A stretch of DNA of 64,000 nt, from contig NZ_SLXT01000019.1 of assembly GCF_004341395.1 (NCBI RefSeq), positions 1 through 64,000 of the forward strand, in the 5' to 3' direction. Under the pieces are notes generated by a model. That model was not told where the DNA came from, did no database searches, and saw only the letters and a list, made by a program, of their open reading frames with translations. The stretch comes from Heliophilum fasciatum (GTDB taxonomy: Bacteria; Bacillota; Desulfitobacteriia; Heliobacteriales; Heliobacteriaceae). Made by a program: the position numbers and the translations under genes. Shown here one piece after another: positions 1 to 64,000 of the stretch (its first letter is position 1; every line of letters begins with the position of its first letter).

Positions 1-72
1 GTGCGTTTTGTGGCTACTTTCTTGATTAATTTGGAAAAAACACAGTTTCAACGAATACCATGCTTATTTTCA

Positions 73-660
73 TTAGGTTCCTAGACGGACTCTATTAGCT
101 AAAATATTAACTGGTGTTGTGAAGTGGAATCCTTTTTTGGCTTTAAATGTAACAATATCGTTAACTTCTAGTTTAGAGGGAGGAGCAATTATAACCGCTA
201 TTGCATTTTCAGTGTCTGAGTCCGATGGCGTCTTCGCTATACCGGTTACTTTGTCATAATATTTATCATCACCTAACTGAGGTTTGGTCGTAATCTCAGC
301 AACTACTATTTGTTTTGGATCATCCTGATCTTCTTTCAATTCATCATTTTGAAATCCTTCAGAAATTACTTGATACACATCATCACTTATTTTAATAACC
401 TTTGTAACAAATCTCCCCGAAGAAGTGGTCTCTTTGATGGTAAATACCTTTTTATCACTTGGTGCTTCCTGCCACAGACGTATAGCCATCTCAGCGCCTG
501 AGCGCGCTTGATAGTAAGCACCGGCCCGCTGGCGATTGTCATTCAAATATTTACTATCCTGCATGGCAAGCTCAACTAATTTCATACCAAGGAAGCTAAG
601 CATCAACAAAACAATCAGTGCGATCGGCAAAATAAATCCCTTTTCATTTTTCCGATGCAA
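73..660 (-). CDS. PilX-like type IV minor pilin
   Basis: A prepilin-like protein of 195 residues. After a 7-residue charged leader (MHRKNEKG) comes a prepilin peptidase site G|F and a hydrophobic N-terminal helix (FILPIALIVLLMLSFLGM), followed by a QARSGAEMAIRLW-type segment as in PilX N-terminal domains. It is probably exported, processed by PilD and built into the pilus tip as a minor pilin. I chose the TTG start at 660 because a strong AAGGAGGTG lies just upstream and because it gives a normal short leader. A GTG at 708 would give an unusually long leader. It is the last gene of the pilB-pilT-pilC cluster. No major pilin gene is visible; the rest of the pilin set may lie to the left of the window. 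Confidence 0.75.
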   Translation of the reverse strand: MHRKNEKGFILPIALIVLLMLSFLGMKLVELAMQDSKYLNDNRQRAGAYYQARSGAEMAIRLWQEAPSDKKVFTIKETTSSGRFVTKVIKISDDVYQVISEGFQNDELKEDQDDPKQIVVAEITTKPQLGDDKYYDKVTGIAKTPSDSDTENAIAVIIAPPSKLEVNDIVTFKAKKGFHFTTPVNILANRVRLGT

Positions 661-713
661 TGCTTTCACCTCCTTGCTTTGGGTAAGGTCGCTACCACTT
701 CGGCTCACCGTGC

Positions 714-1916
714 TTAGCTTAATGATGTGGTGATGGCAAACATCGGCAAGTACAACGCGATGATGATGCCTCCCACGATCAAGCCGATAATCACGATCAT
801 AAACGGTTCTAACAGGGCCGTTAGGCCTTTTGACATCGTCTGAACTTCTTCGTCATAAAATTCTGCTGCCTGAGTTAACATGTGGGTAATATTACCGGTT
901 TCTTCACCAACGGCAACCATATCGATCACCATGGGGGGAAAGAATAGACTTTCCTGTAGCGGTCCCGCAATCCCTTGACCTTCTTGAACACGCTCACAAG
1001 CGGTTTTGATTTTTTCTGCGGCTAAACCGCTACCTGTCGAAGGCCCTGCCGCTTCCAGCGCTTGAATAACGGGAACCCCACTGGCCAGCAACGTCGCCAG
1101 GGTACTTGTGAAGCGCGCAATGGCCGCTTTTTTCAAAAGCGGGCCAAAGAGAGGCAACGAAAATTTATAATGATCCCACAATTTATGGTCTGTGCCCGTA
1201 AAATACGTACGCAAGGCAAAGAAGACCGATACCCCGCCGATCAGGTAAACATACCAATATTCGCGTACGGAGTGACTGGCAGCGAAAACTACCTGTGTCG
1301 CAGCCGGTACCGGTATGTTTTTCGGAAACATCCCCTCAAAAGTCGGCACAAGGTAAAAAAGCATAACCAACACTACAACTAAAGCGATACAAACCATAAC
1401 GATAGGATACATAGCCGCCGATCGCAAACTATCCTTCAAACGCTTATCCCGACGCAGTTGTTCGGCAATACGGTGTAACATCTCTTCCAGCACACCGCCG
1501 GTCTCACCGGCTGCCACCATATCAATTTGCATCGCCGGAAACACATCGGGAAAGGATCGTAAGGACTCAGAAAAGCTCATCCCAGACTCAACGTTGCTAG
1601 CAATCTCTTCGATCACTTTGCCCATGGCCGGGTTTTCTGACTGGCGCTTAAGGGTTTGCAGTGATCGCGCCAAAGGCATCCCCGCTGAAATCATCGTCGC
1701 TAACTGAACCACAAAAAACAAAACATCTTTAGTTTTGATGCTACCGCGTCCTTGGGTTAAGCGAGCAAAAGGTGATTCCTTAACAACGGTAAGATCAAGC
1801 ACGGAGTAATCCATCTTGCGCAAGCGAGCAACCGCTGCCATGTCATTTTCGGCTTCTACTCTTCCCTGCGCCATATTCCCATATTTATCAATCGCCTCAT
1901 AGTTAAATACCGGCAT
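714..1916 (-). CDS. pilC: Type IV pilus inner membrane platform protein PilC
   Basis: A 400-residue type II secretion F family protein, the usual length. It is the polytopic platform on which PilB and PilT act to extend and retract the pilus. Two repeated T2SF domains are visible. Each has a cytoplasmic helical part (for example FFVVQLATMISAGMPLARSL and FTSTLATLLASGVPVIQAL) with the GETGG / GEETGN motifs, followed by membrane helices (MVCIALVVVLVMLFYLVPTF; PFMIVIIGLIVGGIIIALYL). The ATG at 1916 has AGGGGGGGAA upstream. It lies between pilT and the PilX-like pilin on the same strand, which fits one pilus operon. Confidence 0.95.
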   Translation of the reverse strand: MPVFNYEAIDKYGNMAQGRVEAENDMAAVARLRKMDYSVLDLTVVKESPFARLTQGRGSIKTKDVLFFVVQLATMISAGMPLARSLQTLKRQSENPAMGKVIEEIASNVESGMSFSESLRSFPDVFPAMQIDMVAAGETGGVLEEMLHRIAEQLRRDKRLKDSLRSAAMYPIVMVCIALVVVLVMLFYLVPTFEGMFPKNIPVPAATQVVFAASHSVREYWYVYLIGGVSVFFALRTYFTGTDHKLWDHYKFSLPLFGPLLKKAAIARFTSTLATLLASGVPVIQALEAAGPSTGSGLAAEKIKTACERVQEGQGIAGPLQESLFFPPMVIDMVAVGEETGNITHMLTQAAEFYDEEVQTMSKGLTALLEPFMIVIIGLIVGGIIIALYLPMFAITTSLS

Positions 1917-1986
1917 TGGTTCCCCCCCTATGGGCTTTGTTTTACTACCCGCTGCTACAGTGCTCGTAAATACATCCTCTTATAGA

Positions 1987-3078
1987 TTAAAAATACATAC
2001 TCACTTTTTGCATTTCCCGCTCCAACTCGATCGCATCGACACAGTATTCAAAAGCGGCTTGACGGGTAATTCGTCCCGACGCATAAAGCGCTGCCAAAGC
2101 TTGATCCATCGTTTGCATGCCTTGACTGCGGCTCGTTTGCATGACCGTATAAAGTTGATGTTCCTTGCTTTCACGGATCAGGTTCTTTACGGCAGCATTG
2201 CTGATCAAGATCTCCGCCGCTACAACGCGACCTTTACCATCACTGCGCGGTAACAGCTGCTGCGAAACAACAGCTTGCAAGCAACTGGCTAACTGCTGAG
2301 CCATTTGATCGCGCAAATGGTTTGGCAGAACGTCAATGATGCGGTGAATTGTCAGCGGTGCTGTTTGGGTATGCATGGTTGAGAAGACCAAATGCCCCGT
2401 TTCTGCTGCTGTAATCGCGTTGCGAATACTCTCTAAGTCACGCATCTCGCCAACCATGATCACGTCGGGATCATGGCGCAAAACATGCCGCAGTGCATCA
2501 GCAAAAGAAAGCGTATCATTACCTACTTCCCGCTGGCGAATGATCGATTTTTTTGGCGTGTGGATATATTCAATGGGATCTTCGATGGTCACAATATTGA
2601 GATTGTTTTTTTCATTAATCTCACGCAGCAAGGCTGCTAATGTCGTCGATTTGCCACTGCCTGTCGGTCCAGTAACCAGGACTAACCCCCGCGGCAGTTG
2701 CGCAAATTCATGAATGACACTAGGTAAATTCAGCTCTTTCAAGCGCGGTATTTCTAACGGCAGAAGACGAAAGTTCGCTGAAATCGTTCCCCGCTGCCAC
2801 ATGATATTGCCGCGAAAGCGACTGACTTGGGAAATGGAGTATGAGAAATCAAGTTCTAAATCTTGCTCTAACCGCTCCCGTTGTTCCGGCGAGAAAATCG
2901 CATAGATCAGCTTACGAATCTCATCAGCTGATAACGCTTCCTGACCCTCTAATGGTATCAACTCACCGAAAACACGGACCATCGGCGGTAGACCAGCGAC
3001 TAAGTGGACGTCCGATGCTTTTTTTTCCACTGCTTGGTTAAGCAATCCATCTAAAGTATGTTTGTTGGGTAACAACAT
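1987..3078 (-). CDS. pilT: Twitching motility ATPase PilT
   Basis: A 363-residue PilT retraction ATPase of usual length. Visible motifs are Walker A GPTGSGKSTT (about residue 135), the Asp box with TIEDPIEY, Walker B DPDVIMVGEMRD and the His box GHLVFSTMHTQTA. It has the compact N-terminal PAS-like domain of PilT (KKASDVHLVAGLPPMVR). It works as a cytoplasmic hexamer that depolymerises the pilus for twitching or DNA uptake. It starts 5 bases after the pilB stop, so translation is probably coupled to pilB. Confidence 0.95.
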   Translation of the reverse strand: MLLPNKHTLDGLLNQAVEKKASDVHLVAGLPPMVRVFGELIPLEGQEALSADEIRKLIYAIFSPEQRERLEQDLELDFSYSISQVSRFRGNIMWQRGTISANFRLLPLEIPRLKELNLPSVIHEFAQLPRGLVLVTGPTGSGKSTTLAALLREINEKNNLNIVTIEDPIEYIHTPKKSIIRQREVGNDTLSFADALRHVLRHDPDVIMVGEMRDLESIRNAITAAETGHLVFSTMHTQTAPLTIHRIIDVLPNHLRDQMAQQLASCLQAVVSQQLLPRSDGKGRVVAAEILISNAAVKNLIRESKEHQLYTVMQTSRSQGMQTMDQALAALYASGRITRQAAFEYCVDAIELEREMQKVSMYF

Positions 3079-3083
3079 GGTAA

Positions 3084-4766
3084 CTACAGCACCACCCTTA
3101 AGACCTCTTCCAGCGACGTGAATCCTTCCTTGACTTTGCGGAGGCCGTCCTGGCGCAAGGTAATCATGCCTTCGGCAATCGCAGCTTGCTTGATCTCCGC
3201 GGCGGAGCGATTGGCAATCGTTAACCGTTGAATCTCTGAAGTCATCGGTAAGAATTCAAAGATACCAATCCGTCCTCGATAGCCGGTGTTGCTGCAACGC
3301 ATACAACCAACGGGTCGATATAAGTTGAATGTTTCTTCCCCGCGTTCCAGCGGGAACCCGGGAATATTGACGACTTGAGCACGTGTAGCCGTATAGGCTT
3401 CTTTACAGTGTGGGCAAAGCAACCGTGCCAGACGCTGCGCTAACACACACACAAGCGATGATGTGGTCAGAAAAGGTTCTATTTCCATCTCGCCAAGACG
3501 GCTGATCGTACCGGCCGCGTCATTGGTATGTAACGTGGAGAAAACCATATGCCCCGTCATCGCTGATTCTACGGCAATGCGTGCTGTTTCTTTATCCCGC
3601 ACCTCACCGACCATAATAATGTCCGGGTCATTCCGCAAGATGGAGCGCAAACCCGTAGCAAAGGTTAAGCCGGCTTTGGGGTTAATCTGTATCTGGTTGA
3701 CCCGATCAAGTCGGTACTCAACTGGATCTTCGACAGTGATCACATTGCGCTGATCGCGATCTAGGTCCAGTAAACTGGCATATAGCGTCGTACTCTTACC
3801 GCTACCTGTCGGACCCGTAACAAGCACAAAGCCATAAGGAAGCTGAATCGCTTTACGGTAACGCTTGAGAATATCCGGTGCAATGCCCAGTTCCTCTAAT
3901 GTAATAATTTCATTGGAGCGATCGAGTAAACGCAGCGTCAATCGTTCACCATAACTGCCGGGCAACGAAGCCGCTCGCACATCGATCACACGCCCATCAA
4001 GCCGAAAGGTCATCCGTCCGTCTTGCGGCGTTTGACGGTTGGCAATATCCATACCAGCCATGACTTTGATCCGCGATACCAGGGAAAGATGCATGCGCTT
4101 CGGCGGTTGCATCATGTCGTGAAGTACACCATCCAGGCGAAAGCGCACACGTAAATACTTTTCATAAGGTTCAATGTGAATATCGCTGGCTTTGGCACTA
4201 ACGGCTTGCGCCAGAATCATATTAACGAGTTGAACCGCCGGTCGCTCAGCACCGTCATCGCCGGTAGTCTCCAACTCAGGCATCGTGTCTGTTTCTTCAT
4301 TTTCATCAAAGTTGCTACTATTACGAAAATATTGTTCAATGGCAACTTCAAGTTCTCCATCAGGAGCAATAACAGGTTGAATCTCATAGCCGGTAAGTAC
4401 ACGCAGATCATCGAGCACCATGATATTTCTCGGTTCCTTCATGGCCACCAGCAACCGTCCGTCGTTATCAAACCCAATGGGTAAGGCATTGTAGCGTTTC
4501 GCCGCTTCCGGAGCAAGCGTCGCCAATGCATTCATATCACTATTATAATTTTCCAGGGAGATAAACGGAACACGGTCACGCTTAGCCATGATGCGCGCCA
4601 CATCATTTTCCGTGCAATAGTTCAACTGGACAAGAATTTTGCCGATCAGCTTTTTATCTTTGCTTGTGCTTTGAATTTGTAACGCTTCTTGCAATTGTTC
4701 CGGTTTGATGATGTTTTCTTTAACTAGCCAGGCACCGAGGTAATTCTTAGCTACACCTTGCTGCAT
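3084..4766 (-). CDS. pilB: Type IV pilus extension ATPase PilB
   Basis: A 560-residue GspE/PilB ATPase. The N-terminal part is an MshEN-type domain (YLGAWLVKENIIKPEQLQEA), a fold that binds c-di-GMP in some relatives. The motor domain has Walker A GPTGSGKSTT, Walker B DPDIIMVGEVRD and the His box GHMVFSTLHTNDAA. It also has the four-Cys zinc motif of PilB (CPHCKE and CMRCSNTGYRGR). It powers pilus polymerisation on PilC. It is the first gene of the cluster, behind the promoter at 4843-4871. The start is at an ATG with GAGGTG about 11 bases upstream. Confidence 0.95.
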   Translation of the reverse strand: MQQGVAKNYLGAWLVKENIIKPEQLQEALQIQSTSKDKKLIGKILVQLNYCTENDVARIMAKRDRVPFISLENYNSDMNALATLAPEAAKRYNALPIGFDNDGRLLVAMKEPRNIMVLDDLRVLTGYEIQPVIAPDGELEVAIEQYFRNSSNFDENEETDTMPELETTGDDGAERPAVQLVNMILAQAVSAKASDIHIEPYEKYLRVRFRLDGVLHDMMQPPKRMHLSLVSRIKVMAGMDIANRQTPQDGRMTFRLDGRVIDVRAASLPGSYGERLTLRLLDRSNEIITLEELGIAPDILKRYRKAIQLPYGFVLVTGPTGSGKSTTLYASLLDLDRDQRNVITVEDPVEYRLDRVNQIQINPKAGLTFATGLRSILRNDPDIIMVGEVRDKETARIAVESAMTGHMVFSTLHTNDAAGTISRLGEMEIEPFLTTSSLVCVLAQRLARLLCPHCKEAYTATRAQVVNIPGFPLERGEETFNLYRPVGCMRCSNTGYRGRIGIFEFLPMTSEIQRLTIANRSAAEIKQAAIAEGMITLRQDGLRKVKEGFTSLEEVLRVVL

Positions 4767-4842
4767 CTCTAAACAAACACCTCGTTTATTACGTTTTTAC
4801 TATGCCCACGATGGATTTTGTAGAAACTGGATAGTCTACTTT

Positions 4843-4871
4843 ATTATAAGCATTATCTATCCTTTATTCAA
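4843..4871 (-). promoter_or_regulatory. Sigma-A promoter of the pilB-pilT-pilC cluster
   Basis: On the minus strand TTGAAT and TATAAT are separated by exactly 17 bases, about 75 bases ahead of pilB. The -10 is consensus and the -35 matches at four of six positions. Confidence 0.7.
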
Positions 4872-4901
4872 TGTTTGGTGAACAAATGCTCAAGGTGTGT
4901 T

Positions 4902-6557
4902 TCAAGGTGTCAGCTTCGGTGCTGTCAGCGTTACCGAACGAGTGCTTTCATCCCAGCCGACTTTGACGCCCCACTGTTCACAGACCCAACGCAGGGGAAC
5001 CATATAACGGGGGCCATACACAAAGGCGGGAACCGTCAGTTGGTGCTTGTCATCATTCACCTTAACTTCCTTACGGTCGGTAACAAAGCGGATTTCTTTA
5101 CCATCGCGCTGTAAGGTTATGTATTCAACGGTGTTGGCCGGTTTAAAACTTGCGCCCAGCGCTTTGGCCAAATCTTCAGCGTCCACAAAAATCTGCCCTT
5201 CACGGTTCAGTGGATTCATAGTTGTCACAAATTCTTTGCCATCTACAACAATGTTAACGGCTAGGTTCGCCCTTTTGTCGCGCTGAACCGATTGGATGGC
5301 CGGTGCAACGGTGATGTTCGCCAAATACGCTTGGGCATTGACCGCTTCTTTTCCTTTATATGCTTGGTTCCACTTCAATTCTTCCGCCCAGATCCCGGTA
5401 ACGGTCAACCCGCCTTTTTCATCGATACCGATTGCCATTTGCTCACTAAACTTGTCATTAGCCAAGCTACTGTAGCTGAGGCGGTTGCCGGACCCGTCTA
5501 GGCGCAAAAGGAACAGATCATACTTACCGGCTTTTTTGCTCTCGGTCCATCCGGCGATATAATAGCCGCCATCCAGTGATTGCTCCACATGCATCGCTAC
5601 ATCCCAGCCGTTTTGGCCGAATGATTTTTCCCACATCAAATTGCCGCCGCCGTCGGTCTTGACGATATAGGTGTCATAGTCGCCGTTATTAAAGGAAGCC
5701 GTGCGCCCTACGAGAATATAGCCGCCGTCCATCGTCGCTTCCATTGATTCGGCGATATCCCAGGCTTTGCCGCCATAAGTCTTGGACCATTGCTCTTTGC
5801 CGTTGGCGTCGATCTTCATGAGATAGAGATCATAACCGCCTTGACCACGGGAACTGGTTTCACCCAGAATCATCAAGCCGCCGTCAGCAGTCGGACGAAT
5901 GGCTTTTCCGTGCTCATCATCCTTGCCGCCCCAAGATTTTTCCCAGACGACTTTGCCATTCGTATCGATTTTAGCTGCATAGAGATCGGCCCGTTGACTG
6001 CCGTGCTTATCGATGGTGCCTGTCATCACATAAGCGCCGTCATTGGCGATTTGCAGATCATTAAGGGTTACATCGGCTTCACCGCCGATTTTACGGTCCC
6101 ATTCTTTTTTGGCACTGGCATTTAGCTTAAGCAAATAGGCGTTATCATAGCGCTTAAAGCCGACTTGGGAGCTGCCGCCGATGATGTACCCGCCGTCGGC
6201 CGTTGCCAGAATGGCTGTGCCCGTATCGGGGCCATAATCGCCGATCATTTTTTCCCACTGCAGATAACCGGTCTTATCAGTCTTGGCCAGATAAATATCG
6301 GCATCGCCAAAGGTATACTGCGTTTGGGCATCGACAGCCTGTCCGACGAGGGCAAACCCATGATCGGACGTAATGCATGTAGCATAGCCACGGTTTTGCT
6401 CCTTGCCGCCGTAAAGTTCTTCCCAGGCGAGGCTCATCGCCGGGGACGCTGCTTCAGCCGAAGTAGTTGCCCCCGCAGTAAAGCCGATCAATTGCGTACA
6501 TACGAGAAACGCGGCCAGTGATTTGGTGCGCCACGTTTTGATTATTGAAACTGTCAC
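4902..6557 (-). CDS. Exported repeat protein with C-terminal copper-amine-oxidase N-like (stalk) domain
   Basis: A 551-residue secreted protein. A signal peptide (LAAFLVCTQLIGFTAGATTSAEA) is followed by about seven imperfect repeats of roughly 50-56 residues with the pattern W-(E/S)-K-x-(W/Y)-G-G ... DGGY-(I/L)-L-x-G ... DxYLxKxDxxG, a beta-propeller-like array. The last 110 residues match the stalk (copper amine oxidase N1) domain, with paired motifs such as FVDAEDLAKALGA and YMVPLRWVCEQWGV. That domain usually anchors or presents proteins at the Gram-positive surface and is not an oxidase. Start is GTG with GGAGGGATGTAG upstream. Function is unknown; a surface or sensory role is likely. It sits alone between the pilus and purine clusters. 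Confidence 0.8.
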   Translation of the reverse strand: MTVSIIKTWRTKSLAAFLVCTQLIGFTAGATTSAEAASPAMSLAWEELYGGKEQNRGYATCITSDHGFALVGQAVDAQTQYTFGDADIYLAKTDKTGYLQWEKMIGDYGPDTGTAILATADGGYIIGGSSQVGFKRYDNAYLLKLNASAKKEWDRKIGGEADVTLNDLQIANDGAYVMTGTIDKHGSQRADLYAAKIDTNGKVVWEKSWGGKDDEHGKAIRPTADGGLMILGETSSRGQGGYDLYLMKIDANGKEQWSKTYGGKAWDIAESMEATMDGGYILVGRTASFNNGDYDTYIVKTDGGGNLMWEKSFGQNGWDVAMHVEQSLDGGYYIAGWTESKKAGKYDLFLLRLDGSGNRLSYSSLANDKFSEQMAIGIDEKGGLTVTGIWAEELKWNQAYKGKEAVNAQAYLANITVAPAIQSVQRDKRANLAVNIVVDGKEFVTTMNPLNREGQIFVDAEDLAKALGASFKPANTVEYITLQRDGKEIRFVTDRKEVKVNDDKHQLTVPAFVYGPRYMVPLRWVCEQWGVKVGWDESTRSVTLTAPKLTP

Positions 6558-6940
6558 CTACATCCCTCCCGGTTCTCCCGGCGCTGTCGACTGCAGCGCC
6601 AGTTTCCAGATTAGCAGCTATTTTCCAAATTCTAATCTGAATGCTAACATAAACATTTTCGCCAAAAATAACGAACATCCTGCAAAAGATTAAACAAATA
6701 TTAGTCCTACTTATATCAATCCCTGAACAATGTAAGTAACCTACAACATTCATGGTTTTTTTCACTTTTAGTGCAAAATACTTGCTATCGGCGATGTGAA
6801 AAAAATAGGGCTGCAGAATATTCTGCAACCCCACTCCTTGGGCCACTCCGGTTGTACCGGAGCTTCCTATGTTCTATCCGTTACACCAGGGCGTCCTGCC
6901 CGGTGTTTCTAACGCACCCATCCATCGTTGCGGAGATCCT
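6558..6940. other. Gene-free stretch with three hairpins
   Basis: 383 bases between the small Cys-rich gene and the stalk-domain gene. The part nearest the small gene holds three hairpins on the minus strand: an imperfect one at about 6891-6912 (CACCGGGC/GCCCTGGTG), CTCCGGT-ACA-ACCGGAG at about 6857-6873, and the terminator at 6799-6831. The remaining 200 bases are AT-rich leader of the stalk gene, with a hairpin GGCGCTG...CAGCGCC near 6581-6602. No recognised riboswitch or tRNA. Confidence 0.5.
6799..6831 (-). terminator. Intrinsic terminator ending the purine operon
   Basis: Minus strand GGGTTGCAGAAT/ATTCTGCAGCCC stem followed by TATTTTTTT. It lies downstream of purD and the 66-residue ORF. 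Confidence 0.85.
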
Positions 6941-7141
6941 TTAGTAGTCTTTCAACAAACGCACACGGATCGCACAACGTCCGTCCGTTGTTCCTTCATA
7001 GGTTTGAAGCACTTCGGGGCAAAGAAAACTGCATACGGCTTGACCGTCATCACAACCATATTCGTTTTTGATGTTTTTGATCTCAACCTGGAAATTCTCC
7101 CAGAGATAAGCGGCAATGGGGCACATACCGTCTCCAGCCAC
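6941..7141 (-). CDS. Small Cys-rich protein of unknown function
   Basis: A 66-residue ORF with five cysteines (MCPIAAY, YGCDDG, VCSFLCPE, GRCAIR) in a mixed-charge sequence without membrane segment or signal peptide. I do not recognise the family. The case for a real gene is a good AAGGAG seven to eight bases before the GTG start, the same strand as purD 110 bases upstream, and a strong terminator downstream. The Cys spacing could bind a metal or Fe-S centre, but that is a guess. Confidence 0.55.
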   Translation of the reverse strand: MAGDGMCPIAAYLWENFQVEIKNIKNEYGCDDGQAVCSFLCPEVLQTYEGTTDGRCAIRVRLLKDY

Positions 7142-7252
7142 GACTATCGCTCCTTTTGCTCTTGAATTCAGCGTGCGCCGGGAGCATCATACGACTGATC
7201 ATATGACTATCATACAACTAATCATACGATTGATCGTGCGATCATACGCTCA

Positions 7253-8572
7253 TTACCGCTGTTCCCGTTCCAGCGCCCGCCGTCCAATGTCGCGCCGGTA
7301 TTGAACCCCTTCAAAACCGGTTTGTGCGCATTGGCTATAAACCAATTCGATAGCCGATCGAATATTCCTGCTTTTTGCTGTAATTCCGAGAACTCGTCCA
7401 CCCTGGGTCACAATTTGACCATCACGAAGGGCGGTTCCGGCATGGAAGATCGCCACACCGGGCAACACCGGTGATAAACCGTGGATCACCTGGCCCTTTT
7501 CATAGTCGCCGGGATAGCCGGCCGCAGCCTGGACGACACAAACGGTCGCTTCTTCACTCCAGCGAATCGGCTGCTCATCTAAGCGCTTTTCCAGGCACGC
7601 TTGAATGATGTCCACAAGATCGGTCTCCAAGCGCATCAGTACCGGCTGCGTTTCGGGATCACCAAAGCGGGCATTGTATTCCAGCACTTTGACACCTTGC
7701 GCACCGACCATCAATCCGGCATAAAGCACGCCCACATAGGGACGTCCCTCCGCTTCCATGGCCGCAATCGTCGGACGCAGCACCTTCTCTTCCACAATCG
7801 GTGCCAGTTCTTCCGTATAAACCGGCGCCGGTGAATAGGCGCCCATGCCGCCGGTGTTTGGTCCTTGGTCATGATCAAAGATACGCTTGTGATCTTGCGC
7901 TGAGACCATCGGCACGATATGAATTCCATCACTGAAGGCAAGAATACTGACTTCTTCGCCTTCAAGGAATTCCTCGATGACCACACGGGACCCGGCGGCG
8001 CCGAAGCTGTTGCCGGATAACATGGAGCGCACTGCTTCTTTGGCTTCTTCCACGTCGGCAGCGACGATCACGCCTTTGCCGGCCGCCAGGCCGTCAGCCT
8101 TGACCACACAAGGGCATCCGCCGTCGGTCTTGGTGGCGGCCAGTTGGTCGATAAAGGCCAGGGCCGGTTCCACTTCGGTAAACACGCCGTAGGCAGCGGT
8201 GGGGATGTTGTACTTTTGCATCAAGTTCTTGGCGAAGGCTTTGCTGCCTTCGATCTCGGCCGCACCTTGGCTGGGGCCGAAGATCAGCAGATCGTGCGCT
8301 TCAAAGGTATCGACAATCCCTTTGGAAAGGGGTAATTCCGGTCCAACGACGGTGAGGTCAATCTGGTTCTTCCAAGCAAACTCCAGCAAGCCGCTCACGT
8401 CACCGGCTTCGATGGAGACACACTCGGCGATCTCAGCGATGCCGGCATTACCGGGCGCACAGAAAACCTGCGCAACGCGCGGGCTTTGTTTGATTTTCCA
8501 GACCAGCGCATGTTCGCGCCCGCCGCCGCCGACGACGAGCACCTTTAATCCTTCGGGCTTCAGCCGCTTCAC
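7253..8572 (-). CDS. purD: Phosphoribosylamine-glycine ligase
   Basis: A 439-residue GAR synthetase that joins phosphoribosylamine and glycine using ATP, step two of de novo purine synthesis. The N-terminal VLVVGGGGREHAL is the family signature. An ATP-grasp domain follows (VKADGLAAGKGVIVA; VVIEEFLEGEEVSILAF), then HKRIFDHDQGPNTGGMGAY and the C-terminal EYNARFGDPETQ. GTG start with GGAGGAA upstream, 18 bases after purH. Last enzyme gene of the purine cluster. Confidence 0.97.
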   Translation of the reverse strand: MKRLKPEGLKVLVVGGGGREHALVWKIKQSPRVAQVFCAPGNAGIAEIAECVSIEAGDVSGLLEFAWKNQIDLTVVGPELPLSKGIVDTFEAHDLLIFGPSQGAAEIEGSKAFAKNLMQKYNIPTAAYGVFTEVEPALAFIDQLAATKTDGGCPCVVKADGLAAGKGVIVAADVEEAKEAVRSMLSGNSFGAAGSRVVIEEFLEGEEVSILAFSDGIHIVPMVSAQDHKRIFDHDQGPNTGGMGAYSPAPVYTEELAPIVEEKVLRPTIAAMEAEGRPYVGVLYAGLMVGAQGVKVLEYNARFGDPETQPVLMRLETDLVDIIQACLEKRLDEQPIRWSEEATVCVVQAAAGYPGDYEKGQVIHGLSPVLPGVAIFHAGTALRDGQIVTQGGRVLGITAKSRNIRSAIELVYSQCAQTGFEGVQYRRDIGRRALEREQR

Positions 8573-8590
8573 AGGTGTTCCTCCCTCGGT

Positions 8591-10177
8591 TTAATGTTTG
8601 AAGTGGCGCATGCCGGTAAAGACCATGGCGATCCCCAGTCGGTTGGCGGCTTCGATCGATTCGGCGTCGCGGATCGATCCGCCGGGCTGAATGATCGCCG
8701 TTACTCCATAGGTTGCGGCCGCTTCCACCGTATCTTTAAAGGGCAGGAACGCATCAGAAGCCAGGGCGATGCCGCTGGTAACACCGGCAGCTTTGGCTTG
8801 TTCCATGGCGATTTGCGCCGAGCCGACGCGGTTCATCTGACCGGCACCGACGCCTAAGGTGACGCCGTCTTTGCCGACGACAATCGCATTGGATTTGACA
8901 TGCTTGACCACTTTCCAGGTAAACAGCAAGTCGATCAATTCTTGTTCGGTCGGCTTGCGCTCAGTGACGCACTGCAGATCATCAGCGGTGACTGAGCCGG
9001 TATCGGCTTCTTGCAGCAAGAAACCGCCGCGGATTTTTTTGACATCATAAGTCGGGTCGGCCCCTTCCAGGGAACCCGTTTCCATGATGCGCAGGCCTTT
9101 TTTGGTTTTCAGGATCTCGATGGCCCCTTCGTCAAAAGACGGCGCGATCACGGCTTCCATGAAGGTTTTGACGATTTCATTGGCCGTATCGCTGTCAACG
9201 GGACGGTTGAAGGCGATAATGCCGCCAAAGGCCGAAAGGGGATCGGCATCATAGGCTTTTTTATAGGCTTCCACGACGGTCGCACCGATGGCGGTGCCGC
9301 AAGGGTTGTTGTGCTTGATGATGGCCGCTGCCGGCACATCAAACTCGCGGACCAGTTCCAAGGCGGCGTTTAGGTCGTAGAGATTATTAAAGGAAAGCTC
9401 TTTGCCCCACAGTTGCCGCGCGGTACCGGCGCCGGCACCTTGGTAGTTGTTTTCACGGAGAAACACTGCTTTTTGATGGGGGTTTTCGCCGTAGCGCAGC
9501 GCTTGTACTTGCGTCAGCGCACCGGGCACCACCATGTTGTTAAAAGCGGCAAAAGCGTCACTTGTTTCCACAACTTCTGTTGTATCGTCATTTTCGGCCG
9601 TTTGCTTTAACAAATAAGCGGCGATGGCGGTATCATATTCGGCGGTATGGGCAAACGCTTCTTGCGCCAGTTGCCGGCGCAGATCGGCGGGGACACTGCC
9701 ATGGGTGCGCAGCGCTTCCAAGACGGTGTTGTAGTGGGCCGGGTTAACGACGATCGTCACGGCAGCATGGTTTTTGGCCGACGCGCGCACCATGGCGGGG
9801 CCGCCGATGTCGATGTTTTCGATCGCTTCTTCCAGGGTCACACCGGGTTTAGCGACGGTTTGACGGAAGGGATAAAGGTTGACGGCCACGACGTCGATGG
9901 GCACAATGGCATTTTCGTCAAGCTGGCGTAGGTGATCTTCCGTACGCCGGGCCAAGATGCCGCCATGTACTTTCGGATGCAGCGTTTTCACGCGCCCGTC
10001 GAGGATTTCGGGAAAACCGGTCACTTCCGTTACATAGGTGGCCGGTACACCGGCGGCGCGGATCGTTTTAAAGGTACCGCCTGTCGAGACGATCTCAAAA
10101 CCAAGTTCAACTAAACCTTGGGCAAATTCAACTACACCTTGTTTGTCAGACACACTGATCAACGCGCGTCGTTTCAT
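8591..10177 (-). CDS. purH: Bifunctional AICAR formyltransferase/IMP cyclohydrolase
   Basis: A 528-residue PurH catalysing the last two steps to IMP. The N-terminal cyclohydrolase (MGS-like) domain has SVSDKQG and STGGT, then [20 protein letters not shown]. The C-terminal transformylase carries [11 protein letters not shown], the catalytic IKHNNPCG motif and the final PGGSIRD. Length is normal. The ATG at 10177 is preceded by GGAGGGCGACC. The gap to purN is 96 bases with no obvious terminator, so it probably belongs to the same transcript. Confidence 0.97.
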
Positions 10178-10273
10178 CGGTCGCCCTCCTTTATCGGTTC
10201 GCCTACAATTTATTTTATTCTAGGGTTCAAGAATGTTCAGGTTGCTCAAGACAACCATCCTGAAGCATCTTCG

Positions 10274-10888
10274 TTACTGGGCAGGCTGGATCTCTACACG
10301 CCGCCCGGTGACGGTCACCCGCCCCTGGGCGATCAGTTGCAGCGCCTCCGGCAAGATGCGGTGCTCTTCCGTTAAAATGCGCGCCGCCAGCGTCGCTTCT
10401 GTATCGCCCGGTTCTACGGGAACAACGGCCTGGCAGATGATCGGCCCCGAATCAAGGCCTTCATCGACAAAATGGACCGTGCAACCGGAATAGCGCACGC
10501 CGTAGTCCAAGGCTTGACGCTGGGCGTGCAGCCCGGGAAAAGACGGCAAGAGGGACGGGTGAATGTTCAACACCCGTCCTGCAAAGGCATTAATTAAACT
10601 GGCCGTCACGATGCGCATATAGCCAGCCAGCAACAGTGCTTCTGCACCGGCTTGCCGCAATTGCGCTGCCGCCGCCCGGTCATAGTCTTCGCGCGTGCCA
10701 TAGGCCTTGGGATCAAGAAATACGGCCGGAATGCCGCGCTCCTTGGCTCGGGTCAAGGCATAGGCATCGGCTTTGTTGGCCAGAACCATGACCACGTGGG
10801 CATCAAGGCGACCGGCGTCGATCGCCTCGATGACCGCCTGTAAATTGGAGCCCCGGCCGGACGCCATCACTGCCAATTGGAGCGTCAT
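10274..10888 (-). CDS. purN: Phosphoribosylglycinamide formyltransferase
   Basis: A 204-residue folate-dependent GAR transformylase. It begins with LAVMASGRGSNLQAVIEAI (phosphate-binding GSN) and has the catalytic region VLNIHPSLLPSFPGLHAQ, with Asn and His, and SGCTVHFVDEGLDSGPI with the catalytic Asp. Its ATG overlaps the purM stop by one base (TGATG), so translation is coupled to purM. Confidence 0.97.
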   Translation of the reverse strand: MTLQLAVMASGRGSNLQAVIEAIDAGRLDAHVVMVLANKADAYALTRAKERGIPAVFLDPKAYGTREDYDRAAAAQLRQAGAEALLLAGYMRIVTASLINAFAGRVLNIHPSLLPSFPGLHAQRQALDYGVRYSGCTVHFVDEGLDSGPIICQAVVPVEPGDTEATLAARILTEEHRILPEALQLIAQGRVTVTGRRVEIQPAQ

Positions 10889-11994
10889 CAGGTGCCCTCC
10901 GCCTTGGTCCAGGGCAGCGCTCCGGTATAGGTTACCGATGCCGGCATGGCGCAGCCTTCACCGTGGACGATGATCTGGCCGATCCGGTAGTTCGCTTCAC
11001 CCATTTCGGTGAGGTAGGCCATGGCTGCTTCGGCATCTTCCGGTGCCACGACAACGACCATACCGATGCCGCAGTTAAAGGTACGTAGCATTTCGTCTTC
11101 AGCCACAGCGCCCAAACGCTGCATCAAGGAAAAGACCGGCGGAATCGGCCAGGAGCCTGGTTCGATTTGCGCTTGGAAGCCTTTGGGCAGGACGCGGGGC
11201 ACATTTTCGGTGATGCCGCCGCCGGTGATATGGGCCATGCCTTTGACGTTGATTTTTTCCATCAACTTCAGCAGCGGTTTTACATAGATGCGGGTCGGCA
11301 CGAGCATTTCTTCGCCGACCGTATGGCCCAGCTCGTCCAGATGGGTATCAATGCTGTACCCGGCATGTTCGAGCAAAATCTTACGGGCCAGGGAGTAGCC
11401 GTTGCTGTGTAATCCCGCCGACGGCAGACCGATCAGCACATCACCGGGAATAATCGTGGAGCCGTCAATGATTTTTTTGCGGTCGACGATGCCGACGGCA
11501 AAGCCGGCCATGTCGTAATCTTCTTCGGCATAAAAGCCGGGCATTTCGGCGGTCTCGCCGCCGATCAGGGCGCAGCCGGCTTGGCGGCAGCCGTCCGCAA
11601 CGCCACCGACGATGGTGGCGACTTTTTCCGGGCTTAACTTGCCGACGGCGACATAGTCCAGGAAAAACAGCGGCTCGGCACCTTGCACCAAGATATCGTT
11701 GACACACATGGCTACACAGTCGATGCCGATGGTGTCATGTTTGTCCATGAGCATGGCGACGCGCAATTTGGTGCCGACACCGTCAGTGCCGGAAACGAGC
11801 ACCGGCTGTTCATACTTATCACGATCCAGGGCAAAAAGACCGCCAAATCCGCCGATATCGGTCAGGACACCAGGGCGCAAGGTACTTTTTACGTGCGATT
11901 TAAACAAGTCGACGGCGCGGTTGCCGGCGGCAATATCAACGCCGGCTGCGGCGTAACTGAGGCCCTCCGCCGGGGACGGAGTGGTTGTACTCAT
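10888..11994 (-). CDS. purM: Phosphoribosylformylglycinamidine cyclo-ligase
   Basis: A 368-residue AIR synthetase. Family motifs include [60 protein letters not shown] and [15 protein letters not shown]. It closes the imidazole ring of AIR using ATP. A good AGGGGG lies seven to eight bases ahead of the ATG. A 111-base spacer with no clear gene separates it from purF. Confidence 0.97.
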
Positions 11995-12105
11995 AAAGGT
12001 GCCCCCTCTGCTTCCGGGGCATGCAGGCGATTCCCTGCCCTTCCGGAAGTCTTGTGGTTATGTGCTTTTACATGCTGGGTATCACAAAGGTACTGCCGAT
12101 CGCCC

Positions 12106-13578
12106 TTAGCAACCGCAGCCTTCCATCGTGAATTTATCCACACCCTGCGGTACGTCGATGGGATAGTTGCCGCTAAAGCAAGCGGTGCAGTAACTTTCAG
12201 CGGGAAGATCGGCACGCTGATCGACCATGGTGTTCAACAAGCCCTCTTCGGACAGATAGTAGAGGCTGTCGGCGCCGATGGCCTGGCGGATCTCTTCAAT
12301 GGTCTTTGTCGCGGCGATCAACTCTTTACGTACCGATGTATCGATCCCATAGTAGCAGGGATGGGTGATCGGCGGCGACGAGATGAGCATGTGCACTTCC
12401 TTGGCGCCAGCTTGACGCAGGAGTTGTACGATCTTGCCGCTGGTCGTTCCACGGACGATGGAATCATCGATCAAGATGACCCGCTTGCCTTCAACGGCTT
12501 TGACGATTGGGTTGAGTTTTAACCGTACCGCTTGGCTACGCATCTCTTGCGACGGCTGGATGAAGGTCCGGCCAATGTAGCGGTTTTTCATCAATCCTTC
12601 TTCAAAGGGGATGCCCGATTCGGTGGCGTAGCCAATGGCGGCGGCCGTACCGGAATCAGGTACGCTGATTACCACATCGGCGTCGATGGGGCATTCGCGA
12701 GCCAACTGCCGTCCCATGGCGCGACGCGCCCGGTTCACCGAGATGCCGTCGATGTTCGAGTCGGGTCGGGCAAAGTAGATGTATTCAAAGATGCACATGG
12801 CCCGCGGCGCGCGGATCATCGATTTGATCGATGTGAGGCCGCGCTTGTCAGCGACGACGATCTCGCCCGGTTCCACGTCGCGGACAAATTCGGCACCGAG
12901 CGTATCGAGGGCGCACGATTCGGACGCGAAGATATAGGCATCACCGAGGCGGCCGATACACAGCGGCCGCACACCGTGCGGGTCGCGCACACCCAGCAAG
13001 CGGTCTTCCGTCATGACCAACATCGAGTAGGAACCTTTGATGTCGATCATCGTCTTCATCAAGCCTTCTTCGATCGATGACTGGTTATATCGGGCCAGTA
13101 AGTTGACGATCACTTCGGTATCGGTGGTGGTCTGAAAAACAGCGCCGGTCACGGCCAAGTTATGGCGCTGTTCAGTTGCGTTGGTCAAGTTGCCGTTATG
13201 AGCCACGGCCATCATGCCTTTTAAGTAGCGAAAAACCAGGGGCTGGGCATTGGCCAGCAAACTGGAGCCGGTCGTCGAATAGCGTACATGGCCGATGGCT
13301 ACTTGTCCGGCCATTTCCCGCAATTTATGCTCATTAAACGCTTCGGTCACCAGGCCCATGCCTTTGTTAAACTGGATGTCTTCGCCGTTGCCGATCGCGA
13401 TACCGGCGCTTTCTTGCCCACGGTGCTGCAAGGCATGCAAACCAAAATAAGTCAATCGTGCTACGTCTTTGCCGGGACCATAGATCCCGATGACGCCGCA
13501 CTCTTCCTCCATCTTATCCCAGGGCATCCCATGGCTGATTTCGTTCGCCATCGAAGGGCCTCCCGCCAGATTTTTCAT
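12106..13578 (-). CDS. purF: Amidophosphoribosyltransferase
   Basis: A glutamine PRPP amidotransferase of 490 residues from the chosen start. It makes phosphoribosylamine from PRPP, the committed step of the pathway. The mature nucleophile Cys is in EEECGVIGIYG after a short propeptide. The PRPP loop is VILIDDSIVRGTTSGKIV. Cysteines near the end (YCTACFSGNYP) and one after PRAM are placed like the 4Fe-4S ligands of the Bacillus-type enzyme. I chose the ATG at 13578 because GAGGAG sits seven bases upstream and 10 bases after the purC stop. A second ATG 27 bases inside, with GGGAGG, is possible. purS, purQ and purL, often next to purF, are absent. Confidence 0.96.
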   Translation of the reverse strand: MKNLAGGPSMANEISHGMPWDKMEEECGVIGIYGPGKDVARLTYFGLHALQHRGQESAGIAIGNGEDIQFNKGMGLVTEAFNEHKLREMAGQVAIGHVRYSTTGSSLLANAQPLVFRYLKGMMAVAHNGNLTNATEQRHNLAVTGAVFQTTTDTEVIVNLLARYNQSSIEEGLMKTMIDIKGSYSMLVMTEDRLLGVRDPHGVRPLCIGRLGDAYIFASESCALDTLGAEFVRDVEPGEIVVADKRGLTSIKSMIRAPRAMCIFEYIYFARPDSNIDGISVNRARRAMGRQLARECPIDADVVISVPDSGTAAAIGYATESGIPFEEGLMKNRYIGRTFIQPSQEMRSQAVRLKLNPIVKAVEGKRVILIDDSIVRGTTSGKIVQLLRQAGAKEVHMLISSPPITHPCYYGIDTSVRKELIAATKTIEEIRQAIGADSLYYLSEEGLLNTMVDQRADLPAESYCTACFSGNYPIDVPQGVDKFTMEGCGC

Positions 13579-13588
13579 CGTTATCTCC

Positions 13589-14314
13589 TCAGTTCGCCAG
13601 CTTGCTCTCCAGGCGGCGCAGGATCTCTTGATAGGCTTCTTCCAGGCCACCCATGTCGCGGCGGAAGCGGTCTTTGTCCAGTTTTTCTTTGGTCTCGGAG
13701 TCCCAGAAACGGCAGGTATCCGGGGAGATTTCGTCGCCGAGGATCACTGTATCGCCATGAACACCGAATTCCAGTTTAAAGTCGACCAGGTCAATGCCCA
13801 GATCGGCCATGAAGGTTTTGAGGATGTCATTGACGCGCAGCGCGATCGAAGCGATGGTGTCCATCTGCTCCGGTGTCGCCAAATCGAGGGCAGCAATGTG
13901 GTAGTCGTTGATCAGTGGATCGCCCAGTTCATCATCTTTGTAGTAGAATTCGAGGACCGGCTTGGCCAGCACCGTGCCTTCAGGGCGGCCGACCCGCTTG
14001 GCCAGCGAACCGGCTACGATGTTACGGGCAACCACTTCCACAGGAATGATGCGCAGCGATTTGACGAGCATTTCCCGGTCGCTCAGTTGCTCCACAAAGT
14101 GGGTCGGAATGCCTTGCTTTTCCAGATACTGAAAGAATAAGGCCGAAATGCGGTTATTCAGGATGCCTTTGTTGTCAATTTCTGCTTTTTTAACACCGTT
14201 GAACGCAGTGGCCGAGTCCTTATAGGCGACCCAATAAATGTTCGGATCGCTGGTGGCGTAGATTTTCTTGGCTTTGCCTTCGTAAAGCTGCTCTAATTTT
14301 TCTACCGATGCCAT
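13589..14314 (-). CDS. purC: SAICAR synthetase
   Basis: A 241-residue phosphoribosylaminoimidazole-succinocarboxamide synthase, joining CAIR and aspartate. Recognised by [25 protein letters not shown], the signature [12 protein letters not shown] and the C-terminal [14 protein letters not shown]. The ATG follows AAAGGAGGAGC. It lies 76 bases after purB and 10 bases before purF on the same strand. Confidence 0.97.
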
Positions 14315-14390
14315 TTGGGCTGCTCCTCCTTTACCGTTCCGGACGATCGTTGATTAACATGTGTTTGGATGTAATGGACAGCCGGGCGAA

Positions 14391-15683
14391 TTACAGTCCA
14401 ACCCGTTTGAACAAGGTATCGACGTGTTTGATGTGATAGTCGTAATCAAAAAGGCCTTCGACTTCGTCGACGCTGAGTTTGTCCATAATGTCGGCGTCGC
14501 CTTTAACCAGTTCTTTGAAGGGCCGTTTGACTTCCCAGGCTTTGAGGGCGTTCCGTTGTACCAGATGGTAGGCCGTTTCTCGCAGTACGCCTTTGTCGAC
14601 CAGGGCGAGCATGACTCGTTGGCTGTTGACGAGGCCCAGCGTTTTGTCCAAGTTGGCTTGCATGGCTTCAGGGAAGACTTGCAGGTTGGCCACAATTTCG
14701 ATCATCTTGGCCAGCATGTAGTCAAGGAGGATCGTCGAATCGGGAATGATCACGCGCTCCACCGAGGAATGGGTAATATCGCGCTCATGCCACAGGGCGA
14801 CGTTTTCCATAGCCGCCAGGGCGTTGCCGCGCAGGACCCGCGAAAGACCAGCCACCCGTTCCGACGTGATCGGGTTTTTCTTGTGGGGCATGGCCGAAGA
14901 ACCTTTTTGGCCTTTGGAAAAAGCTTCTTCCACTTCGTGAATGTCGGTACGCTGCAAGTTGCGCAGTTCCGTTGCGAATTTTTCTAAGGAAGAGCCGATC
15001 ACGGCGATGGTGGCCATGTATTCGGCATGGCGATCACGCTGGATCACTTGGGTGGAGATCGGCGCCGGCTTGAGGCCCAGGCGTTGGCAAACGAATTCTT
15101 CGACCGAAGGATCGATCTGCGCAAAGGTACCGACAGCACCGGAGATGGCACCGACGCTGATGATGTCGTTGGCAGCGTTCATCCGTTTGATGCAACGGCC
15201 CACTTCGTCATACCACAGGGCCAACTTCAGGCCGAAGGTGACCGGCTCGGCATGGATACCGTGGGTCCGGCCGACCATGACGGTGTACTTGTGCTCTTTG
15301 GCACGCTCAGCGATGACTTCACGCAGTTTCTTGAGCTTTTGCACGAGAATCGCGCCGGCTTCTTTCATTTGAAGTGACAGGGCTGTGTCCAGCACGTCCG
15401 ACGAGGTCATACCCATGTGCACATATTTGGACTCTTCGCCGATGTACTCAGCGACGCAAGTCAAAAAGGCCAGGACGTCATGTTTGGTGATCTCTTCGAT
15501 TTCATTGATGCGGTCAACGTTGAAGGCCGCTTTTTCACGGATCACTTCATAAGCTTCCCGGGGAATTTTGCCTTGCTCCGTCAGCGCTTCACAAGCGGCC
15601 ACTTCCACATCGAGCCACTTTTGAAAACGGTTTTCGGCCGCCCAAATGGCGCCCATCTCAGGCAGGGTATAACGATCGATCAT
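14391..15683 (-). CDS. purB: Adenylosuccinate lyase
   Basis: A 430-residue fumarase/aspartase family lyase acting on both SAICAR and adenylosuccinate. It has MTSSDVLDT, the catalytic-His segment GRTHGIHAEPVTFG and the family signature GSSAMPHKKNP. The ATG is preceded by GTAGGAGGATG. It is the first gene downstream of the PRPP riboswitch terminator (15752-15812), so its transcription and that of the following pur genes should depend on read-through at that site. Confidence 0.97.
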   Translation of the reverse strand: MIDRYTLPEMGAIWAAENRFQKWLDVEVAACEALTEQGKIPREAYEVIREKAAFNVDRINEIEEITKHDVLAFLTCVAEYIGEESKYVHMGMTSSDVLDTALSLQMKEAGAILVQKLKKLREVIAERAKEHKYTVMVGRTHGIHAEPVTFGLKLALWYDEVGRCIKRMNAANDIISVGAISGAVGTFAQIDPSVEEFVCQRLGLKPAPISTQVIQRDRHAEYMATIAVIGSSLEKFATELRNLQRTDIHEVEEAFSKGQKGSSAMPHKKNPITSERVAGLSRVLRGNALAAMENVALWHERDITHSSVERVIIPDSTILLDYMLAKMIEIVANLQVFPEAMQANLDKTLGLVNSQRVMLALVDKGVLRETAYHLVQRNALKAWEVKRPFKELVKGDADIMDKLSVDEVEGLFDYDYHIKHVDTLFKRVGL

Positions 15684-15751
15684 GGAAACATCCTCCTACA
15701 TTGATTTGCTACTCTCGGTATTTTTGGCGGTTTTCTGGTGGTTTGATGAAT

Positions 15752-15812
15752 AAAAAACAAAAGCCGAGACGGATAGATCCAAAACCAAACTCTGGAACCT
15801 ATCCGCCTGGGC
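15752..15812 (-). terminator. Riboswitch expression platform: intrinsic terminator before purB
   Basis: Minus strand 5' arm GCCCAGGCGGATAG (15799-15812), 3' arm CTATCCGTCTCGGC (15763-15776) and U-rich tail TTTTGTTTTTT (15752-15762). The 5' arm is also the conserved 3' half of the aptamer, so aptamer and terminator are mutually exclusive. This predicts transcription ON with ligand. Confidence 0.85.
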
Positions 15813-15920
15813 TTTTTCCCCTCCGGTGTAAAAGACGTGTTCGACGTTCGGTCGCCGTTGACTTCTTTTTGCAGCGCTCGGTCCAAACCGGTCTCCCGTG
15901 GAACCCTGAGCTGCTCTTCC
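15794..15920 (-). promoter_or_regulatory. PRPP riboswitch (ykkC subtype 2b)
   Basis: The minus-strand RNA starts GGAAGAGCAGCTCAGGG and continues with GGTTCC, then TTTGGACCGAGCG, then ACACCGGAGGGG and AAAAGCCCAGGCGGATAGG, ending GGTTCC. These are the ykkC-family core elements in order: CUAGGGUUCC-like, GG(U)CCGAG, ACAC...GGG...AAAAGCCC and GG(A/C)GGAUAGG. 5' GGAA and 3' UUCC close P1. The GGCGGAUAGG ending and the purine gene context point to the PRPP subclass rather than guanidine or ppGpp. It begins 17 bases after the purE stop. Known PRPP switches turn purine synthesis on when PRPP is abundant. No guanine aptamer is visible in tandem. Confidence 0.85.
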
Positions 15921-15936
15921 TTCTATGCAGTTGTAA

Positions 15937-16446
15937 TTAAAAAACAGGCCGTGGTTCGCCTAAAAGCGCATCTTTGGCCATGACTTGCTCGGCCATTTTT
16001 TGTTTGTAGGCAGCAAATTGTGCGCGCAGTTCCGGGTATTTACCGCCCAGGATCTGCACGGCCAGTAAACCGGCATTCTTCGCACCATTGACAGCAACGG
16101 TCGCCACCGGTACACCGGGCGGCATCTGGGCAATCGCCAGGAGGCTGTCCCAGCCTTGCAACGCGCCCGATTGCAGCGGCACACCAATCACCGGCAAGGT
16201 GGTAAAGGCTGCTATCACACCGGGCAGATGGGCCGCGAGACCGGCACCGGCAATGATCACTTCCAAGCCACGGGCTTCTGCCGTCTCGGCATAGCGGGCA
16301 GCGCGCTCGGGCGTACGGTGCGCCGAGCAGACGATCATTTCAGATACGATACCAAATTCTTTGAGTGCATTCACAGCTTCTTGCATGACTTTCAAGTCTG
16401 AGTCACTGCCCATGACAATGCCGACTTTTGGCGTATCTACACCCAC
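15937..16446 (-). CDS. purE: 5-(carboxyamino)imidazole ribonucleotide mutase
   Basis: A 169-residue PurE with VGIVMGSDSDLKVMQEA, the catalytic SAHRTPERA and IAGAGLAAHLPGV, and VPLQSGALQGWDSLLAIAQ. These are class I features, and class I normally works with PurK. No purK is in the window, so it must be elsewhere or be dispensable. GTG start with AGGAGTG upstream. It is the first pur gene and is separated from purB by the PRPP riboswitch, so it escapes that control. Confidence 0.95.
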   Translation of the reverse strand: MGVDTPKVGIVMGSDSDLKVMQEAVNALKEFGIVSEMIVCSAHRTPERAARYAETAEARGLEVIIAGAGLAAHLPGVIAAFTTLPVIGVPLQSGALQGWDSLLAIAQMPPGVPVATVAVNGAKNAGLLAVQILGGKYPELRAQFAAYKQKMAEQVMAKDALLGEPRPVF

Positions 16447-16505
16447 GCGACGATCACTCCTGCTACTTTTCTAGGTATTCGCTTATATTAAACCACTTTT
16501 TGAGG

Positions 16506-16538
16506 AAAAACGCCACTGAAAGCTAGCGCTTAGTGGCG
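16506..16538 (-). terminator. Intrinsic terminator after guaA
   Basis: Minus strand CGCCACT...AGTGGCG stem followed by TTTTT. It begins at the guaA stop and lies ahead of purE. Confidence 0.85.
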
Positions 16539-16539
16539 A

Positions 16540-18081
16540 CTATTCCCACTCGATCGTGCCGGGCGGCTTGGACGTCACATCATAAACAACCCGGTTGATC
16601 CCGCGCACTTCATTGACGATGCGCGACGAGATCGATTCGATCAAATCATAAGGCAGTCGTGCCCAGTCGGCCGTCATGGCATCATCGGAGGTCACAGCGC
16701 GCAGCACTGCCGGAAAAGCATAGGTGCGCTCATCACCCATGACACCGACACTGCGGACGTTCGTCGGCAACACGACGAAGGATTGCCAAATCTGACGATA
16801 GAGGCCCGATTTTTTGATCTCTTGAAACACAATATCATCGGCATGACGCAGAATATCGAGGTTTTCCTTCGTCACCTCGCCAAGGATGCGGATCGCCAGA
16901 CCCGGTCCGGGGAAAGGCTGACGCCAGACGATATCTTCCGGCAAGCCCAATTGCAGACCGGCTTCGCGCACTTCATCTTTGAACAAGGTGCGCAGCGGCT
17001 CGATCAGTTGAAACTTCATGTCTTCCGGCAACCCGCCCACGTTGTGATGCGACTTGATCACCGCCGCCGTCGACGTGCCGCTTTCGACGACGTCGGGATA
17101 AAGCGTGCCCTGTACCAGGAAGTCCACTTGGCCGATCTTGGCCGCTTCCGCTTCAAAGACGCGAATAAATTCCGTGCCGATGATCTTGCGCTTCGTTTCC
17201 GGATCGGTCACACCGGCCAACTTGCCGAGAAACTGCTCCGAGGCATCGACGGCGATGAGGTTCATGCCCAGCTCTTCCCGGAAGGTCTTGACGATGCGCG
17301 CTGATTCATTGAGGCGCATAAAACCATGATCCACATAAACGCAAGTCAAGCGATCGCCGACAGCGCGGTGCACCATGAGCGCCGCCACCGACGAATCCAC
17401 GCCGCCCGAAAGGGCGCAAAGCACATGACCGTCACCGGCTTGTTCCCGAATGGCCGCTACTTGCTCTTCCACAAAGTTGGCCATCGTCCATTCGCCGGTG
17501 CAGCCGCAGATGTCATAGAGGAAACGCTTGAGCATCTCCAGGCCTTGCGGCGTATGGCGCACTTCCGGATGGAACTGCACGGCATAAAAACGGCGTTCTT
17601 TATTACCCATGGCCGCTACCGGTGCATGGGCCGTTTTGCCGATAACTTCAAATCCGGCCGGCAGAGCTGCCACTTTGTCGCCGTGGCTCATCCAGCACTG
17701 CACATCGCCGCTAAGTCCGATAAAAGGGCCTTCCGAAGCCAGTACCGCGAGGTCCGATTTACCGTATTCACGCTGCTCTGCACCAATGACGGTGCCACCC
17801 AATTGATGGGCCATCAATTGCATGCCGTAGCAGATCCCGAAGATGGGAATCCCTAACTCATAGATCGCCGGATCAACTTGCGGTGCTTTGTCCGCATAGA
17901 CGCTGGATGGCCCGCCGGTAAAAATGATCCCCTTGGGATTCATTTGTTTGATCGCTTCGATGGAGATGGAAAATGGGTGCATTTCACAATATACGTGCAG
18001 TTCCCGCACCCGGCGAGCGATCAATTGATTATATTGACCACCAAAATCAAGGACTAAAATCGTTTCATGTGCTTGTGCCAA
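16540..18081 (-). CDS. guaA: GMP synthase (glutamine-hydrolysing)
   Basis: Converts XMP to GMP. The N-terminal class I amidotransferase domain has [20 protein letters not shown] and the nucleophile [16 protein letters not shown]. The ATP pyrophosphatase domain has [14 protein letters not shown] (about residue 230). The C-terminal dimerisation domain ends [10 protein letters not shown], the typical GuaA end. I favour the TTG at 18081 because AGAGGGG lies eight bases ahead. An ATG at 18099 is in frame but has no ribosome binding site. It has its own terminator, so it is a unit separate from purE. Confidence 0.96.
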
Positions 18082-18193
18082 CCAACTCGCCCCTCTCATA
18101 ATTCTTGTGTTTTATGTTCGGTGACCCGCTTGGGTCAGTTTCCCCGCCTGGGTCAGTTTCCGGAGAACCCTCATCTGGATTCCGTACCTGGCG

Positions 18194-18733
18194 CTACCCG
18201 CCGTAGACCTCACGCTTCAGTACCGCCACAAACGGTAAATGGCGATATTGCTGCGCATAGTCCAGCCCATAACCAACGACAAATTCATCAGGAATCGTGA
18301 AGCCGTTGTAATCGACCGTCATCGCTACGCGTCGACGTTCCGGCTTGTCCAAAATCGTACAGACCTTCACCGATGCAGCGCCGCGCGACTTCAAGTTATC
18401 CATGAGATAGTTCAGCGTCAGGCCTGTATCGATGACATCTTCAACGACTAGAACATGGCGATTTTCAATCGATTGATCCAGGTCTTTGAGGATACGCACC
18501 TCGCCCGATGTGCTTGCGCCGGAACCATAGCTGGAAAGCGCCATGAAGTCGATTTCGAGGGGGATGCGGATCGCCCGGAGCAAGTCGGCCATAAACAGCA
18601 GCGACCCTTTAAGAATCCCGACGACCAAAAGATCTTTGCCTTCATAATCCCGCGTGATTCGCTCACCCAGTTCCTGCACCTTGGCCTGCAATGCCGTTTC
18701 GTCGAGCAGCACCCGGTCAATCACATGCTCCAC
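18194..18733 (-). CDS. hpt: Hypoxanthine phosphoribosyltransferase
   Basis: A purine salvage enzyme of 179 residues. The PRPP loop is VLVVEDVIDTGLTLNYL, the second loop KGSLLFMADLLRAI, and the C-terminal part has DEFVVGYGLDYAQQYRHLP. The GTG at 18733 has GGGAGG seven bases upstream. The ATG two codons earlier sits only one base from it, and longer in-frame extensions run through a structured leader. It precedes guaA on the same strand, giving a guanine/hypoxanthine salvage unit beside the de novo genes. Confidence 0.95.
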   Translation of the reverse strand: MEHVIDRVLLDETALQAKVQELGERITRDYEGKDLLVVGILKGSLLFMADLLRAIRIPLEIDFMALSSYGSGASTSGEVRILKDLDQSIENRHVLVVEDVIDTGLTLNYLMDNLKSRGAASVKVCTILDKPERRRVAMTVDYNGFTIPDEFVVGYGLDYAQQYRHLPFVAVLKREVYGG

Positions 18734-18768
18734 GCTCATGCCTCCCTTTTCGTACTTGTCCACTCCAT

Positions 18769-18848
18769 AAACACAAAGAAGGCCGGTATTATCTACCGGC
18801 CTCAACCTGACCTGTGTACCAGGTCGCCTACGACGAGCATACCTATCG
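18769..18848 (-). promoter_or_regulatory. Structured hpt leader, possible attenuator
   Basis: Between the promoter and hpt the RNA can form three successive hairpins: GACGA...TCGTC, GACCTG-GTACA-CAGGTC and GGCCGGTA-GATAA-TACCGGCC (18781-18801). The third is followed by a weak U tract TTCTTTGTGTTT. I recognise no known aptamer. Confidence 0.45.
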
Positions 18849-18853
18849 TCAAA

Positions 18854-18882
18854 ATTATAGCAGTAAGCCAAAACTCCGTCAA
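18854..18882 (-). promoter_or_regulatory. Sigma-A promoter of hpt
   Basis: TTGACG and TATAAT are separated by exactly 17 bases on the minus strand, about 115 bases ahead of the hpt start. Confidence 0.8.
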
Positions 18883-18912
18883 TCGACGCCAAAGAAAAGT
18901 CGAATTTCGCCG

Positions 18913-19608
18913 CTACGGCAAAACCGGTGGTTCCACTGCATGAGTGCCGTCATAGTCGAAAAATTCAACCGTCAGCAGTAAGCGATCATTGGGGGCATTG
19001 CGGCTCGTCGCTTCCACCACCGTTTTGCAGATGACGTTCTTCCAGGGATCGATCCAAAGACGATAGTGAAAATCCTTCCAGAGTACATTCAGCAAGCGGT
19101 TGTGGACTTCCGTTTGATAATCCAAAAGCAAGCATTCGCGGTCACGCACTCTTTCCCGCCCCAGCACGCCCACATTCTGCAGTTCTTGGAAGTCAAAGAT
19201 CGACAAGGGGCTGACTTCGGATAAAAGCAGATCTTGCGGGCCAAAACTGTTTTTCTCCAGTGTGTACCACGTCTTTTTCACCGGATCCCAAAGATAGAAG
19301 ACCGAACCGGCTGTGTAAAACTCCGCCGGTGACTGCAGCATGATCCCCTTGTAATGAAAGCGATCGCCTGAGGCTCGCTCACCGCTGAAACGACTGACCA
19401 CTTCTTCGCGACCGTCAACCTGAATTAAAAAGGTGCTCTCAAAACGAAATGCCGGACTTTGCAGTGTACCTACGACCGCCCGCCGAACCACTGCCGCCGG
19501 GTCCGGCGGATCCCAGCGTTCTTGATACCCGCGGATTGCCAAGACGACTGCGGCTACCATCATCGTCAACGCCACGCCGATCAAGGTGATCAGCCAGTAC
19601 CGTCTCAT
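18913..19608 (-). CDS. Membrane-anchored LolA-like / outer-membrane-carrier-like protein
   Basis: 231 residues with one N-terminal membrane anchor (YWLITLIGVALTMMVAAVVLAI) and an extracytoplasmic domain. That domain alternates beta strands such as FRFESTFLIQVDGREEVVSRF, GDRFHYKGIM and EFYTAGSVFYLWDP. The pattern resembles the LolA/LppX/DUF-type half-barrels found in Firmicute lipid-binding or sporulation-associated proteins, but I cannot name the family. The ATG follows AGGGAAGGGC. It lies upstream of hpt on the same strand, and the hpt promoter lies just after its stop. Confidence 0.6.
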   Translation of the reverse strand: MRRYWLITLIGVALTMMVAAVVLAIRGYQERWDPPDPAAVVRRAVVGTLQSPAFRFESTFLIQVDGREEVVSRFSGERASGDRFHYKGIMLQSPAEFYTAGSVFYLWDPVKKTWYTLEKNSFGPQDLLLSEVSPLSIFDFQELQNVGVLGRERVRDRECLLLDYQTEVHNRLLNVLWKDFHYRLWIDPWKNVICKTVVEATSRNAPNDRLLLTVEFFDYDGTHAVEPPVLP

Positions 19609-19679
19609 GCCCTTCCCTCCCTGCGCTGAGCCGCTCTACTCAGAGCATATTCGGGAGGGAATGTCCAACTTACCAGCTA

Positions 19680-20612
19680 TTATTCGTCATCTTCTTCATG
19701 ACGCCGGTATTCCGAGCGACTCCACCGTTCACCGTCTCGCTCATAGCGGGAACGCTCCCCCTCTTCCCATCGTTCCCGTCCGTCGTGGCCTGAGCCGCTG
19801 CGATCATCGCGATGGCAAGACATGCAATCGGCAATTTTATTATAATCGCTGGTGCGATGCTTGCGGAGCATCTTGGCTTCACTGTGGCAAGAAGTGCAAG
19901 AATAGGTCGAATAATCATTGCCCGGGTGGCATTTCACGCAAGAAACCTGGTGCTCCTTGATCAATGGGTAATACTGGCTGTGATCAAACTTCGCCCCCTG
20001 CCAGGACTCGGTCGTATGACAAGTTGCACAATCATTGCCGGCCGTTTTATGGAGACTGTCGGCCGGGACCTGATGACAATCGATGCAGGCCTTTCCCTGG
20101 GCCAGCTTTTCATGATCGATCTTGGCCCCTTGCCAGGTCTCGGTCGTATGGCAGGCCGCACAATCGTTGCCTGTCGACTTATGCAGTTCATCCTTGGGCA
20201 ACTGGTGACATTCGGTGCACGACATGCCCGCTTCCAGCTTGCTGTGATCAAAAGCGGTCGACTTCTGCCCGTCAGCGCCGCGATGGGCACTGTGACAAGC
20301 CAAGCAATCTTTCTGCTGGTTTTTATCATGGAAAAGCACCATCTCCGGCGACAATGTCTCCGCCATTTGTTCACGGCTGTGACAGTTCGATGTGGTACAG
20401 TTGGTACCCGTCACCGCTTCCCAGGGCTGATGACAATCGATGCAGCCCTTCACCGCATCGGTATGCTCTTGACTTAATTCACCGGGCGAATAAAAAACCT
20501 CCGGCAGCAGTTGCTTTTGCATCGCAAAGGCCGCCGTCGCCATCAACACAAAAAGCATCGAAAGCAAAATTACCTGCTTGGTCATCCGCGATAAGCCTTG
20601 ACTTTTTTCCAC
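19680..20612 (-). CDS. Decahaem c-type cytochrome
   Basis: A 310-residue exported cytochrome c. The N-terminus has a signal or anchor helix (VILLSMLFVLMATAAFAM). Ten haem motifs follow: nine CXXCH (GCIDCH, DCLACH, SCTECH, DCAACH, ACIDCH, DCATCH, SCVKCH, SCTSCH, DCMSCH) and one CX4CH (CTTSNCH). The middle part is a repeat, with DCAACHTTETWQGAKIDH and DCATCHTTESWQGAKFDH almost identical, so internal duplication is likely. The tail after the last haem is highly charged (Arg/Glu/Asp-rich). GTG start with GGGGGTG upstream, three bases after the stop of the membrane protein gene, so the two are coupled. It probably carries electrons outside the membrane; the partner is unknown. Confidence 0.9.
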   Translation of the reverse strand: MEKSQGLSRMTKQVILLSMLFVLMATAAFAMQKQLLPEVFYSPGELSQEHTDAVKGCIDCHQPWEAVTGTNCTTSNCHSREQMAETLSPEMVLFHDKNQQKDCLACHSAHRGADGQKSTAFDHSKLEAGMSCTECHQLPKDELHKSTGNDCAACHTTETWQGAKIDHEKLAQGKACIDCHQVPADSLHKTAGNDCATCHTTESWQGAKFDHSQYYPLIKEHQVSCVKCHPGNDYSTYSCTSCHSEAKMLRKHRTSDYNKIADCMSCHRDDRSGSGHDGRERWEEGERSRYERDGERWSRSEYRRHEEDDE

Positions 20613-20615
20613 CCG

Positions 20616-21185
20616 TTACACCCCCCGGTAATAGAGTGCCGAAACGATATGCAAGAGCAGCAACAGGCCCAGGGTGATGTTCAACGGAATGTGTACCTTC
20701 CGCCATCCGGCCAGGATCTGCTCCCCGGTGATCAACCAGGCCAACGCTTCCTCCTGCTCGGCCGGTGCCAGCCCTTCTTCTTTTAATTCCTTGCGCTCCT
20801 GGGCAATCTTACGCTTGCTATAAAAGTGCAGGTAGTAACCGACGAGGCCACTGAGCATGACCACCAGGAAAAAAACAAAAGTCAGCCACGGTACCAGCGC
20901 AAAGGACCGGCCACCGACGTGGAGGCAGACAAAAAAGTTCCCGGCCATACTTAACACCATGTGCAGATCCAGCCATGTGCCTAATTTACCGGGCAAGGGC
21001 TTCCACAGTTTTTTCACTGAATAACCGAGCGAAGCAAGTACCATCACCGTGCCGAGCCAGCCGGAGAAATACAACAGGTCGTCATAACGGTTGTGCACCA
21101 TCCACCCACCCAGCCGGTAGGCCACGACCCAGACCAGCAAAAACCCGGCTGCCAGCCCCAAGGTACGACCAATCAAACTGCCCAT
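20616..21185 (-). CDS. Cytochrome b-like membrane protein, partner of decahaem cytochrome
   Basis: 189 residues with about five membrane segments: LGLAAGFLLVWVVAYRLGG, LYFSGWLGTVMVLASLGYSV, LHMVLSMAGNFFVCLHVGG, LVPWLTFVFFLVVMLSGLVG and HIPLNITLGLLLLLHIVSAL. Histidines sit in helices (DLHMVLS, CLHVGG, YYLHFYSKR, KVHIPLN, LLHIVSAL) where they could ligate b haems. It most resembles ferric-reductase-like/cytochrome b561-like quinol-side subunits. It is directly upstream of the decahaem cytochrome and probably passes electrons to it (inference). Confidence 0.65.
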   Translation of the reverse strand: MGSLIGRTLGLAAGFLLVWVVAYRLGGWMVHNRYDDLLYFSGWLGTVMVLASLGYSVKKLWKPLPGKLGTWLDLHMVLSMAGNFFVCLHVGGRSFALVPWLTFVFFLVVMLSGLVGYYLHFYSKRKIAQERKELKEEGLAPAEQEEALAWLITGEQILAGWRKVHIPLNITLGLLLLLHIVSALYYRGV

Positions 21186-21284
21186 TAAGGTTCACCTCAC
21201 CTGTATCCACGATACGATAATACCGGAAATTAAAGAAACGGGCCGCCGTACCGGTAGCCCTTGACTGGCTGAAAATCACAGCAT

Positions 21285-21878
21285 CTATTCAAAAAGCAAG
21301 TGGGCAATCGTCAGTACACCGGCAAAGACAAAGATACCGATATGAAGTTTTCGCCAGCTTTTCCCCGACTCCGGCTTTACCGGCACCAGCAGTGCCGCCA
21401 GCGCACCGACCACCATCGTCGTGCCTGCCAAGCCGCCGGCGATCAAGGCCGGCTCCAGTTTTCCTTCGGCCATGTACATCATCACGCCGTGCGCCACCGC
21501 CCCAATAACGGCAATCCCGCCGATCCACTTATGCCAGAGCGGTTTATACCCTTTCCAGCCGACTAGACGGAGGGGCCATTTGACCGCTGCCGCCGCCATC
21601 AGTGCCCCGCTTAACAAGCCGATCGCTTTGGATGCACCCTTGACCGGATTGCGCGGGCGGCCTTCTTTGCCCAGTTCACCGCTTCGCTCTCCATTTTGGA
21701 CCACTTGGCCTTGGCCGTCATAGGACTGGCTCGTCACTTGCTTCTCTTTATAATCATCATCGTCGTCATCATCATCGGCCCAAGCGGGACCTCCGGCGTA
21801 AGCCAAACTGCCAATTCCCAGGCAAAAAGTCAGAAACAAAGCCATCAGTTTGTCGAAACCCCAACGCCGCATGCTCAA
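21285..21878 (-). CDS. Acidic-patch membrane protein with b561-like C-terminal helices
   Basis: 197 residues. A signal peptide (LFLTFCLGIGSLAYAGG) is followed by eight consecutive Asp at residues 35-42, a basic/polar linker, then hydrophobic helices. The helices contain LWHKWIGGIAVIGAVAHGV and KLHIGIFVFAGVLTIAHLLF, with histidines placed as in haem-b four-helix proteins. It resembles the second half of the neighbouring membrane protein (compare KLHIGIFVFAGVLTIAHLL with KVHIPLNITLGLLLLLHIV), so the two may be related subunits. The start may be the TTG at 21878 or the ATG six bases inside. Confidence 0.55.
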   Translation of the reverse strand: MSMRRWGFDKLMALFLTFCLGIGSLAYAGGPAWADDDDDDDDYKEKQVTSQSYDGQGQVVQNGERSGELGKEGRPRNPVKGASKAIGLLSGALMAAAAVKWPLRLVGWKGYKPLWHKWIGGIAVIGAVAHGVMMYMAEGKLEPALIAGGLAGTTMVVGALAALLVPVKPESGKSWRKLHIGIFVFAGVLTIAHLLFE

Positions 21879-21931
21879 TCGTACTCCTCATTCTCTTTGT
21901 TTGTTCCTATCGCTACCTTCAAAGGTTACCG

Positions 21932-23605
21932 TCACACATCGAATCCAGTTGGTTTTTCCTTGCCGTGCTTGCCCATGGGCAAACACACTTGGAACGTAGT
22001 GCCCTCGTTCAAGGTGCTTTCCAAGCCAATCGTTCCTTGATGGGCCGTAACGATCCAGTGGGCGATGGCCAAGCCCAAACCGGTACCGCCGCTTTCTCGC
22101 GATCGCGCTTTATCCACCCGGTAAAACCTTTCAAATACATGGGCTTGCTGCTCCGGCGCAATGCCGATACCCGAATCCTTGACCGTCAATAGGGCGCGCT
22201 CCTGGATGCCTTGTTTTTGCGCCACAAGGTTCACCTGCACCTGGCCACCTTCCGGCGTATACTTGATCGCATTGTCCAGCAGGATATACAAAAGCTGCGT
22301 CAGCCGCTCTTTGTCCCCCCAGAGCATCATCGGTATATGCGCCGGCCCACCGGTTTCATCGGTTGTGTCATTCATTGCCGCATACTCTCTTTCGTCCTGC
22401 ACCGGGCTTCCCCACAGCATCAGTTGAATGCCTGCCTTTTCCGCCGCCGGGCGAAAACGCCGCACCACCTGAGCCACAATGGCCGCCATATCCATCGAAG
22501 CAAATTTCATCGCGCCCGCTTCCGTGTCGGCTCGGGCCAGCGTCAGCAAATCGCTGATCAACCGGGTCATCCGCCCCACTTCATCGCGCAGATCCGCCAG
22601 CACCTGCTGCGAAAACAGGGAAAGCCGGTCCGCTTCTTCCGCTTCCACCACTTCAATGGACGATTGAATCACACTTAAGGGCGTACGCAGTTCATGGGAA
22701 GCATCGGCCACAAAGGCCTTTTGCCGCTGAAAGGCCTCCTTGATCGGCACCATCGCGCGTCCAGCCAGGAAATAGCCCGCCCCTGCAGCCACTGCCAGAA
22801 ATGTCAACCCCGTTGCCGTCAGCACCGCCAACAGCCGCACCAGCACATGCTGATAAAAGCCCACATCTTTACCGGCCAGCACCGTCACGCCCGTTCGATC
22901 ACCATGACGTAGCGGCTGAGCCAGCACCAGCATCTTCACATCGCCTACTTCCGGCCGTTCCAGCGTAATCCAGCGCTCTTCCAGCTGCTTCGGGTGCCAG
23001 TCCGCCAGTTCCGCCAGGAGCATCGATCGCAATTCTGGCAGCGATTCCCGTCCAGCCAGCAATTGACCGTCCGGCCCGATCACATAGGAAAAGCCGCTTG
23101 CCAAGCGCCGCTCCCACTCATGATCGGGCCGCTCCTTGCGGTTATCGCTAAGCACGCGCAGCAACGGCGCACCGTTCAGCCCCTCCGGCTTGCCGCCACG
23201 CCCTTTGCTAGCGCCGTCACCGTTGATCCCGGCGAGTGCCTGCAGCGCATTGCCTATGCCGTCAGCCATCGCTACGCCGGCAGACATCAAACTGCTGCTT
23301 TTGTCTTCATCATCGTCGTTGTTATCGTCTTCGTGTTCATCATCATCATGGTCATCGCCGCCGACATCGCGGGCAGCGCCATTGGCCTCACTACCGCTAC
23401 TGGCCGGCACCGTTACGCGACCGCGAGCTTCCAGCCGGTGAAAAAGCCCTGTTTCCTCCTGAACCATGGTGGTGATTTCCCGCTTTTGATCTTGATAGAT
23501 CATCGAAGAAAGCCAGCCAAAGCTGATCCCGCCGAAAGCCAGTAAAAAAAGCGCCATAAATCCCATATAAAGCAGCGTCAGACGCTTGCGGATCTGCGTA
23601 AACAT
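21932..23605 (-). CDS. Sensor histidine kinase with acidic extracytoplasmic patch
   Basis: A 557-residue OmpR-type sensor kinase. TM1 is at about residues 12-33 and TM2 at about 260-285. The loop between carries a 19-residue acidic run DDHDDDEHEDDNNDDDEDK at residues 84-102, unusual for this family. The H box is FVADASHELRTPLSV. HATPase motifs are LLDNAIKYTPEGG, VKDSGIGI and [16 protein letters not shown]. The ATG follows GGAGG inside the last codons of the response regulator gene, so the pair is coupled. The acidic loop could bind cations or a basic or haem protein (inference). The downstream genes encode the cytochrome set, a plausible target. Confidence 0.9.
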   Translation of the reverse strand: MFTQIRKRLTLLYMGFMALFLLAFGGISFGWLSSMIYQDQKREITTMVQEETGLFHRLEARGRVTVPASSGSEANGAARDVGGDDHDDDEHEDDNNDDDEDKSSSLMSAGVAMADGIGNALQALAGINGDGASKGRGGKPEGLNGAPLLRVLSDNRKERPDHEWERRLASGFSYVIGPDGQLLAGRESLPELRSMLLAELADWHPKQLEERWITLERPEVGDVKMLVLAQPLRHGDRTGVTVLAGKDVGFYQHVLVRLLAVLTATGLTFLAVAAGAGYFLAGRAMVPIKEAFQRQKAFVADASHELRTPLSVIQSSIEVVEAEEADRLSLFSQQVLADLRDEVGRMTRLISDLLTLARADTEAGAMKFASMDMAAIVAQVVRRFRPAAEKAGIQLMLWGSPVQDEREYAAMNDTTDETGGPAHIPMMLWGDKERLTQLLYILLDNAIKYTPEGGQVQVNLVAQKQGIQERALLTVKDSGIGIAPEQQAHVFERFYRVDKARSRESGGTGLGLAIAHWIVTAHQGTIGLESTLNEGTTFQVCLPMGKHGKEKPTGFDV

Positions 23606-23608
23606 CGT

Positions 23609-24280
23609 TTAAGCCTCCAAGCAGTATCCTAATCCTCGCACCGTACGAATCCGCATTTCTCCTTCTACGCTCTCTAACTTTTTACGCAAAAGCCGGACAT
23701 AGGCATCCAGCGCGTTATCGGTTACATCGGCCCCGACACCCCAAACCCGATCCATCAGCAGTTCTCGCGTCATCACTTGACCACGGTTCTGCATGAGCAA
23801 GTCGAGCAATTGAAATTCCCGGGTCGTCAACGTAATCGCTTCGCCGCCGCAAGTCACCACCCGGCGATTGCGATCCAGCGTAAACCCGCCGATCGTCATC
23901 GTATCGTCGACCAGCGGCACCGTACCGCGCCGGTACATGGCTCGCATCCGCGCCGACAGTTCGGCGAACGCAAAAGGCTTGACCAAGTAGTCATCGGCAC
24001 CGGCATCCAAACCGTCCACCCGATCCTCTACGGCATCGCGAGCTGTCAGCATTAAAATCGCACCGCTGTAGCCGTCTTCGCGCAAGCGGCGGCACACACT
24101 GACCCCGTCTTCCCGGGGCATCATCCAGTCCAAGATCAAAATATCATAGCTGCCTTCCAACGCTTGTTCATAGGCCGCTGCCCCGTCTTGCACCCACACC
24201 ACTTTATGGCCTTCCCGCTGGAGCATGTGCACCGTCAATTGGCCCAGCCGGCGATCATCTTCCGCTATCAAAACCTGCAT
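23609..24280 (-). CDS. OmpR-family response regulator
   Basis: A 223-residue two-domain regulator. The receiver domain has IAEDDRRLG, the phosphoacceptor DILILDWMMPREDG and LMLTARDA, then KPFAFAEL with its Lys. The C-terminal winged helix includes LTTREFQLLDLLMQNRGQV and ALDAYVRLLRKKLE. The ATG at 24280 has AGGAGG seven bases upstream; an ATG two codons earlier is too close. First gene of the two-component/cytochrome group. Confidence 0.93.
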   Translation of the reverse strand: MQVLIAEDDRRLGQLTVHMLQREGHKVVWVQDGAAAYEQALEGSYDILILDWMMPREDGVSVCRRLREDGYSGAILMLTARDAVEDRVDGLDAGADDYLVKPFAFAELSARMRAMYRRGTVPLVDDTMTIGGFTLDRNRRVVTCGGEAITLTTREFQLLDLLMQNRGQVMTRELLMDRVWGVGADVTDNALDAYVRLLRKKLESVEGEMRIRTVRGLGYCLEA

Positions 24281-24551
24281 GGTCATTCCTCCTCGTCACA
24301 CGCGCAAAGGGCACCGCATCCTTCCTTAAGTAATTCGCTTTCCTGAAGAACAAATCCTTCAACAAATCCCAGCGTTACCCTCACCATGATCCCTAAAGAA
24401 CGAACGGTGGATAATTACCTCCCTTACCATACAGGACTCATCTGAATTTTTTATGAAAAAAAAGATATAATCGCCTCACGTTACGGAGGGATTATACCTT
24501 TCTTTGTCAGCAGGGATTTTTCAGTCTCCCAATCAAAACGGGCCCTTTCGG

Positions 24552-25388
24552 TTAAAAGGCAGGAACAACAGCTCCCTTATACGTATCTTGTATGAATTGC
24601 TTGACTTCCGGGCTGCGCAGCGCCTTGTCTAACTTTTTGATTTCATCCCGATTCTCATCTCCTTGCCGAACAACAACGATATTCGCATAGGGAGATTCCG
24701 CATTTTCTCGGAACAACGCACTGGCTGGATCGATTTTCGCATCCAAGATGTAATTGGTATTGATCACCGCGCCATTGACATCCGGTAACACTCTGGTCAG
24801 TTGCGGTGCTTCAACTTCGACGAACTTCAATTGTTTTGGGTTATCAATAATGTCACGCGGCGTCGCTTGATAATTGCTAATCCCCGCTTTAAGTTTAAGC
24901 AAGCCCTTGTTCTCTAACAAAACGAGCGCGCGATATTCATTGGAAGGGTTATTGGGAATCGCAATGGTGCTCCCCACTTTGATTTCATCGGCTGATTTTA
25001 TTTTTTGCGAGTAAAAGCCGATCGGTTCAATGTGAACTTTCGTGGCAACAGTGAAATTATAACCCTTTTCTTTGGAAACAGAGTCAAGATAGGGCACGTG
25101 TTGGAAGTAATTAGCGTCGATCTGTTTATCGTTCAACGCCGGATTAAGTTGAGCTTCATCATCCATTACCACAACCTGAAGATCAACACCTTCCGACCTA
25201 AGCTTTGGTTTGATGAACTCCAGGATCTCCGCATGGGGAACAACAGCAGCCCCTACTTTAAGTACTTTTGCCGTAGCGGCCGGCGCTACCGTTGATTGGG
25301 CGCCACCTCCACCGGATTGGGCACAACCGGTCATTAATCCTGCAACCAGAAGCATGCCGGCCAACATCATTGACACAATTTTCTTCAT
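24552..25388 (-). CDS. metQ: Methionine ABC transporter substrate-binding lipoprotein
   Basis: A 278-residue NlpA/MetQ family lipoprotein with lipobox LVAGLMTGCAQ. The body has VGAAVVPHAEILEF, the family segments DANYFQHVPYLDSV and GSTIAIPNNPSNEYRALVLL, and the C-terminal SPEVKQFIQDTYKGAVVPAF. It binds D/L-methionine outside the membrane for MetNI. Good AAAGGAGAGG before the ATG. Last gene of metNIQ. Confidence 0.9.
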   Translation of the reverse strand: MKKIVSMMLAGMLLVAGLMTGCAQSGGGGAQSTVAPAATAKVLKVGAAVVPHAEILEFIKPKLRSEGVDLQVVVMDDEAQLNPALNDKQIDANYFQHVPYLDSVSKEKGYNFTVATKVHIEPIGFYSQKIKSADEIKVGSTIAIPNNPSNEYRALVLLENKGLLKLKAGISNYQATPRDIIDNPKQLKFVEVEAPQLTRVLPDVNGAVINTNYILDAKIDPASALFRENAESPYANIVVVRQGDENRDEIKKLDKALRSPEVKQFIQDTYKGAVVPAF

Positions 25389-25446
25389 CTCTTTACCTCT
25401 CCTTTTCTAATCAATCCGAATTGGATTAAAGGTTTGCCGCATCACA

Positions 25447-26115
25447 TTACCCAAACTGGTGGCGCCGACGATCAATACTGCGGGCAAGCAGATTTCCTCC
25501 CCACTGAAATCCTTGCACAAGCAGAATCAGCGCCACAATCGTGGCGATCATGACATCATCCCGATAGCGCATGTATCCGTAACGAATGGCTAAGCTCCCT
25601 AGCCCACCGGCGCCGATAGCACCGGCGGTAGCTGTAAAGCTGGTGATGGTGATAACCGCCAGTGTCATGCTGCGAATCAGCGAGGCTAACGCTTCGGGAA
25701 TCAAAACTTTGCCGACAATCTCCAGCGGGCTAGCGCCTAACGCAATCGCAGCTTCGATTTTCCCCCGCTCCACTTCTTTGAGTGAGTTTTCGATAAGACG
25801 TGCTACAAATGGCGCTGATCCCACGGCCAAGGGTACGACGGCAGCCGTTGCACCTAATGTCGTTCCCACGATCAACCGCGACAAGGGCAGCAAAACAACG
25901 ATTAAAATAATAAATGGAAAGGATCTTGTTGCGTTGATGACCGTACCCAACGCATTATGGAGATGAGGTAACGGCCATATATGATTCGGCGCTGTAATTA
26001 CCAGAATGATCCCCAACGGAAACCCCAACAGGAAGGCCATCAGGGACGATAAGGTGATCATATACAAAGTCTCGATCGTACCCGTCAACATCAGCGGCAG
26101 TAAATCATCCGGCAA
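25447..26115 (-). CDS. metI: Methionine ABC transporter permease
   Basis: 222 residues with five to six membrane helices and the permease coupling loop EVERGKIEAAIALGASPLEIVGKVLIPEAL (EAA motif). It is the MetI type: MITLSSLMAFLLGFPLG near the start and TAGAIGAGGLGSLAIRYGY before the last helix. The start is TTG with AGGAGGTG seven bases upstream, inside the end of metN; the genes overlap by 11 bases. Confidence 0.92.
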   Translation of the reverse strand: MPDDLLPLMLTGTIETLYMITLSSLMAFLLGFPLGIILVITAPNHIWPLPHLHNALGTVINATRSFPFIILIVVLLPLSRLIVGTTLGATAAVVPLAVGSAPFVARLIENSLKEVERGKIEAAIALGASPLEIVGKVLIPEALASLIRSMTLAVITITSFTATAGAIGAGGLGSLAIRYGYMRYRDDVMIATIVALILLVQGFQWGGNLLARSIDRRRHQFG

Positions 26116-26905
26116 GAGAATTCACCTCCTGATAATCCGCCCTGTTTGTCAGTTGATTTGCCTTTATCGGCTCTTTCTGTTGTCCAAACAACCGCAGGGT
26201 TGCGCTGGAGGGCCGCCGGAAAACGGCTTCCACGGCTCCCGTTTCCACAATGCGCCCCTCTTCCATGACTACCACCTGATGGCAAATGCTCTGCACCACG
26301 TCCATCTCGTGCGTGATCAGCACAATCGTGACACCCATTTGTTGATTAATCTTTTGCAGCAATTCCAGAATCGATTGGGTAGTACGTGGGTCAAGGGCCG
26401 AAGTCGCCTCATCACAAAGCAAAAGGTCCGGATGATTGGCCAAGGCGCGCGCGATACCAACACGCTGTTTTTGCCCACCGCTGAGTTGTGCCGGATAAAC
26501 GTCGGACTTGTCGTCTAAGCCCACCAAAGAAAGTAACGTGGCTACACGCTCTTTAATCTGTTCTCTACTCCAGCCCGCTACTTCCAGGGGGAAGGCAATA
26601 TTGTTCCATACTGTCCGTGAATCAAACAGATTGAATTGTTGAAAGATCATGCCGATTTTTTTCCGTGCCTCACGCAAGGGCTTTCCTTGTAGTCCGGTGA
26701 TGGTTTGTCCGTCGATGACGATCTGACCGGCATCGGGTTCTTCCAGTCGATTCAAACACCGAACTAAGGTGGATTTCCCAGCTCCACTAAAGCCGATGAT
26801 GCCTAAAATGTCCCCTTTTTTCACTTGAAAACTGACATCGCAAATCGCTTTGATCTTGCCGCTCGGTGTGTGGTAGGTTTTACTCAATTGCGTTACTTTC
26901 AGCAT
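26105..26905 (-). CDS. metN: Methionine ABC transporter ATP-binding protein lacking the NIL domain
   Basis: A 266-residue ATPase with Walker A GFSGAGKSTLVRCLN, Q-loop FQQFNLFDSRTVW, signature LSGGQKQRVGIARAL, Walker B LLLCDEATSALDPRT and the switch ITHEMDV. Typical MetN is about 340 residues with a C-terminal NIL/ACT-like domain that lets internal methionine inhibit transport. Here the protein ends shortly after the helical domain, so that regulation is probably absent. ATG with GGGGGATGG upstream. Control probably lies in the attenuated leader at 26932-27044. Confidence 0.92.
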   Translation of the reverse strand: MLKVTQLSKTYHTPSGKIKAICDVSFQVKKGDILGIIGFSGAGKSTLVRCLNRLEEPDAGQIVIDGQTITGLQGKPLREARKKIGMIFQQFNLFDSRTVWNNIAFPLEVAGWSREQIKERVATLLSLVGLDDKSDVYPAQLSGGQKQRVGIARALANHPDLLLCDEATSALDPRTTQSILELLQKINQQMGVTIVLITHEMDVVQSICHQVVVMEEGRIVETGAVEAVFRRPSSATLRLFGQQKEPIKANQLTNRADYQEVNSLAG

Positions 26906-26931
26906 GCTCCATCCCCCTTAGCGGGCCGACG

Positions 26932-26984
26932 AAAAAAAGAGGCTGAGAAAACCGCCTTTCGTACAGGCGATTTTCTCAGCCTCT
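26932..26984 (-). terminator. Attenuator terminator in the metNIQ leader
   Basis: Minus strand CAGAGGCTGAGAAAA...TTTTCTCAGCCTCT, a stem of about 20 bp interrupted only near its tip, then TTTTTTT. It stands between the promoter and metN, so transcription must pass it to reach the genes. Confidence 0.85.
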
Positions 26985-27044
26985 GGTTTTTTCCAGTCAG
27001 CCCTTTTGCACATTGGCACCCGGTCAATGCGTTCAAATCCTATG
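26985..27044 (-). promoter_or_regulatory. Short structured metN leader, unassigned
   Basis: About 60 nt of leader before the terminator. It can form a 7-bp hairpin CGCATTG...CAATGTG around a GC-rich loop (ACCGGGTGC), followed by an A/G-rich tail CAAAAGGGCTGACTGG. It lacks S-box (SAM-I) and T-box core sequences and is too short for either. A small new aptamer, a protein site or only spacer are all possible. Confidence 0.4.
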
Positions 27045-27050
27045 GAAAAC

Positions 27051-27079
27051 ATCTTAGAAGATGCAGGGATATCTGTCAA
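27051..27079 (-). promoter_or_regulatory. Sigma-A promoter of metNIQ
   Basis: Consensus TTGACA, 17 bases, then TAAGAT on the minus strand, about 145 bases ahead of metN. Confidence 0.8.
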
Positions 27080-27132
27080 CCTTTTTTTGCAAATTATAGA
27101 GATACGCCCGTTTCCTTAGATCTTCCTTTCCC

Positions 27133-28119
27133 TTATGGCCGGGCACAGTCACCGGCTTCACCGCCCAGCACCTCCAACCCATGGGACAATACTGGGAGAA
27201 TCACGGCCAGACATTCGCGAACCGCCTTGGGGCTTCCCGGCAGATTGACGATCAGCGTGCGCCGGCGGATACCGGCAATCCCCCGGGTTAACATGGCCCG
27301 ATTAGTCACCTTGGCACTTTCCGCGCGCATCGCCTCGGCAAGCCCTGGTACCAACCGGTCGATCACATCACCGGTCGCTTCCGGCGTCACATCACGAGGC
27401 GCAAAACCGGTGCCGCCCGTCGTCAAAAGCAAATCAACGTGCAGTTCATCGGCCATCATGCGCATGGCCGCCGCCAACTCCGCTCGATCATCAGAAACTA
27501 CCTGGTAACCAACGACCTCCGCACCAAGCGCTGTCAGTTGCTCGCGAATCACCGCGCCGGAACCGTCGACCCGTTCGCCGCGGCTACCCTTATCGGATGC
27601 GGTCACAATGCCTACACGCCAAGGTCGATCCTGTCCCGTTCGGGCAACGCTGGCCCTGGACTCCGGCGGAAGCACGATCACGGGATCGCCGACCTGCACG
27701 GCACCGCCGGCGATCACCCGCATAAAGATCCCTTCCCGAGGCATAACGCAATCGCCGGCTTGCTCATAGATGGCACAGCGCGAATGACATTCCTTACCGA
27801 TCTGGGTCACCTCACCGATGGCAGTTCCACCAATCTTCAGCCGTGTGCCTACAGGTAGGGAAACCAAATCGAGCCCTACGGTGGTTAAGTTCTCGGCAAA
27901 ATCACCGGGATGAACTGATAACCCTTGCGCCCGCATCTTTTCAATGCTTTCCAGCGCCAACAAACTGACTTGCCGATGCCAGGGCCCACCATGGGCATCG
28001 CCTTCCAAACCAAAATCCGGCCGCAGGATACCACGGCCGGTGTTTATTTTGCGCGTACCTTTCTGTTCACTGCTACATACCGCCACCAGATGGCCCACGG
28101 ACCTCTGTTTTTCGTTCAT
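27133..28119 (-). CDS. MOSC domain-MogA/MoaB fusion protein
   Basis: A 328-residue fusion. Residues about 1-150 are a MOSC domain: [47 protein letters not shown] and [11 protein letters not shown], with a conserved Cys. Residues about 165-325 are a MoaB/Mog domain: [40 protein letters not shown] and [16 protein letters not shown]. The Mog half adenylylates molybdopterin. MOSC domains handle sulfur transfer or bind molybdenum cofactor. The ATG at 28119 overlaps the moaC stop (ATGA), so translation is coupled, which supports a role in molybdenum cofactor maturation. Confidence 0.9.
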
Positions 28120-28607
28120 CGCACTGCTTCCTTCCGGACAAAGTGGCCGCTCCGGCCACCTTGCTTTTCCAGCAACCGGATTTCCCCAATGACCATCGAC
28201 CGGTCCATCGCCTTGCACATGTCATAGATCGTCAGACCGGCCACCGTCACCGCCGTCAACGCTTCCATTTCCACGCCGGTCTTGCCGGTCGTCGTCACCT
28301 GCGCGGTGATCATCACCTGCGATGCTCCTTCATCGAGCTCAAAGTCAACGGCCACACGATGCAGCATCAACGCATGGCACAGGGGAATCAACTCGGGCGT
28401 ACGTTTGGCTGCCATGATGGCTGCCACGCGGGCCACACTCAGCACATCGCCCTTCGCCAGCGTACCTTCCCGGATGCGCCGCAGCGTTGCCGGCGCCATC
28501 ATGACCGTTCCGCGCGCCACCGCCCGCCGCTCAGTATCGGCCTTGGCCCCCACGTCGACCATGTGCGCCTGTCCCTGTTCATCAAAATGGCTCAAGGGAT
28601 CTTGCAC
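28116..28607 (-). CDS. moaC: Cyclic pyranopterin monophosphate synthase
   Basis: A 163-residue MoaC, converting the MoaA product to cPMP. Motifs are [57 protein letters not shown] and [13 protein letters not shown], with the catalytic Lys and His in these segments. moaA is not in the window. The ATG lies 18 bases after the KimA-like permease gene. Confidence 0.96.
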
Positions 28608-28625
28608 CGTGCACCGCTCCTTCCT

Positions 28626-30365
28626 TTAGATGATCAACCGCACGCCACCCAGTTCAGCCAGATTATAAGGAATCCCCGCACCGGGCGAACCCATAAACAT
28701 AAAATTCATCGGAATCCCCCAGGACTGCGAAAGTTCTTGCACCAGTTCGGGACTGAATTTGCCTTCGATCACGACGACTTCAATATCAATCTCCGGATAG
28801 ACGCGGTCAAAAAACTCCACATCCTCATACAAACGTGGCGGCACCTCCGCACCGTCACGGACGATCGTCACAATCTTGATCCGGTTCGTATGTTCGTTAT
28901 TGCGCACATACTGAAGCGCCAAGTTTAGGTTAGCCGGATCGGCACCCCGGGTAAAAAACACGACTTGCTGCGAGTTGATCTGCTCGACCTTCGTCTCGAT
29001 CATCTCCGTCATCTGCGACGTCCACCCGGAAATCCGCGTATTGATCGCCCGGATCAAAAACAAACAAGCTTCCAGCAAGGCAATCCGGTTGAGCATGGTA
29101 AACACAATGATTACCGTAGGCAAAAAATACTGTAAAAAAATCTGCACATATTTCGGGTTCATGATCACCGTACCGGTCAGCGCCGCCAGCACCGCACCAA
29201 TCGCCAAAAGCGCTACCGGCCAGGCTGCCTGCACAGGCCGGTTCAACCCACCGCGCCGGATCTTCAAGAGCAAATTACCGATGCCAAAGAGCGCCATCAC
29301 CGCCAAAAAGCTAAGCGAATAGACCCCGGCCAGCGCCGGCAGTTCACCGGCCGTCACGAGCAACACCGAAACACAAAGCACAAAAAAAGCGATCACAATC
29401 CGGTGCTGCGTGCCGTAGCGATTTTTTTTCAGCAAATACTGGGGCAAACAGCGATCAAGCACCATCCGGTGCACCAACCCGGTCACACCCACATACGACG
29501 TCAACACGGCACCGCTCAACACCAGCGCCGCATCGACGGCCACCATCACCGTCAGCCAAGGGCCGCCGGCCATGCCGCCCAGATAGGAAAGTAGTGCTTC
29601 CTTATTCCCCAGGATCTCGCCCATCGGCAAAAGCGCCAAGGCTAGAAAAGCAATCGACGGGTTGATCACCGTCACCGCCAGCCACATATTACGCAACGTC
29701 TTGGGAAAGACGCCCCGTTCCTGTTCCTCCACAAAGTTAGCCGAACTTTCAAAGCCAGAGATGCCCAACATGGCTGCCGAAAAGCCGAAAAACAGCGCCA
29801 TGCCGATACTGCCTTCGATGGGCAGTGCATAATTGGCCATCAAGATAGCTGTGCCTTTTTGCAGGAAAATCCAGAACCCCGTCACGATCAGCATGCCCAG
29901 CGTCGTCAAGTGCAAAAGAAAAATCCCGGTGGCCACCTTCGCCGACTCACCGATACCGATGATCGTCAAGGCCATGAATAAGGCTAAAAGAGCAATCGTC
30001 GCCAACACCACCGGCAAATCCACCCATAGCGTGTGCAAGTAGTGCATAGCCTCATTGGCCGAGATGACCGCCGTCGCCATATAGGACAGCAAGGTAAAGC
30101 ATGCCGCCAGCGAAGCGATGAATTTGCTCGTGGTGTTGAGCAACGCATTATAGGCACCACCGTTCAACGGCAGCGCCCCGACCACTTCCGCATAAATTTT
30201 GCGGTACATGAACAGCACCAGCGAAACCATCAGCAAGGAAACCCAGGCCCATTTCCCGGCATAGGCAATCGCCAGGGCCGATACATACAAGCACGATGAC
30301 GTAATATCATTGCCACAAATCGCGGTCGCTGCTAATTCGTTGAGTTTCCCGTTCTTCTCACTCAT
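28626..30365 (-). CDS. APC-family permease, KimA-like potassium transporter
   Basis: A 579-residue protein with about 12 membrane helices and a cytoplasmic C-terminal domain of about 130 residues (after ISGWTSQMTEMIETK). The N-terminus NELAATAICGNDITSSCLYV and the loop GGAYNALLNTTSKF are like KimA (formerly YdaO), a high-affinity K+/H+ symporter regulated by c-di-AMP. A generic amino acid permease is the alternative. The ATG follows AGGAACGG. It has its own likely promoter (30439-30466). KtrAB is 8 kb away, so two K+ uptake systems would be present. No classic ydaO-type c-di-AMP riboswitch is seen upstream. Confidence 0.75.
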   Translation of the reverse strand: MSEKNGKLNELAATAICGNDITSSCLYVSALAIAYAGKWAWVSLLMVSLVLFMYRKIYAEVVGALPLNGGAYNALLNTTSKFIASLAACFTLLSYMATAVISANEAMHYLHTLWVDLPVVLATIALLALFMALTIIGIGESAKVATGIFLLHLTTLGMLIVTGFWIFLQKGTAILMANYALPIEGSIGMALFFGFSAAMLGISGFESSANFVEEQERGVFPKTLRNMWLAVTVINPSIAFLALALLPMGEILGNKEALLSYLGGMAGGPWLTVMVAVDAALVLSGAVLTSYVGVTGLVHRMVLDRCLPQYLLKKNRYGTQHRIVIAFFVLCVSVLLVTAGELPALAGVYSLSFLAVMALFGIGNLLLKIRRGGLNRPVQAAWPVALLAIGAVLAALTGTVIMNPKYVQIFLQYFLPTVIIVFTMLNRIALLEACLFLIRAINTRISGWTSQMTEMIETKVEQINSQQVVFFTRGADPANLNLALQYVRNNEHTNRIKIVTIVRDGAEVPPRLYEDVEFFDRVYPEIDIEVVVIEGKFSPELVQELSQSWGIPMNFMFMGSPGAGIPYNLAELGGVRLII

Positions 30366-30438
30366 TTTACCGTTCCTATCTTTTCTGCCGCCCTGTTTTT
30401 TCTACTGTCCCGATCTTTTCCTGGGCGTTACTATCCGT

Positions 30439-30466
30439 ATTATACCGCACCGTTGGCGCGATGCAA
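30439..30466 (-). promoter_or_regulatory. Promoter of the KimA-like permease gene
   Basis: Minus strand TTGCAT, 16 bases, TATAAT; an alternative TTGTTG gives a 19-base spacer. It is downstream of the terminator at 30493-30511, so the permease does not need read-through from the small RNA. Confidence 0.6.
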
Positions 30467-30492
30467 CAACCCTGTGACCGGCATGGAGCCAC

Positions 30493-30639
30493 AAAAAAAG
30501 CAAGGCGGTAAACGACCCAGCATCCAGCAACAAACCAGCTATCTCAGCACGCCTCCCTGGGAAGAGTAACTGCATAACTATTCTTGTCGATGGTATCTCG
30601 GAACATTACCGCCTTGCACCCTTAGTATGTTTCAGGCCG
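30493..30639 (-). ncRNA. Candidate free-standing rod-shaped small RNA
   Basis: A region of about 147 nt bounded by a promoter (30646-30675) and a 7-U terminator. The ends pair perfectly over 12 bp (GCAAGGCGGTAA at 30606-30617 with TTACCGCCTTGC at 30500-30511). Inside, matching segments continue as one irregular rod: CCA.CGACAA/UUGUUG.UGG, AGUUAU/AUAGCU and CAG/CUG, closing in a UCCCAG loop. No ORF with a ribosome binding site was found. The shape recalls small regulatory rods such as 6S RNA, but it is short and I see no diagnostic 6S sequence. A riboswitch leader is the other option, though the downstream gene has its own promoter. Confidence 0.5.
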
Positions 30640-30645
30640 CAACAG

Positions 30646-30675
30646 GCTATACCAATGGAAAATTATTTATTTCAA
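30646..30675 (-). promoter_or_regulatory. Promoter of the candidate small RNA
   Basis: TTGAAA, 18 bases, TATAGC on the minus strand, just after the stop of the PotD-like gene. Confidence 0.5.
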
Positions 30676-30713
30676 CGCATGACCTATCTTATCCTGCAGT
30701 CCACGCAAGCTTG

Positions 30714-31787
30714 TTAGTTCGCTATCCGGAATAGCCACCGCAACATCGTCCAGTACCGATCATAGACGGGTTGCATATCCCCCACATCAGTAAACTGCTC
30801 TGCGCGCTTGAGATGTGGGTTCACATGGATCATCAGATTGGTAAGGTATTCCCTGCTGTGCAGCTCCAGCGCTTTTTTATTGGGATTGCTATACTCGATC
30901 CATTCATAGTTTTTCACACTTACTTCCGGTTCCAGCAGATAGTTGATGAATTGTTCCGCCTGCTGTTTATGCTTAGCCCCCTTGGGAATGGCCAACGAAT
31001 CAATCCACAGCATCGTTCCCTCTTGGGGCACGCTAAACTCCACATTTGGGTTATGCTTATGAATAAAGGCGGCATCGCCGGCCCAAACCGTACCAATCCA
31101 ATACTCATTCGATATAAACTTCTCTTTAATCGTCTCCGAATCAAAGGCCATCACATTGGGTAGCAGCTTTTGCAGATCCGTAAAGGCAACCTTAATCTGC
31201 ACCTCATCATTAGTGCTGTTCGAGAACCCATTCTTGATCAAGCCCATGCCCAAGATTTCCCGGGGATCATTTAAGAGCGCCACACGCCCTTTGTATGCCG
31301 GGTTCCATAGTTCCTGCCAACTTTCCGGCTTTGTCTTGACATACTCCCGGTTGTAAGCAATCCCGGTTACACCCCATGTATACACGATGGAGTATGTTTC
31401 CTTGGAATCAAAAAATAACGTCTGAAAGTTATCCCGCAAGTTCCGCGCATTCGGAATATTACCTTTGTTGAATTCGGCAAGAAGCCCTAATTGAACCAGC
31501 TTGTCCACCATATAATCGGTCGGTACGATCAAATCATAGTCCGCACTTCCCGTTTGGATTTTCTTAAGCATTTCCTCATTGCTGGAGAAAACATCATATT
31601 TCACTTTGATGCCATACTTCTTCTCAAAGTCGGCCAGCACTTCCGGGTTAAAATAACCCGGCCAGCTATAGATATGGAGTACTTTGTCTCCCGACGCTTG
31701 GCCGTTTTTGACCGCTCCTGCGCCACAATCCGTAAGCAGCCCCAGCCACAACAACGCCACAATACCCAGTGACATCCACTTGCGCAA
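30714..31787 (-). CDS. PotD-like spermidine/putrescine-binding lipoprotein, copy 2
   Basis: A 357-residue family 1 solute-binding lipoprotein. It has a signal sequence with lipobox-like LLTDCGAG, then VLHIYSWPGYFNPEVLADFE, YDLIVPTDYMVDKLVQLG and WIDSLAIPKGAKHKQQAEQF, all characteristic of PotD/PotF. TTG start with AGGAGGGG upstream. It is a close paralogue of the next gene. No polyamine permease or ATPase genes adjoin, so it must work with components elsewhere or as a binding or sensor protein. Ligand is inferred from the family only. Confidence 0.85.
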   Translation of the reverse strand: MRKWMSLGIVALLWLGLLTDCGAGAVKNGQASGDKVLHIYSWPGYFNPEVLADFEKKYGIKVKYDVFSSNEEMLKKIQTGSADYDLIVPTDYMVDKLVQLGLLAEFNKGNIPNARNLRDNFQTLFFDSKETYSIVYTWGVTGIAYNREYVKTKPESWQELWNPAYKGRVALLNDPREILGMGLIKNGFSNSTNDEVQIKVAFTDLQKLLPNVMAFDSETIKEKFISNEYWIGTVWAGDAAFIHKHNPNVEFSVPQEGTMLWIDSLAIPKGAKHKQQAEQFINYLLEPEVSVKNYEWIEYSNPNKKALELHSREYLTNLMIHVNPHLKRAEQFTDVGDMQPVYDRYWTMLRWLFRIAN

Positions 31788-31818
31788 CCCATCCCCTCCT
31801 TCCCCTAGTCATTACCGG

Positions 31819-31846
31819 AAAAAAAGCAGCAAGGCTGTGCCTTGCT
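31819..31846 (-). terminator. Intrinsic terminator between the two PotD-like genes
   Basis: AGCAAGGC-ACA-GCCTTGCT stem, then GCTTTTTTT on the minus strand. Confidence 0.85.
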
Positions 31847-31883
31847 AAGATGATCTCAATATCGTTATCTATCGTCTCTTCCT

Positions 31884-32969
31884 TTAATCCCGCCAGGACT
31901 TTAACATCTCCCAGTACCGATTATACAAGGGTTGTGCTTCATCCATATCCGTAAACCATTCCGTCCGCTCCAGCTGTTCCTTACTCATGTTCAGGATCGG
32001 GTTGCTACGGTAGGCCTCACTGTGCAGGGCCATTGCTTTTTCATTCGGGTCGCCATAGCCAATGGCTTCATAATTGCGCGCACTCACTTCCGGTTCCAGC
32101 AGATAATTGATAAACTGCTCGGCCAGTTGTTTGTTCTTGGCCCCCTTGGGAATCGCCATGGTATCCGCCCAGATCGCGGCACCTTCCTTCGGGATCACAA
32201 ATTCTACATCAGGGTTACTCTTTTGAATATACAATGCATCGCCGGACCAGACCGTACCAATCCAAGCATCATTGGCAATAAACTTCTGCCGGATCATATC
32301 CGAATCCAATGACATGACGCCCGGCATCAATGTTTTCAGATCCGCATAAGCGATGCTCAGTTGTTGCTCATCTTTGGTGCTGTTCGAGAACCCATTCTTT
32401 TTCAAGGCCATGCCCAGCACATCCCGCTCATCTATTACGAGGATGACCCGTTCCTTATACTGCGGATTCCACAGATCCTGCCAGCTTTCCGGCTTCGTTT
32501 TCACGAATTTTTTATTGTAAGCGATCCCGGTAATCCCGGTGGTGTAGACGACAGAATATTGGTTTTCCGGGTCAAAAAAAGGCGCCCGAAAGTTGCTTTG
32601 CAAATTCGACAGATTGGGAATATTGGCTTTGTCCAGTTCGGCCAGCATGCCCAGTTTGCTCATCTTGCTCACCATATAATCCGTTGGCTGGATCAAATCA
32701 TACTTGGTCGGACCAGCTTGCATCTTGACCAACAGTTCTTGGTTATTGGAGTAGGCATCGTAAACAATCTTGACACCGTATTTTTTTTCAAAATCATCGA
32801 GCACCGACGGTGCAAAATAGTCCGTCCACCCGTAGATATTCAGCACTTTCTCCTTGGTTTTGCCGCCTTGCGAGGTACTTTGCGACGCGCTCTCCGCTCC
32901 GCAGCCGGTCAGCATGCCCGCCATGCCAACTACAGCCAGCATGATCGAGAGCCATTTTCTCAACTGCAT
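31884..32969 (-). CDS. PotD-like spermidine/putrescine-binding lipoprotein, copy 1
   Basis: 361 residues with lipobox GMLTGCGAES and a Ser/Gln-rich linker. The core VLNIYGWTDYFAPSVLDDFE, YDLIQPTDYMVSKMSKLG and WADTMAIPKGAKNKQLAEQF parallels the neighbouring copy along its whole length, so the two arose by tandem duplication. A strong terminator separates them, so they are separately expressed. Good AAGGGGGA before the ATG. Confidence 0.87.
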   Translation of the reverse strand: MQLRKWLSIMLAVVGMAGMLTGCGAESASQSTSQGGKTKEKVLNIYGWTDYFAPSVLDDFEKKYGVKIVYDAYSNNQELLVKMQAGPTKYDLIQPTDYMVSKMSKLGMLAELDKANIPNLSNLQSNFRAPFFDPENQYSVVYTTGITGIAYNKKFVKTKPESWQDLWNPQYKERVILVIDERDVLGMALKKNGFSNSTKDEQQLSIAYADLKTLMPGVMSLDSDMIRQKFIANDAWIGTVWSGDALYIQKSNPDVEFVIPKEGAAIWADTMAIPKGAKNKQLAEQFINYLLEPEVSARNYEAIGYGDPNEKAMALHSEAYRSNPILNMSKEQLERTEWFTDMDEAQPLYNRYWEMLKSWRD

Positions 32970-33059
32970 ACGCTTGTCCCCCTTGACCCGTTCTTCGTCG
33001 CCACCGGCATCGCGCCTGTCGATTTGCTACTTTCTACTTCGACGTCATTATGCTATTTC

Positions 33060-35303
33060 CTACTCCGCCGGACGCATGCTCAACGAAATCCGTCCGCGTT
33101 CCAGTTCCACACCGATGACCCGCACCGTCACGGGCTGGCCCACCGATACCACTTCCAGCGGATGACGAACAAAGCGCTCGGCCAACTGCGACACATGAAC
33201 AAGTCCGTCTTGTTTGACGCCGATGTCCACAAAAGCGCCAAAGTCCACTACATTGGACACCGTGCCGGTAAGCGTCATCCCCACTTGCAGATCTTTCATT
33301 TCCAGCACGTCCGTGCGAAACGACGGCTTCGGCAGATCCTCCCGGGGATCGCGGCCCGGCCGTGACAGGGCGGCTACGATATCAGTCAACGTGGGCACCC
33401 CGATACCCAGTTCCGCGGCAACAACGGGAATATCCAGCGCCGCCAGCGCCTGGCGCAGCTTGACCATTTCCGGACTGGCTTGCGAGCCGCTGAGCACGGC
33501 GGCCGGCACACCGAGGCGCTGCAGCAGTTTTTGCGCCGCTTGATACGCTTCCGGGTGGATCGGCGTATTTTCCAGCGGATCATCGCCGCCGGGAATGCGC
33601 ACAAAGCCGGCACACTGCGTATAGGCCGCCGGACCGAGACGAGGCACTTTCAAAAGTTGGTTGCGCTTGCGAAAGCGCCCTTGTGCTTCCCGGTAGGCCA
33701 CAATGTTCTTGGCAATGGCCGGCTTGACTCCCGCTACATAGGAGAGCAGCGACGGCGACGCCGTGTTGAGATCGACACCGACGGCGTTAACACAGTCCTC
33801 GACGACGCCGGTCAACGCTTGATCGAGCCGCTTGGGCTCCACATCATGCTGATACTGGCCCACACCGATCGACTTGGGCTCAATCTTGACCAGTTCCGCT
33901 AAGGGATCTTGCAGCCGCCGGGCAATGGAAATGGCACTGCGCAGTGACACATCCAACTCCGGAAACTCCTCTGCCGCCAGTGGCGACGCCGAGTAGACCG
34001 ACGCGCCCGCTTCCGACACCATCGTGTACTGCACCGGCCGCGCCAAGTCGCGGATCGTTTCCGCAACGAGCACTTCGCTTTCCCGGCTGGCCGTACCGTT
34101 GCCGATGGCCACTATGGCCACATGATGCCGTTCGATCAACTTCACCAGTTTGGCTTGCGCTTCGGACCGTTTGTTTTGTGGTTGATGAGGGTAGATCGTC
34201 GCCACTTCGGCCAGCTTGCCCGTTTCATCGACGACGGCTAGCTTACAACCGGTCCGGTAACCCGGGTCAAAGCCCATCACCACACGGCCCCGCACCGGTT
34301 GCTGCAGGAGCAGCGGCCGCAAATTGGCGGCAAAGACCTTGATCGCCTGCTCCTCCCCTTGCTCGGTCATGGCTGCCCGCAGTTCGCGCTCAATGGCCGG
34401 CGCGATGAGCCGCTTGTAGGCATCATCGATGGCCCGGCCCACCGCTTCCACGGAGGCCGCCGGTGCACCAGGACGGGTCAACCAGCGCGTGCGCAGTTCT
34501 TGCTGCAGTTCCGGCACGGGCACTTCCAGCTTAACTGACAGCACCTTCTCCCGCTCGCCGCGATTGATCGCCAAGGTTCGGTGGGCCGGGATCCGCGCCA
34601 CCCGTTCCCGGTAATCGTAGTACATCTCATAAGGGCCGCGCACCGCTTTATCGACGGCCTGCACGACCAGTTCGCCCTTTTGCCGCGATTTTTCCCGCAT
34701 TAATCGCCGCATCTCTGCATGATCGGCGATCTCTTCGGCAATGATATCCAAAGCCCCTGCAAGCGCAGCTGCTGCATCGGCCACATCGCGCTCTTCCGAC
34801 ACATAAGCGGCAGCCAACACGTCGGGCGCTTGCGTAAGCAGTTCAGGGTTCTGCGCCAACAACGCCGTCGCCGGTTCATAAGTACGACAAACTTGTGCCA
34901 GGAGTACTTCCGCCAGCGGTCCCAAGCCTTTTTCCCGCGCCACACTGGCCCTGGTTTTGCGCTTCGGCCGGAAAGGGCGGTACAAATCCTCTACTTCCGC
35001 CAGCGAGCTTGCTTTTTTTAACGCCCCGACCCAACCATCGTCCAGCTTGCCCATTTCCTGAACCAAGCGATAGACATCAGCCTTACGGCCGTCCAAATTA
35101 CGCACATAGGCCAACCGTTCTGCCAAAGCCCGCAGTTGCACTTCGTCCATTTCCATTGTCCGTTCTTTGCGGTAACGGGCGATAAACGGGATGGTGTTTC
35201 CCTCATCCAATAACTCAATCGCCGCCTGCACACGCGGCAGCGCAATTTCCACATCGGCCGCCACGCGAGGGGCGACCGGCGATTCCCAAGGCATCGCTTC
35301 CAT
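33060..35303 (-). CDS. tex: Tex-like RNA-binding transcription accessory protein
   Basis: A 747-residue Tex. The order of regions is an N-terminal helical domain (FIARYRKERT, LYRPFRPKRKTRASVAREKG), a YqgF/RNase H-like domain (VMGFDPGYRTGCKLAVVDE), a helix-hairpin-helix region (GVDLNTASPSLLSYVAGV) and a C-terminal S1 domain (VGMTLTGTVSNVVDFGAFVD, VKQDGLVHVSQLAERFV). It binds RNA and affects transcription or translation generally. The ATG at 35303 has AAGGAG nine bases upstream; the ATG two codons earlier is too close. Divergent from the CoA-disulfide reductase gene. Confidence 0.95.
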   Translation of the reverse strand: MEAMPWESPVAPRVAADVEIALPRVQAAIELLDEGNTIPFIARYRKERTMEMDEVQLRALAERLAYVRNLDGRKADVYRLVQEMGKLDDGWVGALKKASSLAEVEDLYRPFRPKRKTRASVAREKGLGPLAEVLLAQVCRTYEPATALLAQNPELLTQAPDVLAAAYVSEERDVADAAAALAGALDIIAEEIADHAEMRRLMREKSRQKGELVVQAVDKAVRGPYEMYYDYRERVARIPAHRTLAINRGEREKVLSVKLEVPVPELQQELRTRWLTRPGAPAASVEAVGRAIDDAYKRLIAPAIERELRAAMTEQGEEQAIKVFAANLRPLLLQQPVRGRVVMGFDPGYRTGCKLAVVDETGKLAEVATIYPHQPQNKRSEAQAKLVKLIERHHVAIVAIGNGTASRESEVLVAETIRDLARPVQYTMVSEAGASVYSASPLAAEEFPELDVSLRSAISIARRLQDPLAELVKIEPKSIGVGQYQHDVEPKRLDQALTGVVEDCVNAVGVDLNTASPSLLSYVAGVKPAIAKNIVAYREAQGRFRKRNQLLKVPRLGPAAYTQCAGFVRIPGGDDPLENTPIHPEAYQAAQKLLQRLGVPAAVLSGSQASPEMVKLRQALAALDIPVVAAELGIGVPTLTDIVAALSRPGRDPREDLPKPSFRTDVLEMKDLQVGMTLTGTVSNVVDFGAFVDIGVKQDGLVHVSQLAERFVRHPLEVVSVGQPVTVRVIGVELERGRISLSMRPAE

Positions 35304-35431
35304 AGTCATTCACTCCTTCAAGAATTAGCTTTCTCTACCATACCAGTTTGGGCCATCGGGCGTCAAATTCTTCTTTGACCGCAGTCCGCAGTTCACTTTC
35401 CACCCCTTGCCAACGGCGAAGATTGGGTGTA

Positions 35432-35460
35432 TTGTATTGCATAGGGGCAGGGGGTATAAT
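35432..35460 (+). promoter_or_regulatory. Sigma-A promoter of the CoA-disulfide reductase gene
   Basis: TTGTAT, 17 bases, consensus TATAAT, about 88 bases before the ATG. Confidence 0.65.
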
Positions 35461-35547
35461 AATGGCATAGCAAATCCTGGGATAACGTGCTTTCCCCATG
35501 ACCATGGTTCACGCCATTGGCCCCCACGAAAGGAGTATGTTTTTTCT

Positions 35548-37281
35548 ATGGCTAAAAAAGTCCTGATTATCGGCGGCGTTGCCGGTGGTGCCAGTGCAGC
35601 CGCCCGCCTGCGCCGGCTTGATGAACATGCCGAAATCATCCTTTTTGAACGTGGCCAGTATATTTCCTTCGCCAACTGCGGCTTGCCCTACTACATCGGC
35701 AACGTCATCTCCGAGCGCGACTATTTGCTCGTCCAGACGGAAGAATCGATGGAAGCCCGCTTTCACATCGATGTACGTCCGGAGCACGAAGTCGTCGCCA
35801 TTGACCGCGGCCGCAAAGAAGTGGAAGTCATCGCCAAGGGCGAACGGTACCGTGAAAGCTACGACTACTTGATCCTGTCGCCCGGCGCCGAGCCGCTTGT
35901 GCCGCCCATTCCCGGCATCGATCATCCTTCCATCTATACCGTGCGCAACATGAACGATATCGATAAAATCCACCGGCACATCCAGCAAGTTCAACCCCAA
36001 AAAAGCGTCGTCATCGGCGGCGGCTACGTCGGCATCGAAATGGCGGAAAACCTGCGTGAACTTGGCCAAGACGTGACCGTGATCGAAGCCGGCCCGAACA
36101 TCTTGGCTCCCTTTGACTTTGAAATGGCCCGCATGCTGGAAAAAACCCTCCATGATCACGGCATCCCCGTCATCACCAATGATGCCGTGACGGCCTTCGC
36201 TCCCACCGCGGCCCCCGCTACCGGCTCCGGCGACAAGAGCCATCGCGGCCCCGTCACCTTGACACTCAAAAGCGGCCAAACGCTCACGGCCGATCTGGTC
36301 ATTCTTGCCGTCGGTGTCCGCCCTGAAAACAAATTGGCCCGGGAAGCCGGCCTGGACATCGGTGAGCGCGGCGGCATCAAAGTGGACCCGTACCTGCGAA
36401 CTTCGGACCCTTCAATCTACGCCGTCGGCGACGCCATCGAAGTCAAAGATCGGGTCAACGGCGCCTACAGTTTGATTCCCTTAGCCGGCCCAGCCAACAA
36501 ACAAGGCCGCATCGCCGCCGACAACATCTGCGGCCGCAACATCCAATACACCGGCTCCCAAGGTTCGGCGATTCTCAAAGTCTGCAACCTCACCGCCGCA
36601 GCCACCGGCAACAACGAAAAACAGCTCAAGCGTGCCGGCATCGCTTATCGTAAATCCTATACCCAGTCACCTTCGCACGCCGGCTACTACCCCGGCGGCA
36701 ACGAAATGGTCGTCAAAATCCTCTTTACACCCGATGAAGGCAAACTGCTCGGTGCTCAGATCGTTGGCGAAGACGGCGTCGACAAACGCATCGACGTCCT
36801 GGCCACCGCCATCCGTCACGGCATGACCGTCTACGATCTGGCCGAATTGGAGCTGGCTTATGCGCCGCCCTATTCTTCCGCCAAAGATCCGGTCAACATG
36901 GCCGGCTTTGTGGGCACCAACATCCTCCGCGGCGATGTCAACGTCGTGCACTGGGATGAGCTTCCTGCCATGGATCCTTCCACCTATGTGCTCCTCGACG
37001 TCCGCACAAGGCAGGAGCATCAATACAGCCATCCCGAAGGCGCGCTGTTGATTCCCGTCGACGAACTGCGTGAGCGCATCGATGAAATCCCGCGGGACAA
37101 AAAAATCTTCGCCTTTTGCCGCATTGGCATTCGCGGCTACATTGCCTGCCGCATTCTTGCCCCCCACGGTTTCGATGTCTATAACATCAGCGGTGGCAAC
37201 GAACTGTACGCCGCCATGACTAATCATTACGGCGAAACATTGACACCGACGCAAAAAATGCGCCGCTCGGAAGGCCATTAA
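35548..37281 (+). CDS. CoA-disulfide reductase/rhodanese fusion (FAD-dependent)
   Basis: 577 residues. The N-terminal part is an FAD/NAD(P) disulfide reductase of the CoADR/Nox type. It has the FAD site VLIIGGVAGGASAAARLRR, a single redox Cys in SFANCGLPYYIG (about residue 43), the NAD site VVIGGGYVGIEMAENL and IYAVGDAIEV. The C-terminal 100 residues are a rhodanese domain with active loop FAFCRIGIRGY. Such fusions reduce CoA persulfide or polysulfide and take part in sulfur respiration or thiol balance. AGGAG lies 12 bases before the ATG. Ends before a bidirectional terminator. Confidence 0.92.
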   Translation: MAKKVLIIGGVAGGASAAARLRRLDEHAEIILFERGQYISFANCGLPYYIGNVISERDYLLVQTEESMEARFHIDVRPEHEVVAIDRGRKEVEVIAKGERYRESYDYLILSPGAEPLVPPIPGIDHPSIYTVRNMNDIDKIHRHIQQVQPQKSVVIGGGYVGIEMAENLRELGQDVTVIEAGPNILAPFDFEMARMLEKTLHDHGIPVITNDAVTAFAPTAAPATGSGDKSHRGPVTLTLKSGQTLTADLVILAVGVRPENKLAREAGLDIGERGGIKVDPYLRTSDPSIYAVGDAIEVKDRVNGAYSLIPLAGPANKQGRIAADNICGRNIQYTGSQGSAILKVCNLTAAATGNNEKQLKRAGIAYRKSYTQSPSHAGYYPGGNEMVVKILFTPDEGKLLGAQIVGEDGVDKRIDVLATAIRHGMTVYDLAELELAYAPPYSSAKDPVNMAGFVGTNILRGDVNVVHWDELPAMDPSTYVLLDVRTRQEHQYSHPEGALLIPVDELRERIDEIPRDKKIFAFCRIGIRGYIACRILAPHGFDVYNISGGNELYAAMTNHYGETLTPTQKMRRSEGH

Positions 37282-37313
37282 GCCGCCTTCCATCGCAGCG
37301 ACAACAAGGCAAC

Positions 37314-37357
37314 AAAAAAAGCACCGCTTTGCCCCTATGGCACAGCGGTGCTTTTTG
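37314..37357. terminator. Bidirectional terminator
   Basis: AGCACCGCT...AGCGGTGCT stem with T runs on both strands, between the convergent reductase and DUF2238 genes. Confidence 0.85.
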
Positions 37358-37367
37358 CTATCTCTTT

Positions 37368-37991
37368 TTACCGTTGCCAAAGCTTTTGGCGCAAGGCCTG
37401 ATCTTGGTAGCCCGTGAACAGCGTTAGCGCCAACACCGACCCGGCAAAAGCCAAAAACATATCCCACTGAGCATCCCAAGGATCGCCTTGCATCCCGGCA
37501 AAATCAGCTGAGAGGGGCAAGCCCATGCCTACCACAGCCCACTCAAAAAACTCATAGATCGAACTGAGCGCCAAGCCGGCGGCCAGCACGTACCCTGTCA
37601 ACAGCCATCCCGGTTTCATCGGCGTCAAGCGCAGCAAAAGCTCCCGCGCCACCAGCGCCGTCGCAATACCTTGGATAAAATGGCCAACCCGATCAAAATG
37701 ATTGCGCTGCAAATGAAAATGATCCTTCAGCCAGTCAAACCAAGGAACATGGGAATACCCATAATGGCCACCCACAGCCCCCCAGATCAAACAAGCCGCA
37801 ATCCAGCCATAACAAAGCGTTGTCAGGGTCAATCGCCGGTAGGTCAACGCCAGTAGCGCCACACCCAAGAGCAGTGGCACCATCTCCATCATCCATAAGG
37901 TATAACTGGCCGGTTTGATCGCCGACCATAGGAACACAGCCGCAACGGTTACGAGCAACCCTAAGTGCCAAGGATGCGTCGTCATCATCAT
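37368..37991 (-). CDS. DUF2238 (YjdF-type) membrane protein
   Basis: A 207-residue inner membrane protein with about six helices. Recognised by RVGHFIQGIATALVARELLLR, LSSIYEFFEWAVVGMGLPLS and the conserved GDPWDAQWDMFLAFAGSVLA. E. coli YjdF is similar. Function is not known. The start is at one of three successive ATG codons behind GGGGAGGGG. Confidence 0.85.
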   Translation of the reverse strand: MMMTTHPWHLGLLVTVAAVFLWSAIKPASYTLWMMEMVPLLLGVALLALTYRRLTLTTLCYGWIAACLIWGAVGGHYGYSHVPWFDWLKDHFHLQRNHFDRVGHFIQGIATALVARELLLRLTPMKPGWLLTGYVLAAGLALSSIYEFFEWAVVGMGLPLSADFAGMQGDPWDAQWDMFLAFAGSVLALTLFTGYQDQALRQKLWQR

Positions 37992-38074
37992 CCCCTCCCC
38001 TTACGGTTTGCCCCAAGTGTGGGCCGCTTATCCCCATCCCCGGAAAGAATTAACTCCACGGCGGTGAACTGTTA

Positions 38075-39424
38075 CTAGCCAATCATAATCTTGCCTTCAG
38101 GGTAACGAATTCCTCCGGAACCGTTCAATTGATCTTGCGTCAGTGCAAAAACAAGTGTCAACGGTCCCACCCGGCCAGCGAACATGGCCAGCATAACCGT
38201 AATTTTGCCCACATCGGAAAGCGCCGGGGTCAGCCCCAGCGACAGGCCCACCGTAGAAAAAGCCGACGTCGCCTCAAATAACGCCGTAAGCAAGTCTGTC
38301 TTTTCGGAGAAAAGTAAGATAATCGTAACGATAAGAATCAATATGGACGAAACAAAGACCAGCGCAATCGATTTCTTGATCAAGCTGCGTGGCAAACAGC
38401 GCCCCATAAAATTGATCTCTTCACTGCGCTTAAAGGTGCTGACCACAGACAAAATCAGAGTAGCAAAGACCGTCGTCTTGATTCCACCGCCCGTCGAACC
38501 CGGTGAAGCACCGATGTACATCAGCACAATAATGACCAGTAGGGTCGCCGGATACAGTTCAGAAAGATTGAGGGAGTTAAGGCCGGCCGAACGCGGAGCC
38601 ACCGACTGAAAAAAAGCCGCCAGCCACTTGTTTCCCCAATCGAACGACGCCAGTGCGTTACCGTTTTCAAAGAGGAAGATCAATCCCGTCCCGCCCACGA
38701 TCAGTGCGCCGCTCATCAGCAACACACATTTGGCGTGCAGCGAAAGGCTGCGCCAACTTTTTCGCTCCCGGGCCAGTGTATAGATCTCCATCAACACGGC
38801 AAAACCTAAGCCGCCTAAAAAAATCAGCCCGGCCATGGTCAAGTTGATCATCCCATCATCAACATGGCCAGTTAAGCTGGAAAAATTGCCGAACAAGTCA
38901 AAACCAGCATTGTTGAAGGCCGAGATCGAATGAAAGACACTGTAATAGAGCCCTTTTTCCCAACCCATTTCCGGTACAAAACGGACCGATAAAATTAAGG
39001 TCCCGACCGTTTCAATCAGGATCGTCACGATCAACACGGCCCGGGCCAGCTTCACAATTCCCTGCAGCGAATCGGAATTAAGCGCTTCCTGCAGATACAT
39101 GCGTTCTCGGTACGATACTTTCTTACCCAGCAAAATAGCGATAAAGGTGGTAAAGGTCATGACCCCTAAACCGCCGATCTGAATCAACGTCAAAATAATC
39201 AGTTGGCCCAGACCGGTAAAGGTCGTTCCCGTATCCACAACCACCAATCCGGTAATACAAACGGCGGATGTAGCGGTAAACATGGCGTCAAGCAAGCGCA
39301 GCCCCTTGCCGTCAACGGTAGTTTGCGGAAGCGTCAGCAATAACGAGCCGATGAAAATAAGTACTATGAAACTGAAGGCGAGCGTACGGGATGGCGTAAT
39401 CAAGTTTTTTTTCAACGTTCCCAT
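38075..39424 (-). CDS. ktrB: KtrB-type potassium uptake channel subunit
   Basis: A 449-residue Trk/Ktr/HKT family pore. The four P-loops are visible with their Gly: SAVCITGLVV, AFNNAGFDLFG, PRSAGLNSL and FSTVGLSLG. About eight to ten membrane helices in four M1-P-M2 repeats. The gene follows its regulator KtrA by nine bases; together they form a K+ uptake system gated by nucleotide or c-di-AMP in relatives. AGGAG about 10 bases ahead of the ATG. Confidence 0.93.
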   Translation of the reverse strand: MGTLKKNLITPSRTLAFSFIVLIFIGSLLLTLPQTTVDGKGLRLLDAMFTATSAVCITGLVVVDTGTTFTGLGQLIILTLIQIGGLGVMTFTTFIAILLGKKVSYRERMYLQEALNSDSLQGIVKLARAVLIVTILIETVGTLILSVRFVPEMGWEKGLYYSVFHSISAFNNAGFDLFGNFSSLTGHVDDGMINLTMAGLIFLGGLGFAVLMEIYTLARERKSWRSLSLHAKCVLLMSGALIVGGTGLIFLFENGNALASFDWGNKWLAAFFQSVAPRSAGLNSLNLSELYPATLLVIIVLMYIGASPGSTGGGIKTTVFATLILSVVSTFKRSEEINFMGRCLPRSLIKKSIALVFVSSILILIVTIILLFSEKTDLLTALFEATSAFSTVGLSLGLTPALSDVGKITVMLAMFAGRVGPLTLVFALTQDQLNGSGGIRYPEGKIMIG

Positions 39425-39432
39425 TGCCGCTT

Positions 39433-40080
39433 TTACTCCTGCAGCTTCGACAAATCATCATTTTCAGCGAGGATCACCAGCACATCGCCTTCTTGAATGA
39501 TCTCATCGCCACCCGGCGCCGGAATGATTTCCGCACCGCGTTTGATCGTCAGCACTGTCGCCTTATAGCGGGCGCGCAAATCAAGCGTCTTCAACGACTT
39601 ACGGCGGAATTTGGATGGAGCAACGATTTCCACAATGCTGTAGCCCGGAACCAGTTCAATAAAGTCAAGTACATTCGACGACAAGCTTTGGGCCAAGCGC
39701 GCGCCCATGTCTTTTTCCGGATAGACGATCTGATCGACACCAATCTTCTCCAAGACCCGGCCATGGAGCGCCGTTTGCGCTTTGGCGGCCACAAAAGGAA
39801 TACCCATATCCTTTAACATCAACGAGATCAGAATATTTGCCTGAATATCATCGCCGATCCCTACGACAGCTGTTTCGAAATTGCGCACCCCGAGGGCGTT
39901 CATCTGTTTTTCATCACGACAATCGGCAATCACTGCGTGAGTAATCTTATCGGCCACGGCCTGCACCAGTTCCGGATCTTTATCGATCCCCAAGACCTCA
40001 TGACCCATGGCCGCCAAGTTCAGCGCTACACTGGAACCGAACCGGCCCAGCCCGATCACAACAAATTCTTTTTGCTTCAT
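39433..40080 (-). CDS. ktrA: KtrA-type potassium channel regulatory (RCK) subunit
   Basis: A 215-residue cytoplasmic RCK protein. The RCK-N Rossmann domain is VIGLGRFGSSVALNLAAMG with the acidic GIDKDPE that binds NAD(H) or ATP. RCK-C follows from about residue 135 (YSIVEIVAP, DEIIQEGDVLVILAE); this is the domain that binds c-di-AMP in Firmicutes. First gene of ktrAB. Confidence 0.93.
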   Translation of the reverse strand: MKQKEFVVIGLGRFGSSVALNLAAMGHEVLGIDKDPELVQAVADKITHAVIADCRDEKQMNALGVRNFETAVVGIGDDIQANILISLMLKDMGIPFVAAKAQTALHGRVLEKIGVDQIVYPEKDMGARLAQSLSSNVLDFIELVPGYSIVEIVAPSKFRRKSLKTLDLRARYKATVLTIKRGAEIIPAPGGDEIIQEGDVLVILAENDDLSKLQE

Positions 40081-40100
40081 GAGACATTCTCCATTTACGC

Positions 40101-40152
40101 TACATAATGATCGTGGTACGCCTATTCAAGTAAGTATATACTTCGCGTACGC
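40101..40152 (-). promoter_or_regulatory. ktrAB promoter with two upstream palindromes
   Basis: Minus strand TTGAAT (40124-40129), 17 bases, TATGTA (40101-40106). Just upstream of the -35 lie two perfect palindromes, AAGTATATACTT (40132-40143) and GCGTACGC (40145-40152), possible activator or repressor sites. Confidence 0.5.
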
Positions 40153-40180
40153 TTGGTGCAATGACCGAAATGATTACTCA

Positions 40181-40807
40181 TCACTCATCGCGGTAAACCG
40201 CCCGATCCACATGGACAATGGAAAGGCCGCCATTGCGCAAGTCGCGCTTGACGATGCGGCACCCCGGTGTCCACTGCAGCCAGAGCAACAGGATACGCAA
40301 AAAACCCAGGTGCGATACGACGACGATCGGTAGCGGATCATGACGGCGGCCGTGCGCGATCAGATCATGCCAGACCCGTTTGCTTCGGCGCCACGCTTGG
40401 TAGACCGTTTCCTCCTCTTTTGTCCAGGGCCAGGCGTGACGCCAGATCGTCATGGCGCAAAGCAAACCGTAAAAGCGCCGGCGCCGACCGCCACTCCAGG
40501 GGGCTCGCGCCAGTACCAGTTCGCCCAGATCGTCATGAACGATCGTTTCAGCACCCCAAACTTCGGCCAGTATGGCCGACGATTCCCGCGTTCGCCGGAA
40601 GGGACTGGTGATGATCTGCCGTACACCGAGCGGACGCAGCTGTTCCGCCAACATGCGGATCTGCTTTTCCCCGGTTTGATTGATCGACATCTCCGTCGGT
40701 GACGCCTTGATCATGGCATTAAACTCATCAATCGTATAGCGCCGGTAAAGCGGAATGATATTTTCATCGGTTTGTCCATGCCGAATAAATAGGATTTGCA
40801 GTTTCAT
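40181..40807 (-). CDS. Histidine phosphatase family protein
   Basis: 208 residues. The catalytic motif LFIRHGQTDENI is at the N-terminus, with SPFRRTRESS and the second His in VVVSHLGFLRILL. This is the phosphoglycerate mutase-like superfamily; substrate cannot be assigned. The segment between Arg and the second His is unusually Trp/Arg-rich (RRRRFYGLLCAMTIWRHAWP). I used the internal ATG at 40807 because the extension to 40867 has no family sequence; the ribosome binding site (GAGG) is weak. Confidence 0.85.
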   Translation of the reverse strand: MKLQILFIRHGQTDENIIPLYRRYTIDEFNAMIKASPTEMSINQTGEKQIRMLAEQLRPLGVRQIITSPFRRTRESSAILAEVWGAETIVHDDLGELVLARAPWSGGRRRRFYGLLCAMTIWRHAWPWTKEEETVYQAWRRSKRVWHDLIAHGRRHDPLPIVVVSHLGFLRILLLWLQWTPGCRIVKRDLRNGGLSIVHVDRAVYRDE

Positions 40808-40888
40808 CAGCCTCAACGTTGCAAAAATTACTCCCCCAATTATAAACGAATTCGCTGGCAATCCCAACCCTTCTTATCCCCACCCTTC

Positions 40889-40917
40889 TTGAGATTGCCC
40901 GGGTCAACTGGTATCAT
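40889..40917 (+). promoter_or_regulatory. Promoter of the 64-residue protein gene
   Basis: TTGAGA, 17 bases, TATCAT on the plus strand, about 70 bases before the ATG. Confidence 0.5.
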
Positions 40918-40986
40918 GATGCTACCTTTCCACCACGGCAACTGCCAATCACCCACAGCCCATCACCCACGAAAGAAGGAGTACTG

Positions 40987-41181
40987 ATGAATCTCAAAGA
41001 TCAACTTTACCGCATCATCCGGGAACAATCCGAAACGACCGTCGACAACCTGATCGTCCAAATGTACGGCGGCAGCTTGATCAGCAGCGGCCAGATGGAA
41101 GAACTCCAGCGCGCGCTCGATCAACTGGCGACGGAAGGTAAGATTGAGCGCACCTTCTGGAGCATTAAACCGCTTGGATAA
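40987..41181 (+). CDS. Small protein of unknown function (64 aa)
   Basis: Helical, soluble, acidic/amphipathic sequence (LKDQLYRIIREQSETTVDNL, MEELQRALDQLATEGKIE). The end KIERTFWSIKPLG looks like the wing of a small winged-helix fold, but this is only an impression. Strong support as a gene: AAGAAGGAG five to six bases before the ATG, a promoter upstream and a terminator right after it. Confidence 0.75.
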   Translation: MNLKDQLYRIIREQSETTVDNLIVQMYGGSLISSGQMEELQRALDQLATEGKIERTFWSIKPLG

Positions 41182-41188
41182 ACGACGC

Positions 41189-41223
41189 AAAAAGGACGGC
41201 CCCCTCAGGGGTGGCCGTCCTTT
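41189..41223 (+). terminator. Intrinsic terminator
   Basis: GGACGGCC...GGCCGTCC stem with A/T-rich flanks (AAAAA before, TTT after). It may serve both the small gene and the convergent HAD gene. Confidence 0.65.
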
Positions 41224-41243
41224 GCCGTAACTTCATGCCAGAA

Positions 41244-41897
41244 TCAAGGGAATTCCACCAAACCAAGTGCCCGAGCCAAGGCCGCCCAGGAATCGACCAC
41301 TTGCCCGGCACCGTTCGCCTCGAGTTCCGCCGCAGCAGCCATTCCCCAGGTCACACCGATGGACGCCATGTTCGCGGCAGCCGCCGCCTGCATATCAAAG
41401 GGACCGTCACCTACATAAACACAGTTTTCCACGGCCGTCCCGGCCAGTTCGGCCGCCTTCAGCAGCGGATCGGCAAAGGGCTTGGCCCGCGGCAAATCAT
41501 CGGCACCGACAAGAAAACTCATGAAAGGCCAGATCCCGGTATACATCAGTGAATGGATCGCCGCATGATGCCGCTTGCCCGTCACGATACCCAGCTTACG
41601 CCCTTGTCGATGGAGCGCTTTGACCAGCGGCAGCGCCCCGTCAAAAGCGCGGGTCCAAGCATCATGGTCACGCTGGTAGATCCGGCTGTACGCCTGCATA
41701 AAATCTTCCCAGCGATCGCCGGCAAACTGCTGGCTGATTTGCTTTAAAGGCACGCCCATCATGCCCATGACCTCACCGTCATTCCAGGGAAGATCAAACT
41801 GACGAAAAACCTGCTCGTAGGTATTCCGGCAAAGCGGCAACGAATCAAGCAGCGTTCCATCTTGATCGAAAATCACCGTTGACCACGGTGCACCCAT
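41244..41897 (-). CDS. HAD-family hydrolase, phosphoglycolate phosphatase-like
   Basis: 217 residues with motif I TVIFDQDGTLLDSLPLC, motif II GIVTGKRH, the Lys in ARAKPFADPLLKA and motif IV VYVGDGPFDMQAAAAANM. The helical C1 cap follows motif I as in Gph/PpaX. Substrate is unproven; small phosphate esters such as phosphoglycolate are typical. Motif I has Gln between the two Asp where Asp-x-Asp needs no particular residue, so activity is expected. Confidence 0.85.
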   Translation of the reverse strand: MGAPWSTVIFDQDGTLLDSLPLCRNTYEQVFRQFDLPWNDGEVMGMMGVPLKQISQQFAGDRWEDFMQAYSRIYQRDHDAWTRAFDGALPLVKALHRQGRKLGIVTGKRHHAAIHSLMYTGIWPFMSFLVGADDLPRAKPFADPLLKAAELAGTAVENCVYVGDGPFDMQAAAAANMASIGVTWGMAAAAELEANGAGQVVDSWAALARALGLVEFP

Positions 41898-41954
41898 GAC
41901 AGCACATCCTTTACATTCGAATCGATAAAATCCTCAAAACCTTCCGTCCCTGCT

Positions 41955-43106
41955 TTAGCGAGCGAAAAGCAAGCTGCCCATACCGGACCGGCGCACGGCA
42001 ACGGCCCCTTCCGGACATAGCTCCTGGCAGCAAAGACAGCCGATACAGTTCCCCTTATCCAGCTTGGGCACCGCTCCCGGCACTTCTTTCAAGATCAGCG
42101 CCGTGGCCGGACAACTGATCACACAAACACCGCAGCTCACACATTTTTTCGGGTCAAACACCGGCAGGGGCCGCACTTGCCGTGATACCCAGTTGGCCAT
42201 AGCGCTTGGCAGCCATTGGGCAGCAAAGTTAAGCTCACCATTGCGGGCCGGCACAAAAGGCACCGTACGGATGCGCTCACCGTCAGTGACCATCTCCGGC
42301 ATCCCGATGCGCCCTTCTGCTTCCGCCACCATATCGGTAGCAATGCCCGTCAAGCCGATCAGACCCAGGGCTACCCGATCCAGGGCATAGGTTGATGTCG
42401 AGGCCAGGAGACACCCCAGTTGCTTCGGTGCCCCCGCCGTCGGTCCGTCCCCTTCCATACCCATGATCCCATCCATGATCGTCAACACAGGGCGTAACCT
42501 TTCATTCAGCGCGATGATCAGCCGGGCAAAGGCGCCCGGATCTTGCACACGAAAATGATATTCCGCTTTGATCATGCCCGGAATTGCCCCATACAAGTTC
42601 TTTACAGCGCCGGTATAGCCCATTTGCGCATGGGTTTTGATCTTGGGTAAATTGATGATCGCGTCAGCTTCCACCAATGCTTTTAAGAGCGTCACCCGGC
42701 GCAGCGGTGAGCCCTCATCGAGCGGTACCTCCACCGTCGTTACATCATCGCTCACTTCCACACCCAAACGGCGGCCCACGTCGGCCATGCCTGTTTGCTC
42801 ATAGACAGCACGCAACCCGGCACCGCCGCGCCCGGCGGGACCACCGGGACTGTCGATGATCACCGGCACCGCGCCAACAGCCAGCACTGCTTTAGCTACG
42901 GCTTCCACAACCTGCGGATGGGTGGTCACCGCTTTTTCCGGCGCCTTCGCCATCACCAGATTCGGTTTCAGCGCCACACGCATGCCCGGCCGGATCCACC
43001 TTTCGATTGCACCCAAACGCACAAAGAGTCGCGCAAGCGCTGCTCCCACATGGGCCGGCTCATAGGTGTTACATCCCGTCGCTGCTACAGGAACTCGTTG
43101 ACTCAT
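41955..43106 (-). CDS. DUF362 iron-sulfur protein
   Basis: 383 residues. Residues 1-300 are a DUF362 domain (MRVALKPNLVMAKAPEKAVT, IINLPKIKTHAQMGYTGAVKN, LTIMDGIMGMEGDGPTAGAP). The C-terminus carries two 4Fe-4S motifs, CVSCGVCVISCP and CIGCLCCQELCP, the second with an extra Cys. It is common in anaerobes; the function is not established but is probably a redox enzyme or electron carrier. AAGGAGG before the ATG. Confidence 0.9.
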   Translation of the reverse strand: MSQRVPVAATGCNTYEPAHVGAALARLFVRLGAIERWIRPGMRVALKPNLVMAKAPEKAVTTHPQVVEAVAKAVLAVGAVPVIIDSPGGPAGRGGAGLRAVYEQTGMADVGRRLGVEVSDDVTTVEVPLDEGSPLRRVTLLKALVEADAIINLPKIKTHAQMGYTGAVKNLYGAIPGMIKAEYHFRVQDPGAFARLIIALNERLRPVLTIMDGIMGMEGDGPTAGAPKQLGCLLASTSTYALDRVALGLIGLTGIATDMVAEAEGRIGMPEMVTDGERIRTVPFVPARNGELNFAAQWLPSAMANWVSRQVRPLPVFDPKKCVSCGVCVISCPATALILKEVPGAVPKLDKGNCIGCLCCQELCPEGAVAVRRSGMGSLLFAR

Positions 43107-43129
43107 CCCTACCGCCTCCTTGCTATACC

Positions 43130-43170
43130 AAAAAAAGCCCGCCGGCCCCGATCATCGAGAGCCAGCGAGC
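43130..43170 (-). terminator. Intrinsic terminator
   Basis: GCTCGCTGGC...GCCGGCGGGC stem (with G-U pairs), then TTTTTTT on the minus strand, after the 143-residue protein gene. Confidence 0.75.
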
Positions 43171-43206
43171 CCAGACCAAGCCGTTCTAAAAAAGATCTAC
43201 CTGTCC

Positions 43207-43638
43207 CTATTCTGCCGCTTCAACCTCAAGCCCAGCAGCAGCCAGACGCCGCCGCCGCTGCTCCTCGCAATGCTGACACGTAGGCTTGGCAATCATCAAG
43301 GTCAACTCCGTCGGTAAGATCTCCAACTGATCGCCCACTTCCACCACACAAGGGGCCAATAAGGGTGAACAATATCCCCGGTCCCCTTCGACAAGAATCC
43401 CCATGTGCGTAATGGTACCCCAGTCGGTCTCAGCCACCGGAAACAAAATCGTCTCTTGGTTCTGCGCCATCCAACCGTCACCTGTTTTTTGCACTGCAAA
43501 CACAACCGACGGTCGTTCATAGCCGCCACCCTGGACCTCCAAGGACCGGTTCATCGCAAAAAGGCCCTGGTCATCCATGGTTGACGACATCACCGGATTC
43601 TCTACATATAAGGCCACTTGACAAATTGGTTGCTCCAC
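43207..43638 (-). CDS. Phage-tail-like (Gp80-type) protein with C-terminal CxxC
   Basis: A 143-residue protein. The core FPVAETDWGTITHMGILVEG, after VVFAVQKTGDGWMAQNQ, has the (F)P-x-A-x-x-x-WGT-(V/I)-TH-(F/M)-GI pattern of small phage structural proteins of the Gp80/tail-fibre-associated kind. No other phage genes are nearby. The C-terminus has CQHCEEQRRRRLAAAG, perhaps half a zinc site. I chose the GTG at 43638 with AAGGATGAG seven bases upstream. It may be a domesticated relic or an unrelated host protein; function unknown. Confidence 0.6.
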   Translation of the reverse strand: MEQPICQVALYVENPVMSSTMDDQGLFAMNRSLEVQGGGYERPSVVFAVQKTGDGWMAQNQETILFPVAETDWGTITHMGILVEGDRGYCSPLLAPCVVEVGDQLEILPTELTLMIAKPTCQHCEEQRRRRLAAAGLEVEAAE

Positions 43639-43728
43639 GTTTTTTCTCATCCTTACTGTTATGATTATGCTATGCTGTTTCATCGTTTCGCCGGGATGGT
43701 TTCGCCAGAATGGTTCCGCCGGGGATGC

Positions 43729-44493
43729 TTACTCGGAACCACCTTCCCTGGCACTGCCGATCGTGCTCCCCCACATCCACCGCTCCGACCTACGATCGCG
43801 GAATTCTACAAGCGCGATGACCACGATGGCCACCAGAAAGGCCAAGAACAGATTGGATTTGAGGGCCAACAAACCAAACATCAATAACACACCTTGATAC
43901 AAGCGCCGCGCTTGCTCCAGCACCTTCCCCTGGACCTCACGGATGGGAAACAGCAGCGATAACAGCGCAGCCAGCACAAACCACCCGGCAAAGTTCTGTG
44001 CCGGAATCCCATAGTACACACCCGTATCATACCAAGTCCAGAACCCCCGGGCATAGGCCACCGGATCAAGAACCGCATCAAAAGCCAGTGCCCAACAACC
44101 TACTTCCAACGCCCGCCAGCCCAGTGTACGGGCTCGAGCAATGGTCACCCCATTCGTTACCACACCGATCCAAGCAAAACCAATCGCCAGCGGCACACCG
44201 CCCAAAGCTTCACCGAGGACCGTGGAATAGGAGTAGGCACCAAAGGGCCAACCCGTTTTTGTCCCTACCCATTCCACAACAAAAGCAATGACCGCCACCG
44301 CTATGGCGCGGCCGAAAAACAGCTTTCTACTCCCCGGCGTATGGCGATCCAAATACAGCGCATACAAAGCATAGAAGAACAAAAAAGCTCCATTGGCAAA
44401 CCGCAACATCTCAGGAACCTGCAAAAATAGCAGTAAAATCAAACCGATGGCATACCAAAACCAAAATACATACGCGATCAGATGCGTTCCCAC
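43729..44493 (-). CDS. CruF-type carotenoid hydratase (DUF422)
   Basis: A 254-residue polytopic membrane protein with about seven helices. Family marks are VEWVGTKTGWPFGAYSYS, GVPLAIGFAWIGVVTNGV, WALAFDAVLDPVAYARGFW and YYGIPAQNFAGWFVLA, as in CruF/DUF422 1,2-hydratases that add water to acyclic carotenoid ends. Heliobacteria make hydroxylated C30 carotenoids, so the enzyme fits such an organism (inference). GTG start with GGAG seven bases upstream; the longer in-frame extension has no homology. No other carotenoid gene is in the window. Confidence 0.82.
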   Translation of the reverse strand: MGTHLIAYVFWFWYAIGLILLLFLQVPEMLRFANGAFLFFYALYALYLDRHTPGSRKLFFGRAIAVAVIAFVVEWVGTKTGWPFGAYSYSTVLGEALGGVPLAIGFAWIGVVTNGVTIARARTLGWRALEVGCWALAFDAVLDPVAYARGFWTWYDTGVYYGIPAQNFAGWFVLAALLSLLFPIREVQGKVLEQARRLYQGVLLMFGLLALKSNLFLAFLVAIVVIALVEFRDRRSERWMWGSTIGSAREGGSE

Positions 44494-44602
44494 AATATCG
44501 CTCCTATGCAACAGCCATCTTCTTACGCCATTATCATACCATACAATCGGTACGGTCACACGGTTCGCACAGGAATCGCCTGTCTTCTTTTGCCACCAAT
44601 CA

Positions 44603-45970
44603 TCAAGGAACCCATTTCTGCAACACAGCAATCAGGCGATCACGTGAAAAGGGCTTGCTCACATAATCATCCATTCCGGCCCGCAAGCATTTCTCTCGCT
44701 CGCCGGCGACAGCATGCGCTGTCAGTGCAATGATCGGCGTGAACTGCTTACGCTGCGCTTCGCGCTTACGGATCCGCCGCGTCGCCTCATATCCGTCCAT
44801 CACCGGCATTTCACAATCCATCAAAATCACCGCATACGGTTTGTCTTCCACCGCTTCCACCGCTTTTAAGCCGTTGTCAACGATATCCACCATGTAGCCC
44901 AACCGCTGCAGATGCATGCGCGTGACCATCTGATTGACTTCATTATCTTCGACAACCAGCACCAGTCGCCCCTTCTTGGACGATGAATCGACGTTGGCTC
45001 TTCCCACAACCCCTTCACTGGCAGCAACAGCGGACCATTCGTGCTTCATGGGAAGCGCAAAGGAAAAGATCGAGCCCTGCCCTTCTTGACTTTGCACTTC
45101 CATCGTGCCCCCCATCAACCCGATCAACCGGTGTGAAATCGCCAGTCCCAGCCCCGTACCACCATACTTGCGCGTCGTTGTCTGATCGGCCTGCGTAAAA
45201 GGCTGAAAAAGCCGACTAAGTGCTTCAGACGATAAGCCAATCCCCGTATCGGTAACGACAAAACGCACCAACACCGCTTCCGGATCCACGAGCGTCACCG
45301 TCAGACCGACCTTACCACGCTCAGTAAACTTGACAGCATTGCTAAGTAAATTTAAGATCACTTGATTTAAACGTACAGGATCACCGCAAACCGTTGCCGG
45401 AATCGCCGGTGAAATTATACTGTACAAAGACAATCCCTTTTCCTTCGCTGGCTTATCAATGATCGCCAGCATCTTGGTAATTGATGAGGGTAAATGAAAA
45501 GGAATCCTTTCCACTTTTATCTTCCCTGCTTCAATTTTGGATAAATCAAGAATATCATTGATGATGCTCAAGAGGGCCTCGGAAGAATTCCGTGCAATGG
45601 ACGTCATGTGCCCTTGTTCTTCCGTTAGGTTTGTATCCTGGAGCAAATCAAGCATGCCCATGATCCCGTTGATCGGTGTGCGAATCTCATGGCTCATCAT
45701 CGCCAAGAACTCGCTCTTGAACTGGCTGGTAATTTCAGCTTGCTCCTTCGCGAGCTGCAGCGACGCTTGCGTCGCCATCAGATCCTGATAGGTCCGCGCA
45801 TTGACAATGACCAGCCCACAAATCCGGCTGAGTGTTTTGGCCAGATCCATGTACCGGTGAATATGTTGCGGAAACATCACCTGATCAATCAGAAACAAGC
45901 CCATCTTACGGTTGTGGTAAATGATACGAAAAAAAACCCTTGCCCTGAAGCCAGCGGCTTCAAGATCCAA
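44603..45970 (-). CDS. Hybrid histidine kinase, C-terminal piece of a frameshifted gene
   Basis: From about residue 75 this frame holds a complete kinase: His[21 protein letters not shown], HATPase [23 protein letters not shown] and [16 protein letters not shown], and a receiver [12 protein letters not shown] with phosphoacceptor [11 protein letters not shown] and SKPFSRDR. Its first residues repeat the end of the upstream frame shifted by one base. The N-terminal sensory part (45889-46830) therefore belongs to the same gene and is joined across the homopolymer at 45929-45936. As written the kinase has no input domain beyond a short coiled-coil, unless frame correction occurs. Confidence 0.8.
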
Positions 45971-46830
45971 GAATCCCCCTCGTCAGTTTGCTCATCCGCT
46001 TCCCGCAAGGGCCGATATTCCAGTCGTTGGGGTGCAAATAACATCGTAAAGAGTTCTTTGATCTTCTCGATCGCTTCTTTTTCTTCCATAAGTTGTGTCA
46101 AATCAATGATGAGATCAAAGGCCATCGCATAATTGGCGATCCGTTGCGACAGACTTGCCTGCACCGCCGCATGTTCTTGACGGTCTTTTACCAATTGCCA
46201 TTCCAGCAAACGATTTTTGACGATATAAGCAAAATGATCGAGACCCACGGGCAACACTTCGTAAGGTACGCCGAGATAGTGGGCCATCGCTTGTAGGTTA
46301 CGCACACCGTCCGGATCAACACCGGTATCCAGAAGCACTAACCCGGTGAGACATTCCTGAAAAAACCCGCGCGCCGTTGCTTGATCAAAGCCCCAGTCGG
46401 CAAGGTACTCTTCCCAGCGGGCAAGCCACCCCGGCGTTAATAGATATTTGCCCTTGGCCAGCAATGCTTGCACCGTCGCTTCATTCAGAAAATAATGAAA
46501 GCAAAGGGCCGGCATAGCCGAATCCCGGGAAAAATCGACATCGCACGTTCCCAAGCATGTTGCCGTCATGATCCGTAATAGGCCCTTCGTTGCTTGTTCT
46601 TGCTGCTCCCGCTCTTGTCCCCGTCCCTGCTCCAGTTCATTGTACGCGCTGTCACTCGTCTGTCCATTACAAAGCGCGGCTTTTTGCTTCGCTCGCATGC
46701 AACAAGGCGGGAACGTTTTGATCTGGATTGACGGCGCCGTCACCAAACCCGTACGCAACAACATTTGCACTTCACCGGCGAGATTGGTACAAACCTGAAT
46801 TGTTATGTCTTTATCGCTTCGTCCATTCAA
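45889..46830 (-). CDS. DUF1638-like sensory N-terminal piece of the same frameshifted kinase gene
   Basis: 313 residues that end in a nonsense tail after the shift. Residues about 1-230 resemble DUF1638: conserved Cys ([25 protein letters not shown]), then [31 protein letters not shown] and [19 protein letters not shown]1638 proteins are typically found with corrinoid methyltransferases, which fits the two genes just upstream. A linker rich in Glu (about 240-275) follows, then [12 protein letters not shown], which should continue in the other frame as [19 protein letters not shown]. The ATG overlaps the methyltransferase gene by 20 bases. Confidence 0.65.
45929..45936 (-). other. Homopolymer frameshift site (8 T on coding strand)
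   Basis: GGG followed by eight T then CGT. With nine (or six) T the sensory and kinase frames join without interruption; with eight they do not. It may be a real slippery or phase-variable tract, a decayed gene, or a sequencing error. Confidence 0.8.
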
Positions 46831-47848
46831 GAGGATACCGCCCCCATTTTTCTACAGCCAAAGCAATCGCTTGTAGTGTCTCTTCGGTTACCTGATAGGG
46901 GATTTCACCATGATTATCAGCCAGCAAAAAGCCGCCATGTGGCCCTGCTTTGGCGATCGTCGCTTTAACAATGGCTTCCGCTTCCTCCGGTGTCCAGTTC
47001 CACATCTCCAGACCATTAAGGTTACCAAGAAGGGCTGTTTTTCCGGCACAGTTCGCTTTCAGTTGCCCAAGATCCTCCAGCGTACTCACGCCAATGGCTT
47101 GCACCCCAAGGCGAAGTAAGTCATCGAGCACTGGCATACAGCGACCGGACGCCAGGTGAATCACCGTGGGGCCCTGTATGCGCGACAACACACGCTGGGC
47201 AACAAGGTAGCCCGTCTGTCGATACAGATCGCGCGAGATCATCGTCGGTGAACTCAAAGGATCAAAGTAACAGATCGCCGTTGCACCCGCCGCAAGCTGC
47301 GCATTGGCCCACTCCACACAAAAAGTCTCGTTCACTTGCATCAACCGTTCAAATAACAAGGGTTGCTCATAGATCAATTCAATATACCGTTCAAAACCAA
47401 ATTGCATCACCGGCACAGAAAAGGGCGAGATGACCACACCGATCACGGGCACCGCCCCGGCCGAGAGCCGGTGTAACCCCTCGGTTACCGTCAACAAGCG
47501 TTGCAAGCATGGCACTTCCGCTACGCGAACTGGCTCCAAATTCCGGATGGCCTGCACATCTTGAATGATGGGCGTCCCGGAATTGGGCGGGCCGTCATCA
47601 CAAAAAATAACATCCCCACCATAGGCTTCAACTTCAACAGCAGCATACGTGAACGTGTAATAACAATCGTTGCGGTACTTTTTTTGTAACCGCCGTTGTC
47701 CCTCGATCACATGGTCGGCCGCAGAGTAATACTCCTTGATACTCATTCCCAACTCTTTGGCGCCGTGCATCGTCAATGTCAGCAACAGCGGCACTTGGTC
47801 CGGTTCTTGATGCTGTAATGCCCGCAGTACACGTTCCATCGATGTCAT
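46811..47848 (-). CDS. Uroporphyrinogen decarboxylase-family corrinoid methyltransferase (MtaA/MtbA-like)
   Basis: A 345-residue UroD-fold protein (MERVLRALQHQEPDQVPLLL, ISPFSVPVMQFGFERYIELI, HLASGRCMPVLDDLLRLGVQ, GNLNGLEMWNWTPEEAEAIV). The His-x(n)-Cys zinc ligands expected of MtaA types are best seen as HLASGRC here. Members move methyl groups between corrinoid proteins and a thiol acceptor. It starts inside the stop codon of the corrinoid protein gene (ATGA overlap), so both are made together. Substrate unknown. Confidence 0.85.
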   Translation of the reverse strand: MTSMERVLRALQHQEPDQVPLLLTLTMHGAKELGMSIKEYYSAADHVIEGQRRLQKKYRNDCYYTFTYAAVEVEAYGGDVIFCDDGPPNSGTPIIQDVQAIRNLEPVRVAEVPCLQRLLTVTEGLHRLSAGAVPVIGVVISPFSVPVMQFGFERYIELIYEQPLLFERLMQVNETFCVEWANAQLAAGATAICYFDPLSSPTMISRDLYRQTGYLVAQRVLSRIQGPTVIHLASGRCMPVLDDLLRLGVQAIGVSTLEDLGQLKANCAGKTALLGNLNGLEMWNWTPEEAEAIVKATIAKAGPHGGFLLADNHGEIPYQVTEETLQAIALAVEKWGRYPLEWTKR

Positions 47849-48528
47849 CGGTTGTTCCCCCTTTCCGGAGTCATTGTGCTCATCCGGTCCGGCGATGCGA
47901 TCACTCGTTCCAACACTTGCACGGCGTCACTGGCATTGGTGGCCATCGCATGGGCACCGACGTAAGCCCATAACTTGCGGTTTAAATTGAAGGGAGCTCC
48001 ACCGACGATCACCCGAACTGACAAGTGGGCCTGTTGGAACTTGTCGACCAAATCCTTTACTGCTAACGCCGAATTTAAAATCAATGTGGAGAGCAGCAAA
48101 ATTTCTGTACCGTGACGTTTGACGGCTTCGATCACTTCTTCGACTGTCAGGCCATGGCCAAAATCAACCATGCGATAACCGTGAGAATGCAAAAAAGCGG
48201 AGACAATCCGTTTGCCTAGCGAATGGTAATCAGCCAGCGTGACAATGGCAATTGGTGGAGTTTCCTTGGGGGCAATGCAATTTTCTCCGGACAACAATGA
48301 TTCCACAAGTTGTTCACAAATCCGCGAAGCCATATACACTTGTGCCAGTGATACGGTCCCTTCTTCCCATCCCTCACCGATATCGGTCAATGCCGGAACG
48401 ATGACCTCCTCAATCACGGTTAATGGCGGAGCACTCCCGAGTCGCATGGCAATGAACTGTTCCGCTCCTGCACGCTCCGCTTGCAAAAGCAAGTTGTAAA
48501 AATCGTTGTACCCCCCCTTATCAACCAA
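47845..48528 (-). CDS. B12-binding corrinoid protein
   Basis: A 227-residue two-domain corrinoid protein. The N-terminal helical cap has AERAGAEQFIAMRLGSAPPL and VIVPALTDIGEGWEEGTVSLAQVYMAS. The B12 domain has VTLADYHSLGKRIVSAFLHS, where Asp-x-His-x-x-Gly supplies the lower-ligand His, then VDFGHGLTVEEVIE, LLLSTLILNSA and VIVGGAPFN. I chose TTG at 48528 because GGAAGGAGG lies seven bases upstream; the GTG at 48546 precedes that site. First gene of a corrinoid/methyltransferase/kinase set. Confidence 0.9.
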   Translation of the reverse strand: MVDKGGYNDFYNLLLQAERAGAEQFIAMRLGSAPPLTVIEEVIVPALTDIGEGWEEGTVSLAQVYMASRICEQLVESLLSGENCIAPKETPPIAIVTLADYHSLGKRIVSAFLHSHGYRMVDFGHGLTVEEVIEAVKRHGTEILLLSTLILNSALAVKDLVDKFQQAHLSVRVIVGGAPFNLNRKLWAYVGAHAMATNASDAVQVLERVIASPDRMSTMTPERGNNR

Positions 48529-48592
48529 AGCCGAACCTCCTTCCACGGAAACCGCTTACCCCTATCTTCATGGGGTTCTCGATGTGACATCT

Positions 48593-48628
48593 AAAAAAAG
48601 CAGGAGCATATGATCGATGCTCCTGCTT
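48593..48628 (-). terminator. Intrinsic terminator
   Basis: AAGCAGGAGCAT...ATGCTCCTGC stem, then TTTTTTT on the minus strand, downstream of the His-rich oxidase-like gene. Confidence 0.85.
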
Positions 48629-48639
48629 TGCGCAGTATG

Positions 48640-49158
48640 TTACTTAGACCGCGGATAATCACGATGATGATGGCATTTGGCCTGAACCTCGTGGGCGTGG
48701 CACTGGCAGTTGTCATCGTGGTGGTGATGACCACCTTCATCCGGCAGAAAGTCCCTGTTTTTATGCGGACATTCGGTAATCTCCGTACTGCCGAGCAGCG
48801 GGAGAATCTTGTTGAGCTGAAAATACAGGACATGCAAGGGTTCCCGCTCATCGTTCGCTTCTATGCCGTAGGCATGTTTTAGGATAGCAGCTGTTTTTTG
48901 CGGATCTTTTTCTTCTTCCGTTCGGGTTAAGTATAGCCGGACACCGGCAAATTTACCGGCTTCCGCAAAAAGATAGGAGGCGTGAGGATTGGCCATGATA
49001 TTGCGATAGGTCAAGCGCTCACTCATGATAAAAGCGAGCGTTCCATCGTCCATAAACAGCGGTCGGTCGTAGACAGCCGTATTGACCTGCCCTTGTTCAT
49101 CAGCCGTAGCTAAAATACCGATGCCGTGCTGTTCTTCAAAATACTTTTTTAAGGTCAT
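48640..49158 (-). CDS. Pyridoxamine 5'-phosphate oxidase-like protein with His-rich tail
   Basis: A 172-residue FMN-binding split-barrel protein. The core ILATADEQGQVNTAVYDRP, FIMSERLTYRNIMANPHASY and GVRLYLTRTEEE is the PNPOx-like fold of small flavoproteins. It is followed by a tail with GGHHHHDDNCQCHAHEVQ and CHHHRD that should bind metal ions. The paralogue at 55710-56114 lacks this tail. The ATG is far (about 36 nt) from AGGAGGTGA, with a hairpin between. Confidence 0.82.
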   Translation of the reverse strand: MTLKKYFEEQHGIGILATADEQGQVNTAVYDRPLFMDDGTLAFIMSERLTYRNIMANPHASYLFAEAGKFAGVRLYLTRTEEEKDPQKTAAILKHAYGIEANDEREPLHVLYFQLNKILPLLGSTEITECPHKNRDFLPDEGGHHHHDDNCQCHAHEVQAKCHHHRDYPRSK

Positions 49159-49203
49159 CCACGTCTGATCTCTCCAACGGAAAAATCAGCCACTCACCTC
49201 CTG
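49159..49203 (-). promoter_or_regulatory. Leader with hairpin between ribosome binding site and ATG (copy 1)
   Basis: CAGGAGGTGA (49195-49203 core), then an 11-bp hairpin CTGATTTTTCC-GTT-GGAGAGATCAG (49165-49189), then ATG at 49158. If folded, the effective spacing is 11 nt. The 3' arm also contains GGAGAG, a second possible ribosome binding site. Confidence 0.55.
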
Positions 49204-49237
49204 TTTTGGTTCTGACTTGAGGAGCGCCTCGTGCTGA

Positions 49238-50467
49238 TTACATCTTGGTGCGGATACGCTCCAAGGCACGGGCGGTGTTTTCCCGAGTACCAAAGGCGGT
49301 CAAGCGGAAATAGCCTTCCCCGCTGGCGCCGAAGCCTGCGCCGGGCGTACCAACCACGTTAGCTTGCTTGAGCAGCTTATCGAAGAATTCCCAAGAACCG
49401 AGGTTGTCCGGCGTTTTCAGCCAGATATACGGCGCATTGACGCCACCAAAGACTTTATAACCGAAGCTGATCAGGCCTTCGCGGATCATCTTGGCGTTTT
49501 CCATGTAGTAATTGATGTTATCGCGGATTTCCTTTTGACCGGCTTCAGAATAAATGGTTGCGGCAGCTACCTGTACCGGATAGGAAACGCCGTTGAACTT
49601 GGTCGTTTGCCGACGCAGCCAGAACTTATTCAAGCTGTGGGCATTGCCGTCCTGATCATAGGCCATCACTTCTTTGGGCACGACAGTGTAGGCGCAGCGG
49701 GTTCCGGTAAAGCCGGCCGTTTTGGAGAAGCTGCGGAACTCTACGGCGACTTCGCGGGCACCTTCGATCTCATAGATGCTGCGGGGAATATCGGCTTCTT
49801 GAATGAAGGCTTCATAGGCAGCATCGTATAGGATGATCGATTTATTTTCGCGGGCATAGTCAACCCATTGCTTTAGCTCATCGCGGGTCAGCGTCATCCC
49901 CGTGGGGTTGTTAGGGAAGCAAAGATAAAGCATATCGACGCGGGTCTTGGGCAGTTCCGGCTTCATGCCGTTTGCTTCCGTACAGGGCAGGTAGACAATG
50001 TTGTCAAACTGGCCTTTTTCATTGAATCGACCGGTGCGGCCGGCCATGACGTTGCTGTCTACATACACAGGGTAGACAGGATCGGTGACGGCAATGATGT
50101 TGTTAAGGCCGAAGATTTCCTGGAAGTTGGCGGTGTCGGGCTTCGAACCGTCGCTGACAAAGACTTCGTCCACGTCGACCTGAATACCGCGGGATGTAAA
50201 ATCGTTGTCGATGATTTTTTGAATCAGGAAGTCATAGCCCTGTTCCGGACCATAGCCGCGGAAAGATTCAGCGCGCCCCATTTCATCGACGGCGTCATGC
50301 ATCGCTTGAATGACGGCCGGTGTGAGGGGCCGGGTAACGTCACCGATACCCAAACGGATAATATCGGCATCGGGGTTTTCTTGTTTGAACTGATTGACAC
50401 GACGGGCAATTTCCGAAAAAAGATAGCTTCCGGGCAACTTCAGATAATTCTCGTTAATCAGCGCCAT
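49238..50467 (-). CDS. dapL: LL-diaminopimelate aminotransferase
   Basis: A 409-residue class I aminotransferase of the DapL type. It converts tetrahydrodipicolinate directly to LL-diaminopimelate for lysine and cell wall synthesis. Marks are [20 protein letters not shown] at the start, [11 protein letters not shown], the PLP contacts [18 protein letters not shown] and [15 protein letters not shown], and the PLP Lys in [14 protein letters not shown]. The ATG at 50467 is the natural family start, with AGAGGAG upstream. It stands alone. Confidence 0.96.
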
Positions 50468-50578
50468 AACTTTTGATTCTCCTCTTTGCGTTGGTAAGGT
50501 TCTATCTTCAATTATAGTATAGGCAAGCAGATGGTGCAAACCAATGACGGCAGATCATGGGCAAATCCCGGTCAAATT

Positions 50579-51028
50579 CTACCTTCTTGCCGGTACCGGC
50601 TTTTCCGCTTTTTTCATTAACTCACATGTACGGCGACAAAAATTACACTGCACGAGCATGCGAACGACATCATTCGTTTGCAAAAAAACAGTTGCATCAC
50701 TTAAGCAGATGCTCAATTGCGTCGCTTGTGCCTGATCATCAAATACAAACTCACAGCCGTAATGATTGCCTTGCTTCCAGACGATTTTGGCCCGCAAACG
50801 TAATGGTTGAATCAATCGGGCTTCCAGATCAAGTTCAAAGTGAACTTGATCATTCACCGGAAAATCCAAATTAGTCCGAAGTCCGGCACCACCATTACTG
50901 ATATTATAAATGCAGGCGTGGCCCTCATGGCTATGGTTGATAGGTATCCCATTGATTTTGCTGATTTTTATTTTTGTACACAGATGGGTACCATTAAATT
51001 GAATGCGTTCATGCCTTCGCCGTTCCAT
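50579..51028 (-). CDS. PilZ-like protein with C-terminal Cys motif (copy 2)
   Basis: 149 residues. It begins ERRRHERIQF, the RxxxR-type c-di-GMP motif of PilZ domains, followed by IYNISNGGAGLRTN, the (D/N)-x-S-x-x-G motif (Asn in place of Asp). Beta strands then end in YGCEFVFDD. The last 35 residues hold QCNFCRRTCELMKKAEKP, a CxxCxxxC cluster shared with the neighbour. ATG at 51028 with GGGGGA upstream. It may sense c-di-GMP and metal or redox state (inference). Confidence 0.75.
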   Translation of the reverse strand: MERRRHERIQFNGTHLCTKIKISKINGIPINHSHEGHACIYNISNGGAGLRTNLDFPVNDQVHFELDLEARLIQPLRLRAKIVWKQGNHYGCEFVFDDQAQATQLSICLSDATVFLQTNDVVRMLVQCNFCRRTCELMKKAEKPVPARR

Positions 51029-51172
51029 GGTAGGGGATCCCCCTTCGTGTTTGAGATTCATGCGAACTTATACGGTATTGGCACTGTCTTGATACTTAAA
51101 TTTTACATGAGGAAAAAGAAAAAGTCTTTTCTTTTGTCTAATTTTTCTTTTGATCACACGGCAACGAAGGGT

Positions 51173-51211
51173 AAAAAAAACGGCTGCCCTTGTAAGGGCA
51201 ACCGTTTTTTT
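51173..51211. terminator. Bidirectional-looking terminator between the PilZ-like genes
   Basis: ACGGTTGCCCTT-ACA-AAGGGCAGCCGT stem with T runs on both sides (AAAAAAAA before, TTTTTTT after on the plus strand). Confidence 0.85.
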
Positions 51212-51245
51212 CGGAAAGTATTCTTAATCATCCCAAATTCCAACC

Positions 51246-51680
51246 CTACGACACCTCGATACCGTTCATAACCTCACAATTCGTCTGGCAAAAATCACAT
51301 TCCACAAAAATATGGGCAATATCATTAGTCTTCAAGTACACGGCTGTATCATTGATGCAGATATTCAGGTACACCCGGTCCTCTTCATGGTCAAAATTAA
51401 ACTGGCAGCCAAACATTTGTCCATGCTTCCACATCAAGTTCGCCCGTAGCTTCAACGGATGCACCATCCGGGTTTCCAGCTCAACTTCCACTTCACAATG
51501 GGGATCAACGGGCAAATCCAGATTGGTCCGGAATCGCGCGCCGCCACTGCTGATATCAAAAATACAAGCTTGGCCTTCTTTTCCTCTTACGGGAATGCGA
51601 TTGATATGGACAATTCTGAGCGTTGTGCACAAATGTCTATCGGCAAAATTAAGCCGTTCATATTTTCTTCTTTCATCCAT
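51246..51680 (-). CDS. PilZ-like protein with C-terminal Cys motif (copy 1)
   Basis: 144 residues, clearly paralogous to the downstream gene. It has MDERRKYERLNF (RxxxR) and CIFDISSGGARFRTNLDLPV, the canonical D-x-S-x-x-G of c-di-GMP-binding PilZ. Then LRANLMWKHGQMFGCQFNFD and a final ECDFCQTNCEVM. GGGAGG lies seven bases before the ATG at 51680. A terminator separates it from copy 2. A link to the type IV pili of this genome is possible but not shown. Confidence 0.78.
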   Translation of the reverse strand: MDERRKYERLNFADRHLCTTLRIVHINRIPVRGKEGQACIFDISSGGARFRTNLDLPVDPHCEVEVELETRMVHPLKLRANLMWKHGQMFGCQFNFDHEEDRVYLNICINDTAVYLKTNDIAHIFVECDFCQTNCEVMNGIEVS

Positions 51681-51833
51681 CGAATTACCTCCCTTCATAC
51701 TGTTGTAACCATTAGTTCATCAATAACTGCCATGACTGCCTGCATTAAGACCCAGCGAACACACTATATGTATTAAATTTTACATTACTTTAATGCAAAA
51801 GTCTTTGCTTTGCAAATGGGTTTCCCAAACTTT

Positions 51834-51863
51834 TTTATACCCATAACATACTTATATTTACAA
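51834..51863 (-). promoter_or_regulatory. Promoter of PilZ-like copy 1
   Basis: TTGTAA, 18 bases, TATAAA on the minus strand, about 155 bases upstream of the gene. Confidence 0.45.
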
Positions 51864-51967
51864 CTATGCTCTACAAAAAAGTCAGTTGCCCTCCTTTTTC
51901 CGCCTGCTTCATCCGGGTTACAATAGAGCTACGTTACCCATGATGCCGAGCAAAGGAGGCATGCCCT

Positions 51968-52177
51968 ATGCACTGGACCGTCGACCGCTTGGAAGGCGAC
52001 TGGGCCATTCTTGAATGCCCTGATCAACAGATCGTTCGCTTACCTCGCAATCAGCTTCCGGCCGATTTACGGGAAGGCGACCTGCTGCAGGTTACCTTCA
52101 CTATTAATCATCAAGCCACCACTAGGTGTCGCCAGCAGATGAACGATCGGATCGATGATTTTTTCACTAATCCCTGA
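51968..52177 (+). CDS. DUF3006 domain protein
   Basis: A 69-residue small protein: WTVDRLEGDWAILECPDQQI, VRLPRNQLPADLREGDLLQV. This is the DUF3006 pattern (a small beta domain often next to ComEC-like hydrolases). AAAGGAGG before the ATG. The MBL lipoprotein gene begins 45 bases downstream, so they form an operon. Confidence 0.85.
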   Translation: MHWTVDRLEGDWAILECPDQQIVRLPRNQLPADLREGDLLQVTFTINHQATTRCRQQMNDRIDDFFTNP

Positions 52178-52222
52178 TAATGCCGATGACATCCCTGGAT
52201 CAACAACAAAGGAGTGGACCCT

Positions 52223-53275
52223 ATGCCCCACCATTTTACCGCTGCCGGCGCTGCGGGAGCTTCCCAACGATCGCCGATTACCGGCCGTTGGCACATCCCT
52301 AGCCGTTGGCTCCTTGCTCCACTGGCCCTCTTTTTCGCTTTGACGATTGCCGGTTGCGGTAGCCAGGCCACCACCGGCAATGCCGTTCCCTCGGCGCCAT
52401 CGTCTCCCTCCCACGCCACTGCCACCGCGCCAACAGCCGGCGCCACCGCTGTCAACGGTGACACCGCATCCGTAGTACCGGCAGACCAGCGTTCCCCAAT
52501 CACTGCCGGTGACGGCCGCCTGCAGATCCACTTTATCGATGTGGGTCAAGCTGACAGTACGCTCATCGCCACACCGCAAGGCCAGTTCGTCTTGATCGAC
52601 GGCGGCAACCGCGATGATGATAAAATCGTTACGAATTACCTGCAAGCCCAAGGTGTCAAGAAGCTTACTGCCGTCGTAGCAACGCATCCTCACGAAGATC
52701 ACATCGGTGGCCTGCCGGCCGTCCTCAAACGCTTCTCTGTGGAGACAGTCTACCTGCCCAAGGCCACCAGTACCACGAAAACCTTCGAAAATCTGCTCAA
52801 CGCCATTGAAGCCAGTGGCGCCAAGCGCGTGCAAGCCAAAGCCGGCGTTGTGATTCCCTTACAGGATATCACTGCCACGATGCTTGCTCCCCTGAGCAAC
52901 ACCTATGACGCTCCCAACAACTACAGCCCGGTGATCAAACTGACCTACGGCAAGACATCCTTCTTGCTTACAGGCGACGCCGAAACCGCATCGGAGTCGG
53001 AAATGATACGCAGCGGCGCCTCGTTGCAAGCAGACCTGCTTAAAGTAGGCCACCATGGCAGTTCTACCTCTACGTCGCTTGATTTCCTCAAGGCGGTTTC
53101 GCCAACCTATGCCGTCATCACCGTAGCTACACCGAACGACTACGGCCATCCCCATCAAAAGATTCTCGAACGTTTGGCGAAGGCCAAGGTTCAAGTGTTC
53201 CGCACCGACCAAAACGGTACCATCGTCGCCGTCAGCGATGGCAAAAAACTGCAAGTGATCCCGTCTCGCCCCTAA
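52223..53275 (+). CDS. ComEC/Rec2-like metallo-beta-lactamase lipoprotein
   Basis: 350 residues. A long N-terminal stretch leads to a lipobox FALTIAGCGS, then an Ala/Thr/Pro-rich linker. The MBL domain has IHFIDVGQADSTLIATPQG, the metal motif THPHEDHIGGLP, SFLLTGDAE and LKVGHHGSSTSTS. It corresponds to the free-standing hydrolase domain of ComEC, probably an extracellular nuclease or phosphodiesterase. AAAGGAG eight bases before ATG. Confidence 0.9.
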   Translation: MPHHFTAAGAAGASQRSPITGRWHIPSRWLLAPLALFFALTIAGCGSQATTGNAVPSAPSSPSHATATAPTAGATAVNGDTASVVPADQRSPITAGDGRLQIHFIDVGQADSTLIATPQGQFVLIDGGNRDDDKIVTNYLQAQGVKKLTAVVATHPHEDHIGGLPAVLKRFSVETVYLPKATSTTKTFENLLNAIEASGAKRVQAKAGVVIPLQDITATMLAPLSNTYDAPNNYSPVIKLTYGKTSFLLTGDAETASESEMIRSGASLQADLLKVGHHGSSTSTSLDFLKAVSPTYAVITVATPNDYGHPHQKILERLAKAKVQVFRTDQNGTIVAVSDGKKLQVIPSRP

Positions 53276-53361
53276 TCGTCTTAGGAATACCCTGGCTAGC
53301 AACATATTACGAAACGATGAGGCAACACTTGGGAATATTTTAACCTTTCTCGCCCTAAGTA

Positions 53362-53388
53362 AGCAGGCGCTACGGTCCTGCTTTTTTT
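53362..53388 (+). terminator. Intrinsic terminator after the MBL lipoprotein
   Basis: AGCAGG...CCTGCT followed by TTTTTT. A second CCTGCTTTTTT copy and a hairpin TCGGCACCG...CGGTGCCGA (about 53423-53446) follow within 60 bases. Confidence 0.7.
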
Positions 53389-53492
53389 GATCAGCATCGA
53401 AGCTGCGATCCTGCTTTTTTGGATCGGCACCGAAGATCCGGTGCCGACATAATCTAGATCACACATGCCGAAAGCAAGAGAGAGGATGTCTG

Positions 53493-53720
53493 GTGACTAA
53501 AAAAAACAACAATCAAAAAAAATCCAAAACGGCCTCCCCGTCGCCACTCATCGGGTCGCCCGATTCTCTGCTTGTCATCCTTGGCTTATTGAGCGGCGCT
53601 TTGATCGTTTCCTCCGTCATCATCAAAAACGATCAAACCATTCAGATCGTCCTTGACGGCTCCTTGGCCCGTAGCAAAGCAGGAACGTCTGATGATACGC
53701 CCTATGAACTCTTGCGCTAA
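53493..53720 (+). CDS. Small single-pass membrane protein of unknown function
   Basis: 75 residues: a Lys/Asn-rich cytoplasmic start, one membrane segment (SLLVILGLLSGALIVSSVII) and a short polar tail. GTG start with AGAGAGGATG upstream. No family recognised. Confidence 0.6.
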   Translation: MTKKNNNQKKSKTASPSPLIGSPDSLLVILGLLSGALIVSSVIIKNDQTIQIVLDGSLARSKAGTSDDTPYELLR

Positions 53721-53794
53721 ACAGGAATACACACCCATACATAACAGTATCACTATTTAAATAAATGGTGATGTAAGATTGGAAGTTGAACGAA

Positions 53795-54859
53795 ATGAGC
53801 ATACCGGTAGGTTATTTACCATTCTCCCATATGAAAAATGATGTTTTTTATACGGTTTTTCGCACCAGCCCGCAGCTCATGACCATTCATCAGTTCCCTG
53901 ACGGTGATTTTCTCGATGTCAATGACAGTTTTACTCGCTTCACCGGTTATACCCGGGCTGAAGTCATTGGCCAATCACCAAAAAACAAGAAGTTCAACGG
54001 CCCTTTCACTCACATCGATAATTTTTTAACGTTACTGCTGAATCGCACCAACCCGAATGGCTACATGGCTTCTTATTTCACTAAAGATCATCAAGAGCGG
54101 GTCGGCCTTTTTTCGGGTGTCCTGGTCTCACTGCAAGGACAAGCATGTGTCGTCCTGCAAGTTCAGGACATTACTGAACAGCAGCAGCTTTTGCATGACG
54201 TCAAACGCAATGAGCGCCTGCATCTGATCAGTCACGTCGCCGCAGGCATCGGCCATGAGATTCGCAACCCCCTGACCACCGTTCGCGGGTTTCTACAGCT
54301 CATGCACAAAAAAGAAACCGATCCGACACGAACCGATCAATTCGCGCTCATGATCGAAGAGCTTGATCACGCCAACAACATCATCACCGATTTTCTCTCG
54401 TTGACCCGCTCCCAGCCATCCTCCCTTTCCTGCTACGGGCTCCATGCTTTTATCACTGCCCTCCTCCCCGCCTTCCACGCCATGGCGGAAGCGCGAAGCC
54501 AAACGGTTGTCCTTACCTTGGATTCCAGCGAACCGATCGTCCACATCGATCAGATGGAATTCCGCCGGCTAGTACGTCACCTTGTGCAAAACGGGCTGGA
54601 AGCGATGGAACCTGGTCAGACCTTGACCATCGAAACCGCTTCCACGCCCCATGCCGTTTTACTGAAGATACGCGATCAAGGATGCGGCATTCCTGCCGGA
54701 AACCTCGCCAAAATCTATCATCCTTTTTTTACGACCAAAGATCACGCGCTCGGCTTAGGCTTGGCGATATGCGAGCAGATCGCTGCCCATCATCATGCCA
54801 CATTGCAAGTGGACACAGGCCCGCAAGGAACCACGTTCACGGTGTGCTTGCCGCACTAA
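53795..54859 (+). CDS. PAS-domain sensor histidine kinase
   Basis: 354 residues and no membrane segment, so a cytoplasmic sensor. A PAS domain covers about residues 20-130 (VNDSFTRFTGYTRAEVIGQS; VLQVQDITEQQQLLHDV). The HisKA box is HVAAGIGHEIRNPLTTVRGF, with HATPase motifs HLVQNGLEAMEPGQ, RDQGCGIPAG and LGLGLAICEQIAAHHHAT. The NtrB/KinA-like H box resembles kinases of the sporulation phosphorelay. No response regulator is adjacent. The ATG at 53795 has GGAAG nine bases upstream. Confidence 0.88.
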   Translation: MSIPVGYLPFSHMKNDVFYTVFRTSPQLMTIHQFPDGDFLDVNDSFTRFTGYTRAEVIGQSPKNKKFNGPFTHIDNFLTLLLNRTNPNGYMASYFTKDHQERVGLFSGVLVSLQGQACVVLQVQDITEQQQLLHDVKRNERLHLISHVAAGIGHEIRNPLTTVRGFLQLMHKKETDPTRTDQFALMIEELDHANNIITDFLSLTRSQPSSLSCYGLHAFITALLPAFHAMAEARSQTVVLTLDSSEPIVHIDQMEFRRLVRHLVQNGLEAMEPGQTLTIETASTPHAVLLKIRDQGCGIPAGNLAKIYHPFFTTKDHALGLGLAICEQIAAHHHATLQVDTGPQGTTFTVCLPH

Positions 54860-54871
54860 ACCCGGCACCGT

Positions 54872-55132
54872 TCAGGTAGGACAGGCTTCTCCCAGCGCTT
54901 TATAGATGGGCGCCAAACGGCGTCGTTCTTCTGCCGAGGCTAACAGCCGACCTGCCGGGCCTTCCAGATAGATCTGTTTGTTGCCCTCATCCATCACCAG
55001 AAATGGTGCACCGTCGATCACCAGTACCGGCCATCCCTGCTTGTGGGCAAAGCGCACTTCTGCTGCCGGGACTCCCGGATACCCATTGGTAAGCCGCAAT
55101 CGACCTTGACGATCACGATACGCATAAGCCAT
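54872..55132 (-). CDS. Small hypothetical protein (86 aa)
   Basis: AYAYRDRQGRLRLTNGYPGV at the start, then FAHKQGWPVLVIDGAPFLVM and LLASAEERRRLAPIYKAL. It is soluble, with predicted strands followed by a C-terminal helix. No family recognised. AGAGGTGAG before the ATG supports translation. It is convergent with the PAS kinase gene. Confidence 0.6.
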   Translation of the reverse strand: MAYAYRDRQGRLRLTNGYPGVPAAEVRFAHKQGWPVLVIDGAPFLVMDEGNKQIYLEGPAGRLLASAEERRRLAPIYKALGEACPT

Positions 55133-55288
55133 CTCTCTCACCTCTTCTAGCCAAGATATGCAGTAACCTCGAAAAGGTCAAAACACCACTCCCATCCCTG
55201 CCTGAACCGCTAGCTGAAAGACGCAGGGATTTCGTTGTTCCCGTCGAAAATTACTCCATATCAACATCATGAGGAGGAGTTGACTCCA

Positions 55289-55603
55289 TTGCCAAAGGTC
55301 CGGCTTTTTATCCTTGCCCTCAGTCTTGCCGCGATGCTCACCGCTTGCGGCGACGACACCAAATTCAATGCGTCCTTCGCGGCTAACCAGTTCGTTATGC
55401 AAAAGTTAAATGCCTCCACCGGCCTTGCTTTCCAGCGCTTCAGCGAAGAACAAGTGACCCCCCTGGGCGACAAACGCTATCAGGTCGTTTCCTTTGTCGA
55501 TGTTCCCACCGCCACCGGTGAAACAAAGCGGATTCATTATACGTGCATCGTCAAAGACAGCCCCATGAAATGGGAGCTGGAAAAACTCGATACGACTCCG
55601 TAA
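55289..55603 (+). CDS. Small lipoprotein of unknown function
   Basis: 104 residues with signal VRLFILALSLAAMLTACGDD (lipobox LTAC). The domain has VMQKLNASTGLAFQRFSEEQ, YQVVSFVDVPTATGETKRIH and YTCIVKDSPMKWELEKLD, a cystatin-like or NTF2-like alpha+beta pattern. TTG start chosen because AGGAGGAG precedes it and a perfect signal peptide follows. Ends before a strong terminator. Confidence 0.7.
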   Translation: MPKVRLFILALSLAAMLTACGDDTKFNASFAANQFVMQKLNASTGLAFQRFSEEQVTPLGDKRYQVVSFVDVPTATGETKRIHYTCIVKDSPMKWELEKLDTTP

Positions 55604-55607
55604 GGTG

Positions 55608-55655
55608 AAAAAAAGACCAACCACGGAAGCAACAGCTTCATGGTTGGTCTTTTTT
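55608..55655. terminator. Bidirectional terminator
   Basis: AGACCAACCA...TGGTTGGTCT stem with A and T runs on the two sides, between convergent genes. Confidence 0.9.
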
Positions 55656-55709
55656 GATTGGTCTTTTGATGATGATCTTTGATAAGTAGCCTTTTGATGA
55701 CAATGACGA

Positions 55710-56114
55710 TTATGCCTGGTGACGCGGGCAGGTGGTGACTTCCTCGCCGCCTAACAGCTTCAAGGTGCGGTCCACTTGGAAATAGACCAGGTGAATCGGT
55801 CCTTCCGCATTGAGCTCATCGGCATAGCAACGACGGCGAATTTCTTGTGCCTTGGCATCGTCGGCTTCCACTCCAACTTTGGTCAGGTACAAACGATAAC
55901 CGGCCATCTTCGGTGCTTCTACAAAAAGATAGCACGCTTTGGGGTTGGCCAGGACGTTTTGATAGGTCAAGCGTTCACGCATAATAAAGCCTACCGTGCC
56001 ATCTTCCATGAAATGCGGTTTTGCATAGATCGCCGCATTAACTTCTCCTTGTTCATTGGCCGTCGACAAGATGCCCAGCCCGTTGGTTTGTTCAAAATAG
56101 GCCTTTAACGTCAT
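55710..56114 (-). CDS. Pyridoxamine 5'-phosphate oxidase-like protein (no His tail)
   Basis: A 134-residue PNPOx-fold protein, a clear paralogue of 48640-49158 (TLKAYFEQTNGLGILSTANE against TLKKYFEEQHGIGILATADE; FIMRERLTYQNVLANPKACY). It ends at EVTTCPRHQA, where the paralogue continues into its His-rich tail. It is probably an FMN-binding reductase or sensor. The same unusual leader lies upstream. Confidence 0.8.
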   Translation of the reverse strand: MTLKAYFEQTNGLGILSTANEQGEVNAAIYAKPHFMEDGTVGFIMRERLTYQNVLANPKACYLFVEAPKMAGYRLYLTKVGVEADDAKAQEIRRRCYADELNAEGPIHLVYFQVDRTLKLLGGEEVTTCPRHQA

Positions 56115-56159
56115 CAATGCTCTGATTCTCACTGAGGAAAATCAGATATTCACCTCCTG
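56115..56159 (-). promoter_or_regulatory. Leader with hairpin between ribosome binding site and ATG (copy 2)
   Basis: CAGGAGGTGA (core 56151-56159), a 9-bp hairpin CTGATTTTC...GAGAATCAG (56122-56145), then ATG at 56114. The effective spacing with the hairpin folded is about 12 nt. Hairpin sequence differs from copy 1 but pairing is kept. Confidence 0.55.
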
Positions 56160-56271
56160 ATAATAATTCCTTTTTATGCTTCGACGGCGGGAAGGTTTTT
56201 CCTGCTCATCAATGCTAGTTCCTCTTGAAATGATCTCCCTCGATGCCAATGATTATCCGCAAAAAATCACT

Positions 56272-56538
56272 TTAGCCGGCGTGGGACACCCGATGTTCCA
56301 ACTCGGCTTTCTTGGCATCATTAAAATTATTCACTTTGCTTAAGTACCCGGTTATGCGACGAATCCGTTCAATGGGCACCTCACCGCAAACACGAAAACA
56401 AAGCCCATCTTCCCGCCAAACTTCCACGGTGTGGGGCATGTACACCTTATCTTCTTCGATAACTTGCTGCGCGGCTGCCATGATCTCGCTTTGCTCTTGC
56501 GCAGTCAGGACCGAACCATCAAGAACTTTCATCTTCAT
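56272..56538 (-). CDS. Small NrdD C-terminus-like protein
   Basis: 88 residues. The second half (FRVCGEVPIERIRRITGYLS, then KVNNFNDAKKAELEHRVSH) resembles the extreme C-terminus of anaerobic ribonucleotide reductase NrdD, where a glycyl-radical/zinc tail lies. Here only one Cys of a pair remains (LCFRVCGE) and there is no radical site. It may be a stand-alone accessory or relic. ATG preceded by AGGTGAG. Confidence 0.55.
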   Translation of the reverse strand: MKMKVLDGSVLTAQEQSEIMAAAQQVIEEDKVYMPHTVEVWREDGLCFRVCGEVPIERIRRITGYLSKVNNFNDAKKAELEHRVSHAG

Positions 56539-56647
56539 TGCGCTCACCTGCTTACTTAAAATATGTTTTTAGTCTACCACAACCTTTTCATTTTGTCTCA
56601 CTGATCGGTCGTTTTTTTTAATAATAGTTACTGCTATCTAGACTATA

Positions 56648-56971
56648 TCATTTTTTCGTTGATGTTGTTGTCGATTTGGATTTAGATGTGGATTTGCTCT
56701 TTTTCACTTTGATGTCTGTATCACTATACTTCTTCGAATCATCAAGAATGTCATCATCGGCGGCATAGACATAGCCGGCTTGCTGGGCCGCAGTTACATC
56801 GGGTAAAAATACTTCTTCAATAACTTCATTGTAATCATCATGACCGGGTTCAAAATATACTTTTTGACCGTCCCTCGCAGTGACCCCTTTCACTTGGCTG
56901 GCGCTACCGCAAGCAGTAAACAAAACAAGCGATAGGGCCACACTGACAGCGGCAATGGCTTTACGATGCAT
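56648..56971 (-). CDS. Small lipoprotein with basic/Ser-Thr tail
   Basis: 107 residues: signal KAIAAVSVALSLVLFTACGS with lipobox FTAC, a short acidic domain (YFEPGHDDYNEVIEEVFLPD; YVYAADDDILDDSKKYSD) and a Lys/Ser/Thr tail (KKSKSTSKSKSTTTSTKK). The tail could contact the cell wall. No family recognised. AAGGAGG before ATG. Confidence 0.65.
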   Translation of the reverse strand: MHRKAIAAVSVALSLVLFTACGSASQVKGVTARDGQKVYFEPGHDDYNEVIEEVFLPDVTAAQQAGYVYAADDDILDDSKKYSDTDIKVKKSKSTSKSKSTTTSTKK

Positions 56972-57046
56972 TAAAAAATACGCCTCCTTGTCATAATCTC
57001 GAAACTGAGTGAGGTTGAATATGGAAAAGAAAATGCTGTCCCAAAG

Positions 57047-57085
57047 AAAAGTAGGCTTCGCCAGTGGTGGCGAAGTCTACTTTTT
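57047..57085 (-). terminator. Intrinsic terminator overlapping the kinase stop
   Basis: GTAGACTTCGCCA...TGGCGAAGCCTAC stem then TTTTCTTT on the minus strand. The stem begins at the stop codon of the hybrid kinase. Confidence 0.8.
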
Positions 57086-59407
57086 ACTCATTTCGGTCGA
57101 AAGATAGTGCGACAACGTTTCCAGCAACACTTTTTTCTTTACTGGTTTGGCGAGGACCGTATTGCAACCCGCCGCCAGACAACGCTCCTGATCCTCAGCG
57201 AACACGTTAGCCGTTAGCGCGATAATCGGAATCGGCTCGCGTCCATTTAATTTCTCCCATTGCCGGATTTCCTGGGTCGCTTCATAGCCGTCTTTAACGG
57301 GCATTTGAATATCCATGAGAACAAGATCATATTCTTTCCGCTTGAATTGATCAAGGGCGACCACTCCGTTTTCTGCAACATCAAGACGGCATTGCAAAGC
57401 CTTTAGGTATAGTTGAACCATCATGGCATTCACTTCCGTGTCTTCAACCAACAATATCTCCCAAAGACGATCGGTGTCATTCGATTTGCCCGTCGACGAT
57501 GGCTTGAGTTCATCAACCCCTATCGTCGGGGATGGCAACGGTACCGTTGGCAATGGCAATGAATCGGCCTGTAACGGAAGAAAAACAGCGGTAAAAGAAA
57601 AAGTACTCCCTTTGCCCGGCTCACTTTCCACGCGGATTTGACCGCCCATGAGTTCCACTCGCTTTTTACAGATCGATAACCCTAAGCCGGTTCCACCATA
57701 CTTCCGGGTAATAGACGCATCACCTTGGATGAAAGAATCAAATATGTTGGTTTGGAGTTCATCGGGAATGCCGATACCCGTATCGGTTACGGTAAACCGC
57801 AAGGCTATCGGTTGTATCGGCGATGGGGGTGGATCACTGTTTGGTGGATCACTGTTTGGTGGATCACTGTGGGATGGTTCAAGGTCCACAGCGAGAGTGA
57901 TATTCCCCTGTTCGGTAAATTTTACGGCATTACCTAGAAGATTCATGAGAATATGATGAAGACTTTCCGAATCCCCTTCCAATAGCAGCGGAACTTCAGG
58001 GGCGATGGCTTCTTTTAGCACGAACCCCTTCTCCATGGCTTTAGGTGTGAACAGTTTGGTAAGATGGGCAATAAAATCAGCCAGATTGAATACAAGCTGT
58101 TTTGATTCTATTTTTCCTGATTCGATCTTCGAAAGATCGAGGATTTCGTTGATTAACTTAAGAAGATTGTTGCCGGAATCCCGGAATATCGAGATATATT
58201 TTTTTTGTTCTTCAACTAATTGGGTTTCCCCAAGCAGTTCGACCATTCCCAGCATCGCGTTTAAGGGGGTTCGTATTTCATGAGACATATTGGCCAGAAA
58301 ACTGCTTTTTGCCAGGTTGGCCACATCGGCTTCTTCTTTAGCAATAATCAGTTCATTTTCGATCCGCCGACGCTCGATAAGCTCATTCTCCAAGGTCAAT
58401 GTCTTCTGGCGGATTTCTTCTTCCAGTTCATTGGTTTGGATAATGATTTTCCCGGTCAACGGACGCAGTAGAAAGGTCATGCCGAGTACACCCAGCACAA
58501 TAAGCATGCTGATAATCGAAGCAATCATGACCACTTGTTGCTGTATGGGGACATAGAGTTCGGTGTCGTCCATGCGCACGAGAATTCCCCAGGTGGTTCC
58601 CGTAACCGGTCCGTAGGCGATAATGCCATAAGTTGAATTCTCGGAAGTGAAGACCCCTGTCTCACCGGCAGCCGCTTTTTGTAATGCAAGGCCGATTTCC
58701 GATGTGAGAGATATCCCAGCGCTTTCAAGGTTCATGGTTTTTTGCGGTTGAAAGAAAAGTACGCCTTGCCCATCTTGGATGCGGCCAAGCAACATCTCCC
58801 CGGATTCCCCAAGACCGGTGTTATCGGCGACGATATCGCCTAATTCTTTGAATGAAAAGACAACCTTGTCCACGCCCAGACGCTCACCATTGCTGCCCAG
58901 AATCGGTGCACTGACAACCAGCAGGGACTGATTTCCCTGGTTGATCGGATCGCTAATCTGGGTTCCTTGGAAAAGGTCTTTGGGAAAGTTACGCTCTGGC
59001 TCCGGTAAGGGAAGTCCGATTTGGACAACGGCTTCGCCCTGATGATCAAAACGGGTGATCCCCTGTACGTCCGACGATTGCTTCAGTGCCTCCGTCAAAC
59101 GCCCCACGGTTTCAGCGATTAATTCACTCCGGCTGATTTCCCCATGGGTATACGCGGCCAAGCTTTTTTTGATCTGGCTGCGACTGGCGATTTGCAGGGT
59201 AACTTCACGGCTTTTGGAAAGGAATTGCTCAACGGCCATCGTGCGTGAGCGGGTGGCAAAAATCATCTGTTCATTTACATAGTTCTTCAGGTGTTGGTAG
59301 AGCGGGAATATACTGACTAGCGCGACAATAAGGCCGATAGTCAAAATCCCCAAGGCGGAATAGCGCGTAATCGCTTTTTGGATCTGCTGCGACGATTCCG
59401 ATACCAT
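57077..59407 (-). CDS. Membrane hybrid sensor histidine kinase with Cache-like domain
   Basis: 776 residues. TM1 (YSALGILTIGLIVALVSIF), an extracytoplasmic region of about 260 residues of dCache type (FDHQGEAVVQIGLPLPEPER; ILGSNGERLGVDKVVFSFKE), then TM2 (VVMIASIISMLIVLGVLGMT). After a coiled-coil come His[21 protein letters not shown], HATPase ([43 protein letters not shown]) and a receiver (ILLVEDTEVNAMMVQ; DLVLMDIQMPVKDGYEA; LAKPVKKK). A Pro/Ser/Asp tandem repeat is inserted in the HATPase domain. ATG at 59407 with GAGGGGG upstream. It likely senses a small ligand; the output is unknown. Confidence 0.92.
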   Translation of the reverse strand: MVSESSQQIQKAITRYSALGILTIGLIVALVSIFPLYQHLKNYVNEQMIFATRSRTMAVEQFLSKSREVTLQIASRSQIKKSLAAYTHGEISRSELIAETVGRLTEALKQSSDVQGITRFDHQGEAVVQIGLPLPEPERNFPKDLFQGTQISDPINQGNQSLLVVSAPILGSNGERLGVDKVVFSFKELGDIVADNTGLGESGEMLLGRIQDGQGVLFFQPQKTMNLESAGISLTSEIGLALQKAAAGETGVFTSENSTYGIIAYGPVTGTTWGILVRMDDTELYVPIQQQVVMIASIISMLIVLGVLGMTFLLRPLTGKIIIQTNELEEEIRQKTLTLENELIERRRIENELIIAKEEADVANLAKSSFLANMSHEIRTPLNAMLGMVELLGETQLVEEQKKYISIFRDSGNNLLKLINEILDLSKIESGKIESKQLVFNLADFIAHLTKLFTPKAMEKGFVLKEAIAPEVPLLLEGDSESLHHILMNLLGNAVKFTEQGNITLAVDLEPSHSDPPNSDPPNSDPPPSPIQPIALRFTVTDTGIGIPDELQTNIFDSFIQGDASITRKYGGTGLGLSICKKRVELMGGQIRVESEPGKGSTFSFTAVFLPLQADSLPLPTVPLPSPTIGVDELKPSSTGKSNDTDRLWEILLVEDTEVNAMMVQLYLKALQCRLDVAENGVVALDQFKRKEYDLVLMDIQMPVKDGYEATQEIRQWEKLNGREPIPIIALTANVFAEDQERCLAAGCNTVLAKPVKKKVLLETLSHYLSTEMSKK
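57828..57872 (-). repeat. 15-bp tandem repeat (x3) inside the hybrid kinase
   Basis: Three copies of GGTGGATCACTGTTT (last one diverged at its end), in frame, encoding repeats of SDPPN. Copy number changes would keep the frame and lengthen a loop of the HATPase domain. Confidence 0.85.
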
Positions 59408-59619
59408 GGTAGATACCCCCTCATTATCCCTAGATTGAATGAGGCTCATTATGTAAAGACAGCGCTGCCGGTTAAATTCTCATTGATATGGTGAGGATAA
59501 ATTTACAGTTTATTAAGACAAGGTAAATCTAAGTAGAATATCAAGCTTCTTACCTAAACTATAAAACTTGTTCGCGCAAATGACAATCCTTAAATGTGCG
59601 ATATGAGCAAAGGACACGC

Positions 59620-59655
59620 AAAAAGAGCGGGTACATCAAGTACTCGCTCTTTGCG
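59620..59655. terminator. Hairpin in the gap before the hybrid kinase
   Basis: AAAGAGCGGGTAC...GTACTCGCTCTTT imperfect stem in the 300-base AT-rich gap between the hicB terminator and the kinase. That gap (59408-59682) holds no ORF with a ribosome binding site. Confidence 0.5.
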
Positions 59656-59682
59656 TTCGTTATGTGTTGGCGGAGGCGGCGG

Positions 59683-59706
59683 AAAAAAACCAGGCATCCC
59701 GCCTGG
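59683..59706 (-). terminator. Intrinsic terminator after hicB
   Basis: CCAGGC-GGGAT-GCCTGG stem followed by TTTTTTT, starting at the hicB stop. Confidence 0.85.
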
Positions 59707-60072
59707 TCAACGACTTAACTTATACAGCATGAATTGATTCAACGATACGCCATCCCGCTGCGCCTCTTTGGCCAACCGACGGTGCAGGCTCTTGGGAATC
59801 CGAACAACAAGCTTACCACTGTATCCCTCATCGGTCAGCGGTTCCGGGATTTCATCGCCATGTTCCAGTTTTACTTCGATCCATCCCTCCATTGCTTCAC
59901 GGAGATTCTCGTGAAGCTCTTCTAAGGTATTGCCGTTGCTTTGGCAGCCATCCAGTTCCGCGACTTTGCCGAAGAAATATCGTCCGCTTTCGTCTCGGAT
60001 GTGTTGAATCTCAAACGTATACGGCAATGCCATGTAGTACGTGAGGTCTTTCTTCTGTTCTTTCTGTTCCAT
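59707..60072 (-). CDS. hicB: HicB-type antitoxin
   Basis: 121 residues. The N-terminal RNase H-like antitoxin fold has KKDLTYYMALPYTFEIQ, YFFGKVAELDGCQSNGNTLEELHENL, where the HicB family has a (V/I)PELPG-like stretch. The C-terminal RHH DNA-binding segment is KLVVRIPKSLHRRLAKEAQR then DGVSLNQFMLYKLSR. It should neutralise HicA and repress the operon. The ATG at 60072 is likely; a TTG four codons earlier is possible and the ribosome binding site is weak. Confidence 0.9.
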   Translation of the reverse strand: MEQKEQKKDLTYYMALPYTFEIQHIRDESGRYFFGKVAELDGCQSNGNTLEELHENLREAMEGWIEVKLEHGDEIPEPLTDEGYSGKLVVRIPKSLHRRLAKEAQRDGVSLNQFMLYKLSR

Positions 60073-60106
60073 TCGTGTTGGCAAGGGGTTTGGGTGAGGA
60101 CCAGAA

Positions 60107-60331
60107 CTAGCGACCGATCCTCGCCAATATGTCCCGTATGTACGCTGCTTTCAACGGTGTTTCTTCTTTCACGGTGATCACATCGCCTTGTGAATTGCGA
60201 AAGTGTCGATGCGAACCTTTTTTACGCACCAAAGCGTAGCCGTAATGCTCAAGTACTTTTTCCGCTTCCGAAAAACGTATCCCGCTGGGTTGGCGTAACA
60301 TCTTCTCGATGATTTTTTCAACCCCTGCCAT
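60107..60331 (-). CDS. hicA: HicA-type mRNA interferase toxin
   Basis: 74 residues with the double-stranded RNA-binding-like HicA fold. It has EKVLEHYGYALVRKKGSHRHF, with the catalytic His in GSHRHF, then VITVKEETPLKAAYIRDIL. It cuts mRNA when free of HicB. AAGGAGGTG before the ATG. The toxin gene precedes the antitoxin gene, the usual hicAB order. Confidence 0.92.
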   Translation of the reverse strand: MAGVEKIIEKMLRQPSGIRFSEAEKVLEHYGYALVRKKGSHRHFRNSQGDVITVKEETPLKAAYIRDILARIGR

Positions 60332-60369
60332 GGTACACCTCCTTTGTTTTTATAGTATCATATATAGTA

Positions 60370-60939
60370 TCACCGTTCAAGAACCGATGGGTCAATGAAC
60401 GCACCATTAAGGAATAGACCACAAGTTGCACTGGCTTCGACATCCCAATGGGTCATTCGCGCAATTTCGTGGGCTTGGACCAAAGTATCCGATGGAAATT
60501 CACTTACACCATAGACAATGCCGACAGGAAGTGTCCTCATCAACGCCCCGTTTCCCGCTGTCATCCCGCTCTCCTCATGAAGCTTCCGGGATGACTCGTA
60601 CCACTCTCCCGACCTGATTACACTGCTTATCACTGTGCGTATCGTTAGCCCGACATCCGGCGGATTGGTTTGAAACCAATTCACGAAGCGTTTTCCAATC
60701 GCCGGCACAGACTCCTTGGGGTTCTCGATGATTCCTTCAGCGACGGCAATCATCATTTCTGTATCATCGGTCCATTGACCCGGGGTGAGATCGAGCCAAC
60801 CTCCACCAACAATATCTCGGAGTTCGCCGTATTGTTGATTAATTTCGTCCGCCGCCATGAATTCTACCGTCGCTCCTAAGGCATCACCGATAGCACATCC
60901 GTATACTCCGCCGCGGATACGACTATGTAGGTCAAGCAT
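60370..60939 (-). CDS. ADP-ribosylglycohydrolase family protein, truncated
   Basis: 189 residues. The N-terminal part is intact: RIRGGVYGCAIGDALGATVEF, PGQWTDDTEMMIAVAEGII (metal-binding TDDT), GMTAGNGALMRTLPVGIVYG and ARMTHWDVEASATCGLFL. Full-length enzymes are about 250-300 residues and end with a second metal motif of the GGD(A/T)DT type. That part is missing: the frame stops 38 bases before hicA. The loss removes half of the di-magnesium site, so it is probably inactive. GGTGATAAT before ATG. Confidence 0.8.
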   Translation of the reverse strand: MLDLHSRIRGGVYGCAIGDALGATVEFMAADEINQQYGELRDIVGGGWLDLTPGQWTDDTEMMIAVAEGIIENPKESVPAIGKRFVNWFQTNPPDVGLTIRTVISSVIRSGEWYESSRKLHEESGMTAGNGALMRTLPVGIVYGVSEFPSDTLVQAHEIARMTHWDVEASATCGLFLNGAFIDPSVLER

Positions 60940-61013
60940 ATTATCACCTTTTACTTCAATTTAATATCATAAGATGGTTTCGACCCTACGCTTTATATTC
61001 CTTTCCAATGATT

Positions 61014-61048
61014 AAAAGCCGTTCCGCTAAAATGCAGGAACGGCTTTT
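61014..61048. terminator. Bidirectional terminator
   Basis: AAAAGCCGTTCC...GGAACGGCTTTT stem downstream of the YdhR-like gene. Confidence 0.85.
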
Positions 61049-61067
61049 GTAACCCCTAGTCAATCCA

Positions 61068-61370
61068 CTATTCAAGCTTACCCCGGTCAATCAAGGTCAG
61101 GGGAACATTAACATCGAATTTCTTGGCGTTAATGTTTACTATTCCAAAAGACGCCAATCGGGCGGTATGTTTCTCAAGATAGCGGTCCAGAGCTTCTTCA
61201 TTGGCGAACAGGTAAATCCCGCCACTTTCTTTGGTGTTCTGATTTTCAGTCCAGATTTTCCAGATCAGGTCTTTTTCAGTTGCAATGTCTTGCGCCAGGC
61301 CTTCAAATGCCTTCGACATTTCTTCGCCCCAGGGGCCCTCCATTTTGAAGTCAATCTGTAGGAGTTTCAT
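61068..61370 (-). CDS. YdhR-type putative monooxygenase
   Basis: A 100-residue dimeric alpha/beta-barrel protein: MKLLQIDFKMEGPWGEEMSK, then LIWKIWTENQNTKESGGIYLF and ASFGIVNINAKKFDVNVPLT match the YdhR family. The reaction is unknown. ATG at 61370 has GGAGGGG upstream; the longer in-frame extension is basic and not conserved. Followed by its own terminator. Confidence 0.85.
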   Translation of the reverse strand: MKLLQIDFKMEGPWGEEMSKAFEGLAQDIATEKDLIWKIWTENQNTKESGGIYLFANEEALDRYLEKHTARLASFGIVNINAKKFDVNVPLTLIDRGKLE

Positions 61371-61600
61371 TCTGATCCCCTCCTTCTTCTTGTTTCGTTT
61401 TTGCCTGATGATTCTTTCTAACCGCACTGCATCGCAATTTCGGTGATTGATTTTTCCCCTTCCAGCTTTTAATGGTCTCTAAATCAGCCTAGTTTTGTCC
61501 AGTTCTACCCACTTATATTCCTTAAACTCCACTAAAGCTTGTCTTTGGTAAGGAAACGCTCCATCTTTCATTACCAGTGAACATGCAGGTAGAGGCACAA

Positions 61601-61861
61601 CTATTCCTTTGGCTCAATCAACGTATAGTTACAAGACGTACATCTATATAAACTAAACCGCTCATCAACGGTAACAACATGGTGAAGAGTTGAATACCCA
61701 CAATCTGGACAGGCATAGCCTTTTCCTGAGCCAACCTCTTTAGGTATGTGTCTCCAATTCCAACCCACTGATTTACATTGTGAACATTTACGATAGCTGC
61801 CCTCATCGTGAAATGTTTGCGTTTGACAATTTGGGCACAATGCTCCTTTTCCTTTATTCAA
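61601..61861 (-). CDS. Double zinc-ribbon small protein
   Basis: 86 residues with four CxxC knuckles: LCPNCQ, KCSQCK, ACPDCG and RCTSCN, arranged as two zinc ribbons. It probably binds nucleic acid or protein. TTG start with AAGGATGTG upstream. AT-rich compared with the main chromosome part. Confidence 0.7.
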   Translation of the reverse strand: MNKGKGALCPNCQTQTFHDEGSYRKCSQCKSVGWNWRHIPKEVGSGKGYACPDCGYSTLHHVVTVDERFSLYRCTSCNYTLIEPKE

Positions 61862-62239
61862 AGCAACACATCCTTATCATTCCTTTTGTTTCTTCTAAAC
61901 GCTTATCTAATTCCATCTAAAGGCCCCTTTTTACTTTGTAGTTATCACCATTTTTAGATTTTCCACTAGATACTTTAGCGACTTAGACAATTAACCAGTT
62001 CCGCTCACGACCTCCATATCCAGCTTATAAACACCGATCATGCCGCTGCTGCTAACCGACAAGTTAAATTGACTTGTGCTGCCTAGTACCAGGACGTTGC
62101 GGTTACCCTTCCGGTGATCATTCTCTCAGTGTATATGCGATCAAAAATGGTATAATGGAACCGGAAGCCCAGATAAAAGCCACTGTTATCACCGGAATAT
62201 TTGATCGCATATTAAACGCGGAAGGTAGATGCAGCAGCC
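61862..62239. promoter_or_regulatory. Promoter flanked by 13-bp inverted repeats ahead of the recombinase
   Basis: A gene-free stretch of 378 bases. Near its end ATATGCGATCAAA (62133-62145) and its exact inverse TTTGATCGCATAT (62200-62212) enclose 54 bases. The enclosed part contains an extended -10 (TGGTATAAT, 62148-62156) reading toward the recombinase. It may be an invertible promoter or a pair of operator half-sites. The remaining part shows nothing I recognise. Confidence 0.6.
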
Positions 62240-63163
62240 ATGATTGAACAATTCATAGCAGACTTGGAACAGCGGGGGAAAAGTCCATTAACGGTCCAGC
62301 AGTACAAAGCAACATGGCAGCGGTTCAGTAAATGGTTCGACCGTGAACGAGCCGCGACGGAATCATGGAAAGCCGTCCCCCTACCACACCCCCAGGGGGC
62401 ACCCCGTGGGTTGGGGTTAGTGCTTCAATCGGACGTATCACGTTTCAAAAGGTGGGCTGGAAATCATTACAAAACCCGTACTGTGGCCCTGACCATAACT
62501 CAGCTACGGGTGATCTTTGAATTCTATGTCAAACGCGGCGATATACCGGACAACCCTGCCGCTGACGTGGAGAATGTACCGACACCGGCTCAGAATATAA
62601 AGTGGCTTTCCCGCAATGAACAGAACATGCTGGTACGTACTGTTCGTCAACGGGGCAACCTGCGGGATCTAGCATTGATAACCGTCTTCTTACATACAGG
62701 GCTACGGGTGAATGAAGCGGTGAACGTGCGAATGTCTGATCTAATCCTGTCCGACCGAAAAGGGTTATTAACCGTTCGCAACGGTAAAGGGGGCAAGTAC
62801 CGGGAGATTCCGTTAAATAACGATGTACGGAAGGTGCTGGCGACGTACCTAGCGGAATTCCCCCGGCAAGCAGACGATTATCTGTTTTTCACCAACCGAT
62901 CACCCCAAATGACCACAAGGGCAGCTCAGGTGATTATCGATAAGTACAAAGATATGACCGGGATCGATCATCTGACTTGCCATAGCCTGCGGCATACCTT
63001 CGGACATGAACTAGCAAGCCGGAAGATTCCGCTTGACGTGGTGGCCCGGCTGATGGGACATCAAAAAGCAAACGGCGATCCTTGCATAGCAACGACGATC
63101 ATTTACACCCAGCCTGGCCCGGATGATCTGGTAACTGCGGTGAATGAACTGGAATGGACATGA
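62240..63163 (+). CDS. Tyrosine recombinase/integrase (XerC/D-like)
   Basis: 307 residues. The N-terminal core-binding domain (MIEQFIADLEQRGKSPLTVQ) is followed by the catalytic domain. The catalytic residues are visible: Arg in LHTGLRVNEAVNVRM, Lys in VRNGKGGKYREIPL, His-x-x-Arg in TCHSLRHTFGHELA, His in VARLMGHQKANG and the Tyr in TTIIYTQPGPDD. A loop PLPHPQGAPRGLGLV in the N-terminal domain is encoded by very GC-rich DNA around a CCCCCAGGGGG palindrome and looks like an in-frame insertion. The nearby inverted repeats may be its substrate. Confidence 0.9.
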   Translation: MIEQFIADLEQRGKSPLTVQQYKATWQRFSKWFDRERAATESWKAVPLPHPQGAPRGLGLVLQSDVSRFKRWAGNHYKTRTVALTITQLRVIFEFYVKRGDIPDNPAADVENVPTPAQNIKWLSRNEQNMLVRTVRQRGNLRDLALITVFLHTGLRVNEAVNVRMSDLILSDRKGLLTVRNGKGGKYREIPLNNDVRKVLATYLAEFPRQADDYLFFTNRSPQMTTRAAQVIIDKYKDMTGIDHLTCHSLRHTFGHELASRKIPLDVVARLMGHQKANGDPCIATTIIYTQPGPDDLVTAVNELEWT

Positions 63164-63400
63164 AGCAGAGAACCCTGTCGTATTGAATGACTTTCGGTTA
63201 AACTAGCGGGTCAAACCACCCCTCCCAGGACAACCCAAACCCCTACGTACCCTTCCGCTTTCCCCCAATCAATAACTATGAATCCTGCAGTCCCTAGGTT
63301 GTGGTGGATAACCGGAATAGACTTGAAGTCTTATAACTTAAGGTTATGCCCCCTGAATGGTAAGACAATAATCAGATGTTGATATAATATGGATCGCAAT

Positions 63401-64000
63401 TTATTGCCTTTGATTATCTAGAATAACTCTTATATCTTGTGTGATTCTAATGTTTCTATGAATGAAGTTGTTTGCATCCAACATCTTCTCTACTTCATTA
63501 TAAATTGGATTTTTTCTAAGATGATCTCTTACGGTAATAATTATACAAAATTCTTGCGATAAATCAGTATTATCAAACTGTGCCTTTTTCTCAATAAAAC
63601 TTCTATAAAGACCACTTACCTTTATGTACCATCCCTTGGGTGCTTTGATGTATTTCTCTTTATTACCTGGCTTTAACTCCGATAGATCAATTGCATACTT
63701 TTTATGGGGATAAAACTTATCACCATATCGGGTTAATATTTTTTCTGTTTGGCCAAATTTAGTTCCGCTATATTCTTTCTTTTTGCTGAAGACATCGGCT
63801 GTTAATATATTCCCTCCACCATCTCTTCCGATAGGATTTTTAATGTTTCGCTTCGATGTATCTCTAATTTTCTTTTTGTCATACGTGCCTAGTTTTAACT
63901 CAATGTTAGATTGGCAGTACTCTGCTCCTTGACTTTCAGATAAAATAGGGGAGTTAACCACTGTTGCTATTATTTGGCCATAATAATAGCCATCATTATC
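63401..64000 (-). CDS. S8 (subtilisin-like) peptidase, C-terminal part, runs off the window
   Basis: The frame is open to the right edge, so only about 199 C-terminal residues are seen. The segment GYYYGQIIATVVNSPILSES, then QGAEYCQSNIELKLGTYDKK and NPIGRDGGGN, recalls the region after the catalytic Ser in large S8 proteases that pair with AAA+ ATPases. It ends with a beta-rich domain (YAIDLSELKP; WYIKVSGLYRSF; FCIIITVRDHLRKNPIYNEV). The catalytic residues lie outside the window, so the call is tentative. The DNA is far more AT-rich than the rest, a sign of transfer. Confidence 0.45.
   Translation of the reverse strand, partial: DNDGYYYGQIIATVVNSPILSESQGAEYCQSNIELKLGTYDKKKIRDTSKRNIKNPIGRDGGGNILTADVFSKKKEYSGTKFGQTEKILTRYGDKFYPHKKYAIDLSELKPGNKEKYIKAPKGWYIKVSGLYRSFIEKKAQFDNTDLSQEFCIIITVRDHLRKNPIYNEVEKMLDANNFIHRNIRITQDIRVILDNQRQ

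Follow-up and report, generated by a model that had tools for sequence, protein, structure and literature searches.

A predicted singlet PRPP riboswitch between purE and purB of Heliophilum fasciatum

An RNA element inside the purine operon

The window analyzed here is a 64-kb stretch of Heliophilum fasciatum DNA containing the gene order hpt-guaA-purE-purB-purC-purF-purM-purN-purH-purD. A predicted PRPP (ykkC subtype 2b) element and its terminator occupy minus-strand positions 15920 to 15752, between purE and purB (Table 1). Curated NCBIfam models confirm the identities that an earlier sequence-only reading of this DNA had assigned to purE and the seven genes from purB to purD, and they likewise confirm guaA and hpt upstream. 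The same reading had placed the element 17 nt after the purE stop codon; it does adjoin purE, but the distance from the end of the stop (15937) to the GGAA that opens the aptamer (15920) is 16 nt.

Table 1 Features of the purE-purB region, in window coordinates
Feature	Position	Strand	Evidence
purE, upstream of the switch	15937..16446	-	TIGR01162, 207.5 bits (cut-off 149.6)
purB, first downstream gene; start 68 nt past the U tract	14391..15683	-	TIGR00928, 568 bits
purC, purF, purM, purN, purH, purD, downstream	7253..14314	-	NCBIfam equivalogs
Terminator-like hairpin between guaA and purE	16505..16540	-	-16.7 kcal/mol, z -2.92, then GUUUUU
Predicted PRPP (ykkC subtype 2b) aptamer; helices P0, P1, P1a/b, P2, P3	15794..15920	-	R1, RF00442 and heliobacterial pairing
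P0 5' strand GGAA, opens the aptamer	15917..15920	-	Pairs with 15797-15794
P0 3' strand UUCC, closes the aptamer	15794..15797	-	Within the terminator 5' arm
P3, GGG 15821-15819 with CCC 15811-15809	15809..15821	-	3' strand within the terminator 5' arm
C equivalent to C49	15876..15876	-	Alignment with guanidine-I copies L003, L092-L103; rule from PMC6031431
G equivalent to G96	15807..15807	-	Alignments A1 (G invariant) and A4 (A invariant); rule from PMC6031431
Intrinsic terminator hairpin; 5' arm 15815-15790, 3' arm 15784-15760	15760..15815	-	Fold -31.5 to -32.1 kcal/mol
U6 tract of the terminator	15752..15757	-	Sequence

The aptamer was located with R1, a PRPP covariance model built from non-heliobacterial loci. 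Its sole match in the 64 kb (15922-15793; 75.5 bits, E 3.1e-18) spans the full length of the model, positions 1-113 of 113, with the P1, P2 and P3 core in the expected order. The core is also matched by the Rfam Guanidine-I model (RF00442), and the claim that the ykkC-family core is present in the right order is thus borne out. The Rfam match reaches 41.6 bits (E 3.3e-6 in the 451 nt searched), below the cut-off of 63. Because this sub-threshold match is all that Rfam detects of the element, a default scan of the window at the gathering threshold returns no match there. Guanidine-I matches below the cut-off can therefore be PRPP switches that automatic annotation misses or misnames. The GGAA/UUCC pairing of P0 is retained together with A103, G104 and G105 (AGG), and the region folds with a z-score of -3.76, none of 200 shuffled sequences folding as well. 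Other Rfam matches near the element (trpB, miRNA and STnc240) had low scores, overlapped the terminator hairpin or purE, and were rejected.

Elsewhere in the genome, no ykkC-type RNA was detected beyond one chance-level match. Guanine-PRPP tandem riboswitches, which act as an IMPLY gate, carry the same PRPP aptamer class before pur genes. The H. fasciatum element differs from them, as the sequence-only reading had anticipated: the purine aptamer model RF00167, which recognizes the guanine partners of other PRPP aptamers in tandem arrangements (L185, L138 and L198), finds no guanine aptamer at the locus or anywhere in the genome at E<=1, and the sequence directly upstream is purE coding sequence.

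The same RNA precedes purB in seven of eight other heliobacterial genomes. Across eight heliobacterial genomes the helix positions of the aptamer are 100% paired, two of the pairs having changed on both strands. The H. fasciatum copy is the most divergent of these RNAs, scoring 41.6 Rfam bits vs 52-54.7 in its relatives. Its U7 is replaced by A, which breaks the outer P1 pair, and its P3 loop reads GGGG instead of GGGA; each of these changes also occurs singly in other pur-linked loci.

Aptamer and terminator compete for the same strands

The 5' arm of the terminator includes the 3' strands of both P3 and P0, as had been proposed from the sequence, so that the ligand-bound aptamer and the terminator are mutually exclusive. 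The full RNA folds to the terminator (-69.8 kcal/mol), the RNA ending at the end of the aptamer folds into P0, P1, P2 and P3, and imposing P0 and P3 on the latter's full-length form carries a penalty of about 21 kcal/mol. These computed energies fit a kinetically controlled, default-OFF switch decided during transcription. The long hairpin forms in all eight heliobacterial sequences. In G001 and G002 its arms read GGUUAGG and CUAAC in place of the GGAUAGG and CUAUC of the others, a compensating change in the terminator folds.

In the mechanism that we propose, the nascent RNA would fold into the long terminator hairpin when PRPP is absent, and polymerase would halt before purB. High PRPP would stabilize P3 and P0, sequestering the CCC and UUCC strands that the terminator needs, and with these helices held by the ligand, polymerase would read through into purB-C-F-M-N-H-D. 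The shared arm and the mutual exclusion support the ligand-permitted read-through put forward in the sequence-only reading; PRPP binding by the H. fasciatum copy itself is what we infer. We are highly confident that the element acts as a singlet PRPP riboswitch, an ON switch working through transcription attenuation, with its class predicted from sequence features. Such a switch in a photosynthetic bacterium should permit transcription of the purine genes only when PRPP is plentiful.

The system is already known: the element is an orthologue of an experimentally validated riboswitch. The purB riboswitch of Heliobacterium (Heliomicrobium) modesticaldum served as the singlet model of Sherlock et al. 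(2018), in which PRPP raised read-through in vitro with a T50 of 40-90 uM and a lacZ fusion was turned on in Bacillus subtilis lacking purF (PMC5912903). Our literature searches returned no paper on the heliobacterial switch beyond that work. The H. fasciatum element and the H. modesticaldum switch (L006/L225) precede the same gene, lie in the same purE-purB position and share aptamer bases, a terminator-sharing expression platform and the lack of a guanine aptamer; the aptamers are 79% identical. Genome G004, which is presumably H. modesticaldum Ice1, likewise has its PRPP RNA between purE and purB. The two differ in spacing, the aptamer beginning 16 nt after purE in H. fasciatum vs about 48 nt beyond the purE match in H. 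modesticaldum, and in three features of the H. fasciatum copy: position 7 is A, the P3 loop is altered and no TATAAT follows purE. With the present locus, this validated riboswitch gains an orthologue whose class is clear.

Placement after purE and the start of transcription

The position after purE is not unusual, because it is conserved in heliobacteria and recurs elsewhere. Five relatives (G001-G005) share it, and outside the heliobacteria the aptamer lies directly after purE in 10 of 53 pur-linked loci, where the gap from the purE match to the aptamer ranges from 59 to 325 nt and leaves room for a promoter. In G006 and G007 (the latter apparently Heliorestis convoluta HH), which have a divergent purE, the RNA serves as a leader.

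Upstream of purE, the terminator-like hairpin after guaA (GUCGCCACU...AGUGGCG, then UUUUU) hints that a new transcription unit begins at purE. A second hairpin, at the purE 3' end (15962-15945), was not counted as a terminator: its fold is weak (-6.8 kcal/mol, z -0.44), and its U run consists of the Val-Phe-stop codons. The simplest reading of this arrangement is read-through from purE to purB with the gate between them. The sequence-only reading held that purE is controlled apart from the other seven enzymes. This stands insofar as purE lies upstream of the switch; that purE would thereby escape PRPP control is a further step, and it depends on where transcription starts.

The main competitor to read-through from purE, to which we give somewhat less than an even chance, is that purB has a transcript of its own, made from a promoter at the end of purE, and that the riboswitch is the 5' leader of this transcript and does not gate read-through from purE. 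A TATAAT lies just past the purE stop, about 35 nt before the aptamer, in three Heliomicrobium-type relatives (L006, L010 and L011), where it is a candidate internal promoter, and two other relatives have TAAAAT at the equivalent spot. The construct of Sherlock et al. began near the aptamer, at a start site predicted to be the natural one (PMC5912903), and where purE is divergent, in G006 and G007, the RNA must be a leader. Against a separate purB transcript, the TATAAT is not conserved and is absent from H. fasciatum, whose purE stop is only 16 nt from the aptamer. The sequence-only reading had called for a search for an internal start; a promoter scan of the window finds no promoter-like site between purE and the aptamer.

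The post-purE placement offers a simple test of whether a single riboswitch divides the operon into a part blind to PRPP and a part gated by it. In the Heliobacteriaceae MAG STF2_203 (G008:C52; L012:2862-2945), the 5' two thirds of the aptamer are missing between purE and purB. The gap opens at the GGAGG of P3 and retains P3, CCCAGGCGGACAGGUUCC, the P0 3' strand, the hairpin (-33.3 kcal/mol, z -4.5) and UUUUUU; none of the models finds an aptamer anywhere in that genome. The sensor may have been lost naturally, or the assembly of this single MAG may be in error. We consider it unlikely, though worth stating, that the gate sits within one purE-purB-purD transcript, with purE independent of PRPP and the seven others gated, and that the sensor was in addition lost from G008 while the terminator was kept. 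Were this so, the natural aptamer deletion would lock the operon down unless another start site rescued it, and the terminator-only relative would be a possible natural loss-of-sensor case.

Two further observations concern other purine genes of H. fasciatum. The purL gene lies on another contig (G000:C6:79642-81543; L243) as one large open frame of 1301 aa; since no other PRPP-type RNA occurs in the genome, the purL step falls outside riboswitch control. At 18882-18779 (minus strand), before the likely hpt start, the window contains a strong promoter-like site, TTGACG-17-TATAAT with a TG, and after it a GGCCGGUA...UACCGGCC hairpin that has a U-rich tail. An Rfam search of this leader gave no match, and the hairpin is possibly a leader attenuator.

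Discrimination among the ykkC classes

The ykkC classes can be told apart at two positions: position 49 is A in guanidine-I aptamers and a pyrimidine in PRPP and ppGpp aptamers, and position 96 is G in PRPP aptamers and a non-G in ppGpp aptamers (PMC6031431). We mapped both through a large set of aptamer copies from related genomes. All eight heliobacterial purB copies, that of H. fasciatum included, have C49 and G96. Outside the heliobacteria, position 96 is G in 52 of the 53 pur-linked loci, the last being unreadable by the pattern, whereas the copies before ilvE in related genomes have A. The C at position 49 excludes guanidine-I, and the G at position 96 excludes the ppGpp class.

For a comparison over the whole aptamer, class models were trained by gene context with the heliobacteria left out. 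The first ppGpp model, R2, scores the element at 66.5 bits but is mis-structured, having lost P0 and P3 through a misaligned second subgroup; R3 (ilvE type), built with a given structure, replaced it and scores 54.8 bits, 20.7 below R1. The other heliobacterial copies behave alike (78-84 bits with the PRPP model vs 57-61 with the ppGpp model), and held-out ppGpp copies reverse the preference (L153, for example, 77.0 vs 123.1), except L191, which precedes ilvE, and L210, both of which favor PRPP by 8 bits; this test uses the whole sequence, though it is not independent of bases 49 and 96.

Together with R1's 75.5 bits, the two bases support assignment of the element to the PRPP class (ykkC subtype 2b), as the sequence-only reading had predicted, and neither ppGpp model nor Guanidine-I (41.6 bits) scores it better. 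It is highly improbable that the element is instead a ppGpp (subtype 2a) or guanidine-I aptamer. The ykkC scaffold is common to all classes, R2 comes fairly close for a model mis-structured at P0 and P3, and the ppGpp riboswitch shares the ON logic. These likenesses are outweighed by C49 and G96, by the deficit of the better-structured R3, and by a Guanidine-I score beneath the cut-off where the true copies of two relatives reach 72-90.5 Rfam bits. The gene context agrees: in related genomes, what follows a ppGpp-type copy is ilvE, ilvD or a gene resembling 2-isopropylmalate/citramalate synthase rather than a pur gene. The possibility that a plain terminator separates purE and purB and resembles an aptamer by chance is negligible: a terminator by itself would look identical, and one related MAG has only that, but the aptamer match has an E-value of 3.1e-18, every helix position is paired in eight genomes with some two-sided changes, and the ligand-contact bases are invariant.

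Genuine guanidine-I riboswitches also occur in two heliobacteria (L003 in G005 and L004 in G003), and both have a similar terminator platform.
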